Shown: in pieces, positions 1 through 64,000 of the stretch | Position numbering within the stretch: the stretch's first letter is position 1 | Layout of the letters: every line of letters starts with the position of its first letter | Source: Pseudomonas sp. N040 | GTDB taxonomy: Bacteria > Pseudomonadota > Gammaproteobacteria > Pseudomonadales > Pseudomonadaceae | Direction of reading: 5' to 3' | NCBI RefSeq assembly: GCF_015637705.1 | Contig: NZ_JADOBE010000009.1 | Location: 124,001-188,000 of the forward strand | Length of the DNA: 64,000 bases | Translations under genes and position numbers: made by a program | Notes under the pieces: model-generated | Database searches by the model: none | The model's input: only the letters and a program-made list of their open reading frames with translations | Told to the model about the DNA's origin: nothing

Positions 1-1
1 T

Positions 2-253
2 GGCGAGGAGTTTGCTGTGGTGCTGCCTGACACGGATGCACCCACTGCAAAGAAAGTCATCGAAGATATTCGCCAGCGCTTTGCGGAAATCCTGCATCCG
101 GCGCAACCGCAGGATTTGTTCTGCACTTTCAGTTGCGGCATCGCCGAGCTGTATGCCGATGACGATGGCAAAGCCCTCTCCAGAAAAGCCGATCAGGCCC
201 TGTACAGCGCCAAACAGGCCGGGCGTAACCGCACCACGGTGTTCCCCAGCTGA
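2..253 (+). CDS. Diguanylate cyclase, C-terminal end of GGDEF domain (partial at window start)
   Basis: Only the last ~83 residues are present; the 5' part lies outside the window. The visible reading frame opens on GEEF, i.e. the tail of the GG(D/E)EF active-site loop that binds GTP and metal, then continues through an SCGIA segment and ends with ADQALYSAKQAGRNR, the characteristic closing motif of GGDEF domains. The protein stops directly after the domain, so no EAL domain follows. Such enzymes condense two GTP into the second messenger c-di-GMP. Which sensory domain precedes the cyclase cannot be seen. The domain assignment is firm. Confidence 0.9.
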   Translation, partial: GEEFAVVLPDTDAPTAKKVIEDIRQRFAEILHPAQPQDLFCTFSCGIAELYADDDGKALSRKADQALYSAKQAGRNRTTVFPS

Positions 254-445
254 ACCAGTGCTTGCCGGCGAGCCGGTTACTCCGGTGTTCAGCCTGCTGC
301 CACATGGAGCAGCTTTCTGCGACGGCGGGTAGCTGACGGCTGGTTGCGAGCGCTGCTGTGCCTGGGGCCGCACGCTGGTCGGGAGGCCTGATGCTCAATC
401 CACGACTGCAGCAACCGGCGCTGCGCTCGTAACCCGGGAGGTTGC

Positions 446-769
446 ATGTACAAGCTGTGCTTCTATGTGCCGGACAGCCATCTGCAGGCGGTCAAGCAGG
501 CGGTATTTGCTGCCGGTGGGGGTCTGCTCGGCAACTACGACAGTTGCTGCTGGCAAACCCTGGGCCAGGGCCAGTTTCGCCCGCTGTCCGGCAGCCAGCC
601 GTTCATTGGCCAGGCCGGCCAGCTGGAGCAGGTGGCGGAATGGAAGGTCGAGCTGGTGGTGGCGGATGAGCTGCTCGCAGCGGTGGTGCAGGCGTTGAAC
701 GCTGCCCATCCCTACGAAACGCCTGCTTTTGATGTCTGCCGGCTGGTGGATTTGCCGCTGCCGGAGTGA
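446..769 (+). CDS. YqfO-family protein (stand-alone Nif3-like insert domain)
   Basis: A 107-residue protein that starts MYKLCFYVP and carries the HPYETPAFDV motif at residues 88-97 and a GNYDSC segment near residue 30. Both are hallmarks of the small PII/CutA-like domain that is inserted into Nif3/YqfO proteins, here encoded alone as is common in pseudomonads. Family members form trimers. The biochemical function is unknown; metal or nucleotide sensing is only a guess from the fold. An AACCCGGGAGG stretch ends just before the ATG and supplies the ribosome binding site. The gene stands alone, convergent with the L,D-transpeptidase gene, 18 bp away. Confidence 0.75.
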   Translation: MYKLCFYVPDSHLQAVKQAVFAAGGGLLGNYDSCCWQTLGQGQFRPLSGSQPFIGQAGQLEQVAEWKVELVVADELLAAVVQALNAAHPYETPAFDVCRLVDLPLPE

Positions 770-787
770 GCTTGTGGTCCTGCCAGA

Positions 788-1303
788 TCAGGGCCTGATT
801 TCGATCAGCGTGCCGTCCTTCACCAGATTCCAGACCTCACGCATGTCGGCATTCTTCAGGGCGATACAACCATTGGTCCAGTCGAGGGTATGGAAGTACC
901 ACTCCGGATATTCCTCATCCACCGGCGTGCCGTGCAGCATGATCATGCCGCCCGGCGCCAGGCCTTTGGCCGTGGCCGCCGCGCGGTCACGCGCGTTGGG
1001 GTAGGAAATGTGCATGGACAGGTTGTAGTTCTGGCTGGTCTTGCGCCAGTCAATCCAGTAGAAGCCTTCGGGCGTGCGATTGTCGCCCTCGCGAAACTTT
1101 GGCCCCCTGGGTTGCTTGCCCAGCGAGACCCGGTAGGACTTGAGCACTTCGCCCCGGTGCAGCAGCTGCAGCTGGTGCTCCGACTTGATTACCAGCACCT
1201 TGTCGACTGGCTTGCCGCCCAGGGTGGGGCTGGCATTGGCGCTGGCGATGGCAGCAGGGGACAGGCAGAAAACAACCAGCAGACAGCGAATAAGCAGGTA
1301 CAT
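788..1303 (-). CDS. L,D-transpeptidase family protein (YkuD domain), exported
   Basis: A 171-residue protein with a hydrophobic N-terminal signal segment (residues 1 to about 25) followed by a YkuD catalytic domain. The signature HGTP (124-127) and TNGCIAL (143-149, nucleophile Cys146) is present. Enzymes of this family cross-link peptidoglycan or attach proteins to it through meso-diaminopimelate in the periplasm; some are amidases. ATG at 1303 was chosen because GAAGG precedes it at good spacing; an in-frame TTG six codons upstream is less likely. No LysM domain is visible. Which peptidoglycan reaction it carries out cannot be decided from sequence. Confidence 0.88.
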   Translation of the reverse strand: MYLLIRCLLVVFCLSPAAIASANASPTLGGKPVDKVLVIKSEHQLQLLHRGEVLKSYRVSLGKQPRGPKFREGDNRTPEGFYWIDWRKTSQNYNLSMHISYPNARDRAAATAKGLAPGGMIMLHGTPVDEEYPEWYFHTLDWTNGCIALKNADMREVWNLVKDGTLIEIRP

Positions 1304-1324
1304 CCGGAACCCTTCAGGCAAGCG

Positions 1325-1876
1325 TCAGACTTTCTTGTGAGCCGACCGCGGGGCGATCGGCTCGTTGCGCAACGGGTAGACATCGGCCAGCCGGTCAGCG
1401 AAGAAGTATTCTAAGGTACGCCCGATGGTCGGGAAAGCCAGCTCTGACCAAGGGATGTCCGCTTCGTCGAACAGCCTGACTTCCAGGCTCTCGGCACCGG
1501 CGGCAAAGTCGAGGTCGGTCAACTGGGCGCGAAACAGCATGTACACCTGGTTGATGTGTGGCAGGTCGAACAGGGTGTACAGCTGCAGGTCGTGGACCCT
1601 GGCGCAGGCTTCCTCCAGGGTTTCCCGCATGGCGGCCTCGACGATGGTCTCACCGTTTTCCATGAACCCCGCGGGCAGCGTCCACAGCCCGTATCGGGGC
1701 TGGATCGCGCGCCGGCACAGGAGGACCTGCCTGCCCCAGACGGGCAGGCAGCCGGCGACGATGCGCGGATTCTGGTAGTGAATGGTCTGGCACTGGTCAC
1801 AGACATGGCGCAGGCGATTGTCGCCGTGCGGAACTTTCTGGCTGACCGGGCTGCCACACAGACTGCAATAGTTCAT
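1325..1876 (-). CDS. Nudix hydrolase with N-terminal zinc ribbon
   Basis: A 183-residue protein. Cys4, Cys7, Cys26 and Cys29 form an N-terminal zinc-ribbon, followed by a Nudix fold whose box runs from Gly70 through RETLEEA near residues 84-90. The usual glycine after EE is cysteine here, which is also seen in close relatives. Such enzymes hydrolyse nucleoside diphosphate derivatives, and zinc-ribbon types resemble NADH pyrophosphatases, but the substrate is not predictable. The start at 1876 follows an AGGAG sequence; the longer open frame upstream lacks a ribosome binding site and looks non-coding. The gene is divergent from a second, unrelated Nudix gene. Confidence 0.85.
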   Translation of the reverse strand: MNYCSLCGSPVSQKVPHGDNRLRHVCDQCQTIHYQNPRIVAGCLPVWGRQVLLCRRAIQPRYGLWTLPAGFMENGETIVEAAMRETLEEACARVHDLQLYTLFDLPHINQVYMLFRAQLTDLDFAAGAESLEVRLFDEADIPWSELAFPTIGRTLEYFFADRLADVYPLRNEPIAPRSAHKKV

Positions 1877-2036
1877 TCGGGCTCCTGACCGGCAAACCCT
1901 CCTGGGCCTGGTGCCGGTACTTGGCAAGGCGCTTTTGCCAGTTTGCAGCAATCTTGGCTGGCGCGTGCGTGAGGGGCTTGGGTGGTATGCCCCTTCGTGC
2001 CATGATGCCAGTTGAACAACACATTCGAGAAGATTC

Positions 2037-2639
2037 ATGCTGGACGAGATGTTTCGCCGCATACAGGCCTATTCGCCGCAAGCCTTGGAGGTTGATCCGC
2101 GTTTCCCGGAAGCCGCAGTGCTGGTGCCGATCACCCGCAGCGAATCGCCTGAGCTGGTCCTGACGCTGCGGGCTAGCGGCTTGTCCACCCATGGTGGTGA
2201 AGTGGCCTTCCCCGGTGGCCGGCGTGATCCGGAAGACCGTGACCTGATCCATACCGCCCTGCGTGAAGCCGAAGAGGAAATTGGCCTGGCCGCCGGCCTG
2301 GTCGAGGTGGTCGGGCCGCTGACACCGCTGGTTTCCCGGCACGGGATCAAGGTGACCCCCTATGTCGGCTTCGTTCCGGACTACATGGATTACCGCCCCA
2401 ACGATGGCGAGATCGCTGCCGTGTTCAATGTGCCGCTGGCGTTCTTCTGCGACGATCCGCGCGAGATGACCCACCGCATCGACTACCAGGGGCGCAGCTG
2501 GTATGTGCCGAGCTATCGCTATGGGGATTTCAAGATCTGGGGCCTGACCGCGATCATGGTGGTCGAGCTGGTCAATCTGCTGTTCGACGCGGATATACGC
2601 CTGCATCAGCCGCCAGAGTCGTTTATCAGGCTGAGTTGA
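2037..2639 (+). CDS. CoA pyrophosphatase-like Nudix hydrolase (NudL/UPF0035 type)
   Basis: A 200-residue protein with the extended THGGEVAFPGG motif (51-61) that precedes the Nudix box in CoA-diphosphatases, and REAEEEIG (76-83) at the catalytic helix. The box carries the one-residue insertion also found in E. coli NudL. This type hydrolyses CoA and its derivatives to 3'-phospho-ADP and phosphopantetheine. The start codon follows a weak GAGAAG site. It precedes the gamma-carbonic-anhydrase-like gene by 21 bp on the same strand, so the two may be co-transcribed. Confidence 0.83.
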   Translation: MLDEMFRRIQAYSPQALEVDPRFPEAAVLVPITRSESPELVLTLRASGLSTHGGEVAFPGGRRDPEDRDLIHTALREAEEEIGLAAGLVEVVGPLTPLVSRHGIKVTPYVGFVPDYMDYRPNDGEIAAVFNVPLAFFCDDPREMTHRIDYQGRSWYVPSYRYGDFKIWGLTAIMVVELVNLLFDADIRLHQPPESFIRLS

Positions 2640-2660
2640 AATTATTAAGAGGATGCATGC

Positions 2661-3185
2661 ATGAAGTACCGATTGGGCAGCGCCAGTGTTGAATGCCATC
2701 CGGACAGCTGGATTGCCCCCGGCGCCAGTGTGATCGGCAAGGTGCGCCTGGAGGCGGGCGCGAGCGTCTGGTTCGGCGCGGTGCTGCGTGGCGACAACGA
2801 GCTGATCCATATCGGCGAGGACAGCAACGTGCAGGACGGGACGGTGATGCATACCGACATGGGCAGCCCGCTGACCATCGGCAAGGGCGTGACTATCGGC
2901 CACAACGCCATGCTGCATGGCTGCACGGTCGGCGATTACTCGCTGATCGGCATCAATGCGGTGATTCTCAATGGCGCCAGGATCGGCAAGAACTGCATCA
3001 TCGGCGCCAATGCACTGGTCGCCGAGGGCAAGGAAATCCCCGATGGCAGCCTGGTGGTCGGTTCTCCCGGCAAAGTGGTGCGCGAGCTTGGCGAGCCGCA
3101 GAAGCTGATGCTCAGGGCGAGTGCCGAACACTACGTGCAGAATGCCCGGCGCTATGCCCGCGACCTGGCGGAACAGGCAGACTGA
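2661..3185 (+). CDS. Gamma-carbonic anhydrase-like hexapeptide protein (YrdA/PaaY type)
   Basis: A 174-residue left-handed beta-helix protein built from hexapeptide repeats (e.g. the IGKGVTIG and IGKNCIIG turns). The three predicted zinc ligands are His64, His81 and His86. Family members are trimeric metalloenzymes; some are carbonic anhydrases, others thioesterases or of unknown activity, so the reaction is not certain. An AAGAGG ribosome binding site precedes the ATG. Its stop codon overlaps the start of the next gene (TGATG), which implies translational coupling. Confidence 0.85.
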
Positions 3186-3382
3186 TGCAGCAGGAGCTAC
3201 CGGTCGCCTCGCCCTGCGTGCAGGTCTGTGCGCTGGACGAGGCCGATGTCTGTATCGGCTGCCAGCGCACGGCCGATGAAATCACGCGCTGGGGACTCAT
3301 GCAGGATGACGAGCGGCGTGCCGTCCTGCAGCGCTGTCGCCAGCGTGCAGAAGCCAGCGGGAGCTTTTTGCGAGCGCCGTAG
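3185..3382 (+). CDS. DUF1289 small cysteine-rich protein
   Basis: A 65-residue protein. Its four cysteines (11, 15, 23, 26), in the pattern SPCVQVC...CIGCQRT, and the following EITRWGLM helix match DUF1289, a widespread small proteobacterial family of unknown function thought to bind a metal. Its ATG overlaps the TGA of the preceding gene, so it is translationally coupled to the gamma-carbonic-anhydrase-like protein. The frame is easily missed because a longer open frame runs through it from the gene upstream. Confidence 0.8.
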   Translation: MQQELPVASPCVQVCALDEADVCIGCQRTADEITRWGLMQDDERRAVLQRCRQRAEASGSFLRAP

Positions 3383-3490
3383 GTTCTGTTGGCGTTTGCG
3401 TGCGTCGCTGAGCGGCCGTCGATAGAGCCAACCCTTCCATCCGGTGCTGGCTGCAGTGCCGGAAACACTTTCAGGCTGAGGAGCATCCGT

Positions 3491-4672
3491 ATGTTGCGTA
3501 TTGGAACCCCCTTGTCACCCACCGCGACCCGGGTCCTGCTGTGCGGTGCTGGCGAGCTGGGCAAGGAGGTGGTGATCGAACTGCAGCGCCTGGGCTGCGA
3601 GGTGATTGCCGTGGACCGCTATGCCAACGCCCCGGCCATGCAGGTGGCGCATCGCAGCCATGTGCTCAACATGCTCGACGGTCAGGCCTTGCGTGCGGTG
3701 ATCGAGCAGGAAAATCCGCATTACATCGTGCCGGAGATCGAGGCGATTGCCACCGATACCCTGCTGGCTCTGGAGGCCGAAGGTTTTACGGTGATCCCCA
3801 CGGCGCGGGCGGCCAGTCTGACCATGAATCGCGAAGGCATCCGGCGCTTGGCGGCAGAAGACCTCGGTCTGCCGACCTCGCCCTATTACTTCGCCGACAC
3901 TTACGACGAGTATGCAACTGCTGCGCAGAGCCTCGGTTATCCGTGTGTGGTCAAGCCGATCATGAGCTCCTCCGGCAAGGGCCAGTCGGTGCTGAGGTCG
4001 GCTGCCGATCTGCGCGGGGCCTGGGACTATGCCCAGGAAGGCGGCCGGGCCGGCAAGGGGCGGGTGATCGTTGAAGGCTTCATCGACTTCGATTATGAAA
4101 TTACCCTGCTCACCGTGCGGCATGCCGGCGGTACCACCTTCTGTGCGCCGGTCGGGCACCGTCAGGTGCGTGGTGATTATCACGAGTCCTGGCAGCCGCA
4201 GGTCATGAATGCCGATGCCCTGGCCGAGTCCGAGCGCATCGCGCGCGCAGTCACCGAGGCGCTCGGCGGGCGCGGGCTGTTTGGTGTCGAGCTGTTCGTC
4301 AAGGACGAGCAGGTCTGGTTCAGCGAAGTTTCACCGCGTCCGCATGACACCGGGCTGGTCACGCTGATTTCGCAGGACCTGTCGGAGTTTGCCCTGCATG
4401 CGCGCGCTATCCTCGGCTTGCCGGTACCGCATGTGCGCCAGTTCGGCCCATCCGCTTCGGCGGTGATCCTGGTGGAAGGCGAGTCCCGTGCGGTCAGCTT
4501 CGGCAACCTGCAGGCGGCCCTGGCCGAGCAGGACACAGCGCTGCGGCTGTTCGGCAAGCCGGAGGTCAGTGGCCAGCGCCGCATGGGCGTGGCACTGGCC
4601 CGGGATGAATCGATCGAGCAGGCTCGGCAGAAAGCCTGTCGGGTAGCGCGGGCGGTGCAGGTCGAGCTGTGA
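3491..4672 (+). CDS. purT: Formate-dependent phosphoribosylglycinamide formyltransferase (GAR transformylase 2)
   Basis: A 393-residue ATP-grasp enzyme, the same length as E. coli PurT (392). It carries the N-terminal GAGELGKEV nucleotide-binding loop (residues 19-27), the SSSGKGQS loop near residue 160 and the [14 protein letters not shown] segment typical of the C-terminal lobe. It makes formylglycinamide ribonucleotide from GAR, formate and ATP in purine synthesis, an alternative to folate-dependent PurN. The ATG at 3491 has GAGGAG upstream and matches family N-termini; the open frame extends 34 codons further upstream without support. Its stop overlaps the start of the next gene. Confidence 0.96.
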
Positions 4673-5400
4673 TCCGCCTGGCGACGCTTGGCTGGTGGCT
4701 GTTGTTGCTGATTCTGCTACCGGTTTTGCTGGTACAGGCTGTGTGTGCCCGGCGCCGGGCGATCCGGCTCGAGCCGGCGGCTGGTGCGCAGGCCGGCATG
4801 GCGGGGCAAGGGTGCGGCGAACCGCTGCGCGTGCTGTTGCTGGGTGAGTCCACGGTGGCGGGTGTGGGGGTGACCAGTCAGCAGGAGGCGCTGGCGGGCC
4901 AGTTCGCCGCGCAGTTGGCCCGGCGGATCAGGCGGCCGGTGGCCTGGCAGGCGCTGGGTGAAAACGGCATAGCCGCCACGCAAGCCTGTGAACGCCTGCT
5001 GCCGCAGGTGGCGGATCGGCAGTTCGATCTGGTGCTACTGGTGTTTGGCGTCAACGACACCACGCATTTCACGTCACGCCGGCGCTGGCAGACGGCACTG
5101 GCGACGCTGGCGCAGCCTTTCAGTGGCCCGGAATGCATGGTGGCGTTCACTGCCGTGCCGCCAATCCAGCATTTCTCCGCGCTGCCCTGGCTGTTGCGCC
5201 GCCTGCTGGGCTGGCGGGCGGCACTGCTCGACCGGCACATGGCTGAAGTGGCGGCGCAACTGGGGGCAGAGCATTGCCGGGTGGCGCTGGAATTTACCCC
5301 GGGATATCTGGCAGTGGATGGTTATCACCCTTCTGTCCGTGGCTACCAGGTCTGGGCCGAAGGTTTGTGCGAGTTACTCGGCGGGCGTTTTTGCGACTGA
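4669..5400 (+). CDS. SGNH/GDSL-type hydrolase with N-terminal membrane anchor
   Basis: A 243-residue protein starting with GTG that overlaps the purT stop by four bases. Residues 5-26 are one hydrophobic segment, either a signal anchor or an uncleaved signal. The SGNH blocks follow: GES with Ser61, Gly97, GVND with Asn129, and DGYH with Asp217 and His220. It is therefore an esterase, lipase or acyltransferase-like hydrolase acting outside the cytoplasm; the substrate is unknown. Its last 27 bp overlap the 3' end of the convergent CorC-like gene. Confidence 0.82.
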
Positions 5401-6660
5401 GCGTTTGCCGGCCTTCCAGGCCCGTACGCGGGTAACACGGCTTTCGTTGGCTTCCAGGATCTCCAGGCGGTAGGGGCCGATCTGCAGGCAGACACTGCTC
5501 TCCGGAATGCTTTCGAGTGCTTCGGTCACCAGCCCGTTAAGGGTTTTCGGGCCATCGCAGGGCAGCTGCCAGTCCAGTTGGCGGTTGAGGTCGCGCAGGT
5601 TGATTGCGCCTTCAATGATGAAGGTGTCGTCGCCCTGGGGGGCAATCTCGCCGGGTTGTGACGGGTCCTGCACGGTGAATTCACCGACGATCTCTTCAAG
5701 AATATCTTCCAGGGTGGCAACCCCGATGACTTCGCCATACTCGTCGACGACGATGCCGATGCGGCGTTTCTGCTTCTGGAAGTTGATCAGCTGGGTCGAC
5801 AGCGGAGTGCTTTCCGGCACGAAGTACGGTGGTTTGCAGGCTGCCAGCAGGTCATCCTTGGTCAGCTGGTTCTGGGCCAGCAGGCGGGCGATCTGGCGCA
5901 TGTGCACCACGCCTTCGATCTGGTTGATGTCGCCACGAAACACCGGCAGGCGGGTGTGCGAAGAGGTGCGCAGCAGCTCAATGATCGCTTCCAGCGGGTC
6001 GTCCAGGTCGATCCCGCAGACCTCGTTGCGCGGGATCATGATGTCGTTGACGGTGACCGTTTCCAGATCCAGTACGCTGAGCAGCATGTTCTGCCGGTTG
6101 ACCGGTAGGTGTCCGGACGAGTCGCGCAGCACGCTGCGCAACTCATCGGTGGTCAGGTTGTCATTGTGCTTGCTGGACGGGTCAAGGCCGAACAGGCGCA
6201 GCAGGCCGTTACTGATGCCGTTGAGCAGCCAGACCAGCGGATAAATAAGCTTGAGTAACAGCGAGAGGGGCAGGCTGACCGGATACGCCACCGCCTCCGG
6301 GCGCAGGGCTGCAAGGGTCTTGGGGGCAATTTCACCGAAGATCAGCAGTATGAAGGTGAGCAGGAGGGTGGCGATGGCGACCCCGGTATCGCCCCAGAGC
6401 TGCAATGCCAGAACGGTGGCCAGCGATGACGCCAGGATGTTGGCAAAGGTATTGCCGATCAGGATGGTGCCGAGGAGTCGGTCCGGACGACTCAGCAGCG
6501 CGCTGACGCGCTTGGCGCCATGGTGGCCCTGTTTGCTCAGGTGCCGCAGGCGGTAGCGGTTGAGGCTGAGAATGCCGGTTTCCGAGCTGGAAAAGAACGC
6601 CGAGCAAATGATCAGGAAAATCAGCAGGCCGATCAGGTAGCCAGGGTGTAACTCATCCAC
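5374..6660 (-). CDS. HlyC/CorC-family membrane transporter (DUF21-CBS-CorC_HlyC)
   Basis: A 428-residue protein with four hydrophobic segments in an N-terminal DUF21/CNNM domain (to about residue 180, including the SSSETGILSLNRYRL motif). A CBS pair follows (about 205-325; VDEYGEVIGVATLEDILEEIVGE), then a C-terminal CorC/HlyC-associated domain. Relatives (YfjD, CorB, CNNM) are linked to magnesium or cobalt export. It follows the CcsA-like gene by 9 bp, and this pairing recurs in pseudomonads. The CBS domains suggest gating by adenine nucleotide; this is inferred from the family. Confidence 0.9.
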   Translation of the reverse strand: MDELHPGYLIGLLIFLIICSAFFSSSETGILSLNRYRLRHLSKQGHHGAKRVSALLSRPDRLLGTILIGNTFANILASSLATVLALQLWGDTGVAIATLLLTFILLIFGEIAPKTLAALRPEAVAYPVSLPLSLLLKLIYPLVWLLNGISNGLLRLFGLDPSSKHNDNLTTDELRSVLRDSSGHLPVNRQNMLLSVLDLETVTVNDIMIPRNEVCGIDLDDPLEAIIELLRTSSHTRLPVFRGDINQIEGVVHMRQIARLLAQNQLTKDDLLAACKPPYFVPESTPLSTQLINFQKQKRRIGIVVDEYGEVIGVATLEDILEEIVGEFTVQDPSQPGEIAPQGDDTFIIEGAINLRDLNRQLDWQLPCDGPKTLNGLVTEALESIPESSVCLQIGPYRLEILEANESRVTRVRAWKAGKRSVAKTPAE

Positions 6661-6669
6661 GGTATTGGC

Positions 6670-7470
6670 CTAGATATGCAGAATGAATTCGCGAACCAGC
6701 TTGCTGCCGAAGTAGGCCAGCATCAGCAGGCAGAAGCCGGCGAGGGTCCAGCGGATGGCTTTATGGCCGCGCCAGCCAAGTTGCTGGCGTCCCCACAACA
6801 GCACACCGAACACCACCCAGGCAAAGCAGGAGAGCAGGGTCTTGTGGGCCAGGTGCTGGGCCAGCAGGTCTTCGACAAACAGCCAGCCGGAGAGCAGGGA
6901 AAGCGAAAGCAGCCCCCAGCCGGCCCAGAGAAAGCCGAACAGCAGACTTTCCATGGTCTGCAGCGGTGGAAAGTTTCTGATCAGGCCGGACGGGTGCTTG
7001 TGCTTGAGTTGATGATCCTGAACCAACAGCAGCAACGCCTGGAACACGGCGATGGTGAGCAGGCCATAGGCCAGGATCGAGAGCACGATGTGCGCCAGAA
7101 TGCCGGGTTGTTCGTTGATCGGCTCGCTGGTGCCGGATGGCGCAAACTGGGCCAGCAATACCGTCAGCAGGCCCAGCGGGAAAAGCAGCAGCAGCAGGTT
7201 CTCAACCGGCATGCGCTGATAGGCCAGCAGGGTCAGCAGAATGACCGCGGCGGCGATCAGGCTCGAAGCATTGAAAAAGTTGAGCGCCAGGCCGTCGGGA
7301 GTAATCAGTTGCAGATACAGGCACAGCACCTGCACGGCCAGCGCTGAAACACCCAGGCCGGCGAGGCGGAGGCGATCGGGCGCGTTGCGCCGGAGCAGCT
7401 GGGCACCCTGGTAGGCAGTGGCGGCGGCATACAGGCTGGCGGCTAGCAGGCTGGAATAAAGAGGAGGCAT
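6670..7470 (-). CDS. CcsA/YpjD-like cytochrome c assembly family membrane protein
   Basis: A 266-residue polytopic protein with about eight hydrophobic segments. It shows conserved histidines (HIVLSILAYG, HKTLLS) and the weakly conserved tryptophan-rich stretch typical of CcsA/CcmC-like proteins. Homologues beside ffh are annotated as cytochrome c assembly or YpjD inner-membrane proteins; actual heme handling is not proven. The start at 7470 was chosen because family members begin MPPL and have a hydrophobic helix directly after; ATG codons further upstream would add a polar extension. It is divergent from ffh and followed after 9 bp by the CorC-like gene. Confidence 0.83.
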   Translation of the reverse strand: MPPLYSSLLAASLYAAATAYQGAQLLRRNAPDRLRLAGLGVSALAVQVLCLYLQLITPDGLALNFFNASSLIAAAVILLTLLAYQRMPVENLLLLLFPLGLLTVLLAQFAPSGTSEPINEQPGILAHIVLSILAYGLLTIAVFQALLLLVQDHQLKHKHPSGLIRNFPPLQTMESLLFGFLWAGWGLLSLSLLSGWLFVEDLLAQHLAHKTLLSCFAWVVFGVLLWGRQQLGWRGHKAIRWTLAGFCLLMLAYFGSKLVREFILHI

Positions 7471-7545
7471 AAGTCCGGGGTGGTGCGTTGTAAAGAGCCT
7501 CAGTGTGGCATACATCCTGCCGCTCACGAAAGACCGCCGGCGGTG

Positions 7546-7572
7546 TTGGCGCCTGCGGCTCTTGGGTATACT
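7546..7572 (+). promoter_or_regulatory. Candidate sigma70 promoter for ffh
   Basis: TTGGCG (7546-7551) and TATACT (7567-7572, five of six matches to the -10 consensus) are separated by 15 bp, somewhat short. They end about 40 bp before the ffh ATG. The -10 is convincing, the -35 less so. Confidence 0.4.
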
Positions 7573-7610
7573 TGCGGCTTTGCCGTAGTTCCGCTCGCTA
7601 AGGAGCCCGC

Positions 7611-8987
7611 ATGTTCGACAATCTCACAGATCGCCTGTCGCAGACCCTGCGCCATGTCACGGGCAAGGCCAAGCTCAGCGAAGACAACATCAAGGAAACC
7701 CTGCGTGAAGTGCGCATGGCCCTGCTCGAGGCCGATGTGGCACTGCCGGTGGTCAAGGATTTCGTCAACAGCGTCAGGGAGCGCGCCGTCGGTACCGAGG
7801 TATCGAAAAGCCTGACCCCGGGACAGGCCTTCGTAAAGATCGTGCGGGCAGAGCTCGAGCAGCTGATGGGGGCCGCCAACGAAGACCTGCAACTGAATGC
7901 CACGCCGCCGGCGGTGATCCTGATGGCCGGTCTGCAGGGTGCCGGCAAGACCACTACGGTCGGCAAGCTGGCGCGCTTCCTCAGGGAGCGCAAGAAGAAA
8001 AGCGTGATGGTGGTTTCTGCGGACATTTACCGTCCGGCGGCGATCAAGCAGCTGGAAACCCTGGCCGCCGAAGTGGGCGTCACCTTCTTCCCGTCCGATC
8101 TGAACCAGCAACCGGTAGCCATTGCCGAGGCGGCGATTCGCGAGGCGAAGCTGCAGTTCATCGACGTAGTGCTGGTCGATACCGCCGGTCGCCTGCATAT
8201 AGATGCCGAGATGATGGGCGAGATCCAGGCGTTGCATGCCGCCATCAAGCCGATCGAGACGCTGTTCGTGGTCGACGCCATGACCGGTCAGGATGCCGCC
8301 AATACCGCCAAGGCCTTCAACGAGGCGCTGCCGCTGACCGGGGTGATCCTGACCAAGGTTGACGGCGATGCGCGGGGTGGTGCCGCCCTGTCGGTGCGGG
8401 CGATCACCGGCAAGCCAATCAAGTTTCTCGGCATGGGCGAGAAGAGCGATGCGCTCGATCCGTTCCATCCTGACCGGATCGCCTCGCGCATTCTGGGCAT
8501 GGGTGACGTGCTCAGCCTGATCGAGCAGGCTGAGCAGTCGCTGGATCGCGACAAGGCCGAGAAACTCACGAAAAAGCTGAAAAAGGGCAAGGGCTTCGAT
8601 CTGGAAGACTTCCGTGATCAGCTGCAGCAGATGAAGAACATGGGCGGTCTGGGCGGCCTGATGGACAAGTTGCCGATGATGGGCGGCGTCAATCTGGCAC
8701 AGATGGGCAATGCTCAGGGGGCTGCAGAGAAGCAGTTCAAGCAGATGGAAGCGATCATCAACTCCATGACGCCGCTGGAGCGGCGTGACCCGGAAGTCAT
8801 CAGTGGTTCGCGCAAGCGGCGCATCGCCATGGGCTCCGGCACCCAGGTGCAGGATGTCGGCAAGCTGATCAAGCAGCACAAGCAGATGCAGAAAATGATG
8901 AAGAAATTCACCGCCAAGGGCGGCATGGCCAAGATGATGCGCGGCATGGGCGGCATGCTTCCGGGAGGTGGCATGCCGAAGCTGTAA
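7611..8987 (+). CDS. ffh: Signal recognition particle protein, GTPase subunit
   Basis: A 458-residue protein (E. coli Ffh is 453). It has an N-terminal four-helix bundle, then a GTPase domain with P-loop GLQGAGKTT (107-115), DTAGR, and TKVDGDARGG. A methionine-rich M domain from about residue 330 binds 4.5S RNA and signal peptides (KQMQKMMKKFTAKGGMAKMMRGMGGM). With 4.5S RNA and FtsY it delivers nascent inner-membrane proteins to the translocon. AAGGAG precedes the ATG. Its position just ahead of rpsP-rimM-trmD-rplS is the usual Pseudomonas arrangement. Confidence 0.98.
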   Translation: MFDNLTDRLSQTLRHVTGKAKLSEDNIKETLREVRMALLEADVALPVVKDFVNSVRERAVGTEVSKSLTPGQAFVKIVRAELEQLMGAANEDLQLNATPPAVILMAGLQGAGKTTTVGKLARFLRERKKKSVMVVSADIYRPAAIKQLETLAAEVGVTFFPSDLNQQPVAIAEAAIREAKLQFIDVVLVDTAGRLHIDAEMMGEIQALHAAIKPIETLFVVDAMTGQDAANTAKAFNEALPLTGVILTKVDGDARGGAALSVRAITGKPIKFLGMGEKSDALDPFHPDRIASRILGMGDVLSLIEQAEQSLDRDKAEKLTKKLKKGKGFDLEDFRDQLQQMKNMGGLGGLMDKLPMMGGVNLAQMGNAQGAAEKQFKQMEAIINSMTPLERRDPEVISGSRKRRIAMGSGTQVQDVGKLIKQHKQMQKMMKKFTAKGGMAKMMRGMGGMLPGGGMPKL

Positions 8988-9021
8988 AGCTGGTTTCAGA
9001 TGGCTGGCAGGAAAAAGAGCT

Positions 9022-9049
9022 TTGCATCCGGCGGCATAATCCTTAAACT
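9022..9049 (+). promoter_or_regulatory. Candidate promoter of the rpsP operon
   Basis: TTGCAT (9022-9027) and TAAACT (9044-9049) with a 16-bp spacer lie in the 136-bp gap between ffh and rpsP. They would give a leader of about 70 nt. The gap also holds a short GC-rich inverted stretch around 9053-9070. I saw no alternative with better hexamers. Confidence 0.45.
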
Positions 9050-9123
9050 ACGCGCCCTTTCGGGGCCCTCAAGCCTCGGCGAATATCCCGCTAGCAAAGC
9101 ACTGACTATAGGAACGAAGCCCA

Positions 9124-9375
9124 ATGCTAACCATCCGTCTTGCCCGTGGTGGCTCCAAAAAGCGCCCTTTTTACCATATCTCCGTGACCGATAGCCGCAA
9201 TGCGCGCGATGGTCGTTTTAAAGAGCGTGTTGGGTTCTTCAACCCGGTTGCTGCTGGTGCTGAAGTGCGCCTGTCGGTCAATCAGGAGCGTGTGAGCTAC
9301 TGGCTGAGCCAAGGCGCACAGCTCTCGGAGCGCGTTGCTCAGCTGTTGAAGGAAGCGGCCAAGGCTGCTGCCTAA
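9124..9375 (+). CDS. rpsP: 30S ribosomal protein S16
   Basis: An 83-residue basic protein beginning [19 protein letters not shown], the conserved S16 N-terminus, and continuing with [10 protein letters not shown] and ERVGFFNP. It is needed for assembly of the 30S 5' domain. AGGAACG precedes the ATG. It is the first gene of the four-gene operon, with only 7 bp before rimM. Confidence 0.98.
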
Positions 9376-9382
9376 GCACTTT

Positions 9383-9919
9383 ATGAGCGCATCGCCTGCA
9401 GCTGCCGAGGATCTGATCGTTCTCGGCAAGATTTACAGTGTGCACGGCGTGCGTGGTGAGGTGAAGGTCTATTCCTTTACCGACCCGATTGACAACCTGC
9501 TCGACTATCCGCGCTGGACACTCAGGCGTGATGGTGAAAGCCGGCAGGTTGATCTCGCCAGTGGCCGCCCGCAAGGCAAGTTTCTGGTAGCAAAGATCAA
9601 GGGACTTGATGACCGCGAAGAAGCTCGCAGCTTCGCGGGCTTTGACATTTGCGTGCCGCGCAGCCTGCTGCCGGCGCTGGATGACGGCGAGTTCTACTGG
9701 TATCAGTTGCAAGGCTTGAAGGTCATTGACCTGCAGGGGCAGTTGCTCGGCAAGGTCGACCACCTGCTGGAAACCGGTGCCAACGATGTCATGGTGGTCA
9801 AGCCGTGTGCCGGCAGCCTGGATGACCGCGAGCGGCTGCTGCCCTATACAGGGCAGTGCGTGCAAGCGGTTGACCTGCAGGCAGGGGAGATTCGCGTCGA
9901 CTGGGATGCGGATTTCTGA
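9383..9919 (+). CDS. rimM: Ribosome maturation factor RimM
   Basis: A 178-residue protein with the N-terminal RimM beta-barrel ([23 protein letters not shown]) and a C-terminal PRC-barrel ([17 protein letters not shown]). It binds S19 in the 30S head and assists late 16S rRNA processing and assembly. It is spaced 7 bp from rpsP and 5 bp from trmD, within the standard operon. Confidence 0.97.
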
Positions 9920-9924
9920 GCGGC

Positions 9925-10677
9925 ATGAAAAGCCTGCAGGTTGAAGTCATCAGCATCTTTCCGGAGATGTTTGCGGCCATCAGCGAGTACGGTATTACCA
10001 GTCGTGCGGTGAAGCAGGGGTTGCTGCGGTTGACCTGCCGCAATCCGCGCAGCTACACCGAAGACCGGCACCAGACCGTGGATGATCGTCCGTTTGGCGG
10101 CGGCCCCGGGATGGTGATGAAGATCGAGCCGCTGGAGCGCGCGCTGGCAGATGCCAGGCAGGCTGCAGGGGCAAAGGCGAAGGTGATCTACCTGTCGCCA
10201 CAAGGACGCCGTTTGACGCAGGCGGCCGTCCGTGAGCTGGCAAGCGAGGATGCTTTGATCCTGATTGCCGGACGTTATGAAGGCATTGATGAGCGCTTTA
10301 TTGAAGCGCATGTCGATGAGGAATGGTCGATTGGCGATTACGTGTTGTCCGGCGGTGAGCTGCCGGCAATGGTGCTGATTGATGCAGTAACGCGGTTGCT
10401 TCCGGGGGCCCTGGGCCACGCGGACTCCGCTGAGGAGGACTCCTTTACGGATGGCCTGCTCGATTGCCCGCACTACACCCGACCCGAGGTGTATGCAGGC
10501 AAGCGTGTTCCTGATGTGCTGCTCAGTGGCAATCATGAACATATCCGGCGCTGGCGCCTGCAGCAGTCCCTGGGACGTACCTGCGAACGCCGTGCTGATC
10601 TTCTGGATAGCCGCTCGCTTTCTGGAGAAGAACAAAAGCTGCTGGCGGAATACCTTCGCCAGCGGGACGATAGTTAA
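9925..10677 (+). CDS. trmD: tRNA (guanine-N1-)-methyltransferase (m1G37)
   Basis: A 250-residue SPOUT-class methyltransferase. It begins with [13 protein letters not shown] and carries the trefoil-knot AdoMet-binding segments [11 protein letters not shown] and [15 protein letters not shown], plus [13 protein letters not shown] near residue 180. It methylates G37 of tRNAs reading CNN codons and prevents +1 frameshifts. The ATG lies 5 bp after the rimM stop, so translation is probably coupled. Confidence 0.98.
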
Positions 10678-10716
10678 CGTATCGATGGCAGGCCGCGCCT
10701 GTCTTAGGAGCACAGC

Positions 10717-11067
10717 ATGACCAACAAGATCATTCAGCAGATCGAAGCTGAGCAGATGAGCAAAGTGATTCCTCCTTTTGCCCCGGGTGACACTGTCATC
10801 GTTCAGGTAAAAGTGAAGGAAGGCGACCGTCAGCGTCTGCAGGCGTTCGAAGGCGTGGTAATCGCCAAGCGTAACCGTGGCCTGAACAGCGCCTTCACTG
10901 TGCGCAAGATCTCCAACGGTGTTGGCGTGGAGCGTACTTTCCAGACTTACTCGCCGCTGGTTGACAGCCTCGCCGTCAAGCGTCGCGGTGACGTACGCAA
11001 GGCCAAGCTGTACTACCTCCGCGAACTGTCCGGCAAGGCAGCACGCATCAAGGAGAAGCTGGTTTAA
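10717..11067 (+). CDS. rplS: 50S ribosomal protein L19
   Basis: A 116-residue protein with the L19 signatures [27 protein letters not shown] and [13 protein letters not shown]. It sits at the 30S-50S interface. TAGGAGC precedes the ATG. It ends the rpsP operon and is followed by a clear rho-independent terminator. Confidence 0.98.
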
Positions 11068-11086
11068 GCCGCTTCCCCTGGTCCAG

Positions 11087-11113
11087 AAAAGCAGCCTCCG
11101 GGCTGCTTTTTTT
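11087..11113 (+). terminator. Rho-independent terminator of the rpsP-rplS operon
   Basis: A perfect 10-bp stem (AAAAGCAGCC at 11087-11096 pairing with GGCTGCTTTT at 11101-11110) closes a UUCG-like TCCG loop and is followed by further T residues. It lies 20 bp after the rplS stop. It also separates rplS from the convergent membrane protein gene. Confidence 0.93.
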
Positions 11114-11139
11114 ATGTCCTGGATCCGGCAGCGCCGGGC

Positions 11140-11538
11140 TCAGGGAATGCTGCGCTGGTCGTTGAGTGCCAGCCAGCCGCGGCAGATGCGGTAAACCACC
11201 CAGACGGTCAGGCCGATGAGGATGGCGATGGTCAGCGGCAGGCCGATCACGGTGAACGCCAGCACCACGGCTAGCAATAGCCACAACAAGGCGAACCAGA
11301 ACGTGCGGATCTGCCAGTCGAAATGGCTTTCCAGCCAGCTGCCGCGGGTTTCACTGCGTTTGGCGTAGTTGAGAATCACCGCAAGGATGGATGGCAGGCT
11401 GCCGAGGAAAGAACCAACGATTGTGGCACTACCGACGATCCCCGTGATGATGGCAAAGGCATGCAGGGCATAAATGATGTGGGTGAGGGTGATCAGGCTG
11501 GTGTCGGGGGCTGGCGTGTCCAGCGGGTTCTCGTGCAT
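11140..11538 (-). CDS. DUF4870-like small membrane protein
   Basis: A 132-residue protein with three hydrophobic stretches (about residues 18-55, 78-100 and 100-122) and the conserved central segment ILNYAKRSETRGSWLESHFDWQIRTF. This arrangement matches DUF4870-type inner-membrane proteins of unknown function that sit between rplS and xerD in pseudomonads. ATG at 11538 has GAGG upstream; the longer frame has no such support. Divergent from xerD. Confidence 0.75.
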   Translation of the reverse strand: MHENPLDTPAPDTSLITLTHIIYALHAFAIITGIVGSATIVGSFLGSLPSILAVILNYAKRSETRGSWLESHFDWQIRTFWFALLWLLLAVVLAFTVIGLPLTIAILIGLTVWVVYRICRGWLALNDQRSIP

Positions 11539-11672
11539 GTGCGCCTCGTTTGCTGGGTTCAGGTTGACGGTTGCGCGGTTGCGGCCGGAGTGAGTCGGCT
11601 GAGCAAGATTCTGGTGCAGGGCCATGACCCTGTGAAAGACTGTCGCCACCAAGCTGATTGTGCAGTGCCTTC

Positions 11673-12569
11673 ATGACTCCATGTGCTCATTCTTGTATCG
11701 ACGAGTTTCTCGACAGCCTCTGGCTGGAAAAGGGGCTGTCGGCGCATAGCCGCGATGCTTACCGCTCGGATCTGGAACTGTTCAATGCCTGGCTCCTCGA
11801 ACGTGGTCTGGAATTGCCCGGCGCCGGCCGTGAAATCATTCTCGATCACCTGGCTTGGCGCCTGCAGGGTGGCTACAAGGCGCGTTCGACGGCACGCTTT
11901 CTGTCTGCCTTGCGCGGCTTCTACCGCTATCTGCTGCGCCAGGGACGTATCGCCGAAGATCCGACCCTGCAGGTCTCCATGCCGCAAATCGGCCGGCCGT
12001 TGCCCAAGTCGCTGAGCGAGGCCGATGTCGACGCACTGCTGATGGCGCCAGAGGTTGCCGAGCTGCTGGGCCTGCGTGACCGCGCCATGCTGGAAGTCCT
12101 CTACGCCTGCGGCTTGCGGGTAACCGAACTGATTTCGCTGAGCCTGGAACAGGTCAACCTGCGCCAGGGGGTGCTGCGGGTGTTTGGCAAGGGCAGCAAG
12201 GAGCGCCTGGTGCCGCTGGGCGAGGAGGCGATCGCCTGGCTGCAGCGTTATCTGCAGGAGGCGCGTCCGCAGTTGCTGGGGGGCAAGCCGAGCGACGTGC
12301 TGTTTCCCAGCCAGCGCGGTGAGCAGATGACCCGGCAGGCCTTCTGGCACCGCATCAAGCTGCATGCGCAGGTAGCCGGAATCGCCAAGGTGCTTTCCCC
12401 GCACACGCTGCGGCATGCTTTCGCCACTCATCTGCTTAACCACGGTGCCGATTTGCGCGTGGTGCAGATGCTGCTCGGGCACAGCGACCTGTCGACCACC
12501 CAGATCTATACCCACGTCGCCCGCGCGCGTCTGCAGGACCTGCATGCCCGTCATCACCCGCGTGGCTGA
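11673..12569 (+). CDS. xerD: Site-specific tyrosine recombinase XerD
   Basis: A 298-residue tyrosine recombinase, exactly the length of E. coli XerD. The six catalytic residues are in place: Arg149, Lys173, His244, Arg247, His270 and nucleophile Tyr279 (motifs CGLRVTEL, SPHTLRHAFATHLL, LGHSDLSTTQIYTHV). With XerC it resolves chromosome dimers at dif. ATG at 11673 gives the family-typical N-terminus, though the ribosome binding site is weak; an in-frame TTG lies five codons upstream. It is the housekeeping gene, not a phage integrase, judging by its length and location before dsbC. Confidence 0.96.
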   Translation: MTPCAHSCIDEFLDSLWLEKGLSAHSRDAYRSDLELFNAWLLERGLELPGAGREIILDHLAWRLQGGYKARSTARFLSALRGFYRYLLRQGRIAEDPTLQVSMPQIGRPLPKSLSEADVDALLMAPEVAELLGLRDRAMLEVLYACGLRVTELISLSLEQVNLRQGVLRVFGKGSKERLVPLGEEAIAWLQRYLQEARPQLLGGKPSDVLFPSQRGEQMTRQAFWHRIKLHAQVAGIAKVLSPHTLRHAFATHLLNHGADLRVVQMLLGHSDLSTTQIYTHVARARLQDLHARHHPRG

Positions 12570-12590
12570 CCTGTAATCTGCCGTAACCAT

Positions 12591-12615
12591 CTGCCGGGAA
12601 CCACGGCAGGGTTTT
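12591..12615 (+). terminator. Possible weak terminator after xerD
   Basis: CTGCCG (12591-12596) and CGGCAG (12604-12609) form a 6-bp stem with a 7-nt loop, followed by GGTTTT. The short U-run makes it a weak candidate. It lies in the 92-bp gap before dsbC. Confidence 0.4.
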
Positions 12616-12661
12616 GGGTGCTGGTGTGGTAGGCTTTGCGGCTCAATCAGAGGAGTTTTTC

Positions 12662-13387
12662 ATGCGTTTTCTACCCCTGTTTGCCGGCCTGGCGCTGGCG
12701 TTTTCCACCGCAATCGTCCATGCCGCAGATCCGGACCAGGCCATTCGAAAAACCCTCAAGACCATCCAGCCAGACCTGCCGATCGAGGCCATTGCCGAGA
12801 GTGCCATGCCCGGTTTGTTCCAGGTCCAGCTCAAGGGTGGGCGTCTGTTGTACGCCAGTGCCGACGGGCAGTTCCTGCTGCAGGGCAATCTCTATCAGAT
12901 GCAGGACGGCGATGTCGTCAACCTGACCGAAAAGCATGCCAGCACGGCGATTGCGCAAATGCTGGAAAAGGTTCCGGTTGCCGAGATGGTGGTGTTTGCC
13001 CCGGAAAAGCCGAAAACCCACATTACCGTTTTCACCGACACCGACTGCGGCTACTGCCAGAAACTGCACGCCGAAGTGCCCGAACTGAACCGCCTGGGTA
13101 TCGAGGTTCGCTACATGGCCTTCCCGCGCCAGGGGATCGACAGCCACGGCTACAACACCCTGGTCAGCGTCTGGTGCAGCAAGGATCGCCAGGCGGCAAT
13201 GAATCTGGCCAAGGCGCGCAAGGAAGTGCCGGCGGCCACCTGTGACAATCCGGTGGCCAAACAGTACGAACTGGGCCAGATGATCGGGGTCAATGGCACA
13301 CCGGCGATTGTCCTCGCCGATGGGCAGCTGATCCCCGGCTACCAGCCGGCTCGAGAGCTCGCCGAGTTGGCCTTGAAGGCCAAATAA
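12662..13387 (+). CDS. dsbC: Thiol:disulfide isomerase DsbC, periplasmic
   Basis: A 241-residue protein with a cleavable signal peptide (residues 1-21, ending VHAA). An N-terminal dimerisation domain and a thioredoxin-fold catalytic domain follow, with CGYC at 129-132 and the cis-proline segment GVNGTPAIV. A second cysteine pair (VWCSKD, ATCDNP) is the structural disulfide of DsbC. It shuffles wrong disulfides in periplasmic proteins and is kept reduced by DsbD. AGAGGAG precedes the ATG; the frame's longer N-terminal extension lacks any such signal. Confidence 0.95.
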   Translation: MRFLPLFAGLALAFSTAIVHAADPDQAIRKTLKTIQPDLPIEAIAESAMPGLFQVQLKGGRLLYASADGQFLLQGNLYQMQDGDVVNLTEKHASTAIAQMLEKVPVAEMVVFAPEKPKTHITVFTDTDCGYCQKLHAEVPELNRLGIEVRYMAFPRQGIDSHGYNTLVSVWCSKDRQAAMNLAKARKEVPAATCDNPVAKQYELGQMIGVNGTPAIVLADGQLIPGYQPARELAELALKAK

Positions 13388-13406
13388 CACGTGCCTTGGC
13401 GCCGAT

Positions 13407-13435
13407 TTGACGTAAAATCGCCGGCTTCGTAATGT
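13407..13435 (+). promoter_or_regulatory. Candidate promoter of hom-thrC
   Basis: TTGACG (13407-13412) and TAATGT (13430-13435) are separated by exactly 17 bp in the 115-bp gap between dsbC and hom. The -35 is good (5 of 6), the -10 mediocre. A start near 13442 would place the strong hairpin at 13451-13473 at the very beginning of the mRNA. Confidence 0.4.
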
Positions 13436-13450
13436 GCAGACCTTCAATCA

Positions 13451-13473
13451 GCGGCCGGGCATTGCCCGGCCGC
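13451..13473 (+). promoter_or_regulatory. Strong hairpin in the hom 5' leader
   Basis: GCGGCCGGGC (13451-13460) and GCCCGGCCGC (13464-13473) form a perfect 10-bp GC-rich stem with an ATT loop, 29 bp before the hom start codon. No U-run follows, so it is not a standard terminator. It could stabilise the leader, pause RNA polymerase or mark the end of the dsbC transcript. Regulatory role is inferred only. Confidence 0.5.
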
Positions 13474-13502
13474 TTCGTGCAGAGATGATGGAGAGCTTCA
13501 GC

Positions 13503-14807
13503 GTGAAACCGGTCAAAGTGGGCATCTGTGGTCTGGGTACCGTCGGCGGTGGTACTTACAATGTACTCAAGCGCAATGCCGGGGAGATTGCCCGCCGTGC
13601 CGGGCGTGGTATCGAGGTTGCGCAGATTGCTGCCCGCCGACCCAATTCGCGTTGCGATACTTCCGGCACGCCGGTCACCGCTGACGTTTTTGCGGTGGTC
13701 AATAATCCCGAGGTCGACATCGTCATCGAGTTGATTGGTGGCTACACGGTGGCCCGCGAAGTGGTCATGCAAGCCATCGAGAATGGCAAGCATGTGGTGA
13801 CGGCCAACAAGGCGCTGATTGCCGTACACGGCAACGAAATCTTCGCCAGGGCGCGCGATAAGGGCGTGATCGTCGCTTTCGAGGCCGCCGTGGCCGGCGG
13901 CATCCCGGTGATCAAGGCGATTCGCGAGGGGCTGTCGGCCAATCGCATCAACTGGCTGGCCGGGATCATCAACGGGACCGGCAACTTCATCCTCAGCGAG
14001 ATGCGTGAAAAAGGCCGGGCCTTTGCCGATGTGCTCAAGGAAGCCCAGGCGCTCGGCTATGCCGAAGCCGATCCGACCTTCGACGTCGAGGGCATCGATG
14101 CCGCGCACAAGCTGACCATCCTGGCGTCCATCGCGTTCGGCATTCCGCTGCAATTCGACAAGGCCTACACCGAAGGCATCACCCGGCTGACCAGCGCCGA
14201 TGTGACCTATGCCGAAGCATTGGGTTATCGCATCAAGCACCTGGGCGTGGCGCGCCGCACCGACAAGGGCATCGAGTTGCGCGTGCATCCGACGCTGATT
14301 CCGGCCGACCGTCTGATCGCCAATGTGAATGGCGTGATGAATGCGGTGATGGTGAATGGCGATGCTGCCGGCTCGACCCTGTATTACGGTGCCGGCGCCG
14401 GCATGGAGCCGACGGCTTCCTCGGTGGTCGCCGATCTGGTCGATGTGGTGCGGGCAATGACCACCGATCCGGAGAATCGCGTACCGCATCTGGCGTTTCA
14501 GCCCGACGAGCTGTCCGACCACCCGATCCTGCCGATTGCCCAGTGCGAGAGCGCCTACTATCTGCGCGTGCAGGCCAAGGATCACCCGGGCGTGCTGGCG
14601 CAGGTGGCGAGCATCCTGTCCGAGCGCGGCATCAATATCGAGTCGGTGATGCAGAAGGAAGCCGAAGAACACGATGGCCTGGTGCCGATGATCCTGCTGA
14701 CCCACCGGGTGGCCGAGCAGCGCATGGACGATGCGATTGCGGCCCTGGAAGCTCTCGATGACGTGGCCGGCCAGGTCATGCGGATCCGTGTTGAGCAACT
14801 GGCTTAA
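13503..14807 (+). CDS. hom: Homoserine dehydrogenase
   Basis: A 434-residue enzyme, the length usual in Pseudomonas. It has a Rossmann domain beginning KVGICGLGTVGGG, a catalytic domain with VTANKALIA, AGIINGTGNFIL and EADPTFDVEGIDAAHKL, and a C-terminal ACT domain (YYLRVQAKDHPGVLAQVAS) that usually mediates threonine feedback. It reduces aspartate semialdehyde to homoserine. A GTG at 13503 is the most likely start because family members begin KPVKVGICG and GGAGAG lies just upstream; in-frame ATGs upstream would add unsupported residues. thrC follows after 26 bp. Confidence 0.96.
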   Translation: MKPVKVGICGLGTVGGGTYNVLKRNAGEIARRAGRGIEVAQIAARRPNSRCDTSGTPVTADVFAVVNNPEVDIVIELIGGYTVAREVVMQAIENGKHVVTANKALIAVHGNEIFARARDKGVIVAFEAAVAGGIPVIKAIREGLSANRINWLAGIINGTGNFILSEMREKGRAFADVLKEAQALGYAEADPTFDVEGIDAAHKLTILASIAFGIPLQFDKAYTEGITRLTSADVTYAEALGYRIKHLGVARRTDKGIELRVHPTLIPADRLIANVNGVMNAVMVNGDAAGSTLYYGAGAGMEPTASSVVADLVDVVRAMTTDPENRVPHLAFQPDELSDHPILPIAQCESAYYLRVQAKDHPGVLAQVASILSERGINIESVMQKEAEEHDGLVPMILLTHRVAEQRMDDAIAALEALDDVAGQVMRIRVEQLA

Positions 14808-14833
14808 GTACTAAATCAGGAAAGGCGAACAGC

Positions 14834-16243
14834 ATGCGTTATATCAGTACCCGTGGCCAGGCACCGGCCCTGAATTTCGAAGATGTCGTGCTGGCCGGCC
14901 TGGCCAGCGATGGCGGCCTGTACGTGCCGGAAAACCTGCCGCGCTTTACCCAGGAGGAAATTGCTTCCTGGGCCGGGCTGCCCTATCACGAGCTGGCTTT
15001 CCGGGTGATGCGCCCGTTCGTTGCCGGCAGCATCCCGGACGCCGACTTCAAGAAGATTCTCGAAGAGACCTACGCGGTATTTGCCCACAGCGCGGTGGCG
15101 CCGCTGCGCCAGCTGAACGGCAACGAGTGGGTGCTCGAGCTGTTCCACGGCCCGACCCTGGCGTTCAAGGACTTCGCCCTGCAGCTGCTCGGTCGCCTGC
15201 TCGACTACCTGCTGGCGCGGCGCAACGAGCGCGTGGTGATCCTCGGCGCCACCTCCGGCGATACCGGCTCGGCGGCGATCGAAGGCTGCAAGGCCTGTGA
15301 CAATGTCGACATTTTCATCATGCACCCGCACAACCGCGTGTCCGAGGTGCAGCGCCGGCAGATGACCACCATCCTCGGCGACAACATCCACAACCTCGCC
15401 ATCGAAGGCAACTTCGATGACTGCCAGGAGATGGTCAAGGCCAGCTTCGCCGACCAGGGCTTCCTCAAGGGCACCCGGCTAGTGGCGGTCAACTCGATCA
15501 ACTGGGCGCGGATCATGGCCCAGATCGTCTACTACTTCCACGCGGCCCTGCAGCTTGGCGGTCCGGCGCGCTCCATCGCCTTCTCGGTGCCGACCGGCAA
15601 CTTCGGCGACATCTTCGCCGGCTACCTGGCACGCAACATGGGCCTGCCGATCAGCCAGCTGATCGTCGCGACCAACCGCAATGACATCCTGCACCGCTTC
15701 ATGAGCGGCAATCAGTACGTCAAGGACACCCTGCACCCGACCCTGTCGCCGTCAATGGACATCATGGTCTCGTCGAACTTCGAGCGCCTGCTGTTCGACC
15801 TGCACGGCCGCAATGGCGCCGCCATCGCCCAGTTGATGGAGACCTTCAAGCAGGGCGGCGGCTTCAGCGTCGAGCAGGACCGCTGGACCGAGGCGCGCAA
15901 GCTGTTCGATTCGCTGGCCGTCAGCGACGAAGAGACCTGCCAGACCATCGCCCAGGTGTATGCCGAGTGTGGCGAGCTGCTCGACCCGCATACCGCGATC
16001 GGCGTGAAGGCCGCCCGCGAGTGCCGGCGCAACCTGGCCACGCCCATGGTCATCCTCGGTACCGCACACCCGGTCAAGTTCCCGGAAGCGGTGGAGCAGG
16101 CCGGGATTGGCAAGGCTCCCGAGTTGCCGCCACATCTGGCCGATCTGTTCCAGCGGCCGGAGCGCTTCAGCGTGCTGGCCAATGACCTGCAAGCCGTGCA
16201 GGGCTTTGTCGCGGCCCACGGTAACCGCGGCAAGCCGCTCTAG
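14834..16243 (+). CDS. thrC: Threonine synthase
   Basis: A 469-residue fold-type II PLP enzyme of the longer gammaproteobacterial type. The PLP lysine is Lys112 in TLAFKDFALQ, and the phosphate-binding loop ATSGDTGSAAI follows. It converts O-phosphohomoserine to threonine. AGGAAAGGCG precedes the ATG, 26 bp after hom, so both belong to one operon, which ends in a terminator just downstream. Confidence 0.97.
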   Translation: MRYISTRGQAPALNFEDVVLAGLASDGGLYVPENLPRFTQEEIASWAGLPYHELAFRVMRPFVAGSIPDADFKKILEETYAVFAHSAVAPLRQLNGNEWVLELFHGPTLAFKDFALQLLGRLLDYLLARRNERVVILGATSGDTGSAAIEGCKACDNVDIFIMHPHNRVSEVQRRQMTTILGDNIHNLAIEGNFDDCQEMVKASFADQGFLKGTRLVAVNSINWARIMAQIVYYFHAALQLGGPARSIAFSVPTGNFGDIFAGYLARNMGLPISQLIVATNRNDILHRFMSGNQYVKDTLHPTLSPSMDIMVSSNFERLLFDLHGRNGAAIAQLMETFKQGGGFSVEQDRWTEARKLFDSLAVSDEETCQTIAQVYAECGELLDPHTAIGVKAARECRRNLATPMVILGTAHPVKFPEAVEQAGIGKAPELPPHLADLFQRPERFSVLANDLQAVQGFVAAHGNRGKPL

Positions 16244-16261
16244 GTTCGGTTGTTCAATGCA

Positions 16262-16295
16262 AAGGCCAGTTACCCTTGCGGGGCTGGCCTTTTTT
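16262..16295 (+). terminator. Rho-independent terminator of hom-thrC
   Basis: AAGGCCAG (16262-16269) pairs with CTGGCCTT (16284-16291) around a 14-nt loop, and six T residues (16290-16295) follow. It lies 20 bp after the thrC stop. Confidence 0.9.
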
Positions 16296-16362
16296 CATGC
16301 GGCAGTGGACCCGCCGGCCAGGCCGTGCAAACTGGGGCAGACTGAAATCGGGAGAGCCGTTC

Positions 16363-17607
16363 ATGTGTGACACTCTGGTCCTGCGCCAGCAGGGCGTCAG
16401 CTGGCTGGCAAAGAACAGCGACCGCGAGGCGGCCGAGCCGCAGCGGCTGATCCGCCTGCCAGCCGTGCGCGGCGATACGGCGCGGCAGGTACGGGCAACC
16501 TATGTCGAGGTAGCCCAGACGGCGGATCGGCATGCGGTCATTCTCAGTCAGCCGAGCTGGATCTGGGGCGCCGAGATGGGCGTCAACGAACACGGCCTGG
16601 CGATCGGCAACGAGGCGGTATTCACCCGGCTGACCGCGAAAAAGGGCGAGGCGCTGCTCGGCATGGACCTGCTGCGCCTGGCACTCGAGCGCGCCGCAAC
16701 TGCGCGCGAGGGTATCGCGGTGCTCACCGAGCAGCTGCAGCGTTACGGGCAGGCGGGGGCCGGCGGCTACCGCGACAAGCAGTTCCGCTATGACAGCAGT
16801 TTCCTGCTGGCTGACCCGAACGAGGCCTGGGTGCTGGAAACCGCGGGCAAGCTGTGGGCGGCCAAGCGGGTGGAACGCTGGGCGATTTCCAATGCCCTGA
16901 GCCTGGGGTGCGAGTTCGACCTGAGCAGCCCGGACTTGCCGGGTGAGGCCCGGCGCCTGGGCTGCTGGAATGGCCGGGGGGACTTTCACTTTGCCCGCGC
17001 CTTCGATACGCGCCTGCTGCCCTGGATTGGTGGTGCGCATCAGCGCCGGGCGCTGAACCAGCAGTTTCTCTCGAGCTGTCCGGCCACTGCTGGCTGGGGC
17101 GAACTGGCCGCTGCCTTGCGCAATCATGGATCCCGGCATGACGATTTCGAACGGCATAACAACCGGCAGGTGTGCATGCACGCCGGGCGCATCTGGCGGC
17201 CCTCGCAAACCACCGCCAGCCTGATTGCCCGGCTGGCGGCGGATGGGCCGCGCATGGCGGCGACTGCCACGTCCGCGCCCTGCATGAGCCTGTTCCAGCC
17301 GCTGGGCTTTGCCGAGGGTGCGGGTGCCGATTTGCTCAGTGCTGCCGCGCAGCCACTGGAACAAAGCCGCTGGTGGCGCTTCGAGTCGGTGCATAGGCGG
17401 GCGCTGGGTGATGCGGAGTTTCGTCAGGCGCTGCAAGCCAGTCGCGATCTGCTGGAGCCGCGCCTGCTGGAGCAGCTGCAACTGACCGAACCGGACTGGC
17501 CGCGGCTGCAGCAGGAGGCGCAGGACTGGCATCGGCACTGGCAGCAGCTTGCTGAAGCCAGGCCGCCGGTGCTCAATCGCTGGTGGCAGCGCCAGGCGCA
17601 ACTGTGA
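16363..17607 (+). CDS. Peptidase C69/secernin-like dipeptidase family protein
   Basis: A 414-residue protein starting MCDTLV, so that removal of Met1 exposes Cys2, the N-terminal nucleophile of the Ntn-hydrolase family C69. Further family features are AKNSDREAAEPQRL, WGAEMGVNEHGLAIGNEAV and DPNEAWVLETAGKLWAAKRV. Members are dipeptidases or resemble eukaryotic secernins; the substrate here is unknown. GGAGAG precedes the ATG at 16363; the open frame upstream is interrupted in sense by the thrC terminator and is not coding. It stands alone. Confidence 0.82.
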   Translation: MCDTLVLRQQGVSWLAKNSDREAAEPQRLIRLPAVRGDTARQVRATYVEVAQTADRHAVILSQPSWIWGAEMGVNEHGLAIGNEAVFTRLTAKKGEALLGMDLLRLALERAATAREGIAVLTEQLQRYGQAGAGGYRDKQFRYDSSFLLADPNEAWVLETAGKLWAAKRVERWAISNALSLGCEFDLSSPDLPGEARRLGCWNGRGDFHFARAFDTRLLPWIGGAHQRRALNQQFLSSCPATAGWGELAAALRNHGSRHDDFERHNNRQVCMHAGRIWRPSQTTASLIARLAADGPRMAATATSAPCMSLFQPLGFAEGAGADLLSAAAQPLEQSRWWRFESVHRRALGDAEFRQALQASRDLLEPRLLEQLQLTEPDWPRLQQEAQDWHRHWQQLAEARPPVLNRWWQRQAQL

Positions 17608-17680
17608 CCGGGCCGGCAACCGGCTTGTCAAAGCGGCGATGCCTTCGTAAGGTGCAGAGAGTCAGACAAGGAAACCAAGA

Positions 17681-18316
17681 ATGAGCGATTTGCAGGAGTT
17701 GATTGATAACAATGCCCGCTGGGCCGAGTCGATCAAGGAAGAAGATCCGCAGTTTTTCGCCAAACTGGCCAGCCAGCAGGTTCCCGAGTTTCTCTGGATT
17801 GGTTGCTCGGATGCGCGGGTGCCGGCAAACGAGATCGTCGGTCTGTTACCCGGTGATCTGTTTGTCCATCGCAACGTGGCGAATGTGGTGCTGCATACGG
17901 ATCTCAACTGTCTCTCCGTTATCCAGTACGCGGTGGACGTGCTCAAGGTAAAGCATATTCTGGTGACCGGGCACTATGGTTGTGGTGGCGTTCGCGCCTC
18001 CATGCAGGATGTTCAGCTGGGCTTGATTGATGGCTGGATCAGATCGATTCGCGACCTGTATTACGAGCATCGGGATCATCTGTCCCAGTTGCCTGACGAG
18101 GAGTCGCGGGTTGACCGTCTCTGCGAGTTGAACGTGATTCAGCAAGTAGCCAACGTCAGTCACACCACGATCATACAAAATGCCTGGCAGCGCGGTCAGT
18201 CGCTGTCGATTCACGGCTGCATCTACAGCATCAAGAACGGCATCTGGAAAAGTCTCAACGTCACCATCGACAGCATCAATCAGGTTCCGTCGCAGTACCG
18301 CCTGCGCGCGCCATGA
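17681..18316 (+). CDS. can: Beta-class carbonic anhydrase
   Basis: A 211-residue protein close to E. coli Can (220). Zinc ligands are Cys42, Asp44 (in CSDARVPANEI), His98 and Cys101 (in GHYGCGGV). It interconverts CO2 and bicarbonate in the cytoplasm, supplying bicarbonate for carboxylases at air-level CO2. AAGGAAACC precedes the ATG. Its stop overlaps the start of the following EamA transporter gene (ATGA), suggesting co-expression. Confidence 0.96.
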   Translation: MSDLQELIDNNARWAESIKEEDPQFFAKLASQQVPEFLWIGCSDARVPANEIVGLLPGDLFVHRNVANVVLHTDLNCLSVIQYAVDVLKVKHILVTGHYGCGGVRASMQDVQLGLIDGWIRSIRDLYYEHRDHLSQLPDEESRVDRLCELNVIQQVANVSHTTIIQNAWQRGQSLSIHGCIYSIKNGIWKSLNVTIDSINQVPSQYRLRAP

Positions 18317-19245
18317 CCCTGTTGCGTGCGACCTCCAGCGGCTCAGGCCTGGCATGGACGGGTCTGGTGCTGGCGAGCCTGTTCTGGGCCGGTAATGCCC
18401 TTGTTGCGCGTGCTTTTCATCAGGTCATACCGCCGATGAGCCTGGCCTTCTGGCGCTGGGTGTTGGCCCTGATCCTGTTGTTGCCGTTTATCGCTCGACC
18501 GCTATGGCGGCAGCGCGAGTTGCTGCGCAAAGCCTGGTGGCAGCTACTGATACTGGCCGCCCTGTCGATTGCCGGCTATAGCGCCATGCTCTACCAGGCA
18601 GCGCAGACCACTACGGCGATCAACATGACGTTGCTCAATACCTGTTTGCCGCTGGTGTTGTTTCTGGGGGCTGGAATCATGCTCGGCGAGTGGCCTGAGC
18701 GGCGCGCCTGGTGGGGCATGCTGCTGGCTGCGGGTGGTTTGCTGGTCCTGATCAGCAGCGGCAGCTGGAATAATCTGCTGGCCCTGCAGTTCACCCGTGG
18801 CGACCTGTGGATAATGCTGTCGATTGCGGATTGGGCGCTGTATTCGCTGTTGCTGCGGCGCTGGTCGGCCAGCCTGGCTGGGATTGCTTCGCTGCACTTG
18901 CTGGGCCTGCTGATTGCCCTGGGGATACCCATGTTGTTGCCGTTCTATCTGCTGGAACTGGCACGCGGTGAAGTGTTTGCCCTGTCCGCCGCCAATCTGG
19001 CCGCGATTGCCTACACGGCGCTGTTTGCCTCGCTGTTTGCCTATCTGGCGTGGAATTACGGGATCAAGGTGCTCGGGGCATCGCGTGTGGCCCTGAGCAA
19101 TTACCTGATGCCGGTGTTCGCCGCCATCCTCAGCTGGCTATTGCTGGATGAAGCGTTGCAGGGCTTTCACTGGGTGGGTGCCGTGCTGATTTTCGGCGGC
19201 CTGCTGGTGGCCAACTGGAAGCCCCGGCACAAAGCGGTTGTCTGA
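18313..19245 (+). CDS. DMT-superfamily (EamA) transporter
   Basis: A 310-residue polytopic protein with about ten hydrophobic helices in two EamA repeats. It shows the typical FWAGNALVARAF opening and the closing GEALQ-like segment (LLLDEALQGFHWVGAVLIFGGLLVANW). Members export small metabolites; the substrate cannot be inferred. Start and carbonic anhydrase stop overlap by four bases, so translation is coupled. A functional link with bicarbonate supply is possible but unproven. Confidence 0.87.
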   Translation: MTLLRATSSGSGLAWTGLVLASLFWAGNALVARAFHQVIPPMSLAFWRWVLALILLLPFIARPLWRQRELLRKAWWQLLILAALSIAGYSAMLYQAAQTTTAINMTLLNTCLPLVLFLGAGIMLGEWPERRAWWGMLLAAGGLLVLISSGSWNNLLALQFTRGDLWIMLSIADWALYSLLLRRWSASLAGIASLHLLGLLIALGIPMLLPFYLLELARGEVFALSAANLAAIAYTALFASLFAYLAWNYGIKVLGASRVALSNYLMPVFAAILSWLLLDEALQGFHWVGAVLIFGGLLVANWKPRHKAVV

Positions 19246-19254
19246 GCCCGGCGA

Positions 19255-19797
19255 CTAGGTTGGGGTACGGCTGGCTGCAGCCTGCTTTACCGCTGCAATC
19301 CAGGCGGGATTCAGGCACGGCTGGTCGGTGTCCAGGCCGAGTGCCGCCATGCGCTGGCAGTGCTCTTCACTTTCCCGGGACAGCTGGCCGAGGTCGCTGG
19401 AGTTACCATCCAGCAGATGCATCTGCGCCATGCCCAGATGGTAGAAACGCAGCAGCTTCAGCGCATCCGGCGCGTTGGCGGACACGCCGCTGCTGACGTG
19501 GTGCATGACGTTGGTAATGCGCATCAGGCTGCGCTTGAGCTGCCAGCCATAGATGGCTGCGGCCATCCAGGGTTGCGCGAGAAACCGGTAGCGCACCAGG
19601 CCCAGCGTCAGCCCGAGCCCGAGCAGCACGCCGCCCAGGTTCCAGCGAAAATTATCGCCTGCGGCTTCGCCGAACAGCGCCACGGCAGCATTTGCCAGCA
19701 GCATGGCCAGCAGGGCGAAAGTCGCGACGATGATCAGCGTGCTGCGGCGTGTTTGTCGGCGATAGGCCAAGGGATCCCACGGTCTGATCTCGAACAT
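19255..19797 (-). CDS. DUF3087 membrane protein
   Basis: A 180-residue protein with two hydrophobic helices (about residues 22-44 and 52-72) after a short MFEIRPWDPLAYRRQTRR start, followed by a soluble helical C-terminal half. The layout and the MHHVSSGVSANAPDALKLLRFYHLGM segment match DUF3087, a gammaproteobacterial family of unknown function. The ATG at 19797 has GGAG ten bases upstream. It is convergent with the EamA gene (9 bp between stops). Confidence 0.75.
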   Translation of the reverse strand: MFEIRPWDPLAYRRQTRRSTLIIVATFALLAMLLANAAVALFGEAAGDNFRWNLGGVLLGLGLTLGLVRYRFLAQPWMAAAIYGWQLKRSLMRITNVMHHVSSGVSANAPDALKLLRFYHLGMAQMHLLDGNSSDLGQLSRESEEHCQRMAALGLDTDQPCLNPAWIAAVKQAAASRTPT

Positions 19798-19894
19798 TGC
19801 GGTGTGACTCCCTCGGTACACTGAAACAAACCTTGGGCGCATTATCCGCCAGGGCAGTGCATGCCGGTTGGCTTTATCGCAGTCCAGAAACAAC

Positions 19895-19920
19895 AAAGGC
19901 CTACCCGAAGGTAAGCCTTT
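19895..19920 (-). terminator. Terminator downstream of tRNA-Met
   Basis: On the minus strand an 11-bp stem (one mismatch; arms at 19910-19920 and 19895-19905) closes a TTCG tetraloop and is followed by a T-rich stretch (GTTGTTTC). It lies 9 bp after the tRNA 3' end. The arm ending AAAGGC would also work partly in the opposite direction. Confidence 0.75.
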
Positions 19921-19928
19921 GATTTGTC

Positions 19929-20005
19929 TGGTAGCAACGAGTGGACTTGAACCACCGACCCCAGCATTATGAATGCCGTGCTCTAACCAACTGAGCTACG
20001 TTGCC
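19929..20005 (-). tRNA. tRNA-Met (elongator), anticodon CAT
   Basis: A 77-nt cloverleaf on the minus strand. The 7-bp acceptor stem starts GGCAACG with a G-U first pair, the D-arm is GCTCAGTTGGTTAGAGC, the anticodon loop is TTCATAA, and the T-arm holds GGTTCAAGTCC. CCA is encoded. Similarity to E. coli elongator tRNA-Met in the D-arm and loop, and absence of the initiator-type acceptor mismatch, argue for elongator. A lysidine-modified tRNA-Ile2 also has CAT, but identity elements here fit Met better. Confidence 0.92.
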
Positions 20006-20018
20006 ATTTGTGGCGCGC

Positions 20019-20047
20019 ATTATTCTAGCGAGCCCTCTTTGTGTCAA
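20019..20047 (-). promoter_or_regulatory. Strong promoter of tRNA-Met
   Basis: On the minus strand a perfect TTGACA (20042-20047) is followed after exactly 17 bp by AATAAT (20019-20024), five of six -10 matches. The predicted start lies about 7 nt before the mature tRNA 5' end. A GC-rich discriminator (GCGCGCC) follows the -10, as is usual for stringently controlled stable-RNA promoters. Confidence 0.85.
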
Positions 20048-20114
20048 CCCATTGCGCCGAATTTATCCTGACTTTCAACTGCTTAGGCCCTGGTTCTGGA
20101 CGCTCCGGCGGGGC

Positions 20115-21608
20115 TTACGCCGCAGTGCTAACGGTACGTCTTTTTCGCACTGGTTTCTTCGCCGCCTGTGCTGCCGGGTCCGGCAGCTGATCGGCGGCGA
20201 TCAGCAGTTCACTCCACGATTCGTTCATGCAGGCCAGCATCAGGCCGGGATCCGGCAGCATCTTGCGGCAGGAGACCATGGAAACCCACATCACGCCGTT
20301 GTAGCTGATGCCGGTGAAATTCAATCCGCCACCGTCTGCCGGGATGCTCACCGGATACATGCACATGGCCTTGGCGCCCGCCAGGTAAATTGGCTTGTCC
20401 GGGCCGCGCACGTTGGAGGTGGTCATGTTGATCGTAGGCAGGATCAGGTTGTTCAGCAGCACGTTGACCAGCATGGATGGCAGCACCTCGAAGAGGTTCT
20501 TCAGTACATCCAGCCCAACTTTTTCGGCGCGCGTTTTGCTTTCCTTCGTCGCATGATGCACGGCCTTCAAGCGCTCGATCGGGTCGGCGATGTTCGAGCA
20601 GACGCTGACCGGTATGCCGCCGACATCGTTGCCGCCACTTGAGGCGTCGGTGCGCAGGGAAATAGGCATCAGCGAGGTCAGCGACTCTTCCGGTAGTTCG
20701 CCCTTGCGCTCGAGGTACTTGCGTACGGCACCAGCGGCGACGCTGATGAAAATGTCATTCAAGGTGCTGCCGGGCACTTTGTTGCGAATACGCTTGATGC
20801 GTGACAGCGGCATGCCAAACCCTTCCATCACGCGATTGCCGGACACTTTCTCGCTGAAACGGGTATGGGGGGCGCGGGGTGGCAGCAGACCCTTGAGCAT
20901 GTTGGTGATGGAACCGGCATCCATCTCGTCAAGGTGACCGAGCTGCTTTCTGCCGGCGGCGAGCAGCTTGAGGGCGCTACTGGCGGAAAGTCGGGCAAGC
21001 TTGCCAATTCGGCCAACGCTATTGGCCACCGAGCGAGTGAGCAGTTCATAGGTTGATGGATTGTATTCGCCAACGATGGTCGGACGGATATTGACAGGAT
21101 GCAGCTGTTCGGGGGTTTGCGTGTGCAGTTGTGTCAGCAGGTGCACTGCGGCCATGCCGTCGACCACGGCGTGGTGGATCTTGAGGAAGATTGCAAAGGC
21201 CCCCTTGGGCAGGTTGGGTATATTGTCCAGGCCCTCGATCACATATACCTCCCACAGGGGACGGGTGCGGTCCAGCGGGCGTGAGTGCAGGCGGGCTACC
21301 TGGATCATCAACTGGCGCCAGTCGCCCGGCTCTGGCAGGGCGATGTGGCGGATATGGTATTCCACATCGATCAGCGTATCGGCAACCAGATAAGGACGAT
21401 CCAGGGCAAAGGGCGCCGTGGCCAGGTGGCGACGGAAGACCGGGTGCAGGTACAGGCGCTCCTCGAAGTGCTGGAGGATATCCTTGAAGCGCACAGCACC
21501 GCCGGGAGCGGTTGTCACGTCATAGATCAGCATCACCCCGACATGGTTGTACACATTGCCGCGCTCGGCAAACAGCGAGACGTTATCGGCGCCGGATAGC
21601 TGATCCAT
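20115..21608 (-). CDS. Wax ester synthase/diacylglycerol O-acyltransferase (WS/DGAT) family protein
   Basis: A 497-residue protein with the WS/DGAT layout: N-terminal PLDRTRPLWE (111-120), active-site HHAVVDG (145-151; general base His146), a central NDVGG segment and the C-terminal MTTSNVRGP motif. Family members transfer acyl-CoA to fatty alcohols or diacylglycerol, forming storage lipids. A lysine-rich tail (KKPVRKRRT) follows. ATG at 21608 has AAGGAGTG upstream; the 19 codons before it are not supported. No lipid-synthesis neighbours are present, so the physiological acceptor is open. Confidence 0.9.
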   Translation of the reverse strand: MDQLSGADNVSLFAERGNVYNHVGVMLIYDVTTAPGGAVRFKDILQHFEERLYLHPVFRRHLATAPFALDRPYLVADTLIDVEYHIRHIALPEPGDWRQLMIQVARLHSRPLDRTRPLWEVYVIEGLDNIPNLPKGAFAIFLKIHHAVVDGMAAVHLLTQLHTQTPEQLHPVNIRPTIVGEYNPSTYELLTRSVANSVGRIGKLARLSASSALKLLAAGRKQLGHLDEMDAGSITNMLKGLLPPRAPHTRFSEKVSGNRVMEGFGMPLSRIKRIRNKVPGSTLNDIFISVAAGAVRKYLERKGELPEESLTSLMPISLRTDASSGGNDVGGIPVSVCSNIADPIERLKAVHHATKESKTRAEKVGLDVLKNLFEVLPSMLVNVLLNNLILPTINMTTSNVRGPDKPIYLAGAKAMCMYPVSIPADGGGLNFTGISYNGVMWVSMVSCRKMLPDPGLMLACMNESWSELLIAADQLPDPAAQAAKKPVRKRRTVSTAA

Positions 21609-21907
21609 TGGACACTCCTTGAATGTGCGGTACCTGAAGGCACTTGCCGGGTATGGTCTGGACACTCGGTTGACAGGGTTTCAGGATGAAGTCCTGCGCA
21701 AAGGAATGCACAACCGGGCATGTTTTTTCATGATAAGTGACGATTGTGGCGGCCGCTATCGACCGCGGCTGTTTCTGCTGTTTATTCGGCAATGGAGTCG
21801 GGCAGGTGCGGTAAAAAGGCAGAGAACCGCAACTGTGTCGCGCGGGCAACAAAAAGGCCGGTAGTGATTGCCGGCCTTCTGTCATGTGGAGAGCTTGGCT
21901 GAGGTCG
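21609..21907. other. Intergenic region upstream of WS/DGAT gene
   Basis: A 299-bp gap between two minus-strand genes. It holds the prc terminator at 21851-21878 and presumably the WS/DGAT promoter. I found no convincing hexamer pair and no small ORF with a ribosome binding site. Confidence 0.5.
21851..21878 (-). terminator. Rho-independent terminator of prc
   Basis: On the minus strand an 8-bp stem (AAGGCCGG at 21878-21871 with CCGGCCTT at 21861-21854) and a 9-nt loop are followed by a run of five T (21855-21851). It lies 30 bp after the prc stop. Confidence 0.88.
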
Positions 21908-23986
21908 TCAGTGCGCCGCTACCGCTGAGCTCAGGCCCAGGTAATCAAGCAGGATGCGCCCGGTTTCGGTGAGGTAGGCGTCATCCTCGGGCTTGATCTT
22001 GTCCTCGGTTGCCGGCAGGGCGTCCTCGTCTTCTTTCTTCAGTTCTTTCAACGCAACTTCACCCTTGGCCACGCGGCGGTTGTTCTCCAGGGCCAGCTGC
22101 CGGGCATCCAGGTCTGCCTGTTGGGCGCGGCGCTTGCTTTCGTTCAGGCTGACTGACGTTTCGAGCATGAGTTGCTTAGACAGTTCCAGGCGGTCGCGGG
22201 TAAACACGAAATCCGGGTTGTTGTCGGTGCGTTGCGCGTGGCGGGCAGTCAGTTCGGCGATGAATGGTTTGAACGGGTCGCTCTTCGGGTCGATGACCGC
22301 ATCGATACGATCCCAGGGCATGGAGTCATCCAGGGCGCTTTCGCCAATTTCCTTGGTGTCGAGAACCGACGGATAGGCAATGTCGGGAATTACACCCTGA
22401 TGCTGCGTGCTCTCGCCGGAAACCCGGTAGAACTTCGCCAGGGTCAGCTTGAGCTCACCATGGTTGAGTGGTTGCACAGTCTGCACCGTGCCTTTGCCGA
22501 AGGTCTGGCCGCCGATGACCAGTGCGCGGTGGTAATCCTGCATGGCGCCGGCAAAGATCTCCGAGGCAGAAGCCGAGAGGCGATTGACCAGCACGGCAAG
22601 CGGGCCGCTGTAGAAGATGCCTTGCTCTTCGTCGGCCAGCACATCGACGCGGCCGTCGCTGTTGCGCACCAGTACGGTCGGGCCCTGGTCGATGAACAGC
22701 CCCGTCAGTTCGGTAGCTTCCTGTAGCGAGCCGCCGCCGTTGTCGCGCAGGTCGAGGATCACGCCATCGACTTTGTCTGCCTGCAGTTCGCCGAGCAGCT
22801 TTTTGACATCGCGGGTAGTGCTCTTGTAGTCCGGATCGCCATCACGATAGGCCTTGAAGTCAAGGTAGAAGGCCGGCACGGTGATCACGCCGATGCTGTA
22901 GTCGCGACCAGCGTGGTTCAGCTTGATGATCGACTTGCTGGCGGCCTGGTCTTCCAGCTTCACCGCCTCGCGGGTGATGTGCACGATCTTGCTGGTATCG
23001 TCATTCGGTGCGTTGGTGGCAGGGATGATTTCCAGGCGCACAACCGAGCCCTTGGGGCCACGCACCAGCTTGACCACCTCATCCAGGCGCCAGCCGATCA
23101 CGTCGACTATTTCGCTGTCGCCCTGGGCGACACCAATGATCCTGTCCGCCGGGGCGACCTGCTTGGTCTTTTCCGCCGGGCCCGCCGGAACCAGGCGCAC
23201 GACCTTGACGTATTCGTTGTCGGTCTGCAGCACGGCACCGATGCCTTCCAGCGACAGGCTCATGTTGATGTCGAAGTTTTCCGCGCCTTCCGGGGAAAGG
23301 TAATTGGTATGCGGGTCGTAGGTTTGCGCAAAAGCATTCATGTAGGCCTGGAAGATGTCTTCTCCCTGGGTCTGCGCAATGCGGTTCAGCTGGTTCTGGT
23401 AGCGCTTGCTCAGCAGCTTCTGAATCGCCGCGGGGTCCTTGCCGGCAATCTTCAGGCGCAGCACTTCATCCTTCAGGCGCATGCGCCAGAGGTCATCGAG
23501 TTCGGCGTTGTCCCGTGCCCAGGGCGCCTTTTCCCGGTCTATCTGCAGGCTCTCGTCAACCGTGAAGTCGATGCTGTCGACGCCCTTGGACAGCTGCTGC
23601 AAGGCAAACTGCAGGCGTTCCTGCTGACGCAGCAGATAGACCTTGTAGATAGCGAAGCCGGGCTTGAGGTTGCCGCCCTTGAGGAAGTCATCGAAATTGC
23701 TCTGCCAAGGATCGAACTGGGCAATGTCCTGGGCAGTGAAAAAGCTGCGCGAAGGGTCGAGCAATTTCAGGTAGCTCTGGTAGATCTTGACCGAGCGGGC
23801 ATCGTCCAGCGGTGGCTTGTTGTAATGATGGCGCTTGAGCAGTTCAACCATGTTCAGGCTCGCGATCACCTGCTCGCGTTCAGGCTGCAGGGTCTTCCAC
23901 TGGTCGGGCAGCGCGGTGGCTGCCAGCGTCAGGGCGCTAAACAGGAGGGAAATGCTGAAAATGCTGACGGAAAGTGTGCGTTTCAT
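21908..23986 (-). CDS. prc: Carboxy-terminal (tail-specific) protease Prc/AlgO
   Basis: A 692-residue periplasmic S41 protease. A signal peptide (1 to about 23) is followed by an N-terminal helical domain, a PDZ domain (about 240-320), the S41 catalytic core with DLRDNGGGS, Ser475 in SASASEIF and Lys498 in FGKGT, and a C-terminal DUF3340-type helical region. In Pseudomonas this protease (AlgO) degrades lipidated or unfolded periplasmic proteins and can influence MucA turnover and alginate production. The start MKRTLSV gives a proper signal peptide, although no strong ribosome binding site is seen. Divergent from a quinone oxidoreductase gene, as in P. aeruginosa. Confidence 0.94.
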   Translation of the reverse strand: MKRTLSVSIFSISLLFSALTLAATALPDQWKTLQPEREQVIASLNMVELLKRHHYNKPPLDDARSVKIYQSYLKLLDPSRSFFTAQDIAQFDPWQSNFDDFLKGGNLKPGFAIYKVYLLRQQERLQFALQQLSKGVDSIDFTVDESLQIDREKAPWARDNAELDDLWRMRLKDEVLRLKIAGKDPAAIQKLLSKRYQNQLNRIAQTQGEDIFQAYMNAFAQTYDPHTNYLSPEGAENFDINMSLSLEGIGAVLQTDNEYVKVVRLVPAGPAEKTKQVAPADRIIGVAQGDSEIVDVIGWRLDEVVKLVRGPKGSVVRLEIIPATNAPNDDTSKIVHITREAVKLEDQAASKSIIKLNHAGRDYSIGVITVPAFYLDFKAYRDGDPDYKSTTRDVKKLLGELQADKVDGVILDLRDNGGGSLQEATELTGLFIDQGPTVLVRNSDGRVDVLADEEQGIFYSGPLAVLVNRLSASASEIFAGAMQDYHRALVIGGQTFGKGTVQTVQPLNHGELKLTLAKFYRVSGESTQHQGVIPDIAYPSVLDTKEIGESALDDSMPWDRIDAVIDPKSDPFKPFIAELTARHAQRTDNNPDFVFTRDRLELSKQLMLETSVSLNESKRRAQQADLDARQLALENNRRVAKGEVALKELKKEDEDALPATEDKIKPEDDAYLTETGRILLDYLGLSSAVAAH

Positions 23987-24116
23987 GCTGATTCGACTTG
24001 AGTATTGGTATTGACGCATATTAAGACGTTTATGCGCGGCTGCGGGTTCCATTGAACCTGTGCAAAAGACCGATTAATTCTGAGTGAGCCTTTATGAAGG
24101 GCACTATGGAGGCAGC

Positions 24117-25079
24117 GTGAGGGCATTGCAAGGCGTTGAAGGGCGGCCGGAGTGGGCTGAATCTGCGGTGCCGCCTTGTGACATCGGGCAGGTCCGTATC
24201 CATGTCGCGGCTGCCGGGCTCAATCGTGCCGACCTGCTGCAGATAGCCGGCCACTATGCTCCGCCAGCAGGCACGAGCACGGTGCTGGGGCTCGAGTGTT
24301 CAGGTGTTATCAGCGAGGTGGGCGCCGGCAGCAGGTGGCGGGTGGGGGATCGCGTTTGCGCCTTGCTGGCCGGTGGTGGCATGGCGCAGGAAGTGGTGGT
24401 GGATGCCCTGCATGTCTTGCCGGTGCCTGACGGCATCAGCCTGCCCGAGGCGGCCGCCTTGCCGGAAGTCTATGCCACTGCCTGGCTCAACCTGTTCCAG
24501 TTGGCGCGGCTCGAGCCGGGTGAAAAAGTCCTGCTGCACGCCGGGGCCAGTGGCGTCGGTTCTGCCGCGATTCAGTTGTGCAAGGCTTTCGGTAGCCCCT
24601 GCTGGGTCAGTGTCGGTTCCGTCGAGCGCCTGAACTATTGCCTGGAACTGGGCGCTCAGGGTGGCGTATTGCGCGGTGAAGCCATGCAGGGGCTGCGCGA
24701 CTTTGCCCCCTTTGATGTGATTCTTGACCCGGTGGGCGGCGGTTACGCGGCACTCAACCTGCAATTGCTGGCACTGGATGGTCGCTGGGTGAACATCGGG
24801 CTGATGGGCGGTCGCCATGCCGAGCTGGATTTTGCCCAACTGCTGCTCAAACGGGTGCAGCTGACCGGCTCGACCCTGCGCAATCGCGATGACTCGTTCA
24901 AGGCCGGGCTGCTCGCCGAGCTCGCGCGGAATGTCTGGCCGTTATTTGCCGAGGGCCGGCTCAAGCCGCAGTTGCAGCAAAGCTTTGCGGCGGTGCAGGC
25001 CGAAGCGGCGTTTGCCGCGCTGGCGAGCAACGCGGTGAACGGCAAGCTGGTGCTGGTGCTGGATGACAGCCTGGTCTGA
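24117..25079 (+). CDS. Zinc-type alcohol dehydrogenase-like NAD(P)H:quinone oxidoreductase
   Basis: A 320-residue MDR-superfamily protein with a GroES-like N-terminal domain (AAAGLNRADLLQIAG, LGLECSGVI) and a Rossmann domain (LLHAGASGVGSAAIQLCKAFG). Catalytic zinc cysteines are absent, as in quinone oxidoreductases of the PIG3/QorB type. It probably reduces quinones or reactive carbonyls with NADPH. Start GTG at 24117 follows GGAGG and matches the family N-terminus MRALQG; another GTG lies 11 codons upstream. Its stop codon sits inside a hairpin shared with the convergent apeB gene. Confidence 0.87.
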   Translation: MRALQGVEGRPEWAESAVPPCDIGQVRIHVAAAGLNRADLLQIAGHYAPPAGTSTVLGLECSGVISEVGAGSRWRVGDRVCALLAGGGMAQEVVVDALHVLPVPDGISLPEAAALPEVYATAWLNLFQLARLEPGEKVLLHAGASGVGSAAIQLCKAFGSPCWVSVGSVERLNYCLELGAQGGVLRGEAMQGLRDFAPFDVILDPVGGGYAALNLQLLALDGRWVNIGLMGGRHAELDFAQLLLKRVQLTGSTLRNRDDSFKAGLLAELARNVWPLFAEGRLKPQLQQSFAAVQAEAAFAALASNAVNGKLVLVLDDSLV

Positions 25080-25105
25080 GCCGGCCCTGTGCTAGCTCAG
25101 ACCAG
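25071..25105. terminator. Convergent hairpin overlapping both stop codons
   Basis: CTGGTCTGAGC (25071-25081) and GCTCAGACCAG (25095-25105) are a perfect 11-bp inverted repeat with a 13-nt loop. The stop codon of the oxidoreductase gene (25077-25079) and that of apeB (25097-25099 on the other strand) both lie in the arms. No U-run follows on either strand, so it is more likely an mRNA-end-protecting or bidirectional attenuating hairpin than a classic terminator. Confidence 0.6.
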
Positions 25106-26386
25106 CTCGGCGCAACCAAAGAACGCCGTCAGCACCTTGACCAGGTGCGCCAGGTCGTGACTGCCAGCAAGCTCGCGAATCGAATGCATGGCGAAGGTCG
25201 GCAGGCCGATATCCACGGTGCGGATGCCGAGATGGCTGGCAGTGATCGGGCCGATGGTCGAGCCGCAACCCAGGTCACTACGGGTCACGAAGCTCTGTAC
25301 CGGAACTTCTTCGGTCAGGCACAGGTGGCGGAAGAATCCGGCGGTTTCGCTGTTGGTGGCGTATCGCTGATTGCTGTTGGTCTTGATCACCGGCCCGCCG
25401 TTGAGCAGCGGGCCATGGTTGCAGTCGTGCTTGTCGGCATAGTTGGGATGCAGGCCGTGGGCGTTGTCGGCGGACACCAGCAGCGAGCGCTGGATGGTCC
25501 GCACGAAGGCATCCCCGGCCGGGAGCAGGCGCCGCAGCACTTGCTCGAGCATCGGGCCATCCGCGCCGCAGGCCGAGCTGGAGCCGACTTCCTCGTGGTC
25601 GCTGCAGACCAGTACGCAGCTTTCCTCGTTCTTGCTGCCGAGCAGGGCCTGCAAGCCGGCATAGCAGGACAACAGGTTGTCCAGCCGTGCGCCACTCAGG
25701 AAGTCGCCTTCCAGTCCCGTTACGGCGGCGCCCTGGGTATCGTAGAAACTCAGTTCGAAATCGAGCACGGCGTCAGCGCTGATGCCGTGTTCGCGGCTCA
25801 GTTGCTCGGCGAGCAGGTCACGGAACTCGCGGCGTTCGCCGGCAGCCAGTTGTGCCAGAAGCGGCGGCAGCTCGGTCTGGGCATTGATCGGCCAACCCTG
25901 GTTGGCGTCACGGTTCAGGTGGATGGCCAGGTTGGGGATCACGGCGATCGGGCGCTGAAAGTCGATCAGCTGGCTCTCGACCTTACCGGCGGCACGGTAG
26001 GTAACCCGCCCGGCAAGCGACAGGTCACGGTCGAACCAGGGCGCCAACAAGGCACCGCCATAGACCTCAACGCCCAGCTGCCAGAAGCCGTTCTTGTGCA
26101 GTTCGGGGTGTGGCTTGACCCGCAGGCAGGGACTGTCGGTGTGTGCGCCGACCATGCGGATACCGCTCTCGGCCAGCGGACGCTTGCCCAGTTTGACGGC
26201 GATGATCGATGAGTCATTGCGGGTGATATAGAAACGACCGCCGCCCTCGCTGCGCCAGCTGTCACGCTCGTCAAACCGCTGGTAACCGGCCGCCTCGAGG
26301 CGTTGCGCCAGGCTGCGGGTGGCGTGAAAGGGGGTGGGAGAAGTCTTCAGAAAGTCGATCAGACCCTGGTTGAGTTCGGCGCGCAT
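25097..26386 (-). CDS. apeB: M18-family aminopeptidase 2
   Basis: A 429-residue protein, the exact length of the P. aeruginosa ApeB family. Metal ligands lie in [29 protein letters not shown] and [11 protein letters not shown], with [10 protein letters not shown] near the C-terminus. Members are tetrahedral dodecameric aspartyl-type aminopeptidases dependent on zinc or cobalt. Start MRAELNQGL is conserved; GGAG lies just upstream and the preceding in-frame ATG is part of that ribosome binding site. Confidence 0.95.
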
Positions 26387-26452
26387 GCTCGGCTCCATAC
26401 ATTGATGCGGCGAGTTTAACGCATCGCTCGGGCCTGCACCTGCCCCCGCAGC

Positions 26453-26947
26453 TTACTCGGTGCGCGCCTGCCCGCTATAGGTAAGCGGGGCCCGGCAGCG
26501 CCGGCACAGGTATCGATGCCCGCGGCGGACCATGGCGTGACGCCTGGCGCTGAAAGGAAACTCGCCATCAATACAGTCGCAACGGTAGATGAAGCGGGTG
26601 ACGGCCCTGCGCGTGACGGCATAAGTGTGGCAGCGCAGTGCCGGCAGTTGGTAAACCTCGTGCATGATCTGCCGCCATTCGGTTCCGTGGGGCTGGATGC
26701 GCGGGCCGAACAGGGTATGCGCAAGCAGATGGGCAACCTCATGGGCTACGGTCTGGCGCAGGAAGTCTTGCGGATTGTCGCGATACAGCTGCGGGTTGAA
26801 ACGCAGCTTGTTTTCCTGCAGATGCGCGACGCCGGCTTTCTGCCCGCGCAGCTGGAAGGACAGCGTAGGGCGGCTGAAGCGCTGTTGGAAAAAGGCTTCG
26901 GCCAGCTGATAGCAGGCTTCAACACGAGCGTGGATCAGGTCAGGCAT
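26453..26947 (-). CDS. sprT: SprT-family zinc metalloprotease
   Basis: A 164-residue protein, nearly identical in length to E. coli SprT (165). The zinc-metalloprotease motif HEVAH lies at 69-73, and a C-terminal zinc ribbon is formed by the C-D-C and C-R-R-C pairs (about residues 132-152). The eukaryotic relative SPRTN degrades DNA-protein crosslinks; the bacterial role is unproven. GGAGTG precedes the ATG. It sits between apeB and the Yip1-family gene on the same strand, separated from the latter by a terminator. Confidence 0.9.
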   Translation of the reverse strand: MPDLIHARVEACYQLAEAFFQQRFSRPTLSFQLRGQKAGVAHLQENKLRFNPQLYRDNPQDFLRQTVAHEVAHLLAHTLFGPRIQPHGTEWRQIMHEVYQLPALRCHTYAVTRRAVTRFIYRCDCIDGEFPFSARRHAMVRRGHRYLCRRCRAPLTYSGQARTE

Positions 26948-27002
26948 GCGGCACTCCGGCAGAAGTGTCGATTATGCCCAAGCTGCGCCAAGTCGGCAGC
27001 CT

Positions 27003-27036
27003 GAAAACGACGAAGCCGCCTGATGCGGCGGCTTCG
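27003..27036 (-). terminator. Rho-independent terminator of the Yip1-family gene
   Basis: A perfect 10-bp stem (27011-27020 with 27027-27036) and a 6-nt loop are followed on the minus strand by GTCGTTTTC. It lies 18 bp after the stop of the Yip1-family gene, so it also insulates sprT. Confidence 0.85.
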
Positions 27037-27054
27037 CGGATTCAAGACAGCTTG

Positions 27055-27654
27055 CTAGCTAGTGTAAACCGGGCCGACGCCCACGCCCCACATCACCACT
27101 GACATGGCAATCATGGCAACCAGCAGTACCAGGCCAATCGCCAGGATCGAGCTGGCATAGAGGAAGCCTTCCTCCTCGGGAATATTCATGAAGGTGGGTA
27201 TGCCCACATACAGCAGGTACACCGTGTAGCAGATGGCTGCGGTGCCAACCAGCATGGCCAGCCACAAATTCGGATACAGCGCGGCGAGCCCGCCGATGAA
27301 CAGTGGAGTGGCGTTATAGGCGGCAAAGACAATGCACTGCGCGATGGTGGGCGTTGCGTCATAGGTCCGCGCCATCCAGTGGATGAAGGCACCCATGGCA
27401 GCAATGCCGATGAGCATGGCGATGTAGGTCATGACGGTCAGTTGCAGCGCGCTGGCTTCCGTCAGCTTGACCGGATCGCCATTTCCCACTATCCAGCCAA
27501 CCTGAGTGGTTCCAATGTAGGCGCTGATTACCGGGATCGCTGCGAGAATCAGGATGTGGGTGAAATACATGTGGCTGATACTTTCTTCTTCGCCACGGAT
27601 TTCCTTCCATTCCTGATCCGGATGAGTGAATAGCCCCAAAACGTGATGGATCAT
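27055..27654 (-). CDS. Yip1-family integral membrane protein
   Basis: A 199-residue protein with a short amphipathic start (MIHHVLGLFTHPDQEWKEIRGEEES) and five hydrophobic segments; this start is diagnostic of bacterial Yip1-domain proteins. Function is unknown. ATG at 27654 has GGGGAGG upstream. About 100 bp upstream (27757-27763) the minus strand reads CTATACT, the -10 form preferred by RpoS, which hints at stationary-phase expression. Confidence 0.8.
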   Translation of the reverse strand: MIHHVLGLFTHPDQEWKEIRGEEESISHMYFTHILILAAIPVISAYIGTTQVGWIVGNGDPVKLTEASALQLTVMTYIAMLIGIAAMGAFIHWMARTYDATPTIAQCIVFAAYNATPLFIGGLAALYPNLWLAMLVGTAAICYTVYLLYVGIPTFMNIPEEEGFLYASSILAIGLVLLVAMIAMSVVMWGVGVGPVYTS

Positions 27655-28007
27655 GCATGCACCTCCCCTAATAGTACGGACGCTTTCAGCCAGCGGCCCT
27701 GCGCGCATTACCAGCGCCACCGGGTACACGGCTCAACCAGTGCGACCGTTAGTCGCAGTATAGGCAAGGGAATTTTCTGGCATGAAAAGTCATTAGAGCA
27801 AATTCGTCTTTAAATAATTATTTTAATATCAATTTTATGGTTTTCAGGGTGTTGTCAGTGGCTTGTGTCCGCAACGTGTCACTGCCGTGATCGGAGCCGT
27901 TTCCAGCGTCCGGGCTGGGTCGTCCGCCCGCGCTGCAGGGGTGGGGTGAGCATTGGTTTGAGGGTAAAATAACCGACTTTCGTTTTTGATCGAGATATCC
28001 AGGCACC
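27655..28007. other. Divergent intergenic region between Yip1 gene and ttcA
   Basis: A 353-bp region with a candidate minus-strand -10 CTATACT (27757-27763) for the Yip1-family gene and a marked AT-rich block (27782-27845) in otherwise GC-rich DNA. The block may be an UP element or nucleoid-protein site. No small ORF with a ribosome binding site was found. Confidence 0.45.
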
Positions 28008-28832
28008 ATGGGCGAGCTTTCGGTAAACCAGAACAAATTGCAAAAACGCCTGCGTCGGCTGGCCGGCGAGGCGGTTGCCGACTTCAGCATGATCGAGGAT
28101 GGCGACAAGGTGATGGTCTGCCTGTCCGGGGGCAAGGACAGCTACACCATGCTGGATATCCTGTTGTATCTGCAGAAGGTCGCGCCAATCAGCTTCGAGT
28201 TGGTAGCGGTGAACATGGACCAGAAGCAACCGGGTTTCCCAGAGCACGTGCTGCCGCAGTATCTGGAATCCATCGGCGTGCCGTACCACGTGATCGAGAA
28301 GGATACCTACTCGGTGGTCAAGGAGAAGATTCCGGAAGGCAAGACCACCTGCTCGCTGTGCTCGCGTCTGCGTCGCGGCACCCTTTATACCTACGCTGAC
28401 GAGATCGGCGCGACCAAAATGGCGCTGGGGCATCACCGTGATGACATCCTCGAGACCTTCTTCCTCAACATGTTCTACGGTGGCACCCTCAAGGCCATGC
28501 CGCCCAAGCTGCTGGCTGACGACGGGCGTAATGTGGTGATCCGGCCGCTGGCCTACTGCAGCGAGAAGGACATCGAGGCTTACGCCCAGCTCAAGGCGTT
28601 TCCGATCATTCCGTGCAATCTCTGTGGCTCGCAGGAGAACCTGCAGCGTCAGGTGGTCAAGGAGATGCTGCAGGAGTGGGAACGCAAGAGCCCCGGGCGA
28701 ACCGAGATCATGTTTCGCGCCTTGCAGAATGTAGTGCCCTCGCAATTGGCAGACCGCAAGCTGTTCGACTTCAACAGCCTGAAGATCGATGCGGCGGCCA
28801 CCCCGCGCTTTGTCGAAGTGATGAATCTCTAG
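28008..28832 (+). CDS. ttcA: tRNA 2-thiocytidine(32) synthetase
   Basis: A 274-residue PP-loop ATPase with SGGKDS at 40-45 and the paired CxxC motifs (Cys115/Cys118 in CSLCSR and a later CNLCGS) that hold the [4Fe-4S] cluster. It adenylates and thiolates C32 in certain tRNAs. The length equals that of Pseudomonas TtcA. It begins a run of same-strand genes: the Tag-family gene follows after 40 bp and the sirtuin gene after a further 48 bp. Confidence 0.96.
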
Positions 28833-28872
28833 GCCTGATCCGCGGTTGTTTCGCCAGTTCATGGAGGTGGGT

Positions 28873-29544
28873 ATGCGCGACTACAAATGGCTGCATGAGT
28901 ACTGCCTGAACCGTTTTGGTTCGGCCGAAGCCCTGGCGGCCCGTTTGCCGCAACCCAGGCCGGATGCCGAGTTGCGTGCCATCCCGGATGACCGTTACCT
29001 GTCGCTCATTGCCTTGCGGGTGTTTCGCGCCGGCCTCAAGCACAGTCTGGTGGATGCCAAGTGGCCGGCATTCGAGGCGGCCTTTTTCGGCTTCGACCCG
29101 CAGAAAGTGGTGCTCATGGGGGCCGAGCATCTGGAGCGACTGATGCAGGATGCCCGGCTGATCCGCCACCTGGGCAAGCTCCGCAGTGTGCCGCGCAATG
29201 CCCAGTTCGTGCTCGATGTGGCGCGCGAGAAGGGCAGCTTTGGCGCGCTGTTCGCTGACTGGCCGGTCAGCGATATCGTCGGCCTGTGGAAGTACCTGGC
29301 CAGGCATGGCAGCCAGCTCGGTGGGCTTTCTGCCCCCCGGCTGCTGCGCATGATCGGCAAGGACACCTTTATCCCGACCGAGGATATGGTGACGGCGCTG
29401 AAGGCGCAGGGCATTGTCGACAAGGCGCCGACCAGCCTGAAGGAGCTGGCGGCGGTGCAGGCAGCCTTCAACCAGTGGCATGCCGAGAGCGGCCGACCAC
29501 TGTGCCAGCTGTCGGTGATGCTCGCGCACACGGTCAACCATTGA
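28873..29544 (+). CDS. DNA-3-methyladenine glycosylase I-like protein (Tag family, zinc site degenerate)
   Basis: A 223-residue helical protein that aligns with Tag over the FRAGLKHSLVDAKWPAFEAAFFGFDP and QDARLIRHLGKL segments, the helix-hairpin-helix glycosylase core. E. coli Tag has a zinc clamp (Cys4, His17, His175, Cys179). Here the N-terminus MRDYKWLHEYC lacks the first cysteine at the right place, and the C-terminus ends in QLSVMLAHTVNH. Base excision of alkylated adenine is therefore plausible but not assured. GGAGGTG precedes the ATG at 28873. Confidence 0.75.
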   Translation: MRDYKWLHEYCLNRFGSAEALAARLPQPRPDAELRAIPDDRYLSLIALRVFRAGLKHSLVDAKWPAFEAAFFGFDPQKVVLMGAEHLERLMQDARLIRHLGKLRSVPRNAQFVLDVAREKGSFGALFADWPVSDIVGLWKYLARHGSQLGGLSAPRLLRMIGKDTFIPTEDMVTALKAQGIVDKAPTSLKELAAVQAAFNQWHAESGRPLCQLSVMLAHTVNH

Positions 29545-29592
29545 TACGCGGACACCATATGAACCAGCGGGCTCCTGCGCAGGGGCATTGAG

Positions 29593-30360
29593 ATGGATCA
29601 GGCAATCGCACGGGTGGCTCGGGCCATCGAATGCGCCGAGCGCATCCTGGTGATCAGCGGTGCCGGGCTCTCGGCGGAGTCCGGCCTGCCCACCTACCGC
29701 GGTATTGGCGGCCTGTATAACGGCTTCACCGAGGACGGCCTGCCGATCGAGCAGGTGCTCTCGGGTCCCGTTCTGCGCAGCCAGCCGGCATTGTGCTGGA
29801 AGTACCTGGCCGAACTGGGGCGCGCCTGCCTGGGGGCGCAACCCAATGCCGGTCACCTGGCGATTGCCGAGTTGCAGCGGCGCAAGCCGCAGTGCTGGGT
29901 GCTGACGCAGAATATCGATGGCTTTCACCAGCGCGCCGGCTCGCCGGAAGAGCGGCTGATTTGTATCCACGGCGCCATGCAGCCGCTGTACTGCCAATCC
30001 TGCGCTGCCGAGAGCGAAACGCTGGAGGCGGCGCTCAGGGGTGGTTTGCCGCCCCGGTGCCAGGCCTGCGGCGGCATCCTGCGCCCGCCGGTGGTGCTGT
30101 TCGAGGAAATGCTGCCCGAGGCGGCGCTTGAGCAGCTCTACAGTGAGCTGGGCAAAGGCTTTGAAGTGGTGCTGCTGGTCGGTACCAGCGCCAGCTTTCC
30201 CTACATCGCCGAGCCGGTATTGCGCACGCGGCAGGCAGGCGGCTTTACTGCTGAAATCAACCCGGATCTGACCCTGCTGAGCCACAGCGTGGATGTCCGG
30301 CTGGCGGGAAGGGCGTTAGATGTCCTGGTAAACCTACTGAGTCACATTTCGTCACATTAA
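29593..30360 (+). CDS. NAD-dependent protein deacylase, sirtuin (Sir2) family
   Basis: A 255-residue protein with GAGLSAESGLPTYRG (NAD site), TQNIDGFHQRAG (catalytic core), a catalytic HG histidine near residue 124, and two zinc pairs, CQSC and CQAC. It removes acetyl or other acyl groups from lysines at the expense of NAD. The Ala-Tyr-Arg pattern that marks desuccinylases is not evident, so substrate preference is open. It lies 48 bp after the Tag-family gene and may be co-transcribed with it. Confidence 0.92.
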   Translation: MDQAIARVARAIECAERILVISGAGLSAESGLPTYRGIGGLYNGFTEDGLPIEQVLSGPVLRSQPALCWKYLAELGRACLGAQPNAGHLAIAELQRRKPQCWVLTQNIDGFHQRAGSPEERLICIHGAMQPLYCQSCAAESETLEAALRGGLPPRCQACGGILRPPVVLFEEMLPEAALEQLYSELGKGFEVVLLVGTSASFPYIAEPVLRTRQAGGFTAEINPDLTLLSHSVDVRLAGRALDVLVNLLSHISSH

Positions 30361-30427
30361 GTTTGTAAGAAAGCTCCTTTTAGGGTAGTTTCGGCCGTCC
30401 TGATTATTAACCGACACGGTCGTGCCC

Positions 30428-31021
30428 ATGCTAAAGCGCTCTGCACCCCTCGTGCCCTTGCTGTTCAGCTTCTTGCTTGCGGCCTGTGCCGGGCCCTCGC
30501 TTCATCAGCCTGTAGCCCGCTATACACCAGTGCCTGCGCCCGAGCCGACGACCCAGCATGTCGACGCACTGGTCGATGACCAACCCTACGAATTGCCTGG
30601 TTTGGCCGACACTGTTCTCGAGCGTGGCTTTGAACTGGTAGGCACTCCGTATCGCTATGGCGGCTCTTCGACCAAGACCGGGTTTGATTGCAGTGGCTTC
30701 ATTGGCTATCTGTTCCGTGAAGAAGCGGGCATCAGCCTGCCGCGCTCCACGCGCGAGATGATCAAGCTGGATGCCCCGCTGGTTGCGCGCAGTGAGCTGG
30801 AACCGGGCGATATCATATTCTTCAACAACCGTGGGCGTGGACGTGTCAGCCATGCCGGCATCTACATCGGTGACAACCAGTTCATCCATTCGGCCAGTCG
30901 TCACAGCGGTGGCGTGCGGGTCGACAGCCTGGCCGACCGCTACTGGCGTGCCAGCTACCTCGAGGCCAAGCGCGTTCTGGCGCAGAAGCCGGTGGAAGGG
31001 GCCTTCCCGCGACATCGCTGA
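30428..31021 (+). CDS. NlpC/P60-family lipoprotein, putative peptidoglycan endopeptidase
   Basis: A 197-residue lipoprotein: signal peptide with lipobox LAAC (Cys20), a proline-rich linker, then an NlpC/P60 domain. The catalytic Cys88 sits in GFDCSG and the histidine in VSHAGIYIG. Such enzymes (Spr/MepS type) cleave D-glutamyl-diaminopimelate or cross-link bonds and allow cell-wall expansion from the outer-membrane face. ATG at 30428 is preferred; a GTG two codons earlier is equally in frame. A paralogue follows 79 bp downstream. Confidence 0.9.
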   Translation: MLKRSAPLVPLLFSFLLAACAGPSLHQPVARYTPVPAPEPTTQHVDALVDDQPYELPGLADTVLERGFELVGTPYRYGGSSTKTGFDCSGFIGYLFREEAGISLPRSTREMIKLDAPLVARSELEPGDIIFFNNRGRGRVSHAGIYIGDNQFIHSASRHSGGVRVDSLADRYWRASYLEAKRVLAQKPVEGAFPRHR

Positions 31022-31100
31022 GTGCTTGTGCTGGTAGTGGTCTTGCGCCGGTGCTGGCAAGTCGGCAAAGTGACGGCACCAGAGCTGCACCGGATCGCCG

Positions 31101-31622
31101 ATGTCACCATTCTTGCGTACTTTTCTGCTTGGCCTGTCAGCGCTGCTGGCGGCCTGTGCCAGTGACGGCCCGCGTGAAGCAGTCGCGCCCGCAGTCTCCG
31201 ATGGCTATTTCTCGCCAGTTGCCGAAGATGTGCTGATTCGCGCCATTGGCCTGGTCGGAACCCCTTATCGCTATGGTGGCAATACCCCCGCGGGCGGTTT
31301 CGACTGCAGCGGCCTGATCGGTTATGTCTACCGTGATGCGGCGCACCTCAGCTTGCCGCGTTCAACCCGTGAGCTGAGCGCCATGCGTGTCCCGCTGGTG
31401 CCTCGTGCTGCCCTGCAGCCGGGTGACCTGCTGTTCTTTGCCACGGCGGGTGACAGCGTCGTCAGCCATGCCGGTATCTATGTGGGTGAAGAGCGGTTTG
31501 TGCATGCGCCCAGTAGCGGCGGGACCGTGCGCCTGGACAGCCTGTCCAGTGCCTACTGGAGCAAATCCTACCTGAATGCCCGGCGAGTATTGACCAGTGC
31601 CACGCTGGTCAGTCGCCCCTGA
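31101..31622 (+). CDS. NlpC/P60-family lipoprotein (second, tandem paralogue)
   Basis: A 173-residue lipoprotein with lipobox LAAC (Cys19) and an NlpC/P60 domain bearing Cys69 in GFDCSG and the VSHAGIYVG histidine. It shares GTPYRYGG, DCSG(F/L)IGY and LPRSTRE with its upstream neighbour, so the pair arose by duplication; the linker is shorter. The O-methyltransferase gene starts only 8 bp downstream. No gene-specific ribosome binding site stands out. Confidence 0.9.
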   Translation: MSPFLRTFLLGLSALLAACASDGPREAVAPAVSDGYFSPVAEDVLIRAIGLVGTPYRYGGNTPAGGFDCSGLIGYVYRDAAHLSLPRSTRELSAMRVPLVPRAALQPGDLLFFATAGDSVVSHAGIYVGEERFVHAPSSGGTVRLDSLSSAYWSKSYLNARRVLTSATLVSRP

Positions 31623-31630
31623 GAGACGTT

Positions 31631-32293
31631 ATGAGCAACCGCACCCTGAAACTGGATGATGCCCTCTACAATTACCTGTTGGATGTCTCCCTGCGCGAGA
31701 CGCCCCTGCTGCAGCGTTTGCGTGCGGAAACCGCGGCACTGCCGGAGGCGCAGTGGCAGATCGCCCCGGAGCAGGGCCAGTTCATGGCCTTGCTGGTGCA
31801 ACTGACTGGCGCCCGTCGCCTGCTCGAGGTAGGTACCTTCACCGGCTACAGCGCCCTGTGCATGGCGCAGGCGCTACCTGTGGACGGGAAATTGCTCTGT
31901 TGCGATATCGACCCGAAATACACAGCGATCGCCAGGCGCTACTGGGAAGAAGCCGGGGTCACCCCGCTGATCGAGTTGCGCCTGGCGCCGGCCATGGAAA
32001 CCATGGGTGCGCTGGTGCGCGAAGGCCAGGCGGGCACTTTCGACCTGATCTTCATCGATGCCGACAAGATCAATTATCCGGCCTACCTGGAACATGCCCT
32101 GATCCTGGCGCGACCCGGCGGGGTGATTCTGTTCGACAACACCCTGTGGAGTGGACGGGTGCTGGAAGCGCGTCCGGAGACCGCTGACACGCGGGCTATC
32201 CAGTCGCTCAACCGGCGCCTCAAGCTCGATCAACGCGTGGATCTGTCCCTGTTGCCGCTGGGCGACGGGTTGACGCTGTGCCGCAAGCGCTGA
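31631..32293 (+). CDS. SAM-dependent O-methyltransferase, family 3 (caffeoyl-CoA OMT-like)
   Basis: A 220-residue protein with motif I LLEVGTFTGYSALCMAQALP, the acidic post-I turn CCDIDPKY, and FDLIFIDADKINYPAYLEHAL, which contains the metal-binding aspartates of the CCoAOMT family. Bacterial members methylate catechol-type hydroxyls, but natural substrates are mostly unknown. GAGAGACG precedes the ATG. Its tight spacing to the NlpC/P60 gene suggests an operon without an obvious functional link. Confidence 0.88.
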   Translation: MSNRTLKLDDALYNYLLDVSLRETPLLQRLRAETAALPEAQWQIAPEQGQFMALLVQLTGARRLLEVGTFTGYSALCMAQALPVDGKLLCCDIDPKYTAIARRYWEEAGVTPLIELRLAPAMETMGALVREGQAGTFDLIFIDADKINYPAYLEHALILARPGGVILFDNTLWSGRVLEARPETADTRAIQSLNRRLKLDQRVDLSLLPLGDGLTLCRKR

Positions 32294-32301
32294 GTGCCGG
32301 A

Positions 32302-32646
32302 TCAGCTCGACCTGGCCAGCGCATCGGTGCGCGCCGCCATGCTGAAATCATTCTGCTGCAGGCCCGCGACCGAGTGCGTCCACCACCTGACAGTGACAGC
32401 GCCCCATTCGGTGAGCAGCGCCGGATGGTGGTTGTATTCCTCGGCCAGGCGGCCAACCTGATTGGTGAAGTCCAGGGCCTGGCGGAAATCGGCAAACCGG
32501 TAGCGCTTGCGCAGTTGCGCGACGGATCCCGCGGTTTCGATCTGCCAGCCATCCAGTTGCCGCAGCAGCGCGGCACTTTGTTCGGCAGAGAGCGCCTTGT
32601 CGCCTGTTGCGCAGGCGTCACAGCCGGTTTGGTCTGTAGTGTTCAT
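32302..32646 (-). CDS. phhB: Pterin-4-alpha-carbinolamine dehydratase
   Basis: A 114-residue protein with the PCD signature: LDGWQIE, then EYNHHPALLTEWGAVTVRWWTHSVAGL with the catalytic His-His-Pro and the second histidine. It recycles the 4a-hydroxy-pterin cofactor of phenylalanine hydroxylase. No phhA is adjacent, which differs from the classical phhABC cluster; instead it lies 16 bp after the LtaS-like gene. AAAGG precedes the ATG at 32646; the upstream open frame is only the shadow of the neighbour. Confidence 0.9.
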   Translation of the reverse strand: MNTTDQTGCDACATGDKALSAEQSAALLRQLDGWQIETAGSVAQLRKRYRFADFRQALDFTNQVGRLAEEYNHHPALLTEWGAVTVRWWTHSVAGLQQNDFSMAARTDALARSS

Positions 32647-32662
32647 GCCGATGACCTTTCTG

Positions 32663-34837
32663 TTAGCGGGGAAGCGCCGGTGCCTCCAGCGGCTGGGTAC
32701 TGACGCTGAAATCAGTGATTTCGATGGCGCCCTGGCCCTGGGCCAGCAGGTGAAAGGAAAATCCCTTGCGTTCTTCGCTGTTGTCGAAGCCGAAGCTGAC
32801 ATCCAGCGGCTTGCCATATTCGAGCAGTGGCAGCGCGGGGATTGACAGCTGCACGTCACGATCGAATTCCTTGGTCTTGATCTGGAACTGCGCACCTTTG
32901 GCGTTGCGGTTTAGTGCGCGGATGGTCAGTTTCACCGAGGTGTGCGAGCCTTTGGGCAGTTCCAGATATTGGGCGCCGATCAGGTTGTCGGCCCAGTCGT
33001 CACGACTGACCCGTTGCAGATTGATGCGCTCGCGGGTGGCAAACTGGTATTGCTGCCCGGCCTGGCCGTCGAGCAGGGTCTGGTTGAGCGCGGCTGCCTG
33101 CTGTGCTACCAGGCGACCGACGCGGTTGCTGCTGCGGCCCAGATAATGCGCTTGGTCGGCAATGAAGCCTTCGCTCTGGTAGCGGCGACAGATCTGCTGG
33201 AAGTCGCACTCGATGAACAGGCCATTGCCATCATGCTTGCGTAGCAGGCCATTGGTGTAGGACAGCATTTCCCGGCCAGTGCTGTAGTTGCGCAGCATTG
33301 AGCGGCCGCTGATGGCGTCCGGTATCGGCAGTTGCAGGTAATCCAGAATCGAGGCAGTCAGGTCGACATGCCCGTAGACTCCGGCCTTGACGGCGGGCAG
33401 CTGGGCCTGTTCGGGGGCGAGCAACAGGCTGAAGCCCCAGGCCGACGCCAGGCGCTGCTTCTCGATGCCGTGGGATTCGTCGGAGGTGATGATCACCAGG
33501 GTGTCCTTGAGCACGCCCTGGCTCTCCAGAGCGGTCAGGAAACTGTCGAGGGCATCGTCCAGGTAGGCGATCGCGGCTGTCTTGGCATCCGGGTAGCGCT
33601 GCAGGTAATCAGCCGGCGCCGCATAGGGCTGGTGGGTGCCAACGGTCATCAGCGTCAGCATCCACGGCTGTTTTTTCTTGCGCAGCTGTTTCACGTAAAG
33701 CAGCGTACCTTCGAAAAATGCCTTGTCGTCCATGCCCCAGGGAAAGTCCAGGTAAGGCTTGTTGGGGAACCAGTTGCGGCCGAGGGTCTTGTCGAAGCCC
33801 ATCATCGGCATGATGCGGTCCTTGGCCATGAAGCGCAGCCCGGCGCCCTGGAGAAAATGTGTGCTGTAGCCGGCTGCGTGCAGTTGGGCCGGCAGGCATT
33901 GCGCCGCCCGTTGCGGATTGTTCAGCAGCTCGAGACCTTTCGGCGTGCCGGAATCGAGTTTGCTGTAATCGCCACAGAGCATCGAGTAGAGCCCGCGGAT
34001 GGTCTGGTGGCTGTGCAGCACATAGTCGGGGGTGGTCATCGCGCGTGCCGCCCATTTGCTCAGGTGCGGCATCGGGTCGAGCGGGTAGCTGCTGCTCAGT
34101 GCGGCGCGGCTGGTGGCGATATAGGCACCCGGAATGCCTTCCAGGGTAATGATCAGGACGTTGCGTCCCTTGCCGGCTGCTTGCAGCAAGGGTTCGCCGG
34201 ACAGATCCAGAGCGGTCAGCGAGCGCATGTCGGGCGGCTGCAAACCCTCATCCGCGGTCAGCCAGTCCTCGGCCTTGCGTTGCGCGCCGCTGAGTGCTTC
34301 GGCCAGCAGCTTGTGCGGCAGGTTGAACTGCTGCCACTGCGCCGCCTCGCTGGGCACCAGATACTGGTAGGTTGCATGGCCGGCCAGCAGCATGGCGGGC
34401 AACAGGCAGAGGCTGCGCGGCAGATGGGCGGCCAGGCGCTGACCGCCGAGCAGGAGGCACAGCAGCCCGCCGGCACCCAGGGCCAGCAGCAGCAGCGGGT
34501 GGGCGATCTTGCCGCCGTCGGTGGAGTTGCCGACAAACTGCGGGTCGAACAGGTAGCGCAGATCGCCCGGTTCCGGCATGCGCCCCACGGCCGTCACCAG
34601 TTCGGCGCTGCCCAGTTGCATGGCGCCCCAAGCCAGCAATACCGGGGCGACGAGCAGTCGCGAGCGGTTGTACAGCAGCAGGCTCAGCAGCAGGCCGATG
34701 CCCAGATCGGAGACCATTCCGGAAACATCCGTCCAGCCCATGCTGTAACGGCTGATCAGCGGAATGCCGACCAGCAACCCGAGCAACGCCAACAGCGGTG
34801 GGTGGCGGGACGACAGCAGGTGCCTGATAGTGTCCAA
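32663..34837 (-). CDS. LtaS-like sulfatase-family membrane enzyme (phosphoglycerol transferase-like)
   Basis: A ~724-residue protein with about five N-terminal transmembrane helices (to about residue 160), then an extracytoplasmic alkaline-phosphatase/sulfatase-fold domain. NVLIITLEGIPG supplies the first metal ligand, SHQTIRGLYSMLCGDYS holds the likely nucleophile threonine, and VIITSDESHGIE is the second metal site. A beta-rich C-terminal domain follows. Gram-positive LtaS polymerises glycerolphosphate; Gram-negative relatives modify periplasmic glucans or LPS. The start is uncertain: TTG at 34837 has GGAG at 5 bp; GTG at 34909 would add 24 residues with no such signal. phhB follows closely. 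Confidence 0.83.
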   Translation of the reverse strand: MDTIRHLLSSRHPPLLALLGLLVGIPLISRYSMGWTDVSGMVSDLGIGLLLSLLLYNRSRLLVAPVLLAWGAMQLGSAELVTAVGRMPEPGDLRYLFDPQFVGNSTDGGKIAHPLLLLALGAGGLLCLLLGGQRLAAHLPRSLCLLPAMLLAGHATYQYLVPSEAAQWQQFNLPHKLLAEALSGAQRKAEDWLTADEGLQPPDMRSLTALDLSGEPLLQAAGKGRNVLIITLEGIPGAYIATSRAALSSSYPLDPMPHLSKWAARAMTTPDYVLHSHQTIRGLYSMLCGDYSKLDSGTPKGLELLNNPQRAAQCLPAQLHAAGYSTHFLQGAGLRFMAKDRIMPMMGFDKTLGRNWFPNKPYLDFPWGMDDKAFFEGTLLYVKQLRKKKQPWMLTLMTVGTHQPYAAPADYLQRYPDAKTAAIAYLDDALDSFLTALESQGVLKDTLVIITSDESHGIEKQRLASAWGFSLLLAPEQAQLPAVKAGVYGHVDLTASILDYLQLPIPDAISGRSMLRNYSTGREMLSYTNGLLRKHDGNGLFIECDFQQICRRYQSEGFIADQAHYLGRSSNRVGRLVAQQAAALNQTLLDGQAGQQYQFATRERINLQRVSRDDWADNLIGAQYLELPKGSHTSVKLTIRALNRNAKGAQFQIKTKEFDRDVQLSIPALPLLEYGKPLDVSFGFDNSEERKGFSFHLLAQGQGAIEITDFSVSTQPLEAPALPR

Positions 34838-35016
34838 GAGAGCTCCGCGCAGTAAGCCTGCAAGGCTATGTGAACTGACCAGCGCCGCTGCTGGTAGTTC
34901 CCGTGACACGATTCTGAAACATGCCTGTGCTATGTGCCAGAGGCTATTTGGGCGCTGGATCGTAAAATCAGCGGCTGAACCGCTAGAATGCCGGTCTTAT
35001 TCGGCGGGTACTCAAG

Positions 35017-35850
35017 ATGGCACTGATCGGGCGTTTCAATTCATTGCAGGTGATCAAGCACACCGACTTCGGCCTTTACCTGGACGGTGGGCCGGATGGT
35101 GAAATCCTCCTGCCCAATCGCTACGTGCCCAAGGGCGAGCCCTGCGATGTGGGTGACTGGCTGAACGTGTTTCTCTACCTCGACAGCGAGGATCGCCTGA
35201 TCGCCACGACCGAGCAGCCCAAGGTGCAGGTCGGCGGCTTTGCCAGCCTGAAGGTATTGGCAATCAACAGCATCGGCCTGTTTCTCGACTGGGGCCTGCC
35301 CAAGGACCTGTTGCTGCCGCACTCCGAAGAGAAGCGGCCACTGCAGGTTGGCGACTACTGCGTGGTGCATGTCTACCTCGACAAGCGCAGCAAGCGCATC
35401 ACCGCTACCGCCCGGCTGGACCGCTATCTGGATCTGCTGCCGGCCAGTTATGCGGTGGGCGAGGTGGTTGACCTGCTGGTGGTGGAAAAGACCGACCTGG
35501 GTTTCAAGGCCATCATCAACGGCAAGCACTGGGGCCTGATCCACAAGAACGAAGCATTCAAGTTCCTGCGTGTCGGCTCGCAGGAAAAGGGCTTCATCAA
35601 GGAGTTGCGCGCCGATGGCAAGATCAGCCTGAGCCTGCAGCCGGTGGGGCAGGGCGCTGGTGAGCTGGGCGAGCAGATTCTCGAGCAGTTGCGCCGTCAC
35701 GATGGCCGCCTGGCGGTGGGTGACAAGAGCCCGCCAGAGCTGGTGGCCAAGCTGTTCGGCGTCAGCAAGGGCAATTTCAAGAAGGCCATCGGCGGCTTGT
35801 ACAAGCGCGGCCTGATCGTCATACATGACGAGAGTATCGAGCTGACCTGA
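35017..35850 (+). CDS. CvfB-like S1 RNA-binding protein
   Basis: A 277-residue protein consisting of tandem S1-like beta-barrels (about residues 1-65, 70-135, 140-210; e.g. VIKHTDFGLYLDGG and VLAINSIGLFLDWGLPKDLLLPHSE). A winged-helix end follows (ELVAKLFGVSKGNFKKAIGGLYKRGLI). This is the layout of CvfB/YitL, known from staphylococci as a virulence-factor regulator that binds RNA. Its targets in pseudomonads are unknown. It is divergent from the LtaS-like gene and stands alone. Confidence 0.87.
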   Translation: MALIGRFNSLQVIKHTDFGLYLDGGPDGEILLPNRYVPKGEPCDVGDWLNVFLYLDSEDRLIATTEQPKVQVGGFASLKVLAINSIGLFLDWGLPKDLLLPHSEEKRPLQVGDYCVVHVYLDKRSKRITATARLDRYLDLLPASYAVGEVVDLLVVEKTDLGFKAIINGKHWGLIHKNEAFKFLRVGSQEKGFIKELRADGKISLSLQPVGQGAGELGEQILEQLRRHDGRLAVGDKSPPELVAKLFGVSKGNFKKAIGGLYKRGLIVIHDESIELT

Positions 35851-35946
35851 GGCCTTGCGGTGCCTGCCGGGGATAGTGCTGTCGGGCTGGTGCAGCCGGC
35901 AGTGCTTGCCGGCCAGCTGCGGCGCACAGGACGTGCGCCGGAGGGG

Positions 35947-36126
35947 TTACTTCTTGCCGATGGTGATCTGCCGCGAAGAAGTCCAGACCTGACCGCTGAC
36001 GCCGCGTGCCACCTGCTGGATCTCGCCACCGCTCTTGAGGAAGGCTGCAACCTGGCTTTCCAGTGATTCGCGGGTTTCTACCGCGGCAGCTGCCTTGGCT
36101 TTGCTGGTGGTGGTTTTTGCGCTCAT
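35947..36126 (-). CDS. Small conserved-type hypothetical protein (59 aa)
   Basis: A 59-residue protein starting MSAKTTTSKAKAAAAVETRE and ending SGQVWTSSRQITIGKK. An alanine/lysine-rich, probably disordered start leads to a short amphipathic helix (SLESQVAAFLKSGGEIQQVARG). The start at 36126 follows AGGTTGAGAG. It resembles small basic proteins in other pseudomonads that have no assigned function. No membrane segment or cysteines. I do not recognise a domain. Confidence 0.55.
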   Translation of the reverse strand: MSAKTTTSKAKAAAAVETRESLESQVAAFLKSGGEIQQVARGVSGQVWTSSRQITIGKK

Positions 36127-36235
36127 GGCTTCTCTCAACCTTCCGGGATATTCATGCGGCCGGCGACTATACGCGATTCGCCGGGGAAATGCCCGTAATA
36201 ATGCTGAAAGCTAGCAGTGGCGAGGCCTGCAGGCC

Positions 36236-36478
36236 TCAGCGCTTGCCCATCGAGCGGCGGCTGCCTTTGGGGGCAGCACCTGGGCGCTGGTCATGATTGG
36301 ACTTGTTGCCCTTCTGGTGCCAGGGCTTGTCATCGCGCTTGGCGGGGGCAAACACTTCGGGTGAGAAGGGGAAGCTGAACGGCTCGATGCTCTGGGGCTT
36401 GCTGCTTTCGACCGCGCCCTCCGCCGCCTTGGCGGGAGTGTCGACGGGTGCTGCTGGCGGGGTTGCTGCTGTGTTCAT
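36236..36478 (-). CDS. Small Pro/Ala-rich basic protein of unknown function (80 aa)
   Basis: An 80-residue protein with an alanine/proline-rich first half, a SIEPFSFPFSPEVFAPAKRDDKPWHQKGNKS centre and a basic tail ending GSRRSMGKR. It is likely disordered and may contact nucleic acid. The ribosome binding site is weak. The gene lies 109 bp upstream of the 59-aa protein gene on the same strand. No family recognised; coding status rests on good codon usage and the absence of a competing frame. Confidence 0.5.
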   Translation of the reverse strand: MNTAATPPAAPVDTPAKAAEGAVESSKPQSIEPFSFPFSPEVFAPAKRDDKPWHQKGNKSNHDQRPGAAPKGSRRSMGKR

Positions 36479-36563
36479 GGGTAGCTGCCGGTAATTCGGA
36501 CGGATGAGCGGCGCGCATTATACGCATGCGCTGCCGTCCTTTGCTCGCGCCTCCGCCGGATGG

Positions 36564-38303
36564 CTAGCCGGCGCGCAGGAACTGGCCGAAGCCGCGGGAC
36601 TGGCCCAGCTCCTCGGCAAAACGGCCGTGGTCGAAGGCCAGCCGGCCGTTGATCAGCACAGCGTCGACTGCCGAACCGCGATTGACCATGCGCTGCAGGC
36701 CGCCAAAGGCCTCCATCGGCGCTTCCTGATACTGGCTCAGGCTGGCATCGAGGCGCTGCGGGTCGAGGATCACCAGATCGGCGCGCTTGCCCACTGCCAG
36801 CACGCCAGCATCCACGCCGAACCATCCGCCCAGTTCGCCGGTCAGCCGCCAGACGGCCTTTTCCACCGGCATCACCGGCCGGCCCTGCAGCTCTGCGTCG
36901 CGCACCAGCTTGAGAAAGCGCAGGGCAAAGTTGTAGAAGGCCATGTTGCGGATGTGCGCCCCCGAGTCGGCAAAGCCGATCAGCGTGCTCGGCTCGGCGA
37001 CCAGCCTGGCCACCACTTCCGGGCGGTGATTGGCCAGCACCGTGCGCCAGCGCAGATGCGGGCCATGTGCCACCAGCAGGTCGAGGAACAGGTCGCCAGG
37101 ATGCATGGCGCGCTGGCGGGCCAGTTCGCCGACACTTTTGCCGACCACGCTGGCATCCGGGCAGGCGACGATCCAGGCATCGTCGAAGTCGCGGTGCCAG
37201 ACCCGTGGGCCGAAGCGCTTGTCGACGTCCTGGCGGAAGCGCCGGCGGTAGTCCGGGTCGCGGAACAGCTCGCTGCGCAGGTCATGGCTGGCCAGGTGCA
37301 GGGCCGCCTGCCCGGCGGGGAACTCCTCGAACACCACGAACTCCATGCCGTCGGCGTAGGTCTCGAACGGCACCGGCAGCGTCTGCCAGCGGAAGTCCGC
37401 CTGGGTCAGGCGGTTCACCAGGCGCGTCAGCGGGCCGAGGACTTTCGCCAGCCACGGGTCGGCCTTGGCATCCATCAGGGTGATCAGCGTGGTCTTCAGT
37501 GGCTTGCGCAGCCACAGGCCCATGCTGTCCCAGAGAAAGGCCAGTACGTTGAGCTTGGTTACCAGGTTGGGGGCGCCCTGATGGATGCGCTGGCGGCGGC
37601 GCAGGATCCTGTTCAGCCGCGCGTATTCGCGCCAGGGTGCGTAGACCGAAGGCAGCGACTTGGAGCGCTCGCGCTCGCCGTCCAGTTTGTCCCAGGGATT
37701 GGTCATGCTCGACAGGCCGAGCAGGCCCTCGTCCAGCGCCTCTTCGAGCAGGCTTTCCATGCGCTGCAGTTCGCCTTCGCTGGGTTTGTAGCGCGGGTCC
37801 ACCGCGCGCTCCAGCCCCATGACCGCCACCCGCAGGTCGGAGTGGCCGAGGAACGAGCAGATGTTCGGTCCCAGCGGGTGCCGGTCGAGAAACGCCGCGT
37901 ATTCACGCGCACTGCTCCAGTGCTTGTGCGCCTCCAGCAGCGGCAGCACATGCTCGCGCGGCACCGACTCGACGCGGGTGAACAGGTCGGCGCAGTCCTC
38001 GGCGGCGGAAAGCACCATGCTGATCGAACAGCTGCCGATCATCACCGTGGTCACCCCGTGGCGCACCGACTCCTTGAGTGCCGGTGCCGCCACCAGCTCC
38101 GCATCGTAGTGGGTATGCATGTCGATGAAGCCGGGGGTGACCCAGCGCTCACGGGCATCGAGCACCCGGCCGCAGCCGGCTTCATCGAGCGGCTCGGCAC
38201 TGATGGCGGCGACCTTGCCGTCGCGGATGCCGACATGGCGGAGCGCACCAGGTGCGCCGGTCCCGTCAAAGAAAAGGCCGTTCTTGATCAGGACATCGAA
38301 CAT
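36564..38303 (-). CDS. N-acyl-D-amino-acid deacylase-like amidohydrolase
   Basis: A 579-residue amidohydrolase-superfamily enzyme. Metal ligands are His63 and His65 (PGFIDMHTHYDAEL). Later hallmarks are GHSDLR, LSSMTNPW, IGFADSGAHIRNM and the C-terminal GVLAVGKRADLVILDPQ. This pattern fits D-aminoacylase/N-acyl-D-glutamate deacylase relatives, which free D-amino acids from N-acyl conjugates. The substrate is not proven; some homologues act on other amides. The gene ends 85 bp before the 80-aa protein gene and is preceded by the MaoC gene 118 bp away. Confidence 0.85.
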   Translation of the reverse strand: MFDVLIKNGLFFDGTGAPGALRHVGIRDGKVAAISAEPLDEAGCGRVLDARERWVTPGFIDMHTHYDAELVAAPALKESVRHGVTTVMIGSCSISMVLSAAEDCADLFTRVESVPREHVLPLLEAHKHWSSAREYAAFLDRHPLGPNICSFLGHSDLRVAVMGLERAVDPRYKPSEGELQRMESLLEEALDEGLLGLSSMTNPWDKLDGERERSKSLPSVYAPWREYARLNRILRRRQRIHQGAPNLVTKLNVLAFLWDSMGLWLRKPLKTTLITLMDAKADPWLAKVLGPLTRLVNRLTQADFRWQTLPVPFETYADGMEFVVFEEFPAGQAALHLASHDLRSELFRDPDYRRRFRQDVDKRFGPRVWHRDFDDAWIVACPDASVVGKSVGELARQRAMHPGDLFLDLLVAHGPHLRWRTVLANHRPEVVARLVAEPSTLIGFADSGAHIRNMAFYNFALRFLKLVRDAELQGRPVMPVEKAVWRLTGELGGWFGVDAGVLAVGKRADLVILDPQRLDASLSQYQEAPMEAFGGLQRMVNRGSAVDAVLINGRLAFDHGRFAEELGQSRGFGQFLRAG

Positions 38304-38421
38304 GCGGGTCGCTCACGCTGGGCTGGAAGGCCAAGCATAGGCAGCCTGAGGCCAGCCGGCAGGTGGCATAAGTGAACAACTCGGAGTCGATTCGGCCAGG
38401 CGCTGACGGTTGCTGCCGAAC

Positions 38422-38877
38422 TCAAGCCGGCGCGCCATGCGGCGCCGGCCGGCGCTTGACCATGATCAGCGAGCGCACGCGCAGCACCACGTTGCCGGCC
38501 TGGTTGTGCAGTTCGCTGGCCAGGCTGACCAGTCCGCGGTCCGGCTTGGAAGCCGAGACACGCTTGTCGAGCAGCACAATCTGCAGTGACAGGATGTCGC
38601 CGGGACGGGCTGGCTCCGGCATCTCGAGCTCATGCTTGATCCCGGCAATCGCGGCGATCGGTGGCTCCAGCTGGCTGAGCAGCTTCGAAGTGATCGCATA
38701 GGTATGCACGCTGGAGGCGAACAGTCCCTGCAGCGGCGACAGGGCCGCGGCCGCCGGGTCGATGTGAAAGGGCTGCGGATCCCATTGCCGGGCAAACGCA
38801 ATGATCTCCTCCTCCCGCAGGGTATAACTGCCGCGGATCACCAGCGCGGCCTGGTTCAGGTCTTCGAAGTAGAGCAT
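38422..38877 (-). CDS. MaoC-family hot-dog dehydratase
   Basis: A 151-residue hot-dog-fold protein with the hydratase 2 motif QWDPQPFHIDP holding Asp33 and His38, the catalytic dyad of (R)-specific enoyl-CoA hydratases. The next segment (GLFASSVHTYAITSKLL) is also typical. It probably hydrates or dehydrates an acyl-CoA, but no fatty-acid operon surrounds it. It precedes the deacylase-like gene on the same strand and is divergent from the alpha/beta hydrolase gene. Confidence 0.86.
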   Translation of the reverse strand: MLYFEDLNQAALVIRGSYTLREEEIIAFARQWDPQPFHIDPAAAALSPLQGLFASSVHTYAITSKLLSQLEPPIAAIAGIKHELEMPEPARPGDILSLQIVLLDKRVSASKPDRGLVSLASELHNQAGNVVLRVRSLIMVKRRPAPHGAPA

Positions 38878-39082
38878 GGGGCGTGGCTCCGGCAGCAGGC
38901 GCAGTGAAATGGATTTGCCTGCGAGTGTGGCGGCAGTCGGGCGCTGCAGGCAAGCGGCGGGTACAGGCCTGCGCCGGGCGATCAGCGCCGGCTATTGGCG
39001 GGTATTTCCAGCGGCGGTATCGGCTGCCCGGGCGGCGGGTTTGTGTTTAAGTCTCCACCATCCCTGCCTCCGAGGAGTTGCC

Positions 39083-39907
39083 ATGCCCTTTGCCCGCATC
39101 AATCAGCAGAACATACATTACGAAGACACGGGTGGTGACGGGCTGCCGCTGATCCTCAGCCACGGCTTCCTGATGGACCGGCAGATGTTCGCCCCGCAGG
39201 TGGCGGCGCTGAGTCCGGAATTCCGCGTGATCACCTGGGACGAGCGCGGCTTTGGCCAGACCGAGTTCGACGGCCAGCCGTTCAGCTACTGGGATTCAGC
39301 GCGCGACTGCCTCGCGCTGCTCGACCATCTGGGCATTGCCCGGGCCGTGCTGGGGGGCATGTCCCAGGGTGGTTTTCTCTCCCTGCGCGCGGCCCTGCTG
39401 GCACCGCAGCGAGTACTCGGGCTGGTGCTGATCGATACCCAGGCCGGCCCGGAAGACCCGCAACATGTCGAGGGTTACCGGCAGCTGATGCAGGGCTGGA
39501 TCAGCCAGGGCCTGAGCGAGGAGGTGGCGCAGACTATTGCGCACATCATCCTTGCCGAACCGCAGGAGAACGCGCGCTGGATCGCCAAGTGGAAAGCCCT
39601 GAAAAACCCGGCGCAGCTTGCGGCGCCGACCGAATGCCTGCTCGGGCGCGAGGATCTGACGCCGCGGCTGGACGAGATCGTTGCCCCGGCACTGGTGATT
39701 CATGGCAGCGCGGATAACGCCATCCCGTTGCCGCTGGCCCGGGCGCTGTGCGCCGGGCTGCGCCACAGCCAGCCGCTGGTGCTGGTCGAGGGTGCGGCGC
39801 ATGCCGCCAACCTGACCCACCCCGAGCAGGTCAACCCGCCACTGCTGGCCTTTCTCCGGCAGTTGGTGGCAGCCCCGGATCAGGTGGGCTACCACCGCAG
39901 CGACTGA
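39083..39907 (+). CDS. Alpha/beta-fold hydrolase
   Basis: A 274-residue protein with a canonical hydrolase layout: oxyanion segment LSHGFLMDR, nucleophile elbow GMSQGG (Ser94), acid in HGSADNAIP and catalytic histidine in EGAAHAANL. The GxSxG and overall order match 3-oxoadipate enol-lactonase/haloperoxidase-like esterases; the substrate is unknown. GAGGAG precedes the ATG at 39083; the open frame runs 69 codons further upstream without any start signal. Confidence 0.87.
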   Translation: MPFARINQQNIHYEDTGGDGLPLILSHGFLMDRQMFAPQVAALSPEFRVITWDERGFGQTEFDGQPFSYWDSARDCLALLDHLGIARAVLGGMSQGGFLSLRAALLAPQRVLGLVLIDTQAGPEDPQHVEGYRQLMQGWISQGLSEEVAQTIAHIILAEPQENARWIAKWKALKNPAQLAAPTECLLGREDLTPRLDEIVAPALVIHGSADNAIPLPLARALCAGLRHSQPLVLVEGAAHAANLTHPEQVNPPLLAFLRQLVAAPDQVGYHRSD

Positions 39908-39978
39908 AGCAACCACGCGGGCACTGGTTGCAGCACGGCAATCCCCGGCTGCGACCTCGAGAGTGTCCGGCGTCAGCC

Positions 39979-41352
39979 TCAGTGAAGCGGCAGGCTGAGC
40001 GAAACCCGCAACCCCGGCCGGGCATTGGCGAGGCTGAAAGTGCCGTTGTGCGCCTCTGCCACCAGCCGGCAGAGATACAGTCCCAAGCCGACGCCGCCGG
40101 TAGTGCGGCCGCGGGCAGCGTCGGGACGGAAGAAGGGGGCGGCCAGCTGTGCCAGTTGCTCCTCCGGTACACCGGGGCCGTAGTCGCGCACTTCAATCAG
40201 TAGCGCTTGCTGGTCCTGACGGATATGCAATTCGACCGGCTGCGCGGTATCGCCACTGTGGCGCAGGGCATTGTCCAGCAGGTTGCGCAGCAACAGGCGC
40301 ATGCGTGCCGGGTCGAGCGCCAGCGCCGGCAAGCCGGCGGCGACCTGCAGCTGGATGCTGCCGGCCTGCGCATGCTTGACCTGCAGTTCGCGGATGACCT
40401 CGCCTGCCAGTACCGGCAGGTCGACGGCTTCGCGGTGCAGCGCGGCATGCCGGCTGGCCAGCCGCTCGCTTTCCAGCAGGTCGCTGATCAGGCTGGCCAT
40501 TTCCTGCAGGTCGCGCAGCAGGGCATCACGTTGCGGCATGACTTCGGCGGTTTCCGGCAGCAACTCGGTATTCAGCCGCGCGCGGGTCAGCGGGCTGCGC
40601 AGTTCATGGCTGATCGCCAGTAGCAGCGCGCGCTTGGCCTCGAGCATCTGGTGGATGTCGTGGCCCATGGTGTTGATGGTCTGCGCCAGCTGGCCGAGCT
40701 CGTCGGGGCGTTCGGCGTGGCATACCGGAATCTGCTCGGCAAACTGGCCCTCGCCAAAGCGCTGCGCGCCGGCACGGATCTCATCCAGCGGGCGCAGCAG
40801 GCGGCGCACATAGAGGAAGGCCAGCAGGGTCAGCAGCAGGAGGATGCCGAGGGTGATGCCGAACGCATACGGGTTGGGTTCGAAGGCCTGCTCGTCGATG
40901 CCGAACTGGAGGCGGTGGCCGTCCGCCGTGGTGCGCGTGAGCAGGCGCTGCCAGCGTTCATCGCCGGCCCAGCGATGCCGGCTGTCCTCGCTATGCATCC
41001 ACTCCGGCAGGCGTTGCTGCGGGTGCGACTGCCAGTTGATCTGCGCCCCGCTGATGCGCACGGTCACCGGCAGGCGCTCGGTCAGGGCGCGGGCGCGGTC
41101 AATGCTGGGGCTGCCGCCGGGGCTGAGGTCGGCGGCCACGCGGTCGACGTAGTCGGACAGCAGTGGGCCGGCGGCGTCGCGCCAGCTGCCGGAGAACATG
41201 CCCTGGGCGCCACCGGTGAAGGTTGCGGTGACCGCCAGGGCCAGCAGCAGGAACACCAGCACCAAACGCAGCTTGATCGAGTGACCGACGGCCTGCCGGG
41301 CGCGCTGGTGCCAGCGCTGATGCTGGGGGCAGGGGTGTGCTGGCTGGCTCAT
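39979..41352 (-). CDS. Sensor histidine kinase (CpxA/EnvZ-like class)
   Basis: A 457-residue kinase. Two transmembrane helices (27-47 and 164-183) flank a periplasmic sensor of about 115 residues, followed by HAMP, a dimerisation domain with phospho-acceptor His249 in SHELRSPLTR, and a HATPase domain (NLLDNALRHSG, DYGPGVPEE, GVGLGLYL). Its start overlaps the response regulator stop by four bases. The gene order with a Spy/CpxP-like lipoprotein upstream suggests a periplasmic folding or metal-stress input; this is inference. Confidence 0.92.
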   Translation of the reverse strand: MSQPAHPCPQHQRWHQRARQAVGHSIKLRLVLVFLLLALAVTATFTGGAQGMFSGSWRDAAGPLLSDYVDRVAADLSPGGSPSIDRARALTERLPVTVRISGAQINWQSHPQQRLPEWMHSEDSRHRWAGDERWQRLLTRTTADGHRLQFGIDEQAFEPNPYAFGITLGILLLLTLLAFLYVRRLLRPLDEIRAGAQRFGEGQFAEQIPVCHAERPDELGQLAQTINTMGHDIHQMLEAKRALLLAISHELRSPLTRARLNTELLPETAEVMPQRDALLRDLQEMASLISDLLESERLASRHAALHREAVDLPVLAGEVIRELQVKHAQAGSIQLQVAAGLPALALDPARMRLLLRNLLDNALRHSGDTAQPVELHIRQDQQALLIEVRDYGPGVPEEQLAQLAAPFFRPDAARGRTTGGVGLGLYLCRLVAEAHNGTFSLANARPGLRVSLSLPLH

Positions 41353-42029
41353 GGCAGGCGCCGCAAGGCGAGTGAGTAGCCGGCATTGCGCAGGGTCTTG
41401 ATGCAGTCCAGCGGCTCGAGCTTCTTGCGCAGGCGGCTGACCACGATATCCACCGCGCGCGAGTAGAGTTCGGCTTCGTGGCCGCGCAACTGGTTGAGGA
41501 TGTCGTCGCGGCTGTACACCCGGCCGCTCTCGCGGGCCAGCAGGTGCAGCAGTTCGAATTCGGTGCCGGTCAGTTCCACGTCCTCGCCCAGGCGGGTGAC
41601 GCTGCGCCGCGCCGGGTCGATGCTGAGGCCGTCAAAGCGCAGCTCGCCGTCAGCGCGCGGCGGCGGGGCGCTGCGCCGACGCAGCAGCGCCTGGACCCGG
41701 GCCACCAGCTCGCGCGGCTCGAAGGGCTTGGGCAGGTAGTCGTCGGCGCCCAGTTCGAGGCCGACCACGCGGTCCATCACCTCGCCGCGGGCGGTGAGCA
41801 TGACGATCGGGATGTCGCTGTCCTTGCGGATGGTGCGGCACAGCTCGAAACCGTCCATCTCCGGCAGCATCACATCGAGAATGGCCACCTCGAAGCTGCC
41901 GTCGCGGACCATGGCCAGGCCCGCGCTGGGTTTCAGCGCCTGGCTCAGCGCCAGCTCGAAGCGCTGGAAGTAGGTGGCCAGCGGGCCGCCGAGCTGTTGG
42001 TCATCGTCGATCAGCAGGATTCGGTGCAT
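41349..42029 (-). CDS. OmpR/CpxR-family response regulator
   Basis: A 226-residue regulator. The receiver has the acidic pair Asp8/Asp9, phospho-acceptor Asp52 (LDVMLPEMDG) and Lys101 (DDYLPKPFEP). A winged-helix output domain follows (TGTEFELLHLLARESGRVYSRDDILNQLRG, RAVDIVVSRLRKKL). Its closest recognisable type is CpxR. It is translationally coupled to the kinase gene (ATGA) and lies 225 bp downstream of the Spy/CpxP-like lipoprotein gene on the same strand. Confidence 0.93.
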   Translation of the reverse strand: MHRILLIDDDQQLGGPLATYFQRFELALSQALKPSAGLAMVRDGSFEVAILDVMLPEMDGFELCRTIRKDSDIPIVMLTARGEVMDRVVGLELGADDYLPKPFEPRELVARVQALLRRRSAPPPRADGELRFDGLSIDPARRSVTRLGEDVELTGTEFELLHLLARESGRVYSRDDILNQLRGHEAELYSRAVDIVVSRLRKKLEPLDCIKTLRNAGYSLALRRLP

Positions 42030-42254
42030 GGGATACCTGTGGGGTGGGCGTCACAACTGCGCGTGGCGCGAGCATGAGCGGTTGTTTAGCGTGAATGTAC
42101 CAGCGATCGCGGATCACCACGAACATCCGCAGCACCCTGTGCGGCAGACGCAGGCTGGCTTGCGCGCAGGGAGCGACGTTCAACCGGGACTATCCCGTTG
42201 GGCTGCACCGCCAGTCCGGCCTGACCGCGAGCGGCCGGCCAAACTGTCTGCGCC

Positions 42255-42707
42255 TCACCAGCCGTGGCGGAACCAGCCCCTGCAGCCTTCCAGCCGGTCG
42301 CGGACTTGCTGCTGTTGCGCGGGGTTCAGGCTGTCGTAGAAGTCTGCCAGAGCGCTGATAGCCTGTGGCGCGTTGTCCTGCAGGGCCTTGGTCTTCGCGT
42401 CGAGCAGCGCCTGCGCGCGGCTGCGGTCGAAGGTGGCACCGCTGATCAGGCCGGCCAGTTCGCTGCGCGGGTCGCCGGCATCGCCACGGACCCCTTGGTG
42501 CAGGGCCTGCAACTGGTCGACCAGGACATTCAGCTTCTGTTGTTGCGCGGCGTCGAGGTCGAGTTTGTCGGTCAGCGAGTCGCGCATCTCGGCGCTGTCC
42601 GCCGCGCTCCAGTCGTGATGGTAACCGCGCGAGCAGGCGGACAAGCCACCCACCAGCAGGCCGATGCTCAGTACCGCGATGAGGGTCTTGCGAATCTGCT
42701 TGTTCAT
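42255..42707 (-). CDS. Spy/CpxP-like periplasmic lipoprotein
   Basis: A 150-residue protein with a signal peptide and lipobox LSAC (Cys25). A helical domain follows with a degenerate LTxxQ motif (LNPAQQQQVRDRL near residues 127-139) and a first motif LDLDAAQQQKLNVLVDQL. This is the Spy/CpxP chaperone family, which binds misfolded periplasmic proteins and, for CpxP, damps the CpxA sensor. The start at 42707 follows GCGAGGTG; a GTG three codons upstream is less likely. Spacing suggests transcription with the 68-aa gene upstream and perhaps the two-component genes downstream. Confidence 0.78.
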   Translation of the reverse strand: MNKQIRKTLIAVLSIGLLVGGLSACSRGYHHDWSAADSAEMRDSLTDKLDLDAAQQQKLNVLVDQLQALHQGVRGDAGDPRSELAGLISGATFDRSRAQALLDAKTKALQDNAPQAISALADFYDSLNPAQQQQVRDRLEGCRGWFRHGW

Positions 42708-42722
42708 GCTGTTCACCTCGCC

Positions 42723-42929
42723 TTACATGCCGATCAGGGTGCCGACGATGGAAACGCCATGGCTGGCGTCGAACACTTCGCCCATGCGGATATAGCCGGC
42801 AACCCAGCAGGTCACGAACAGCGTGGCGATGAAGGCCAGTTGCAGGTTGGCCTGGCCGGTCTTGTCGTTGCCGAACAGGTCTGCGGGGGAATGGGCGGAG
42901 CCGGGGGTTTGCTTGATCCAGGTTTTCAT
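42723..42929 (-). CDS. 68-aa single-pass membrane miniprotein, first gene of the stress-like operon
   Basis: A 68-residue protein starting MKTWIKQTPGSAH with one hydrophobic helix (about residues 31-46, LQLAFIATLFVTCWVAGYI) and a short hydrophobic end (SIVGTLIGM). AAGGTGAG lies upstream of the ATG at 42929. It ends 15 bp before the Spy-like lipoprotein gene, so the two are surely co-transcribed. No family recognised; a role in sensing or tuning the downstream kinase is only a guess from context. Confidence 0.65.
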   Translation of the reverse strand: MKTWIKQTPGSAHSPADLFGNDKTGQANLQLAFIATLFVTCWVAGYIRMGEVFDASHGVSIVGTLIGM

Positions 42930-43090
42930 GATGCTCACCTTCGCGTTGCGTTGTAGGTGATTCATGCTGCTGGATTGGCCGTGGCGGAGCGTCTCGGCGG
43001 GGTATCGGTTTATGTCGGTTTGTATCAGCGCGGCAGGTGACGAAGCAGCCTGTGCCGGGCGGCATTGCGCCGGCCCGGCAGACCGTGGCT

Positions 43091-43372
43091 TCAGTCCTGG
43101 CGGCTGGTGACTTCCAGCAGGTGATAGCCGAACTGGGTTTTCACCGGGCCCTGTACGGTATTGACCGGCGCGCTGAACACCACCGTATCGAATTCCTTGA
43201 CCATCTGGCCTGGGCCGAACGAGCCCAGGTCACCGCCGCTGCGGCTGGACGGGCAGGTGGAATTGTCTTTGGCGACCTGGGCGAAGTCGGCACCGGCTTC
43301 GATGGCGGCTTTGAGTTCGTTGCACCTGGCTTCGGTGGCAACCAGGATGTGACGGGCAGTGGCGCGGGCCAT
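43091..43372 (-). CDS. ppiC: Peptidyl-prolyl cis-trans isomerase C (parvulin)
   Basis: A 93-residue single-domain parvulin, the same length as E. coli PpiC. It has ARHILVATEARC, the SRSGGDLGSFGPGQMVKEFD core and the C-terminal KTQFGYHLLEV. It catalyses proline isomerisation in the cytoplasm. A strong AGGAGG lies ahead of the ATG at 43372; the open frame upstream belongs to no gene. It stands alone. Confidence 0.95.
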   Translation of the reverse strand: MARATARHILVATEARCNELKAAIEAGADFAQVAKDNSTCPSSRSGGDLGSFGPGQMVKEFDTVVFSAPVNTVQGPVKTQFGYHLLEVTSRQD

Positions 43373-43659
43373 GGGGGGATTCCTCCTTTGATTGAAGGCG
43401 CCGAGCCTACCGGAAATGCAGGCTGATTCAAGTACGGCGCGATTGTCGGCCGTGCAGGGCCGGGGATCGTTTCTGCCAGCGCGCTCGTCGCGGCAGCGTG
43501 GCAGATGCATTTTGCCGCGCTGAACGCTGTGCTGCAGATGAGCGGGAATCACCCCGGTGCAGGCTGTAGCGAGTTGCCAGGCCCCATGCACCGGGCATGT
43601 CGGTCAGCCCGGTGCTGCTGCGGCAAGCGTTCAGTCCAGCCTGCAGGGGTGGGTGGCTG

Positions 43660-43821
43660 TCAGAACCCGATGGCGTCCTTTAGCAGGACGAAGGTTGAGT
43701 CGTCTGCCGTGCTTGCCGCCGTGTCGCTACCTTCCTCGGCGCCGACAAACAGCAGACCGGCGATCAATAGTGCTGCAGCCAGCAGCAAGGCTTGCCCAAA
43801 GTTGCTTTCATAATTGCTCAT
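43660..43821 (-). CDS. 53-aa single-pass membrane protein (short ORF)
   Basis: A 53-codon ORF beginning MSNYESNFGQ, then a strongly hydrophobic helix (ALLLAAALLIAGLLFVGA, residues 11-28), an acidic Ser/Thr/Asp-rich stretch and a DSTFVLLKDAIGF end. TAGGAGTG at the ideal distance from ATG 43821 is the main evidence that it is translated, together with the membrane-helix pattern. No homologous family is recognised. The gene lies alone, with the 287-bp gap before ppiC downstream. Confidence 0.6.
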   Translation of the reverse strand: MSNYESNFGQALLLAAALLIAGLLFVGAEEGSDTAASTADDSTFVLLKDAIGF

Positions 43822-44131
43822 GGTGACACTCCTAAAACGTAAATGATTGAATCAAGAGGGGTTTCTCTTGATGCAGGCACGCCGGACTTGTGGTCTGACG
43901 GAAGCTGCTGGAATCGCCATTCTTTGTTTTTATGAGTACCTCAGCCGCACAGTGCAGTCGCGGCGTGGGGCCAATCTGGGCTTATTAATTAGGCACAACA
44001 ACCTAAAAAGGCCGCCTCGGAGCGGCCACAGGGCTGCCTGCCATGCGCCTGTGACGCACGGCTGGTGCACTGCTTCAGCGGGGGAGCGGGCGTTCAGGAG
44101 TGGGCCTGACGGGCCCGCGCAAAACCGGCGC
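43822..44131. other. Intergenic region with minus-strand terminator
   Basis: A 310-bp gap. It contains the terminator of the CMD-family gene at 44005-44027 and an AT-richer stretch around 43981-44004. The promoter of the 53-aa gene should lie near 43850-43900 on the minus strand, but no convincing hexamers were found. Confidence 0.45.
44005..44027 (-). terminator. Rho-independent terminator of the CMD-family gene
   Basis: On the minus strand GGCCGC (44027-44022) pairs with GCGGCC (44015-44010) around a 6-nt loop and is followed by TTTTT (44009-44005). It lies 105 bp after the stop of the CMD-family gene. Confidence 0.8.
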
Positions 44132-44677
44132 TCAGAGGGCCGGCAAGAGCACTTCGGGGGTTTGCAGCGGGGATTCGATCTCGATGTCGAGGGTGTTCAA
44201 CAGGTCGGAAATCATCGTGTAGAAGCCGACACACACCAGCAGCTCCAGCAGTTCGGCCTGCGACAGCCGGGCTGCCAGCGGTTTCAGGGTGAGGTCACTG
44301 GCGCGGCTGTTGCGCGCGATATCCTCAGTGAGGCGCATCACCTGCCGCTGCACTTCACTGAAGGCGCTGGCCTGCGGCCCTTCGTGAATGGCGGCGAGCA
44401 GCTCCGCGCTCATGCCCAGCTGTTGGCCGATGCGTTCGTGCTGGTGCACTTCATAGCGCGAGTTGCGCAGCAGGCCGGTGCGGATGATGGCGATTTCGCG
44501 CAGTATCGGGTCCAGCTTGCCTTCCAGCAGCAGGGCATTGCCGAGCACGGTGATACCTTCGAGCACGCCGCTGTTGTGGCCGAGCATGCGAAAGATATTC
44601 AGGGCGGGGAGCTTGGCCAGAATGGCCTGGGCGCGCGCGTCGAGCTGTTGCGGGTCGGGGTAGGGAATGCGGGCCAT
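44132..44677 (-). CDS. Carboxymuconolactone decarboxylase (CMD)-family protein
   Basis: A 181-residue all-helical protein with the CMD pattern LDPILREIAIIRTGLLRNSRYEVHQHERIG, in which the usual Cys-x-x-His redox pair of AhpD-type proteins is replaced by Tyr-Glu-Val-His; a peroxidase role is thus unlikely. Members otherwise are decarboxylases or of unknown activity. GGAG lies upstream of the ATG at 44677. It follows the DUF2182 gene by 154 bp on the same strand and ends in a terminator. Confidence 0.82.
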   Translation of the reverse strand: MARIPYPDPQQLDARAQAILAKLPALNIFRMLGHNSGVLEGITVLGNALLLEGKLDPILREIAIIRTGLLRNSRYEVHQHERIGQQLGMSAELLAAIHEGPQASAFSEVQRQVMRLTEDIARNSRASDLTLKPLAARLSQAELLELLVCVGFYTMISDLLNTLDIEIESPLQTPEVLLPAL

Positions 44678-44831
44678 CGGGAGTCTCCAGGTAAGTGCGG
44701 GCAGCGCGGGCTTGCGCAACCGGCTTCGGCTGGCGCAGGTGCTCTGCTGCGTGCGGGCAAGCATACGCCGGCCGGGCGCCTGTTGCAGCTGTGCCGAGCG
44801 CTCTGCGCTGCGGGTTGCGGACTGTCGGGGA

Positions 44832-45650
44832 TTAGCTGTCGGCGAGTGCCTGGGCGGCCAGCCACAATCCCCAGAGCACCAGTAGCAGGCCGCCGAGGCG
44901 GCCGATCCAGGCTTGTCGGGGCAGCAGTTTCTCCAGCAGGACATACAGGCCGAGCAGCGCGACCCACGTCAGGTTCATCACCCCACCGACGAACAGCAGG
45001 CCCATCAGCGCCCAGCAACAACCCAGGCAGAACAGCCCGTGCGCCAGGCCCATGCGCCAGCTGCCGCCGAGCCCGGCTTGCCAGTAGTCGAGGATGAAGC
45101 GCAACGGCGGAGCGCAGCGCTCCAGGCAGGCCTGCTTTGCCGGCAGCCACTGGTAGACCCCGGCACCCAGCAACAACCCGGCGCCCAGCCACAGGCTGCG
45201 GCTGCGCATCTGCGCGTCGAGCAGGCGCCAGTGTTCCAGCTGCCATTGCAGCAGGGTGGCGAGCAGGCTGAACGCACTCCATACCAGCAGGTAACCGAGG
45301 CCGAACAACAGCAGCGCCAGCTGCGCCTGGCCCGAGCTGAAGCGCCGTTGCGCCACCTGGCGGTAGAGCAGCAGCATCGGCAGGGCGCTGGGCAGCATCA
45401 TGGCGACCATCATCAGCGCCCACATGGCGAACATCAGCAGGGCATCGGCGGTTGTCCAGGGCATGCTCATGTCGCCCATGCTCTGCACCATCAGCGCGGC
45501 GGCGCTGTTCATGCGCTCGGCCAGGCGATACAGCACCGCCCAGGCCACGGCGAGCAGGCCGAGCAGGCAGGCGAGCAGCAGGCGGTTGCCCTGCAGCGCC
45601 GCGTGCCAGGCCTGGCGCGGGTTTGCAACAACGGGTGGGGCAGCCTTCAC
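44832..45650 (-). CDS. DUF2182 predicted metal-binding integral membrane protein
   Basis: A 272-residue protein with about seven hydrophobic helices. The DUF2182 hallmarks are MWALMMVAMMLPSALPMLLLY and, near the C-terminus, HGLFCLGCCWALMGLLFVGGVMNL, in which His and the Cys-x-x-Cys-Cys cluster could bind metal. It starts with GTG, overlapping the DUF1326 stop in the sequence GTGA, so translation is coupled. Function is unknown; the family is described as metal-binding only by prediction. Confidence 0.85.
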   Translation of the reverse strand: MKAAPPVVANPRQAWHAALQGNRLLLACLLGLLAVAWAVLYRLAERMNSAAALMVQSMGDMSMPWTTADALLMFAMWALMMVAMMLPSALPMLLLYRQVAQRRFSSGQAQLALLLFGLGYLLVWSAFSLLATLLQWQLEHWRLLDAQMRSRSLWLGAGLLLGAGVYQWLPAKQACLERCAPPLRFILDYWQAGLGGSWRMGLAHGLFCLGCCWALMGLLFVGGVMNLTWVALLGLYVLLEKLLPRQAWIGRLGGLLLVLWGLWLAAQALADS

Positions 45651-46282
45651 CGTACCACGCCGCGTCCGGTGAAATGCAACCGGGCGAAATGCCCGTGGCT
45701 ATTCTGCGAAGCGATGCGGATCGCCCCCTGGGTCTGGTAGCTGCCGCTGGCCATCTCCGCCTCGGTGAACTCGAAGCCGTCCGGCAGGCGCAACTGGATC
45801 GACTGCGGCGCGCCGCTGACCGGGTTGCGGATCGGTTCGCCGATGGCTTCCAACACGCCGGGGATGCTGAAGTGCGCCTGCCGCTGCGGCAGGTCGATGT
45901 GCATCTCGATCGGCACGAACTGCGGCTCGTGCATCTGCGTGACGGTACTGGCGAACACCTGGAACACGGTAGCGCCGGGATCGGTGTCCTGGCCGGAGAG
46001 AATCTTCAGCAGACCCTCGCGTTGCGCCGGGCTGGCCTGGTCATCGACGAACACCTGGCAGCTGCCGTTGCCTTCGTGGATCGGCCCCGGCCAGGCGAAC
46101 AGGCTGATCCAGCGCAGGTCGTCGAGACGGGTTTCATTGTAGTGCCCGTGTTCGACCTGCATGCCGACCACTGCCTGGCAGAATCCCTGGCTGGGCAGGG
46201 CGCTGAATTGGCAGGGGCAGCCCCAGTCACAGTTGCAGCTTACAAACTCGACGCCCTGCAGGCGCCAATCAGCCATGCTCAT
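45647..46282 (-). CDS. DUF1326 cysteine-motif protein
   Basis: A 211-residue soluble protein. The N-terminal FVSCNCDWGCPCQF motif (cysteines near residues 16, 18, 22 and 24) defines DUF1326 and looks like a metal or redox site. The rest is predicted mostly beta. GGAGGTGAACC precedes the ATG. It is immediately coupled to the DUF2182 membrane protein, so the two are likely partners, for instance a soluble metal-binding subunit and its membrane component. That is inference; no activity is known. Confidence 0.83.
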   Translation of the reverse strand: MSMADWRLQGVEFVSCNCDWGCPCQFSALPSQGFCQAVVGMQVEHGHYNETRLDDLRWISLFAWPGPIHEGNGSCQVFVDDQASPAQREGLLKILSGQDTDPGATVFQVFASTVTQMHEPQFVPIEMHIDLPQRQAHFSIPGVLEAIGEPIRNPVSGAPQSIQLRLPDGFEFTEAEMASGSYQTQGAIRIASQNSHGHFARLHFTGRGVVR

Positions 46283-46378
46283 GGTTCACCTCCTTCGTCG
46301 TTGCGACGAGAAGCCTGGTTATCCCCACTGTTCAGGCTAGCAGAGCGGCCCTTGCCGGCGCCCGCAACCGACCGAAGG

Positions 46379-47710
46379 TTATGCCCGCTCCAGCGACCAC
46401 TGGCGCAGGTGCAGCAGGCTGTCGCGGTAGGGCTGCAGGCCTTTGCCGAGCAGGTACACCGAACTGGCTACGGCCAGTGTGTTGACGATCAGCAGCGAGT
46501 AGCGCAAGGCCTGATCATCGGCAAACACATAGTCGGTCACCAGCGCTACGGCTGTCGGGCCGATGCCCAGGCCGAGCAGGGTGATCACGAACAGGTAGAT
46601 CGCCGACGCCTGGCCGCGCATGGCGCTGGGCATGATTTCCTGAATCGCCGCCGGCGCCACGCCAAACGGCATGCTCAGGAAAAACACCGTGGGTGCGGTC
46701 AGCACGGCCGCCCACAGGCCGCTGCCCATCAACGGAAAGCTGAGCACGCAGGGCACGGCCGCGATGGCCGCATACAGGCCTACGCGCATGTTGGCATCGG
46801 TGCGGCCGTGCCTGGCCATCCAGTCGGCCAGGCGCCCGCCGGTGACGATGCCGAGGCAGCCGAACACGCCGACGATGCTGCCATACACCACCCCGACCTG
46901 GCCGGCATCCCAGCCGTAGGTGCGAATGAAGAAGGTCGGAATCCAGGCCGCGCCACCGTAACCGGCGAACGCCAGGCCGGCAAAGCCGAGGTTGTGGCAC
47001 AGCACGGTGCGCCGGTTGGCGCGGATGTAACGCCCGACCTCCGCCAGCGGTACCGCTACTCCGGCACCCACGCCGCGCCTGGCCGGTTCGTTCACGGCCA
47101 GCATCAACAGGCTGAAGAGCACGCCGGCCGCGCCCAGCAGCAGGAAGATCAGCTGCCAGGGGCGCACCTCGCCGAGCAACGGCAAGCGCACGTCGCCCTG
47201 CGCCGAGGCAAAGGTGATGACCAGGCCGCCGAGCAGGAAAGCCAGGCCTGAGCCCAGGTACACACCCATCGAATAGACGCTGATGGCGGTGGCCCGGCGA
47301 TTCAGCGGAAAGCTGTCGGCGATCAGCGAATAGGCGGCCGGCGATAGCGCAGCCTCGCCGACGCCGACGCCGATGCGACACACCAGGAATTGCCAGTACA
47401 GGCGGGCCATGCCGCACGCCGCGGTCATCGCGCTCCAGAACAGCACCCCGAGGGCGATCAGGCCGCGCCGGCTGCGAGTATCCGCCAGGCGGCCGAGGGG
47501 AATGCCGCAGACGGTGTAGAACAGGGCGAAGGACAAACCCATCAGCAGGCTCATCTGGGTATCGCTGATCAGCAGGTCGCGGCGGATCGGCCCCACCAGC
47601 AGGTTGAGAATCTGCCGGTCGATAAACGACAGCACGTAGGCCAGCATCAGGATGCCGACCGAGCTCCAGGCGCGGAAACTCGAAGGGTAGGCGGTGTCAT
47701 CGTCGAGCAT
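46379..47710 (-). CDS. MFS transporter (spinster-like)
   Basis: A 443-residue protein with 12 predicted helices. MFS signatures are YVLSFIDRQILNLLVGPI in helix 1, GRLADTRSRRGLIALG in loop 2-3 and RIGVGVGEAALSPAAYSLIADSF in helix 4, the pattern of spinster-type transporters. It is a proton-driven or facilitated transporter of unknown substrate; relatives handle hexuronates, sphingolipids or aromatic acids. It lies between the DUF1326 gene and the divergent luciferase-like gene. Confidence 0.88.
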   Translation of the reverse strand: MLDDDTAYPSSFRAWSSVGILMLAYVLSFIDRQILNLLVGPIRRDLLISDTQMSLLMGLSFALFYTVCGIPLGRLADTRSRRGLIALGVLFWSAMTAACGMARLYWQFLVCRIGVGVGEAALSPAAYSLIADSFPLNRRATAISVYSMGVYLGSGLAFLLGGLVITFASAQGDVRLPLLGEVRPWQLIFLLLGAAGVLFSLLMLAVNEPARRGVGAGVAVPLAEVGRYIRANRRTVLCHNLGFAGLAFAGYGGAAWIPTFFIRTYGWDAGQVGVVYGSIVGVFGCLGIVTGGRLADWMARHGRTDANMRVGLYAAIAAVPCVLSFPLMGSGLWAAVLTAPTVFFLSMPFGVAPAAIQEIMPSAMRGQASAIYLFVITLLGLGIGPTAVALVTDYVFADDQALRYSLLIVNTLAVASSVYLLGKGLQPYRDSLLHLRQWSLERA

Positions 47711-47872
47711 GCGGGGTCACCAGCACGCTGCTCGCGCAGCGCTCGAAGGTTGCAAGTGCGGCAAGCCTAGCCCATGCAGCAAAGCGCGTGCGTTTACCTT
47801 ACCCTTGAGGGCCGCTGGCGCAGTAAAGTCAGCACTGCTGCGCGCGTGCAGCCCCAGGAGCCGGACAGGTTT

Positions 47873-48868
47873 ATGAAACGACTCGCAGACATCAGGATTT
47901 CCACCCTCGACCTGGCGCCGATCAGCAGCGGCGGCAGCGTGCAGCAGGCCCTGCACAACTCCCTGGCGCTGGCCCGGCATGTCGAAGCGCTCGGCTACAC
48001 GCGCTTCTGGGTGGCCGAGCACCACAACATGGACGGCATCGCCAGCTCCGCCACCGCGGTGCTGGTCGGCTACCTGGCGGCCGGCACCCGCAGCATTCGC
48101 GTCGGCGCCGGCGGGGTGATGCTGCCCAACCATGCGCCGCTGGTGATCGCCGAGCAGTTCGGCACCCTGGAAACCCTCTATCCGGGGCGCATCGACCTCG
48201 GCCTGGGGCGTGCCCCCGGCGCGGACATGCTCACCGCGCGTGCCTTGCGCCGCGAACGTTCCGGCAGCGCCGACGACTTTCCCGAGGATGTCGCCGAGCT
48301 GCAGCGTTATCTCGGCCCGCGCACCCCCGACCAGCGGGTCATCGCCGTGCCGGGCAGCGGCACCCGGGTACCCTTGTGGTTGCTCGGCTCCAGCCTGTTC
48401 AGTGCGCAGCTGGCCGGGCAGAAGGGCCTGCCCTACGCCTTCGCCTCGCACTTCGCGCCGCGCCTGATGCACGAGGCGATCCGCGTCTATCGCAACCACT
48501 TCAAGCCGTCGGCGGTGCTCGAGCAGCCCTACGTGATGCTCGGCGTGCCGCTGATCGCGGCGGATACCGACGAGCAGGCCGAGTATCTGGCGACCAGCTC
48601 CTACCAGCGGATTCTTTCCCTGCTGCGCGGCGAGAGCCTGCTGCAGAAACCGCCGGTGGCGAGCATGGAAGGCCTGTGGCTGCCCCATGAGCGCCAGGCG
48701 GTGGGCGAGTTCCTCGGCCTGGCCATGATCGGCGGCCCGCAGAAAGTGCGCAGCCAGCTGGAGTTGCTGCTGGAGCAGACCGGCGCCGACGAGCTGATCT
48801 TCACCGGCGACATGTACGATTTCAGCGACCGCCTGCGCTCCTACGAGATTCTCGCCGAGCTGCGCTGA
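47873..48868 (+). CDS. LLM-class flavin-dependent oxidoreductase (luciferase-like)
   Basis: A 331-residue TIM-barrel protein. The family signature is present: [13 protein letters not shown] at the start, [61 protein letters not shown]. It resembles E. coli YhbW and similar group 1 alkanal-monooxygenase-like enzymes that use FMNH2. ATG at 47873 matches relatives; a longer frame from 47774 crosses the promoter region and has no ribosome binding site. Downstream lies a degraded mobile repeat. Confidence 0.88.
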
Positions 48869-48909
48869 GCCGCTCCGCAGGCCAGACACGGGGCATCCCG
48901 CAGTTGGTT

Positions 48910-49055
48910 GGGCATGTCCGGGTTGGCTTTTTTGCACGGGCGAGCCTGCTCGCGATGCGTTCGCATGGCCTGTTTCGGCTTCGCTCCAGCTCCTGCATCG
49001 ATGCAGTCGTCGCCCGCAAGCTGGCGCCGGCAGCAAGCGAAAAGTGGCTGGCAAC
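48910..49055. repeat. Degraded copy of the REPIN-containing MITE-like element
   Basis: About 145 bp that matches the element at 62389-62528 in several blocks: the outer GGCATGTCC, then GCTTTTTTG, GCGAGC(C/T)TGCTCGCGATGCG, GCAAGCTGGC, and the trailing AAGCGAAAA-GTGGCT-GCAAC. The terminal repeats are eroded and the middle has diverged, so it is an old, probably immobile copy. It occupies most of the gap between the luciferase-like gene and the following minus-strand gene. Confidence 0.65.
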
Positions 49056-49125
49056 CGTTGGCGACTACCCGGCCTTTGCTTTCACCCGGGCTGTGGCGCG
49101 AGCTTTTGCGCGGCTCCCGGCCGGC

Positions 49126-49680
49126 TCAGATCAGTCGGCGGAACTGATGCCAGCTGTGCAGCCAGGCCACCAGCCAGTAAGGGGCGGCGCTGCCGGTACC
49201 GGCCAGCTGGACTCGCGGGTGACGCAGCACGACCCGCGCCAGCGAAGCCTCCTGCCTTGGCCGGACATCGACGAACAGCAGGTGCTGGCCTTTTTTCAGT
49301 ACCTCGGCAAAGGCCTGGAAATGGCTGTTGGGGCGCTGGATGCCGAACAAGCCGCCTTCCCAGACTCCGAAGCCGAACAGCACCAGCCCGAGGAAAATGA
49401 ACGGCATCCAGCCGGCGGGCGTGGCGGTCCAGTCGCTGAAGTAGGCGCCGGCCAGCACCAGCAGCGCGAGGCCGAGGCCGACCAGGGCGCCTGCCCGGCC
49501 ACTGCGCACCACGTCCTGTTTCAGCACCGAGGGGACTTCGTGCAGATGATGCCGCTCGACCACCGCATCCTGCTCGCTGAGCACATGAATCTGCTCGGTG
49601 TGGATGCCGCTGGCTTCCAGCTCTTCTTCCACTTGTTCCAGTTCGTCGAGATTGTCGCTGATGTAATAGTGCCTGTTCAT
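49126..49680 (-). CDS. Conserved-type membrane protein, stress-protein-like N-terminus (184 aa)
   Basis: A 184-residue protein. The N-terminal part MNRHYYISDNLDELEQVEEELEASGI with IHVLSEQDAVVERHHL resembles the small GsiB/YflT-like alpha-beta domain seen in general-stress proteins and in proteins annotated as NAD/FAD-utilising enzyme in pseudomonads. A glycine-rich transmembrane hairpin follows (about 72-118). The C-terminal 60 residues resemble a cytoplasmic PII-type tail. GGAGGC lies upstream of ATG 49680. Function unknown. Confidence 0.6.
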   Translation of the reverse strand: MNRHYYISDNLDELEQVEEELEASGIHTEQIHVLSEQDAVVERHHLHEVPSVLKQDVVRSGRAGALVGLGLALLVLAGAYFSDWTATPAGWMPFIFLGLVLFGFGVWEGGLFGIQRPNSHFQAFAEVLKKGQHLLFVDVRPRQEASLARVVLRHPRVQLAGTGSAAPYWLVAWLHSWHQFRRLI

Positions 49681-49832
49681 GGCATGCCTCCTGCCGCGAG
49701 CCGACAGCAGAGCCCCCACCCTCCGGCTGTCGTTGCGATAACGTACCTGGGTCGTGCGTCCGTGCTTGTTGGTTTGTCCAGTCTCAGTATAGCCCCGGCT
49801 GCCGGGAGGGTAGCCGCGCGGCTACCCCGTCG

Positions 49833-50621
49833 CTATTGCAGGGTGGCGGCCAGCAGCTGGCGCGCCTCGGCGAAGGACTGCGCATCGGCCGCCGCGTTGT
49901 AGGCCGCGCCCTTGCTGTTGTCGCTGCCGGCGCCCAGTTCGGTGAAGCTGTGCACCGCGCCGGGGTAGCGGATCAGCTGGTAGCGGATGTTGTTGGCCTG
50001 CATCTCGGCCTCGAAGGCAGCCACGTCCTCGGCCGGCACAAACGGATCGTCGGCGCCGTGCAGGGCCAGCACCTGCCCGGTGATGTTCTTGCCATCGGCC
50101 GGTGCGGGGCTGTCCAGCCCGCCATGGAAGGACACCACCGCCTGCAGTTCGGCGCCACTTCTGGCCAGTTCCAGCGCACCCGTGCCGCCGAAGCAGTAAC
50201 CGACCACGGCGACTTTTTCGCCGTTGACGCCGGGTTGCTGCAGGGCGGTTTCCAGCGCCAGGTTCAGGCGCTGGCGGAACAGCGCGCGATCGGTCTTGTA
50301 CAGCGTAGCTTGCGCGCCAGCGGCCTTGGCGTCCTGCGGGCGAATGCCCTGGCCGTAGATGTCCGCGGCAAATACCGCATAACCCAGTTCGGCAAAGCGC
50401 GCGGCCTGCTTGCTGGTTTCTGCGCTGATGCCCATCCAGTTGTGGATCAGCAGTACCAGCGGCCGTTTCTGCACGGGGCCGGCCGGGGTTACCAGCAGGC
50501 CCTCGAAGACCTGGCCGTTGCTGGCGTATTCGACGGTTGTGCTGGTAACCGCGGCGTGGGCTGTGGCGCTCAGGAGCAGCCCGGCGAGCGCGATGCAGCT
50601 GAGAATGGCTTTACTGATCAT
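49833..50621 (-). CDS. Exported dienelactone hydrolase-family protein
   Basis: A 262-residue protein with a cleavable signal peptide (1-23, ending AHAA), then a DLH fold. Cys143 in GYCFGG is the nucleophile, with acid in HGADDPF and histidine in GAVHSF. It is therefore periplasmic, unlike classical dienelactone hydrolase of chlorocatechol degradation, and no aromatic degradation genes are nearby. Substrate unknown. AGGAGCC precedes ATG 50621. Confidence 0.87.
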   Translation of the reverse strand: MISKAILSCIALAGLLLSATAHAAVTSTTVEYASNGQVFEGLLVTPAGPVQKRPLVLLIHNWMGISAETSKQAARFAELGYAVFAADIYGQGIRPQDAKAAGAQATLYKTDRALFRQRLNLALETALQQPGVNGEKVAVVGYCFGGTGALELARSGAELQAVVSFHGGLDSPAPADGKNITGQVLALHGADDPFVPAEDVAAFEAEMQANNIRYQLIRYPGAVHSFTELGAGSDNSKGAAYNAAADAQSFAEARQLLAATLQ

Positions 50622-50724
50622 GGTGGCTCCTGGCTGTGTGGTTCGAGGGAAGTGCGCGGGCACGGCTGTAAGCATAGCTGCTCGAACCGGCAGCGGCCGG
50701 CGGCCGGCCCGGCCGGTTTGATAG

Positions 50725-51330
50725 CTACTGCTGCACCAGCATGACTACCGTCAGCGCGGTCAGCGTGGCCATGGCGCGGTTGAAGTGCAGTTGCCGGGCC
50801 GCAGTGGACAGGAACCGCTGCATCAGCGTGCCGAACCCGGCCCAGGCCGAGATGGCCGGCAGGTTGACCACGGCAAATACCAGCACCAGCGCCAGTCCCG
50901 AGGTCCAGTACGCCTCGCCCGCCAGGGTGAAACTGCTGACTGCGGTGATGGCCATGATCCAGGCCTTGGGGTTGATGAACTGGAAGATCACCGCCTGCCA
51001 CCACGCGAAGGGCCGGCCGCGGTCAATATCTGCCTGTTCGCCGCGCGGTGGCGTCTGCAGGATCTTCCAGCTGAGCCAGAGCAGGTAGCCGACCCCGGCA
51101 ATGCGCAGCAGCACCTGCAGCAGCGGGAAGCGGCTGAACAGCTCACCCAGTCCGCCCAATACGCAGGTCAGCAGCAAGGCCATGCCGACAGAGATGCCGA
51201 AGATATGCGGCAGCGTGCGGCGGAAGCCGAAGTTGGCCCCGGAGGCCAGCAGCAACAGATTGTTCGGCCCCGGAGTCACCGACGTGACAAAGGCGAAGCT
51301 GGCCATCGCGATCAGGTTCAGCAGGCTCAT
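50725..51330 (-). CDS. LysE-family amino-acid exporter (RhtB-like)
   Basis: A 201-residue protein with six hydrophobic helices. The LysE signature FVTSVTPGPNNLLLLASGANFGFRRTLPHIFGI is present, with INPKAWIMAI in the fifth region. Such exporters release basic or neutral amino acids. ATG at 51330 overlaps the stop of the DUF1127 gene (ATGA) and follows AGGTGG. The divergent MocR regulator beyond the DUF1127 gene probably controls this pair. Confidence 0.88.
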   Translation of the reverse strand: MSLLNLIAMASFAFVTSVTPGPNNLLLLASGANFGFRRTLPHIFGISVGMALLLTCVLGGLGELFSRFPLLQVLLRIAGVGYLLWLSWKILQTPPRGEQADIDRGRPFAWWQAVIFQFINPKAWIMAITAVSSFTLAGEAYWTSGLALVLVFAVVNLPAISAWAGFGTLMQRFLSTAARQLHFNRAMATLTALTVVMLVQQ

Positions 51331-51626
51331 GACGGCCACCTGCGGGTGACGGCATTGTCACCAGCCAGGCTGGGCGCCGCCGGCTCCGGCTGGCGCCTGG
51401 CCAGCGGATCGTCCCAGAATGGCCGTTCGCTCTCCTGCAGGGCGTCCGCCCGGCTCAGGCCCAGATCATGCAGCGCACGCTCATCGAGCAGTGCCAGCTT
51501 GCGCCGTTGCTCCGCCAGCTCCCACCAGCGTTGCAGTTGCCGCCAGGCTTTGCCGAGCAGATTTCGCAGGCTCGGCGAAAGCTTGATGCCGGTTGCCAGC
51601 GGTCGTTTTGCGGATGGATTGTTCAT
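51327..51626 (-). CDS. DUF1127 (YjiS-like) small protein
   Basis: A 99-residue protein with an N-terminal basic stretch, a tryptophan-rich helix WRQLQRWWELAEQRRKLALL and LDERALHDLGLSRADALQE, the DUF1127 signature. Members can bind RNA and respond to phosphate or stress in alphaproteobacteria; this one is longer than usual with a C-terminal extension. It is translationally coupled to the LysE exporter gene. Confidence 0.82.
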   Translation of the reverse strand: MNNPSAKRPLATGIKLSPSLRNLLGKAWRQLQRWWELAEQRRKLALLDERALHDLGLSRADALQESERPFWDDPLARRQPEPAAPSLAGDNAVTRRWPS

Positions 51627-51682
51627 CGGTTTGCCCTCCCTCGGGACCGTAGCTAAAGCCTAAGTTCCGGGTGACTGGCAAT

Positions 51683-51762
51683 ACAGATTTAGATAAACAA
51701 TAATTGAACGGTACAGTTTTCATTTGATCTGAAACTGTGCTGGTGTTCGCTCACAAATCTGT
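51683..51762. promoter_or_regulatory. Nested inverted-repeat operator array, probable MocR target
   Basis: Half-sites ACAGATTT (51683-51690) and AAATCTGT (51755-51762) enclose a second pair ACAGTTT (51713-51719) and AAACTGT (51732-51738). The two palindromes are almost concentric. On the left they also read as direct repeats TACAG(A/T)TTT 30 bp apart. Paired direct and inverted boxes of this kind are usual targets of MocR dimers at their own divergent promoters. Confidence 0.6.
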
Positions 51763-51814
51763 GCTGCTCCGCTTAACGCGAGCAGAAGCAACTGGGCTGA
51801 ATGCCGAGCCAATG

Positions 51815-51876
51815 GCAGGAGCCAGCTTGCTGGTGATTTGGTGCTCGAGGAGCATCGCCAGCAAGCTGGCTCCTGC
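51815..51876. repeat. REPIN (paired inverted REP) upstream of mocR
   Basis: Two 22-bp arms (51815-51836 and 51855-51876) are inverted copies with one mismatch and carry GCAGGAGCCAGCTTGCTGG. The 18-nt centre holds a further small hairpin (TGCTC/GAGCA). Arms match those of the 62423-62485 REPIN in the AGGAGCCAGCTTGCTGG core, so both belong to one REP family. It starts about 32 bp before the mocR start codon. Confidence 0.85.
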
Positions 51877-51908
51877 ACAAAATCGATCTGTTTGCCGGGC
51901 GTATCCCC

Positions 51909-53327
51909 ATGACCCTCTATCGCGACATCGCCATCCGCATCAACACCCGCATCGAACAGGGGCTGTACAAGCCGGGCGAACGCCTGCCCGGCGTGCGGCC
52001 GCTCAGTGAACAGTTTGGCGTGAGCATTTCCACCGTGGTGCAGGCCCAGCGCCAACTGGAAAGCCAGGGCTCGATCGAGGCGCGACCGCGCTCGGGTTAC
52101 TACATCTGCCAGCGCCCGTGGCTGAAACCGGAATTGCCGACCGCCTCGCGGCCACCGCAAAAACCGATGCCGGTCACCGGGCAGGAGCTGGTGCTGCAAC
52201 TGGCGCTGGCCGCCAATCAGGCCGATTTCGTGCAGCTTGGCGCGGCGGTGCCGCATTCGGCGTTCCTGCCGCTGCGGGCGTTGCAACGCAGCCTCGGCAA
52301 GGCGGCGCGCAGTTATCAGCAGTTCGCCAATTACGCCTTCCCGCCGGGCCTGCCGGAACTGCAGGAACAGATCGCGCGGCGCATGCTGATGAACGCTGAC
52401 GCGGTGAATCCGGCTGACATCGTGATTACCGATGGCTGCCAGGAGGCGGTGGCGCTGTCGTTGCGCGCGGTGGCCAAGCCTGGCGATGTCATCGCGATCG
52501 AATCGCCGACCTTCTACGGCCTGTTGCAGGTGATTGATTCGCTGGGCATGAAGGCGCTGGAGATTCCCACCGATCCGCAGCACGGGATCAGCCTCGCGGC
52601 GCTGCAGATGGCGGTGGAGCAGTGGCCGGTGAAGGCCTGCGTGACCATTCCCAATTTCAGCAACCCGCTCGGCACGCTGCTCTCCGACGAGCACAAGCAG
52701 GCCCTGGTGCTGCTGGCGCGGCAGCACCGCTTTGCGCTGATCGAGGATGACCTGTACGGCGACCTGGGCTTTGCCGGTGACCGCCCGCGCTCGCTGAAAA
52801 GCTTCGCCAGCGACCCGCAGGATCAGGTGTATTACTGCTCCTCGTTTTCCAAGACCGTCTCGCCGGGCCTGCGTTGCGGCTGGGTGCACGCGCCGGTGGC
52901 CAGCACCGAACGCATCATGTACCTCAAGCATGTCAGCAACCTGGCGACCAGTTCGCTGTCGCAGATGGCGCTGGCCGACTATCTGGCGCAAGGCACCCAC
53001 GAACGCTACCTGCGCCAGGTGCAGCCGCTGTACCGCCAGCAGGTTGCGCTGTTCAGCCAGGCGATCAGCAAGTACTTCCCGCCGGGGACGCGCATCACCC
53101 AGCCGGCCGGCGGTTTCGTGCTGTGGGTCGAGCTCGATCCGCGCATCGACACCCTGGCGCTGACCCATCGCGCCATCGAGCACAAGATCAGCATCGCGCC
53201 GGGACAGATCTTCTCGGCGAGCCAGAAGTACCGCAACTGCATCCGCCTGAACTGTGCCCAGCCCTGGTCGCCGCGCCTGGAGGCGGCCCTGATCGAACTG
53301 GGGCGGCAGGTGCAGGGCATGCTGTAA
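51909..53327 (+). CDS. MocR-family (GntR-HTH + aminotransferase-like) transcriptional regulator
   Basis: A 472-residue regulator. An N-terminal GntR winged helix (residues 1-70, GLYKPGERLPGVRPLSEQFGVSISTVVQAQRQLE) is joined by a linker to a fold-type I aminotransferase-like domain with the PLP lysine in SSFSKTVSPGLRCGW. MocR proteins sense PLP-bound amino compounds. It is divergent from the DUF1127-LysE operon with operator-like repeats between, so it probably controls the exporter and itself. A solo MITE end begins right after its stop codon. Confidence 0.93.
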   Translation: MTLYRDIAIRINTRIEQGLYKPGERLPGVRPLSEQFGVSISTVVQAQRQLESQGSIEARPRSGYYICQRPWLKPELPTASRPPQKPMPVTGQELVLQLALAANQADFVQLGAAVPHSAFLPLRALQRSLGKAARSYQQFANYAFPPGLPELQEQIARRMLMNADAVNPADIVITDGCQEAVALSLRAVAKPGDVIAIESPTFYGLLQVIDSLGMKALEIPTDPQHGISLAALQMAVEQWPVKACVTIPNFSNPLGTLLSDEHKQALVLLARQHRFALIEDDLYGDLGFAGDRPRSLKSFASDPQDQVYYCSSFSKTVSPGLRCGWVHAPVASTERIMYLKHVSNLATSSLSQMALADYLAQGTHERYLRQVQPLYRQQVALFSQAISKYFPPGTRITQPAGGFVLWVELDPRIDTLALTHRAIEHKISIAPGQIFSASQKYRNCIRLNCAQPWSPRLEAALIELGRQVQGML

Positions 53328-53331
53328 ATAT

Positions 53332-53355
53332 GGCTATGTGCCTGTTACGTGTTGC
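53332..53355 (+). repeat. Solo terminal repeat of the MITE-like element
   Basis: This 24-bp segment matches 21 of the first 25 positions of the left terminal repeat at 62389-62413 (GGCTATGT...TACGTGTTGC). It starts 4 bp after the mocR stop. No right-hand partner or REPIN follows, so it is either a deletion derivative or an end created by recombination. Confidence 0.55.
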
Positions 53356-53392
53356 ATCAATGGCACGGATTCTGGCGAGACTGGATGTGGTC

Positions 53393-53430
53393 CCCTCGCC
53401 CCTTTGGGGAGAGGGTTAGGGAGCGGGGGC
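53393..53430. repeat. GC-rich dispersed repeat (CCCTCGCCCC/GGGGAGAGGG type)
   Basis: CCCTCGCCCC, TTT, GGGGAGAGGG form an imperfect inverted repeat followed by TTAGGGAGCGGGGG. This sequence type is common between genes in pseudomonads. It lies in the convergent gap between mocR and the following hydrolase gene. Confidence 0.55.
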
Positions 53431-53486
53431 TCTGCGCAACATTCAGGGGTTGCAAGGCCGGCCAGCGCGACGCCTCTGGCATCGAT

Positions 53487-53518
53487 GGTGGGTTGCGCCG
53501 CTGCGCGGCTAACCCACC
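53487..53518. repeat. REP-like inverted repeat (GGTGGGTT/AACCCACC type)
   Basis: Outer arms GGTGGGTT (53487-53494) and AACCCACC (53511-53518) enclose a GC-rich inner palindrome GCGCCGCTGCGCGGC. It has the form of REP elements with outer and inner arms. It lies 77 bp beyond the stop of the minus-strand hydrolase gene. Confidence 0.6.
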
Positions 53519-53594
53519 CTGCAACAGCAGGTTCAGCCGATAATGCAGGCATAGCGCTTGAATAGCCCTGCCGGATTGCCCGGCCACGGCAGCA

Positions 53595-54410
53595 TCAGCT
53601 GCGCAGCTGCCCGGCAAAGAAGTCGAGCAGGCGTTGCAGCGCGGCCTGGGTCGGGTGGCCGTCGACATCGACCAGGTCCTTGGTCACCACCGAGTGCGCG
53701 GTCCGCGCTATCCCGGCCGGGTTGCCCGGCCCGGAATCGATCTCGATGCCCTCGAAGCCCGCGCCCAGTTCTTCGCGCAGGCGCGCGAAGCGTTCCGGCG
53801 GGCTCATGGCGTCATGGCTGAAGCGCAGCCCCAGCACCTTGACCGGGCCAGCCGCGACCCGCTGCTTGATGCACTGCAGCTGCGCGTCGCTGACATGCAG
53901 GTCGCGCTTGTGCTGCTTGCTTACCGCAAAGGGCAGTGACGGCTGCGCCAGCACCGGGGCCATCACCGACTCGTCGACCATCAGCGCCAGGGCAAAGTTG
54001 CCGGTCAGGCACATGCCGATGGCACCCACGCCGACCCCGCCACACTCCGCATGCGCCTGCCGGCACAACGCGCGCAGCGCATCGGTGATCGGGCTCGCCT
54101 GGCGCAGGGCCAGCACCTGGAATTCGCGGCTGATGCAGGCCCGGGCGATCGAGCTGCCGACATACGGCAGGCTGAAGCGCTTGCCCGGCTCGCCGAGCAG
54201 CGACGGCAGGTACACGCAGTAACCTTCCTGCAGCAGGCGCTCGGCGAAGTCGATCACCGCCGGATAGATCCCCGGGACCTCGTGCATGACGATGATGGCG
54301 GGCGGCCTGGTCACGCCCTCGGGGCTTTTCCGGTAGACCGGAAAGGCAAACCCGCTGTCTTCGAAGAGAAACTGCTGCCAGTGGTCGAGGCGCTTGTCGG
54401 TCGTTGCCAT
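53595..54410 (-). CDS. Cytoplasmic dienelactone hydrolase-family protein
   Basis: A 271-residue protein without signal peptide. The DLH fold is indicated by VMHEVPGIYPAVIDFAERLLQEGYCVYLPSL and the nucleophile Cys134 in IGMCLTG; acid and histidine are expected in GLRFSHDAMSPPERF and RTAHSVV. The longer spacing between these compared with classic DLH suggests a cap insertion. Substrate unknown. It is distinct from the exported relative at 49833-50621. Confidence 0.82.
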   Translation of the reverse strand: MATTDKRLDHWQQFLFEDSGFAFPVYRKSPEGVTRPPAIIVMHEVPGIYPAVIDFAERLLQEGYCVYLPSLLGEPGKRFSLPYVGSSIARACISREFQVLALRQASPITDALRALCRQAHAECGGVGVGAIGMCLTGNFALALMVDESVMAPVLAQPSLPFAVSKQHKRDLHVSDAQLQCIKQRVAAGPVKVLGLRFSHDAMSPPERFARLREELGAGFEGIEIDSGPGNPAGIARTAHSVVTKDLVDVDGHPTQAALQRLLDFFAGQLRS

Positions 54411-54530
54411 GCTTCACCGCGGATCGGGGGGAGGGAGTGGCTGCCATGCTAACGCGTCAACCCGTGCTCCGGGGAACCTGTACGGGTTCTGGTCGGGATG
54501 TCCGCGCCAGTCGCGCGAGGCACAGATAGG

Positions 54531-54555
54531 ATGGGTTGAGCACAGCGATACCCAT
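54531..54555. repeat. REP-like hairpin (ATGGGT/ACCCAT type)
   Basis: ATGGGT (54531-54536) and ACCCAT (54550-54555) enclose TGAGCACAGCGAT. The 5' flank ends in TAGG. The form is that of RAYT-associated REPs, differing in sequence from the GTAG-type pair at 63.5 kb. Confidence 0.55.
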
Positions 54556-54602
54556 GCGGTTGGGCGAGAGGCTTCCCGCAGCGGTGTTGCTGGCTGCGCG
54601 CG

Positions 54603-54693
54603 TTTGCAGGAGCGTCGCCCCCGGCGCGAGCTTTTGCTGGTGCCTGGCGGCCCGAGGCGGGGCTTATTGCGGCGAGGGCGTTGCTCCTACAAA
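54603..54693. repeat. REPIN-like inverted pair (GGAGCGNCGCCC type)
   Basis: TTTGCAGGAGCGTCGCCC at 54603-54620 and the inverse GGGCGTTGCTCCTACAAA at 54676-54693 form imperfect inverted arms of about 25 bp separated by about 41 bp. This resembles the AGGAGC-type REPINs elsewhere in the window but with a different internal stem. Confidence 0.65.
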
Positions 54694-54771
54694 TTAATGG
54701 CCGTATCAATAATGATCCCGGCGCCGCGCCATTCAAGCACCATGCGGGACCGTGGATTCGTGGAGGTTGCC

Positions 54772-55608
54772 ATGCGTTTTTATTCATTCGTTACCTGTCT
54801 TGCCACGTTGCTGGCCAGCAGCGCGTGGGCGAGCGAGGAGGCGCAGCTGGTCGAATCGATCAATGCCTACCGCAGCCAGGTGCAGCTGTGCGCCGGCAAG
54901 GGCTCGGCGGAATTGCCGCCGCTGCGTCCCGATCCGCGCCTGCTGCTGCCGGTTGCCGGCGCTGGCGACCTGCAGCAGGCGCTGGCTGCCGCGGCCTATC
55001 CGCTGGTCACCGTGCAGGCCATCAGCCTCAGCGGTCCGCGCGATGCCCCGGCGGCCCTGCAGGCCTTGCGCGAGAGCTTCTGCCAGGTGCTGCTGGACCC
55101 GCAGTTCGTCGATATCGGTGTCAGCCGTGTGCAGCGCGACTGGCGCATCGTGCTGGCGCGGCCGCTGCTCGGCGGGCGCATGGGCGACTGGCAGGCCGAA
55201 GGGCAGCAGCTGCTGGCGCAGGTCAACGCCGCCCGGGCGCAGGCCCGCCGCTGTGGCGGCCAGGCGTTTGCCGCTGCCCCCGCGCTGGCCTGGAACCCTG
55301 TGCTCGGCAGCACGGCCGAAGCGCATAGCCGGGCCATGGCCAACGGCAACTTCTTCGCCCACAAGGACCGCGACGGCCGCACCCCGGGCGACCGCACGGA
55401 GCTGGCCGGCTATTCCGGCAGCGCCATCGGCGAGAATATCGCCGCCGGCCTGGACGCGTCGCAGCGGGTGGTCGAGGGCTGGCTGGCCAGCCCCGGGCAT
55501 TGCGCCAACCTGATGAACCCGCAATTCCGCGAACTGGGCGCGGCCTATGCGGTCGACCCGAACAGCGATGCCGGCATCTACTGGACGGCGCTGTTCGGCG
55601 CACCCTGA
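54772..55608 (+). CDS. Secreted CAP/SCP-domain protein
   Basis: A 278-residue protein with a signal peptide (1-20, ending SAWAS). The C-terminal half (about 140-278) is a CAP domain: LLAQVNAARAQARRCGG, EAHSRAMANGNFFAHKDRDGRTPGDR, GENIAAG and SPGHCANLMNPQFRELG. The first half contains a related but degenerate copy starting QLVESINAYRSQVQLCAG, so the protein may be a tandem duplication. Activity of bacterial CAP proteins is unclear. GGAGG precedes ATG 54772; the longer frame upstream crosses the repeats. Confidence 0.85.
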   Translation: MRFYSFVTCLATLLASSAWASEEAQLVESINAYRSQVQLCAGKGSAELPPLRPDPRLLLPVAGAGDLQQALAAAAYPLVTVQAISLSGPRDAPAALQALRESFCQVLLDPQFVDIGVSRVQRDWRIVLARPLLGGRMGDWQAEGQQLLAQVNAARAQARRCGGQAFAAAPALAWNPVLGSTAEAHSRAMANGNFFAHKDRDGRTPGDRTELAGYSGSAIGENIAAGLDASQRVVEGWLASPGHCANLMNPQFRELGAAYAVDPNSDAGIYWTALFGAP

Positions 55609-55803
55609 GCGCGCAGGCGGGCAGCCAGTGCAGCCGGCAGCTTCTACCCATGGGCTGAACCCGCCCGTCCACCTTTAACACGGCCTATGCTCGCTGGCGC
55701 ACAGACGCCAGCCTCCGCTCAGTCAACACTGATAATCCTTTCCGGGCGCAATCAGCGACAGCGTCCTGGATTTTTCTGAGGTTGTTGTACTGGAGTACCT
55801 GAC

Positions 55804-56013
55804 ATGCGCATTTCCAAACTGATATTCACCGGCACCCTGTTTGCTGTTCTGGGCCTGAGTGGTTGCTCTGGCTGGGATCACCAGGACAAGACCACTGCCG
55901 CCGGGGCTGTGGTGGGCGGCGTGGCCGGCCAGATGCTCTGCGGCGGTGTGGCCTGCACGGCTGCCGGTGCCGCCGTGGGTGGCGTGATCGGCCACGAAGT
56001 TGGTAAAAACTAG
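55804..56013 (+). CDS. Glycine-zipper 2TM small lipoprotein
   Basis: A 69-residue lipoprotein with lipobox LSGC (Cys21) and an alternating glycine pattern AAGAVVGGVAGQ...TAAGAAVGGVIGHEVGK, the glycine-zipper seen in OsmB-like and SlyB-like outer-membrane lipoproteins. It may form small membrane-tethered oligomers. CTGGAG precedes the ATG. The gene stands alone. Confidence 0.82.
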   Translation: MRISKLIFTGTLFAVLGLSGCSGWDHQDKTTAAGAVVGGVAGQMLCGGVACTAAGAAVGGVIGHEVGKN

Positions 56014-56426
56014 CGTCAAGCCGAACCGCGAGCTCGGGGAGGCGTGCCGCCGGCAGCGCGCCCCCGCAGCTGCGCGGCTTCCTGCGGCAGCTCCCGGGAT
56101 AGCCTCCGGGAGAGTCAGGCAAGCCGGCTGTGCAGGCAGGCTTGCGCGCACAGCGTTACCCGGTCGCCGCTATCAGCACATGCGGGCTAGCGCGCGGCTC
56201 AACCGATCAAGCGGGCAATCGCCCACCTCGGCCGAACTGAAGCTTCAGGCCAGATGTTGCTACCCCGAAGCATAAGCCGGCAGCCCTTGCGACGGTCTTC
56301 ACGAGGGCGCGCAGGCGGCGCATCATAGGCGCACTGATCACCCGCGCAACGGGATGGTCGTCGGGCCATGCACTGCCAGGGCTGGTGGTGCCGCGAGGGG
56401 GGCGTAGCCATATGCGAGGGACAACA
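56014..56426. other. Intergenic region without recognised gene
   Basis: 413 bp. It includes an imperfect hairpin (CTCCCGG 56091-56097, CCGGGAG 56106-56112) without a U-run that could end the lipoprotein transcript. I found no ORF with a ribosome binding site and no REP-type repeat. Confidence 0.45.
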
Positions 56427-57239
56427 ATGCGCTGCAGGGATGCACTGCTGATCACACTGCTGACGTTGCTGCTGGGTTCGCCCGCGGCGGCATCCTGCGT
56501 GAAAAGCGTGCGCTGGGCGGAAGACCCGCCCTTTGACATGCTTGATGCACAGGGCCGACTCCACGGCATCACCGCCGACCTGATGCGCGAAGCCCTGCAG
56601 CGCATGGGCTGTACCGTGCGCTTCGTCGAGCTGCCGTGGGCCCGCGGCCTGCACAATCTGGAAAAAGGCTCGCTGGATATCCTTTCCGGCGCTTTGCCGA
56701 CCGCCGAGCGCGCCCGCTTCGCCCATTTCTCGGTGCCGATCATCCGCTCGCCGAACGTGCTGTTCCTCGGTACTGCCGTTGCCGGCAAGTATCCGCTCCA
56801 TTCCTTGCGCGACCTGATCGGCACGGATTTCCGTCTTGGTGCGCAGATCGACGTGGTCTACAGCCAGGAATACCAGGCGCTGCTGCAGGAGCCGGCCTTC
56901 CGCGAGCGCTTGGTGATGGTCAGCAGCCGCGAAGGCGCCTGGAACATGATCAAGGCCGGCCGCCTGGACGGCATGATCGCCGACGAGATCACCGGGGTGA
57001 TCGAGATCGAGAAACTCGGTCTGGGGGCTCACGTGCAGCGCAGCGAGCTGGTGGTCTCCGACGAGCCGGCGGTGGTGGCGCTCAGCCGCAAGTCGGTGTC
57101 GCCGGCCTTCGTCGAGCGCTTCGACAGCACCCTGAACGGCATGCTGCGCGACGGCACCTACGTGCGCATCCTCCAGCAATACCTGCCGTGCCAGGTTTCG
57201 GCCGAACAGCTCGGCTGCGGCGTGCCGTCCGCGCAGTGA
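56427..57239 (+). CDS. Periplasmic substrate-binding protein, SBP family 3-like
   Basis: A 270-residue protein with a signal peptide (MRCRDALLITLLTLLLGSPAAA) and a class 3 solute-binding fold (VRWAEDPPFDMLDAQGRLHGITADLMREALQRMGC, LDILSGALPTAERARFAHFSVPIIRSPNVLF, AGRLDGMIADEITGVIEIEKLG). Such proteins bind amino acids or similar ligands. No ABC permease genes are near, so it may serve as a signal-sensing orphan. ATG 56427 with AGGGA upstream is preferred; another ATG lies at 56412. Confidence 0.8.
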   Translation: MRCRDALLITLLTLLLGSPAAASCVKSVRWAEDPPFDMLDAQGRLHGITADLMREALQRMGCTVRFVELPWARGLHNLEKGSLDILSGALPTAERARFAHFSVPIIRSPNVLFLGTAVAGKYPLHSLRDLIGTDFRLGAQIDVVYSQEYQALLQEPAFRERLVMVSSREGAWNMIKAGRLDGMIADEITGVIEIEKLGLGAHVQRSELVVSDEPAVVALSRKSVSPAFVERFDSTLNGMLRDGTYVRILQQYLPCQVSAEQLGCGVPSAQ

Positions 57240-57393
57240 TGCGCGGGTAAATGACGGCGAACCCGCTGGCGTATCGGCAGGCACCGGATGGTAGCGCGCA
57301 GCCAGCCCTGCAGCGGGTTGCGCTTCAGCCGCTGGCCGGTGGCCCAGCCTCCGGCGTTGACCAGCCGACGAACCGCCCCAGGCGACTCGCCGG

Positions 57394-57894
57394 TTATCTG
57401 GAACCGTGCGCGGCGGAAGTGGCAGCAGATCGCGCCGGATCCCTTTGTCGCGCCTCCTGCGGGCTCCCGACGATCAGGGCGATCAGGCAGCAGTAGGCAG
57501 CGTGCAGCAGGTACAGGGTCAGCGCACCCTCGGCCGAACCCATGAACATCCGGTTGTCGGTCAGCGGCGCGGCCACACCGGCCAGCGTGCCGAGCAGCAG
57601 CGAATAGAGCACACCTTTGAGAAGTGCCGGTCCGGGCAGGTAGCGATAGGCAAGCAGCATGTAACCCAGCGGAAAAATCACCAGGCCGACCAGCAGGTGA
57701 GCAGCCCAGCCGACCAGGCTGGTTTCCGGCAGGCCGAGCATCAGGTTGACCATCAGTGGCGGTTGCAGCGGGGTGCCGAGCAGGTTGGGCACCCGGTGCG
57801 TGGTGGCCAGCGTGATGATGATCATGCCGCAGATCGCCCCCACCATGAGCGGTTCTTTCTTGTCGGCGAGGTCTTTGAGAAATTGGCTAAACAT
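57394..57894 (-). CDS. Four-helix membrane protein of unknown function
   Basis: A 166-residue protein with four hydrophobic segments (about residues 15-31, 58-82, 88-108 and 122-142) and a polar C-terminal tail. GGAGG lies upstream of the ATG at 57894. It resembles small membrane proteins with a DUF6789-like layout but I cannot assign a family with confidence. It is convergent with the substrate-binding protein gene. Confidence 0.6.
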   Translation of the reverse strand: MFSQFLKDLADKKEPLMVGAICGMIIITLATTHRVPNLLGTPLQPPLMVNLMLGLPETSLVGWAAHLLVGLVIFPLGYMLLAYRYLPGPALLKGVLYSLLLGTLAGVAAPLTDNRMFMGSAEGALTLYLLHAAYCCLIALIVGSPQEARQRDPARSAATSAAHGSR

Positions 57895-58258
57895 AACCGT
57901 ATCCTCCGGGCGAGAGTCTTAGAGGCGCAATTGCGGGTTGCACAGCAGACGAATTCGACTTCGTCAGAAAACAGCCAGCCCACCATAAAGGCTAGCCGTT
58001 TTGCCTGCGGCAAAAAGACCGTGTTGTTCTATAGGCGCAGCGTCCTGATCTATTCAATCGACGCCGCTTGCCGGTGCTGCTGGTGGCTCTCGCACTGGAG
58101 CGCGGGAATACGAAAGTCCGCAACAGTTCATCACCCAGACCGCATGGGTATCGCCACGCTGCAGCAATCCTGCGCACTGGGGATGCCAGCGAAGGGGGAC
58201 GGAATGGTTTGATTGGAGATAGGGCAGGGTGGGTCAAGAATAAATTACTCCTCCCCCT
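57895..58258. other. Intergenic region with repeat copy A
   Basis: 364 bp between two minus-strand genes. It ends in copy A of the ~60-bp repeat (58201-58260), directly abutting the bactofilin stop. The rest shows no recognisable gene. Confidence 0.45.
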
Positions 58259-58260
58259 TC
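58201..58260. repeat. ~60-bp dispersed repeat, copy A (uninterrupted)
   Basis: Aligns without gaps to copies B (60480-60540) and C (62346-62555, interrupted). Shared blocks are GGAATGGTTTGATTGGA at the left, GGTCAAGAATAAAT in the middle and CTCC-CCCCCTT at the right. It is located just downstream of the bactofilin gene. Confidence 0.75.
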
Positions 58261-58684
58261 AGCCTTCCTTCGCCTGCAGGTGAGGCAGTTCCAGAACCTG
58301 CGCGGAACTTGCGCCGTCTTCCAGGCGATTCAGGGTACCGTCAACCACCGCACCGTTTTCCATGCTCAACTGGCGATAACTGATATTGCCGCGGATCCGC
58401 GCATTGGAGTGCAACTCCAGCAAGTGTTCGACGGCCAGGTCACCAATGATGGTGCCGTCGATCAACGCATCGTGACTGCTTACGTGTCCCTCGATCCGCC
58501 CCTCGGCACTCAGCGCCAGCAGGCTGCCAGTTCCCGCTTTGTGGGTGACATTGCCCTTGATCACACCGCTGACCTTAAGGCCGCCCTCGAACTCCAGGTC
58601 ACCGGTCAGCGACACGTTGTCGGAAATCAGGCTGGAGAACTTGTCGATGGACAGGCGTGACTCGGTCTTTTTGCTGCGGAACAT
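58259..58684 (-). CDS. Bactofilin (polymer-forming cytoskeletal protein)
   Basis: A 141-residue protein with short unstructured ends and a central right-handed beta-helix (about residues 20-118: LTGDLEFEGGLKVSGVIKGNV, EGRIEGHVSSHDALIDGTIIGDL, ARIRGNISY). Bactofilins polymerise without nucleotides and organise cell-wall enzymes. It is the third gene of an operon with a membrane coiled-coil protein and an M23 peptidase, an arrangement known for bactofilin-LmdC systems that shape cells. It ends at repeat copy A. Confidence 0.9.
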   Translation of the reverse strand: MFRSKKTESRLSIDKFSSLISDNVSLTGDLEFEGGLKVSGVIKGNVTHKAGTGSLLALSAEGRIEGHVSSHDALIDGTIIGDLAVEHLLELHSNARIRGNISYRQLSMENGAVVDGTLNRLEDGASSAQVLELPHLQAKEG

Positions 58685-58696
58685 TCTGACTCCTGG

Positions 58697-59065
58697 CTAC
58701 TTGATGGGTTTCTCTTGCTGGCGATAGAAAGCCAGGTCGGTTTTCAACTGTTTGATCTGCGCCGACATGACGCCGATGCGGCGCAGTAACTGCTCCTGCG
58801 CAGCCTGCTCTTCACGTGTCTGCAGGCGCTCCTGCTCCAGTTGTTCGCGCAAGCGCTGGTTGTCCGCCAACCAGGCCGCGCGTTGCTCGGCATGGGCCTG
58901 CTGTTCGGTACCACGCAACAGCAAGGCACCCAGCAAGGCCAGGCTCAGAGCCAGTAACAGCGCTAACGGCCAGAAACGAATGCGTCCCTGGTTGGCGAGT
59001 TGCAATTGGTGTTCGGCACGCAACAGTTCACGGGTCGACGAGGCGTTAGTCTTTCGCCACAACAT
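58697..59065 (-). CDS. Single-pass membrane coiled-coil protein linking M23 peptidase and bactofilin
   Basis: A 122-residue protein. It begins MLWRKTNASS, has one transmembrane helix (about residues 29-49, FWPLALLLALSLALLGALLL) and a glutamate/glutamine-rich coiled coil to the end (AEQRAAWLADNQRLREQLEQ...). The ATG at 59065 overlaps the end of the M23 gene by 20 bp and follows GGAGCG. It resembles DUF6776-type proteins next to bactofilins in pseudomonads. It could tether bactofilin filaments to the membrane; this is inferred from layout and order. Confidence 0.75.
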   Translation of the reverse strand: MLWRKTNASSTRELLRAEHQLQLANQGRIRFWPLALLLALSLALLGALLLRGTEQQAHAEQRAAWLADNQRLREQLEQERLQTREEQAAQEQLLRRIGVMSAQIKQLKTDLAFYRQQEKPIK

Positions 59066-60020
59066 CGCGATCGCGCTCCAGATTTCCCAGCAGCAGAAAC
59101 CGTTGCGGGTCGGTGAACTCGCCGTTGTGCAGCACCTCGAAGTGCAAGTGCGGCCCCGTGGAGCGCCCCGTGGAGCCGACCGCAGCCAGGCGCTGGCCAG
59201 GGGTAACCACATCCCCTGCCTGCACATAGAACCTGGACAGGTGGGCATAACGGGTGACCAGGCCGTTGCCATGATCAATTTCCAGCAGATTGCCGTAACC
59301 GCCGTTGCGGCCGGTAAAGCGGACCCGGCCACCGGCAGCTGCCAAGACATCGGTCCCGGTGCGCTCGGTGAAATCGATCCCGGAATGAAAGGCCAGGTGT
59401 TTGTTGAACGGGTCAATCCGGTTGCCGAACAACGAGCCCAGGCGTGCCTGTTCGACAGGTTGCCGTGAGGGGATAGCCATCAAGGCGGCATTGCGGCTGG
59501 CCACACGCTCCAGCAGCCGGTCGAACATTTCGCGTATGCAGCGTGCGTTGTGCTCACTCTGCTGCAAGCCTTCCATGGTCGCCAGCTGCGCCGGGTCCAG
59601 CGCGGGCTGCGTGCAGTTGCGTGGCGGCAGCAATACCCCGCCTTGCCCGGCCTCGCTTGCAGCAGGTACGAAGTCCGGCACCAGCGAAGGGTCAAGGGCC
59701 GATAACTGCTTGGTCAACTCCATGTGTTCGCCCAGCATCTTGCGCAGCAAGACAGCGTCCGATTCCAGTGTCTTCAGGCGCCCGAGCAGTTCACCGACAC
59801 GGGTGATAACGAAGTTGTCTTCTGCGGGCAACGGCGCTTCGGCCAGCCCCTCGGCTTGCGGCGTATCTTTCAGGTTTTGCCCCAGCCACAGGCCGCCGGC
59901 GAAAGTCCCCAGGTTCATCACCAGCAACAGCAGCACTGCGGGCAGCAATATCCTGCGCACATGCACAACCTGGATGGCATCACGCGTCAGCGAGCGACTT
60001 GAGGCGGAGATGAACGGCAT
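59046..60020 (-). CDS. M23-family metallopeptidase with membrane anchor and coiled coil
   Basis: A 324-residue protein. A transmembrane helix (about residues 24-46) is followed by a coiled-coil stalk (70-180) and a C-terminal LytM domain with zinc ligands His212 and Asp216 (HSGIDF) and His293 (HLHFE), plus His260 and His291. All LytM catalytic residues are retained, so endopeptidase activity on peptidoglycan peptides is likely. Start codon choice is normal for the operon. With the coiled-coil and bactofilin genes it forms the probable cell-shape module. Confidence 0.9.
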   Translation of the reverse strand: MPFISASSRSLTRDAIQVVHVRRILLPAVLLLLVMNLGTFAGGLWLGQNLKDTPQAEGLAEAPLPAEDNFVITRVGELLGRLKTLESDAVLLRKMLGEHMELTKQLSALDPSLVPDFVPAASEAGQGGVLLPPRNCTQPALDPAQLATMEGLQQSEHNARCIREMFDRLLERVASRNAALMAIPSRQPVEQARLGSLFGNRIDPFNKHLAFHSGIDFTERTGTDVLAAAGGRVRFTGRNGGYGNLLEIDHGNGLVTRYAHLSRFYVQAGDVVTPGQRLAAVGSTGRSTGPHLHFEVLHNGEFTDPQRFLLLGNLERDRDVVAKD

Positions 60021-60573
60021 GACTCTTTCCTGAAAACCAGATGGCCTGACCGACGGAGGCTAACGGTTACGAGAAATGAGGACAAGAAAAAATGCGTCAT
60101 AAAAAAGGCGTCAGAATTTCGAAGCATCGGAGAAAGGGGCGGTGATAACCGCTTCTGTGCCAGTGTCGTCCAGCCATCGAACTGCGCGGGCAGCCGGATA
60201 AACCTGTCAGGAAACCGGCTGGAGGCACTGTGCTGTGAGGCATTGGCCAGCGCTGCCCGGTGCGGGTGGTCAGGCAGTTCCCGCAGCGGCGCCAAAGCGA
60301 GGGTGACCGCGTCCAGCGGCAAGGCGGCGACTTCTTCCGTTTGTCGGATGATCGCTGCGCGCAGCTATAGGCCGCCGTTAGCCATCGGTGGCCGGCAAGG
60401 TTGCCAGCCATGAGGGTGACCCGGTGAGCACCCTGCGCAAGTCATGGCGGCATGCTGTTCGGCGCGGTGCGAATGGGCTGGAACGGCTTGACTGGAACCA
60501 TGGCTCGGCTGGTCAAAGATAAATTTCTCCGACCTCTTTAGCGGACCCCTTTAGCGTCAAGGCCACTGGTTGG
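60021..60573. other. Intergenic region with possible gene remnant and repeat copy B
   Basis: 553 bp. On the minus strand about 60170-60360 an open frame reads like a protein fragment (RQTEEVAALPLDAVTLALAPLRELPDH and similar), bounded by a stop at about 60367-60369 and lacking a start signal. I do not recognise its parent. Copy B of the ~60-bp repeat follows at 60480-60540. Confidence 0.4.
60480..60540. repeat. ~60-bp dispersed repeat, copy B (uninterrupted)
   Basis: Same family as copies A and C: GGAACGGCTTGACTGGA, then GGCTGGTCAAAGATAAAT and TCTCC-ACCTCTTT. Its right end lies 34 bp beyond the stop of the DUF1345-like gene. Confidence 0.75.
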
Positions 60574-61257
60574 TCAGGCGCTGGAGGCGAGGATGTTGAT
60601 TGCGCTGCCGGCAAGTCCGGTCAGGGTCACGATCGAAATGCTTGATTGAAGCATCATCAACAGCTTGGCTCGCTTGGTCAGCGGCATGACATCGGTGGGG
60701 CTGAAGGCAAAACTGGTGGTGAAGGCGACAAACAGGTAGTCGGTGTAGTGCGGGGTCCAGGACTGGTAGTACGGAATGGCGCTGCCGCGCTGCGGAAAGA
60801 GAAAGTCCCATGGCTTGTCCAGGTCCTGATCATCCTCAACTCCGGGCGGGTCGATGATCCAGTACCAGATTGAAAAAATCAGGATGTTGATGGTGGCGAT
60901 TAACGCCACATCGACCAGCAGCTCATCAATGCCATTGCGGTGTATGCCCGTCAGAATCAGCGCCAAGGTATAGGTTTGCGCAAGCAGGCTGAGGGTCAGG
61001 ATGCTGTTACTCAGGGTGATGCAGCGAAAAAGAACACGTTTCAAGCGCAAAAGCCAAAGCCCGGCCATCAGCACCAACAGGCTGATCTGCACCACGCTTA
61101 TCAGCATTATCGGCTCGAAAGTTCCCTGGGCAATACCGTGAAGCAATCCGTAGTTAACGGTGTATGACACGCTCGCCTGCAAAACCGATGTCAGTCCCAG
61201 CACCAAAACCACCGCCGCCAGCCAGGGGCCACGCTCCTTGATGAAGCTGATTAGCAT
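60574..61257 (-). CDS. DUF1345-like multi-pass membrane protein
   Basis: A 227-residue protein with about six hydrophobic helices and the C-terminal pattern DYLFVAFTTSFAFSPTDVMPLTKRAKLLMML, which matches the conserved end of DUF1345 membrane proteins. Function unknown. It is preceded by repeat copy B at its 3' side and lies alone between repeat-bearing gaps. Confidence 0.7.
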   Translation of the reverse strand: MLISFIKERGPWLAAVVLVLGLTSVLQASVSYTVNYGLLHGIAQGTFEPIMLISVVQISLLVLMAGLWLLRLKRVLFRCITLSNSILTLSLLAQTYTLALILTGIHRNGIDELLVDVALIATINILIFSIWYWIIDPPGVEDDQDLDKPWDFLFPQRGSAIPYYQSWTPHYTDYLFVAFTTSFAFSPTDVMPLTKRAKLLMMLQSSISIVTLTGLAGSAINILASSA

Positions 61258-61741
61258 GCTGAAAAGTCCTCAGTTAAACCGGTTTGCGAATGGGGTTGCG
61301 AATGGGGTCTGAGCCTGCGTGATCCCGACAAAAGTGTTTTAAATACAACAAGGTAAGTATTGAAGAAGGCTGCATGGGCGGGCGGCCTTGGTTGTCGCCA
61401 AACAAACCCAAGCCCCGTTACCCCATGCAAGCCGTTCGATTTTTACATACCGCGCTCGCGCAGGCACTCTCCAGCGTTGATTCGCGCCGCTCCATGCCGG
61501 GCAAGGGCTACCCCAGGCACGCCATCAGGCGGGTGGACCGACTCCCCGGTAATGCCCATCTTCAGGCAGAACGCCCGATGGCTCCCATGCTCTGCGTGGA
61601 TACCTGGTCTGTGATGCTCTGCGTCACAACGGGTTGTGGAATACCAGATGGATCCTGGAGGTCGACGCCGGGCGTCGCGGTGGGCCTTCCCACGCGGAGC
61701 GTGGGAACGGTCAATTGCTACCCGGCATGGTCGGGCAGGCG
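61258..61741. other. Intergenic region with GTGGGAA-type repeat
   Basis: 484 bp. It contains the inverted repeat at 61687-61707 and diverged traces of the same widespread Pseudomonas repeat (two GATGCTCTGCGT-like stretches around 61588-61625). Its open frames read as the typical spurious SHAPRG-type translations of that repeat, not as genes. Confidence 0.5.
61687..61707. repeat. TTCCCACGC/GCGTGGGAA inverted repeat
   Basis: Perfect 9-bp arms TTCCCACGC (61687-61695) and GCGTGGGAA (61699-61707) around GGA. This hairpin is the core of a dispersed intergenic repeat frequent in pseudomonads. It lies 34 bp before the stop of the following minus-strand gene. Confidence 0.7.
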
Positions 61742-62197
61742 TCAGACAAAGCGCTTTTGCGCATTGATGATGTGCCGGTACTTTCTCACGTTGAGGAAGC
61801 CGGCACGGATATCCAGCAGAAAGATCTCCGCAGTGCGCCATACCAGCATCCACGCGGTGATGGTGACCAGGCCCAGCGGGATGGTGCCTTCCACATTGAA
61901 TTCGGTGGCGAGGCTGACAATGCCAACCGCCAGGGCCAGCAACACCAGGCCCTGCAGGCGCAGCGCCAGAATCTCGCGCTTGAGCTGCGCTATTCGGTGT
62001 TCGAAAGTATTGCGGATGGCCTTGCCCAAACGCTCCTGCTCTGCCGCCGGGCAGCTGATTTCCAGGCTCAGGCTGGGGTGGTGTGATGCCTCATCGCACA
62101 GGTAGTCCGCCAGCTCGGCACACAACTTGGGGCTGTGCGCCGGCGCAAATGGGTTCAGGTAATCCTGCGCGATCACCAGATCAATCGTCTTGTTCAT
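61742..62197 (-). CDS. Two-helix membrane protein of unknown function
   Basis: A 151-residue protein. A soluble helical first half (MNKTIDLVIAQDYLNPFAPAHSPKLCAELADYL...) precedes two transmembrane helices (about residues 84-101 and 107-124) and a basic end (RKYRHIINAQKRFV). AGGAG lies 4-5 bp before the ATG at 62197. No family recognised. Confidence 0.6.
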   Translation of the reverse strand: MNKTIDLVIAQDYLNPFAPAHSPKLCAELADYLCDEASHHPSLSLEISCPAAEQERLGKAIRNTFEHRIAQLKREILALRLQGLVLLALAVGIVSLATEFNVEGTIPLGLVTITAWMLVWRTAEIFLLDIRAGFLNVRKYRHIINAQKRFV

Positions 62198-62388
62198 CCT
62201 GCTCCTCGGGGCTGTAGGGGGTATCGATGACCGGGGCAGCATATCGTCCGCTCATTCACCTCGAAAGGGGCAAGGCTGTCGAAGAGGGGCCTTTTTGCCA
62301 GTTGATGGAGCGTCACTCCGGGGCGTTGGCGCGATCAACGGGGCCGGAGTGGCTTGATTGGAAATATGGCCTGGCTGGTCAAAAATGA

Positions 62389-62528
62389 GGCTATGTCCCA
62401 GGTACGTGTTGCTGAGCTTTTTTGTAGGAGCGAGCTTGCTCGCGATGCGCTGGCATAGCCTCTCGCCAGCAAGCTGGCTCCTACAGAAAGCGAAAAAGTG
62501 GCTAGCAACACATAACTGAGACAGAGCC
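62389..62528. mobile_element. 140-bp MITE-like element with terminal inverted repeats and internal REPIN
   Basis: Terminal inverted repeats of 25 bp (62389-62413 and 62504-62528) match at 21 of 25 positions. The flanks are AAAAATGA on the left and AAAAATAA on the right, a likely 8-bp target duplication. Inside, a REPIN with 23-bp arms (62423-62445 and 62463-62485; 21 of 23 matches) carries TGTAGGAGC and the G/C-AGCTTGCT core. There is no coding capacity, so movement would need a transposase acting in trans. The RAYT gene 1.1 kb away is a candidate for the REPIN part only. Confidence 0.75.
62423..62485. repeat. REPIN inside the MITE-like element
   Basis: Inverted arms 62423-62445 and 62463-62485 each begin TGTAGGAGC when read inward. 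The 17-nt centre reads GCGTTGGCAT-like. The arms share their core with the REPIN at 51815-51876. Confidence 0.8.
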
Positions 62529-62577
62529 AAAAATAAATCTCATCGCCCCCTTTGAGCCTCTTTCGCGAGCAACCCAG

Positions 62578-63432
62578 ATGACAAGTACCGACAAGCCCGA
62601 GGATGCGCTGTTTGAGCAGGTGTTGATGAAGCTGGGCATTGGCCATCGCCCCACGCCGACAGGGCAGGGCTTGCGCACCGTGTATGCGGCGTGGTGCCGG
62701 CAGATTCCGTTCGACAACGTGCGCAAGCTGATTCACGCACGGGCCAATGATGCGCGGCCATTTCCCGGCAGCACGGCGGATGATTTTTTCCGGGCGTGGC
62801 TGCAGCACGGCACCGGCGGCACCTGCTGGTCGAATGCCGGTGCCTGCCATGCACTGCTGCAATGGCTCGGTTTCGACGCGCAGCGCGGCGTGGCAACGAT
62901 GCTGGCCGCGCCGGATATTCCGCCCAACCACGGCACGGTGTGCGTGAACCTGGATGACGGCCAGTACCTCGTCGACACCTCGATACTGCACGCTGAGCCC
63001 ATCCGCTTCGAACCCGCACGTGCGAGCGCGCATGCGCATCCCGCCTGGGGCGTGCAGGGTGACTGGCGTGACGGGCGCTTTCACCTCGACTGGCGGCCGC
63101 TGCACAAGGTCGACGGCTTTGCCTGCCGCTTCGAACGCTTCGGTGCCAGCGCGCAGGAATTCCATGACCTGCATGAACAGACGCGCGGCTGGAGCCCGTT
63201 CAATTTCGAGCTGAATGCCCGCATCAACCGCGGCGACGAGGTGGTGGGTCTGGCCTTTGGCCAGGCGGTCACCCTGCACGCCGACGGCAGCGTCAGCCAA
63301 AGGCCGGTTGACGACCGCGAGCGCCGCCGCATTCTGGTTGAAGAGGTCGGATTGAGTGAAGCGATCGTCAGCCAGCTGCCGCCCGACATCCCCACGCCAC
63401 CCCCGCCCGGGTCAAGGTCGGCGGGGCAGTGA
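62578..63432 (+). CDS. Arylamine N-acetyltransferase-like protein
   Basis: A 284-residue protein with the NAT catalytic triad Cys83 (GTGGTCWSNAGAC), His118 (NHGTV) and Asp133 (LVDTSIL), in the spacing of NAT enzymes. RQIPFDN near residue 41-47 is also conserved. NATs transfer acetyl from acetyl-CoA to aromatic amines or hydrazines. The usual RGG before the cysteine is TGG. A proline-rich tail ends the protein. No strong ribosome binding site is seen ahead of the ATG at 62578. Confidence 0.82.
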   Translation: MTSTDKPEDALFEQVLMKLGIGHRPTPTGQGLRTVYAAWCRQIPFDNVRKLIHARANDARPFPGSTADDFFRAWLQHGTGGTCWSNAGACHALLQWLGFDAQRGVATMLAAPDIPPNHGTVCVNLDDGQYLVDTSILHAEPIRFEPARASAHAHPAWGVQGDWRDGRFHLDWRPLHKVDGFACRFERFGASAQEFHDLHEQTRGWSPFNFELNARINRGDEVVGLAFGQAVTLHADGSVSQRPVDDRERRRILVEEVGLSEAIVSQLPPDIPTPPPPGSRSAGQ

Positions 63433-63471
63433 GCAAGCGAGGCCATTTCCGCCGACAAATACGTATCTCGC

Positions 63472-63505
63472 GTAGGGTGGAAAACTCGCGAAGCGATTTT
63501 CCACC
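63472..63505 (+). repeat. REP with 5' GTAG, copy 1
   Basis: GTAG (63472-63475) is followed by arms GGTGGAAAA (63476-63484) and TTTTCCACC (63497-63505) around CTCGCGAAGCGA. A 5' GTAG tetranucleotide plus stem is the defining layout of RAYT-associated REPs. Confidence 0.82.
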
Positions 63506-63549
63506 GTGGACCTCCGAGCTGCTCGCTCCCCACAAAACACGAATCCCAC

Positions 63550-63581
63550 GTAGGGTGGAAAACGGCACAGCCTTTTCCACC
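63550..63581 (+). repeat. REP with 5' GTAG, copy 2
   Basis: GTAG (63550-63553), GGTGGAAAA (63554-63562) and TTTTCCACC (63573-63581) around CGGCACAGCC. Same orientation as copy 1 and only 22 bp from the 3' end of the RAYT gene. Confidence 0.82.
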
Positions 63582-63602
63582 GCAGAAGTCAGGGTTACGC
63601 AC

Positions 63603-64000
63603 TTACTCTCCGAACCCCCCAGGCTCCGTCAGCGCAGCACCGCACCAATCCTGCGGATACACCCCCATCGCCACGGCGCGGTGAAAGCTCGAATATGGCC
63701 AGTCCGCCAGCCGCTGCACATACCCGTGCTTCAGCGGGTTGAAATGGATGTAGTCGAAGTGGCGCTGGTAATCCTGCTCGTCACGGATCAGGTGTTCCCA
63801 GTAGCGCCGTTGCCAGATGCCGCGCTCACCCCTTTTGGATTGTGAAGCGGTGAGTGATTCCCCGCGAGGCAGGCGTCTGGCGAAGGCGAATTTGATCACC
63901 TTCCAGCGCCGCGCGAAGTCGGCATCTCCTTGCGGCAGCGTCCACAGGCAATGCATGTGCTCGGGCAGCACCACCCAGGCATCGATGTGGAAGGGGTGGC
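63603..64000 (-). CDS. REP-associated tyrosine transposase (RAYT), partial at window end
   Basis: The last 132 codons are present; the N-terminus is beyond the window. The frame reads HPFHIDAWVVLPEHMHCLW, containing the HUH metal-binding pair, and then IWQRRYWEHLIRDEQDYQRHFDYIHFNPLKHGYV, which holds the likely catalytic tyrosine and the RAYT-specific helix. RAYTs are single-copy Y1 transposases of the IS200/IS605 group that process flanking REP hairpins. Two GTAG-REPs lie just downstream. No premature stop is seen. Confidence 0.9.
   Translation of the reverse strand, partial: HPFHIDAWVVLPEHMHCLWTLPQGDADFARRWKVIKFAFARRLPRGESLTASQSKRGERGIWQRRYWEHLIRDEQDYQRHFDYIHFNPLKHGYVQRLADWPYSSFHRAVAMGVYPQDWCGAALTEPGGFGE

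Follow-up and report, generated by a model that had tools for sequence, protein, structure and literature searches.

Near the right-hand end of the window, the 64,000-nucleotide stretch of Pseudomonas DNA analysed here, lies an element of 140 bases (62389-62528) in the intergenic DNA ahead of an N-acetyltransferase-like gene (Table 1). It is bounded by 25-bp terminal inverted repeats (TIRs) that, as the preliminary description had it, are complementary at 21 of 25 positions (84%). Between these ends sits a REPIN, which the same description placed correctly to within one base (62423-62485, the REPs proper spanning 62424-62484) and whose arms (62419-62445 and 62463-62489) are 89% complementary. 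The flanks match at 7 of 8 positions, with one base different, in keeping with the 8-bp target duplication proposed for them. No coding capacity is evident, again as described, the open reading frames across the element being mechanical only. From the right end of the element to the start of the N-acetyltransferase gene is 49 bp, and a search for promoter or terminator patterns at 62200-62620 found none.

When the whole element is folded as RNA, the TIR stem and the REPIN stem form one continuous hairpin of -75.6 kcal/mol, compared with a shuffle mean of -45.4 kcal/mol (z -8.1, for single-stranded RNA); folding of the same element with DNA parameters gives a z of -7.7.

Table 1. Features at and around the element (window coordinates)
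Feature	Position	Strand	Basis
Uninterrupted ~60-bp repeat copy, paralogous empty site	58201..58260	.	joined-site alignment
Uninterrupted ~60-bp repeat copy, paralogous empty site	60480..60540	.	joined-site alignment
Interrupted ~60-bp repeat, left part	62337..62380	.	joined-site alignment
Left copy of 8-bp target duplication (AAAAATGA)	62381..62388	.	single copy in uninterrupted paralogues
Left TIR of MITE	62389..62413	+	arm comparison; same end type on IS1595-family insertion sequences
First REP of REPIN, GTAG-tagged	62424..62445	+	REPIN-type matches at at least 40 places in the same genome
Second REP of REPIN, inverted, GTAG-tagged	62463..62484	-	read from sequence, arm comparison
Right TIR of MITE	62504..62528	-	arm comparison
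Right copy of 8-bp target duplication (AAAAATAA)	62529..62536	.	flank and paralogue comparison
Interrupted ~60-bp repeat, right part	62537..62566	.	joined-site alignment
N-acetyltransferase-like gene, downstream	62578..63432	+	Pfam Acetyltransf_2, E 1.1e-8
RAYT gene, running on to C33:188127	63603..64000	-	NF047646, 178 and 204 bits

Paralogous empty sites in the window

The element interrupts one copy of a ~60-bp repeat of which two nearby copies are intact, and here too the initial reading holds. We removed the element together with its left octamer and aligned the resulting joined site with the two uninterrupted copies, using 2000 base shuffles as the control. The alignment score was 64 against 58190-58275 (best shuffle 22) and 61 against 60465-60550 (best shuffle 24); these two regions align more weakly with each other (score 37, best shuffle 27). 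Each uninterrupted copy contains the target octamer once (AAGAATAA and AAAGATAA). The repeat is a weak one, because in a BLAST search of the same genome (58190-58275 as query, E<=1) the matches listed include no additional convincing copy and neither of the other two in the window. All three copies, including the interrupted one at 62337-62566, are intergenic and hold an imperfect TTGAYTGG...CTGGTCAA inverted repeat.

An orthologous empty site was looked for with 1.1 kb around the window copy, which matched 2 of 57 genomes, its own included, and revealed the locus in no other genome; the match in the second genome covers 69 bases, the length of a REPIN. A protein search with the N-acetyltransferase (E<=1e-20) found it in 1 of 398 sampled genomes of the genus, its own, and in 0 of the 397 others, which suggests that the gene is a recent gain. 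It is therefore the paralogous empty sites alone that support the window copy.

Copies in the same genome

The whole genome contains 11 sites with a TIR-like 26-mer (up to 3 mismatches), compared with 0 for a reversed control pattern. A genome-wide search gave 69 REPIN-type matches on both strands that merge into 40 places, a lower bound because 40 of 75 first-look candidates were scored. Six of these at least 40 places clearly extend into TIRs, four of them complete (the window copy, one on contig C29 and two on C12), one decayed (C4) and one truncated (C23). The remaining 34 are essentially REPIN alone, without TIR ends, as expected for a repeat that also lives on its own. Both TIRs are present on the three complete copies outside the window, so that what these copies share is the ends as well as the REPIN. 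The 8-bp duplications looked for at each of them were confirmed in part: the one at C12:255k is perfect (AACAAAAA), that at C12:221k agrees at 7 of 8 positions, and the copy on C29 needs a one-base shift. With two inverted GTAG-tagged REPs, a hairpin and many stand-alone copies, the cargo itself is a REPIN in the usual sense.

Two further elements, on contig C30, have the same end type around a different palindrome (GTAGGGTGGGCTNNAGCCCACC type); the duplication of the first is perfect (TATCGCAA), and the second shows no clear one. Elsewhere in the window, a REPIN-type match without TIRs lies at 48926-48971, and a lone TIR-like end (2 mismatches) at 53332-53355 stands just ahead of a palindrome (GGTGGGTTGCGCC...GGCTAACCCACC); together they may be the remains of a MITE that carried a REP.

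Partner elements of the IS1595 family

A full-length transposon with matching TIRs, which the preliminary description proposed to look for, was found, and it belongs to the IS1595 family. An ISL3-type origin, our first guess, was dropped once the partner proved to be IS1595. In a plasmid search the 20 matches listed were mainly of REP length, and one weak match pointed to an insertion sequence on the Aeromonas hydrophila plasmid pMAH4 that is annotated as IS1595 and has the TIR GGCTATGTCCCAATTACGTGTTGCA and the duplication ATAAAAAA. The TIR pattern (up to 2 mismatches) is present in 10 of 199 sampled genomes of the genus, the window's own included, and 30 places with the pattern from this sample were taken as loci. 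Scanning of named genome contigs for the TIR pattern gave 112 stretches, mostly from Pseudomonas and Aeromonas, with Azotobacter, Polaromonas, Aromatoleum and others as rarer hosts.

Pairing of TIRs over all loci yielded 123 pairs, or 95 distinct sequences: 80 of at most 439 bp, 13 of 982-1036 bp, and two of 719 and 846 bp. At the 13 elements of insertion-sequence size, the flanking octamers are perfect in nine cases, agree at 7 of 8 positions in one and are not clear in two, and one element comes without its left flank. Three proteins from such partners were tested (from Pseudomonas sp. MRCP1333, Pseudomonas sp. UBA2684 and Aeromonas popoffii). All three match Pfam DDE_Tnp_IS1595 and the NCBIfam IS1595 transposase model NF033547, the latter with 189-200 bits (cut-off 75); for the N-terminal zinc-finger model NF050000 their scores of 22-26 bits stay below the cut-off of 28. 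Duplications of 8 bp, a single transposase gene and the DDE_Tnp_IS1595 domain are the marks of the family in an excerpt of its published description (PMC8101967).

Cargo of the short elements

The survey set comprises 77 distinct short elements, left after three masked ones were dropped from the 80, and falls into 30 lineages by clustering of the interiors; it includes one nested pair (L062) and some elements with a poor second end. Target duplications are perfect at 32 of 76 short elements and agree at 7 of 8 positions at another 13 (45/76 at 7/8 or better), whereas random pairing of flanks reaches that level in 3.5%. At least one copy at 7/8 or better is found in 21 of the 30 lineages.

We counted interior inverted repeats without reference to any motif: a score of at least 12 is reached in 58/77 elements, compared with 7/405 flank windows and 1/231 shuffles, and in 23 of 30 lineages, the other seven lacking such a repeat. 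A REP tag is present in 69/77 elements and 28/30 lineages versus 22/580 flank windows, a tag count that is partly circular because the tags were chosen and written down after the cargo had been read. The motif-free count and the REP counts in host genomes, given below, serve as safeguards against this circularity, and GTAG and CGTC ends are REP marks already in print (PMC3733652, in the part available). An inverted pair of one tag occurs in 55/77 elements and in 18 of 30 lineages (12 without), compared with 1/580 flank windows. None of the 13 insertion-sequence-size elements has a REP tag. The flank controls are length-matched windows from the same loci with TIR-like cores left out and coding DNA kept, and are mostly not matched for intergenic location. 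The preliminary description called the window element an unusual mobile unit; the survey contradicts this, REP cargo being the rule among the gathered MITEs of the family (the same 69/77). The type of REP differs between lineages. Its placing exactly in the middle of the element is only weakly borne out, with a median relative offset of 0.34 versus 0.5 for random placing.

Cargo and the host genome

In the six genomes counted, the cargo is an abundant REP of its own host. Matches to the CGTC-type REP number 130 in G075, 52 in G215 and 71 in G419 (Pseudomonas ullengensis), which carry it in their MITEs, and 0 in each of three others (G000, G201 and G144). The GTAGGGTGCGC-type REP is matched 249 times in G103, 204 times in G208 and 214 times in G090, again carriers; among seven other genomes there are 0 matches each in G000, G172, G422 and G423, 1 each in G420 and G421, and 43 in G154, yet the one MITE seen in G154 carries another type. 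All of these are counts of REP units, those inside MITEs included. For 26 of 68 MITEs with an inverted repeat score of at least 9, the REP is also found elsewhere in the same genome, away from TIR-like sites, a count in which the comparison DNA for many of the rest amounts to a few kilobases per genome. Six of the 26 come from the window's own genome, where loci were fetched by REP matches; leaving that genome out gives 20/62.

One locus provides a shell without its cargo. L118, an 82-bp element of Pseudomonas sp. UBA2684, has the same shell as its 150-bp siblings L093 and L097, apart from some substitutions, and cleanly lacks their 68-bp REPIN, with GTG at both edges. This may be either the shell before a REP entered it or the shell after a REP was lost. 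Another locus allows comparison with and without the whole element. In G075, a 120-bp element (L057) with the perfect duplication TTTTCATT lies directly after the terminator of the gene that ends upstream, which we take to be fabB; G013 has the terminator at the same locus and no element, the remaining spacer being too divergent for base-by-base alignment. A motif look for a counterpart of L057 in three other relatives (L200, L206 and L210) found nothing.

Target sites and tandem insertions

Of 74 insertions, 24 have a strong hairpin (score of at least 9) as their immediate neighbour, compared with 38/1392 shifted positions, an effect whose size is uncertain because the control positions are unmatched for A+T content or intergenic location. 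Where an insertion adjoins a hairpin, its octamer is often a run of T or of A, much as a terminator has; the window copy is not one of these insertions. At five loci (L159, L152, L131, L182 and L054) neighbouring elements form a tandem pair whose octamers, in the middle and on the outer sides, are identical or nearly so, and these pairs look as if a new copy had entered the target duplication of an old one.

Transposases, RAYTs and present activity

A search of the window's own genome, a 33-contig assembly, with two family models found no IS1595 transposase; such a transposase is present in 8 of 20 MITE-bearing genomes searched, a set that includes the window's own. Elements with both TIRs surround the gene in G420 and G075, with perfect octamers (TTTTTTAT), and in G422, without a clear octamer. 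The best matches in the other five genomes have one TIR (G090 and G144) or no TIR pair (G103, G201 and G424). Draft assemblies may hide insertion sequences.

The window's genome has two RAYT genes, flanked by GTAGGTTGGG- and GTAGGGTGGAAAA-type REPs, which are not the cargo types, and at these two loci no cognate RAYT flanked by the cargo REP type was found. Beside the RAYT gene in the window, the GTAGGGTGGAAAA-type REPs lie at ~63472-63505 and ~63550-63581, and this type was not seen as cargo. Since no IS1595 transposase was found and the RAYT genes stand beside other REP types, the copy in the window looks stranded. In this genome the system is probably inactive, and the element and its cargo both seem, as far as the 33-contig assembly shows, to be without their enzyme now. 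The lack of a transposase in the same genome bears on present activity, not on descent.

Origin of the composite element

Taken together, these results make it very probable that the window element is a non-autonomous IS1595-family MITE that carries a REPIN of the host's type as a passenger and would be moved in trans. The suggestion of a REPIN inside a DDE-type MITE, already made in the preliminary description, is supported by the copies with both TIRs and by an IS1595 partner with the same ends, and the arrangement recurs in several Pseudomonas relatives, each with a local hairpin repeat of its own. We predict that a DDE-type IS1595 transposase recognizes the 25-bp ends (GGCTATGTCCCAGTTACGTGTTGC type); it would move the shell in trans and leave an 8-bp A+T-rich duplication, while the REPIN rides between the ends. 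Related MITEs in other Pseudomonas would have acquired the REP family abundant in their host and then multiplied with it. The ends shared with IS1595, the duplications, the two-ended copies, the lineage-specific REP types and the REPIN-less sibling can all be read in the sequences; mobilization in trans is our interpretation. So is the view that the shell was there before the REP, which would have come in through RAYT-type insertion or a local rearrangement, and that the ends did not arise around a REP.

Two rival accounts concern whether a DDE-type MITE with a REP passenger is the right description at all. The TIR-plus-REP unit could have been moved by a RAYT and not by a DDE enzyme, like the 'TIRtrons' around some tyrosine transposases. 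A RAYT gene does lie 1.1 kb from the MITE (window 63603 onwards), and excerpts of PMC3733652 describe structures, numbering in the hundreds in P. putida and P. fluorescens, in which degenerate GTAG-1 units adjoin unrelated stem-loops, the same arrangement being found in the repeats that flank two RAYT genes. However, the 8-bp target duplications and the IS1595 transposase genes between the same TIRs argue against movement by a RAYT, as do the two RAYT genes of the window's genome, which have REPs of other types, and no such TIRs, on their flanks: we looked for TIRs around the tyrosine transposase at both loci and found none, the TIR matches near one of them being those of the window MITE. Movement by a RAYT is thus largely refuted, and we consider it very improbable. 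It could also be that REPs are so plentiful in the intergenic DNA of Pseudomonas that whatever small mobile element lies there contains one by chance. REPs are indeed numerous in these genomes, but length-matched flank windows hold a tag in 22/580 cases and an inverted pair in 1/580, and we regard chance as very improbable.

A third account accepts the IS1595-type MITE and differs in one step, the order of events, with the MITE ends closing around REPs as the transposase gene was lost; the REP would have been there first, and no jump into a shell would have occurred. Consistent with this, CGTC REPs are common cargo though apparently without a dedicated transposase (PMC3733652, as excerpted), and L148 retains IS-like sequence just inside one TIR. 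Against it stands L118, which is the L093/L097 shell minus the REPIN with a clean GTG junction, although that junction may be the product of excision or of a slippage deletion. Closure around a resident REP is a serious possibility. We lean slightly towards entry of the REP into an existing shell and regard capture during MITE formation as nearly as likely.

REPs are common bacterial repeats whose spread is unsettled, above all that of the CGTC REPs (PMC3733652, in the same excerpts). A MITE family that regularly carries the REPs of its hosts would give them another way to spread, one that is open to test, and would preserve a natural record of captures made time and again; the pair with and without a REPIN, together with the perfect target duplications, makes the order of events testable. 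The MITE route is minor in the genomes counted, where most REP copies lie outside such MITEs. As a tentative proposal, IS1595-type MITEs may be a general second vehicle for REPs in Pseudomonas, shells that take up host-abundant REPs again and again, CGTC REPs included, and spread them through DDE transposition, with terminator T-tracts as frequent targets. The shell may benefit from the REP in return, which could help its ends to pair or make the insertion harmless to transcripts.

Comparison with known systems

An IS1595-family MITE is a known kind of element; regular, varied and host-matching REP cargo is what we did not find in print. Our search covered the open-access literature, with most subscription papers outside its scope, and gave no report of REP-carrying IS1595 MITEs. 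Like IS1595 insertion sequences as partly described in PMC8101967, the elements have TIRs and 8-bp duplications, and their partners have one DDE_Tnp_IS1595 transposase gene; unlike them, the window element has no gene and has a REPIN, and we place it at the level of the family and in no group. MITEPsy1 and MITEPsy2 of Pseudomonas syringae are likewise Pseudomonas MITEs without genes, but their TIRs are different, MITEPsy1 duplicates 4 bp, and the available part of their description mentions no REP cargo (PMC3189936). The R0 and R2 repeats of P. fluorescens SBW25 are also intergenic, have inverted ends and were proposed to be MITEs of insertion sequences, moved in trans; according to the portion of PMC2718517 that we draw on, their REP-like inverted repeats are the ends themselves, whereas the present elements have REPs enclosed by TIRs that are distinct from them.

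The closest parallel in print comes from A. variabilis and H. neapolitanus, where a longer palindrome regularly encloses REP dimers and no empty palindrome was found (PMC3733652, section 7); that section names no target duplication, insertion sequence or Pseudomonas. With the REPIN/RAYT system, as outlined in an excerpt of PMC3116915, the window element shares two inverted GTAG-tagged REPs that form a hairpin and have many stand-alone copies. REPINs are thought, in that same excerpt, to move bare; here the REPIN is boxed in DDE-type ends and has been amplified with them.
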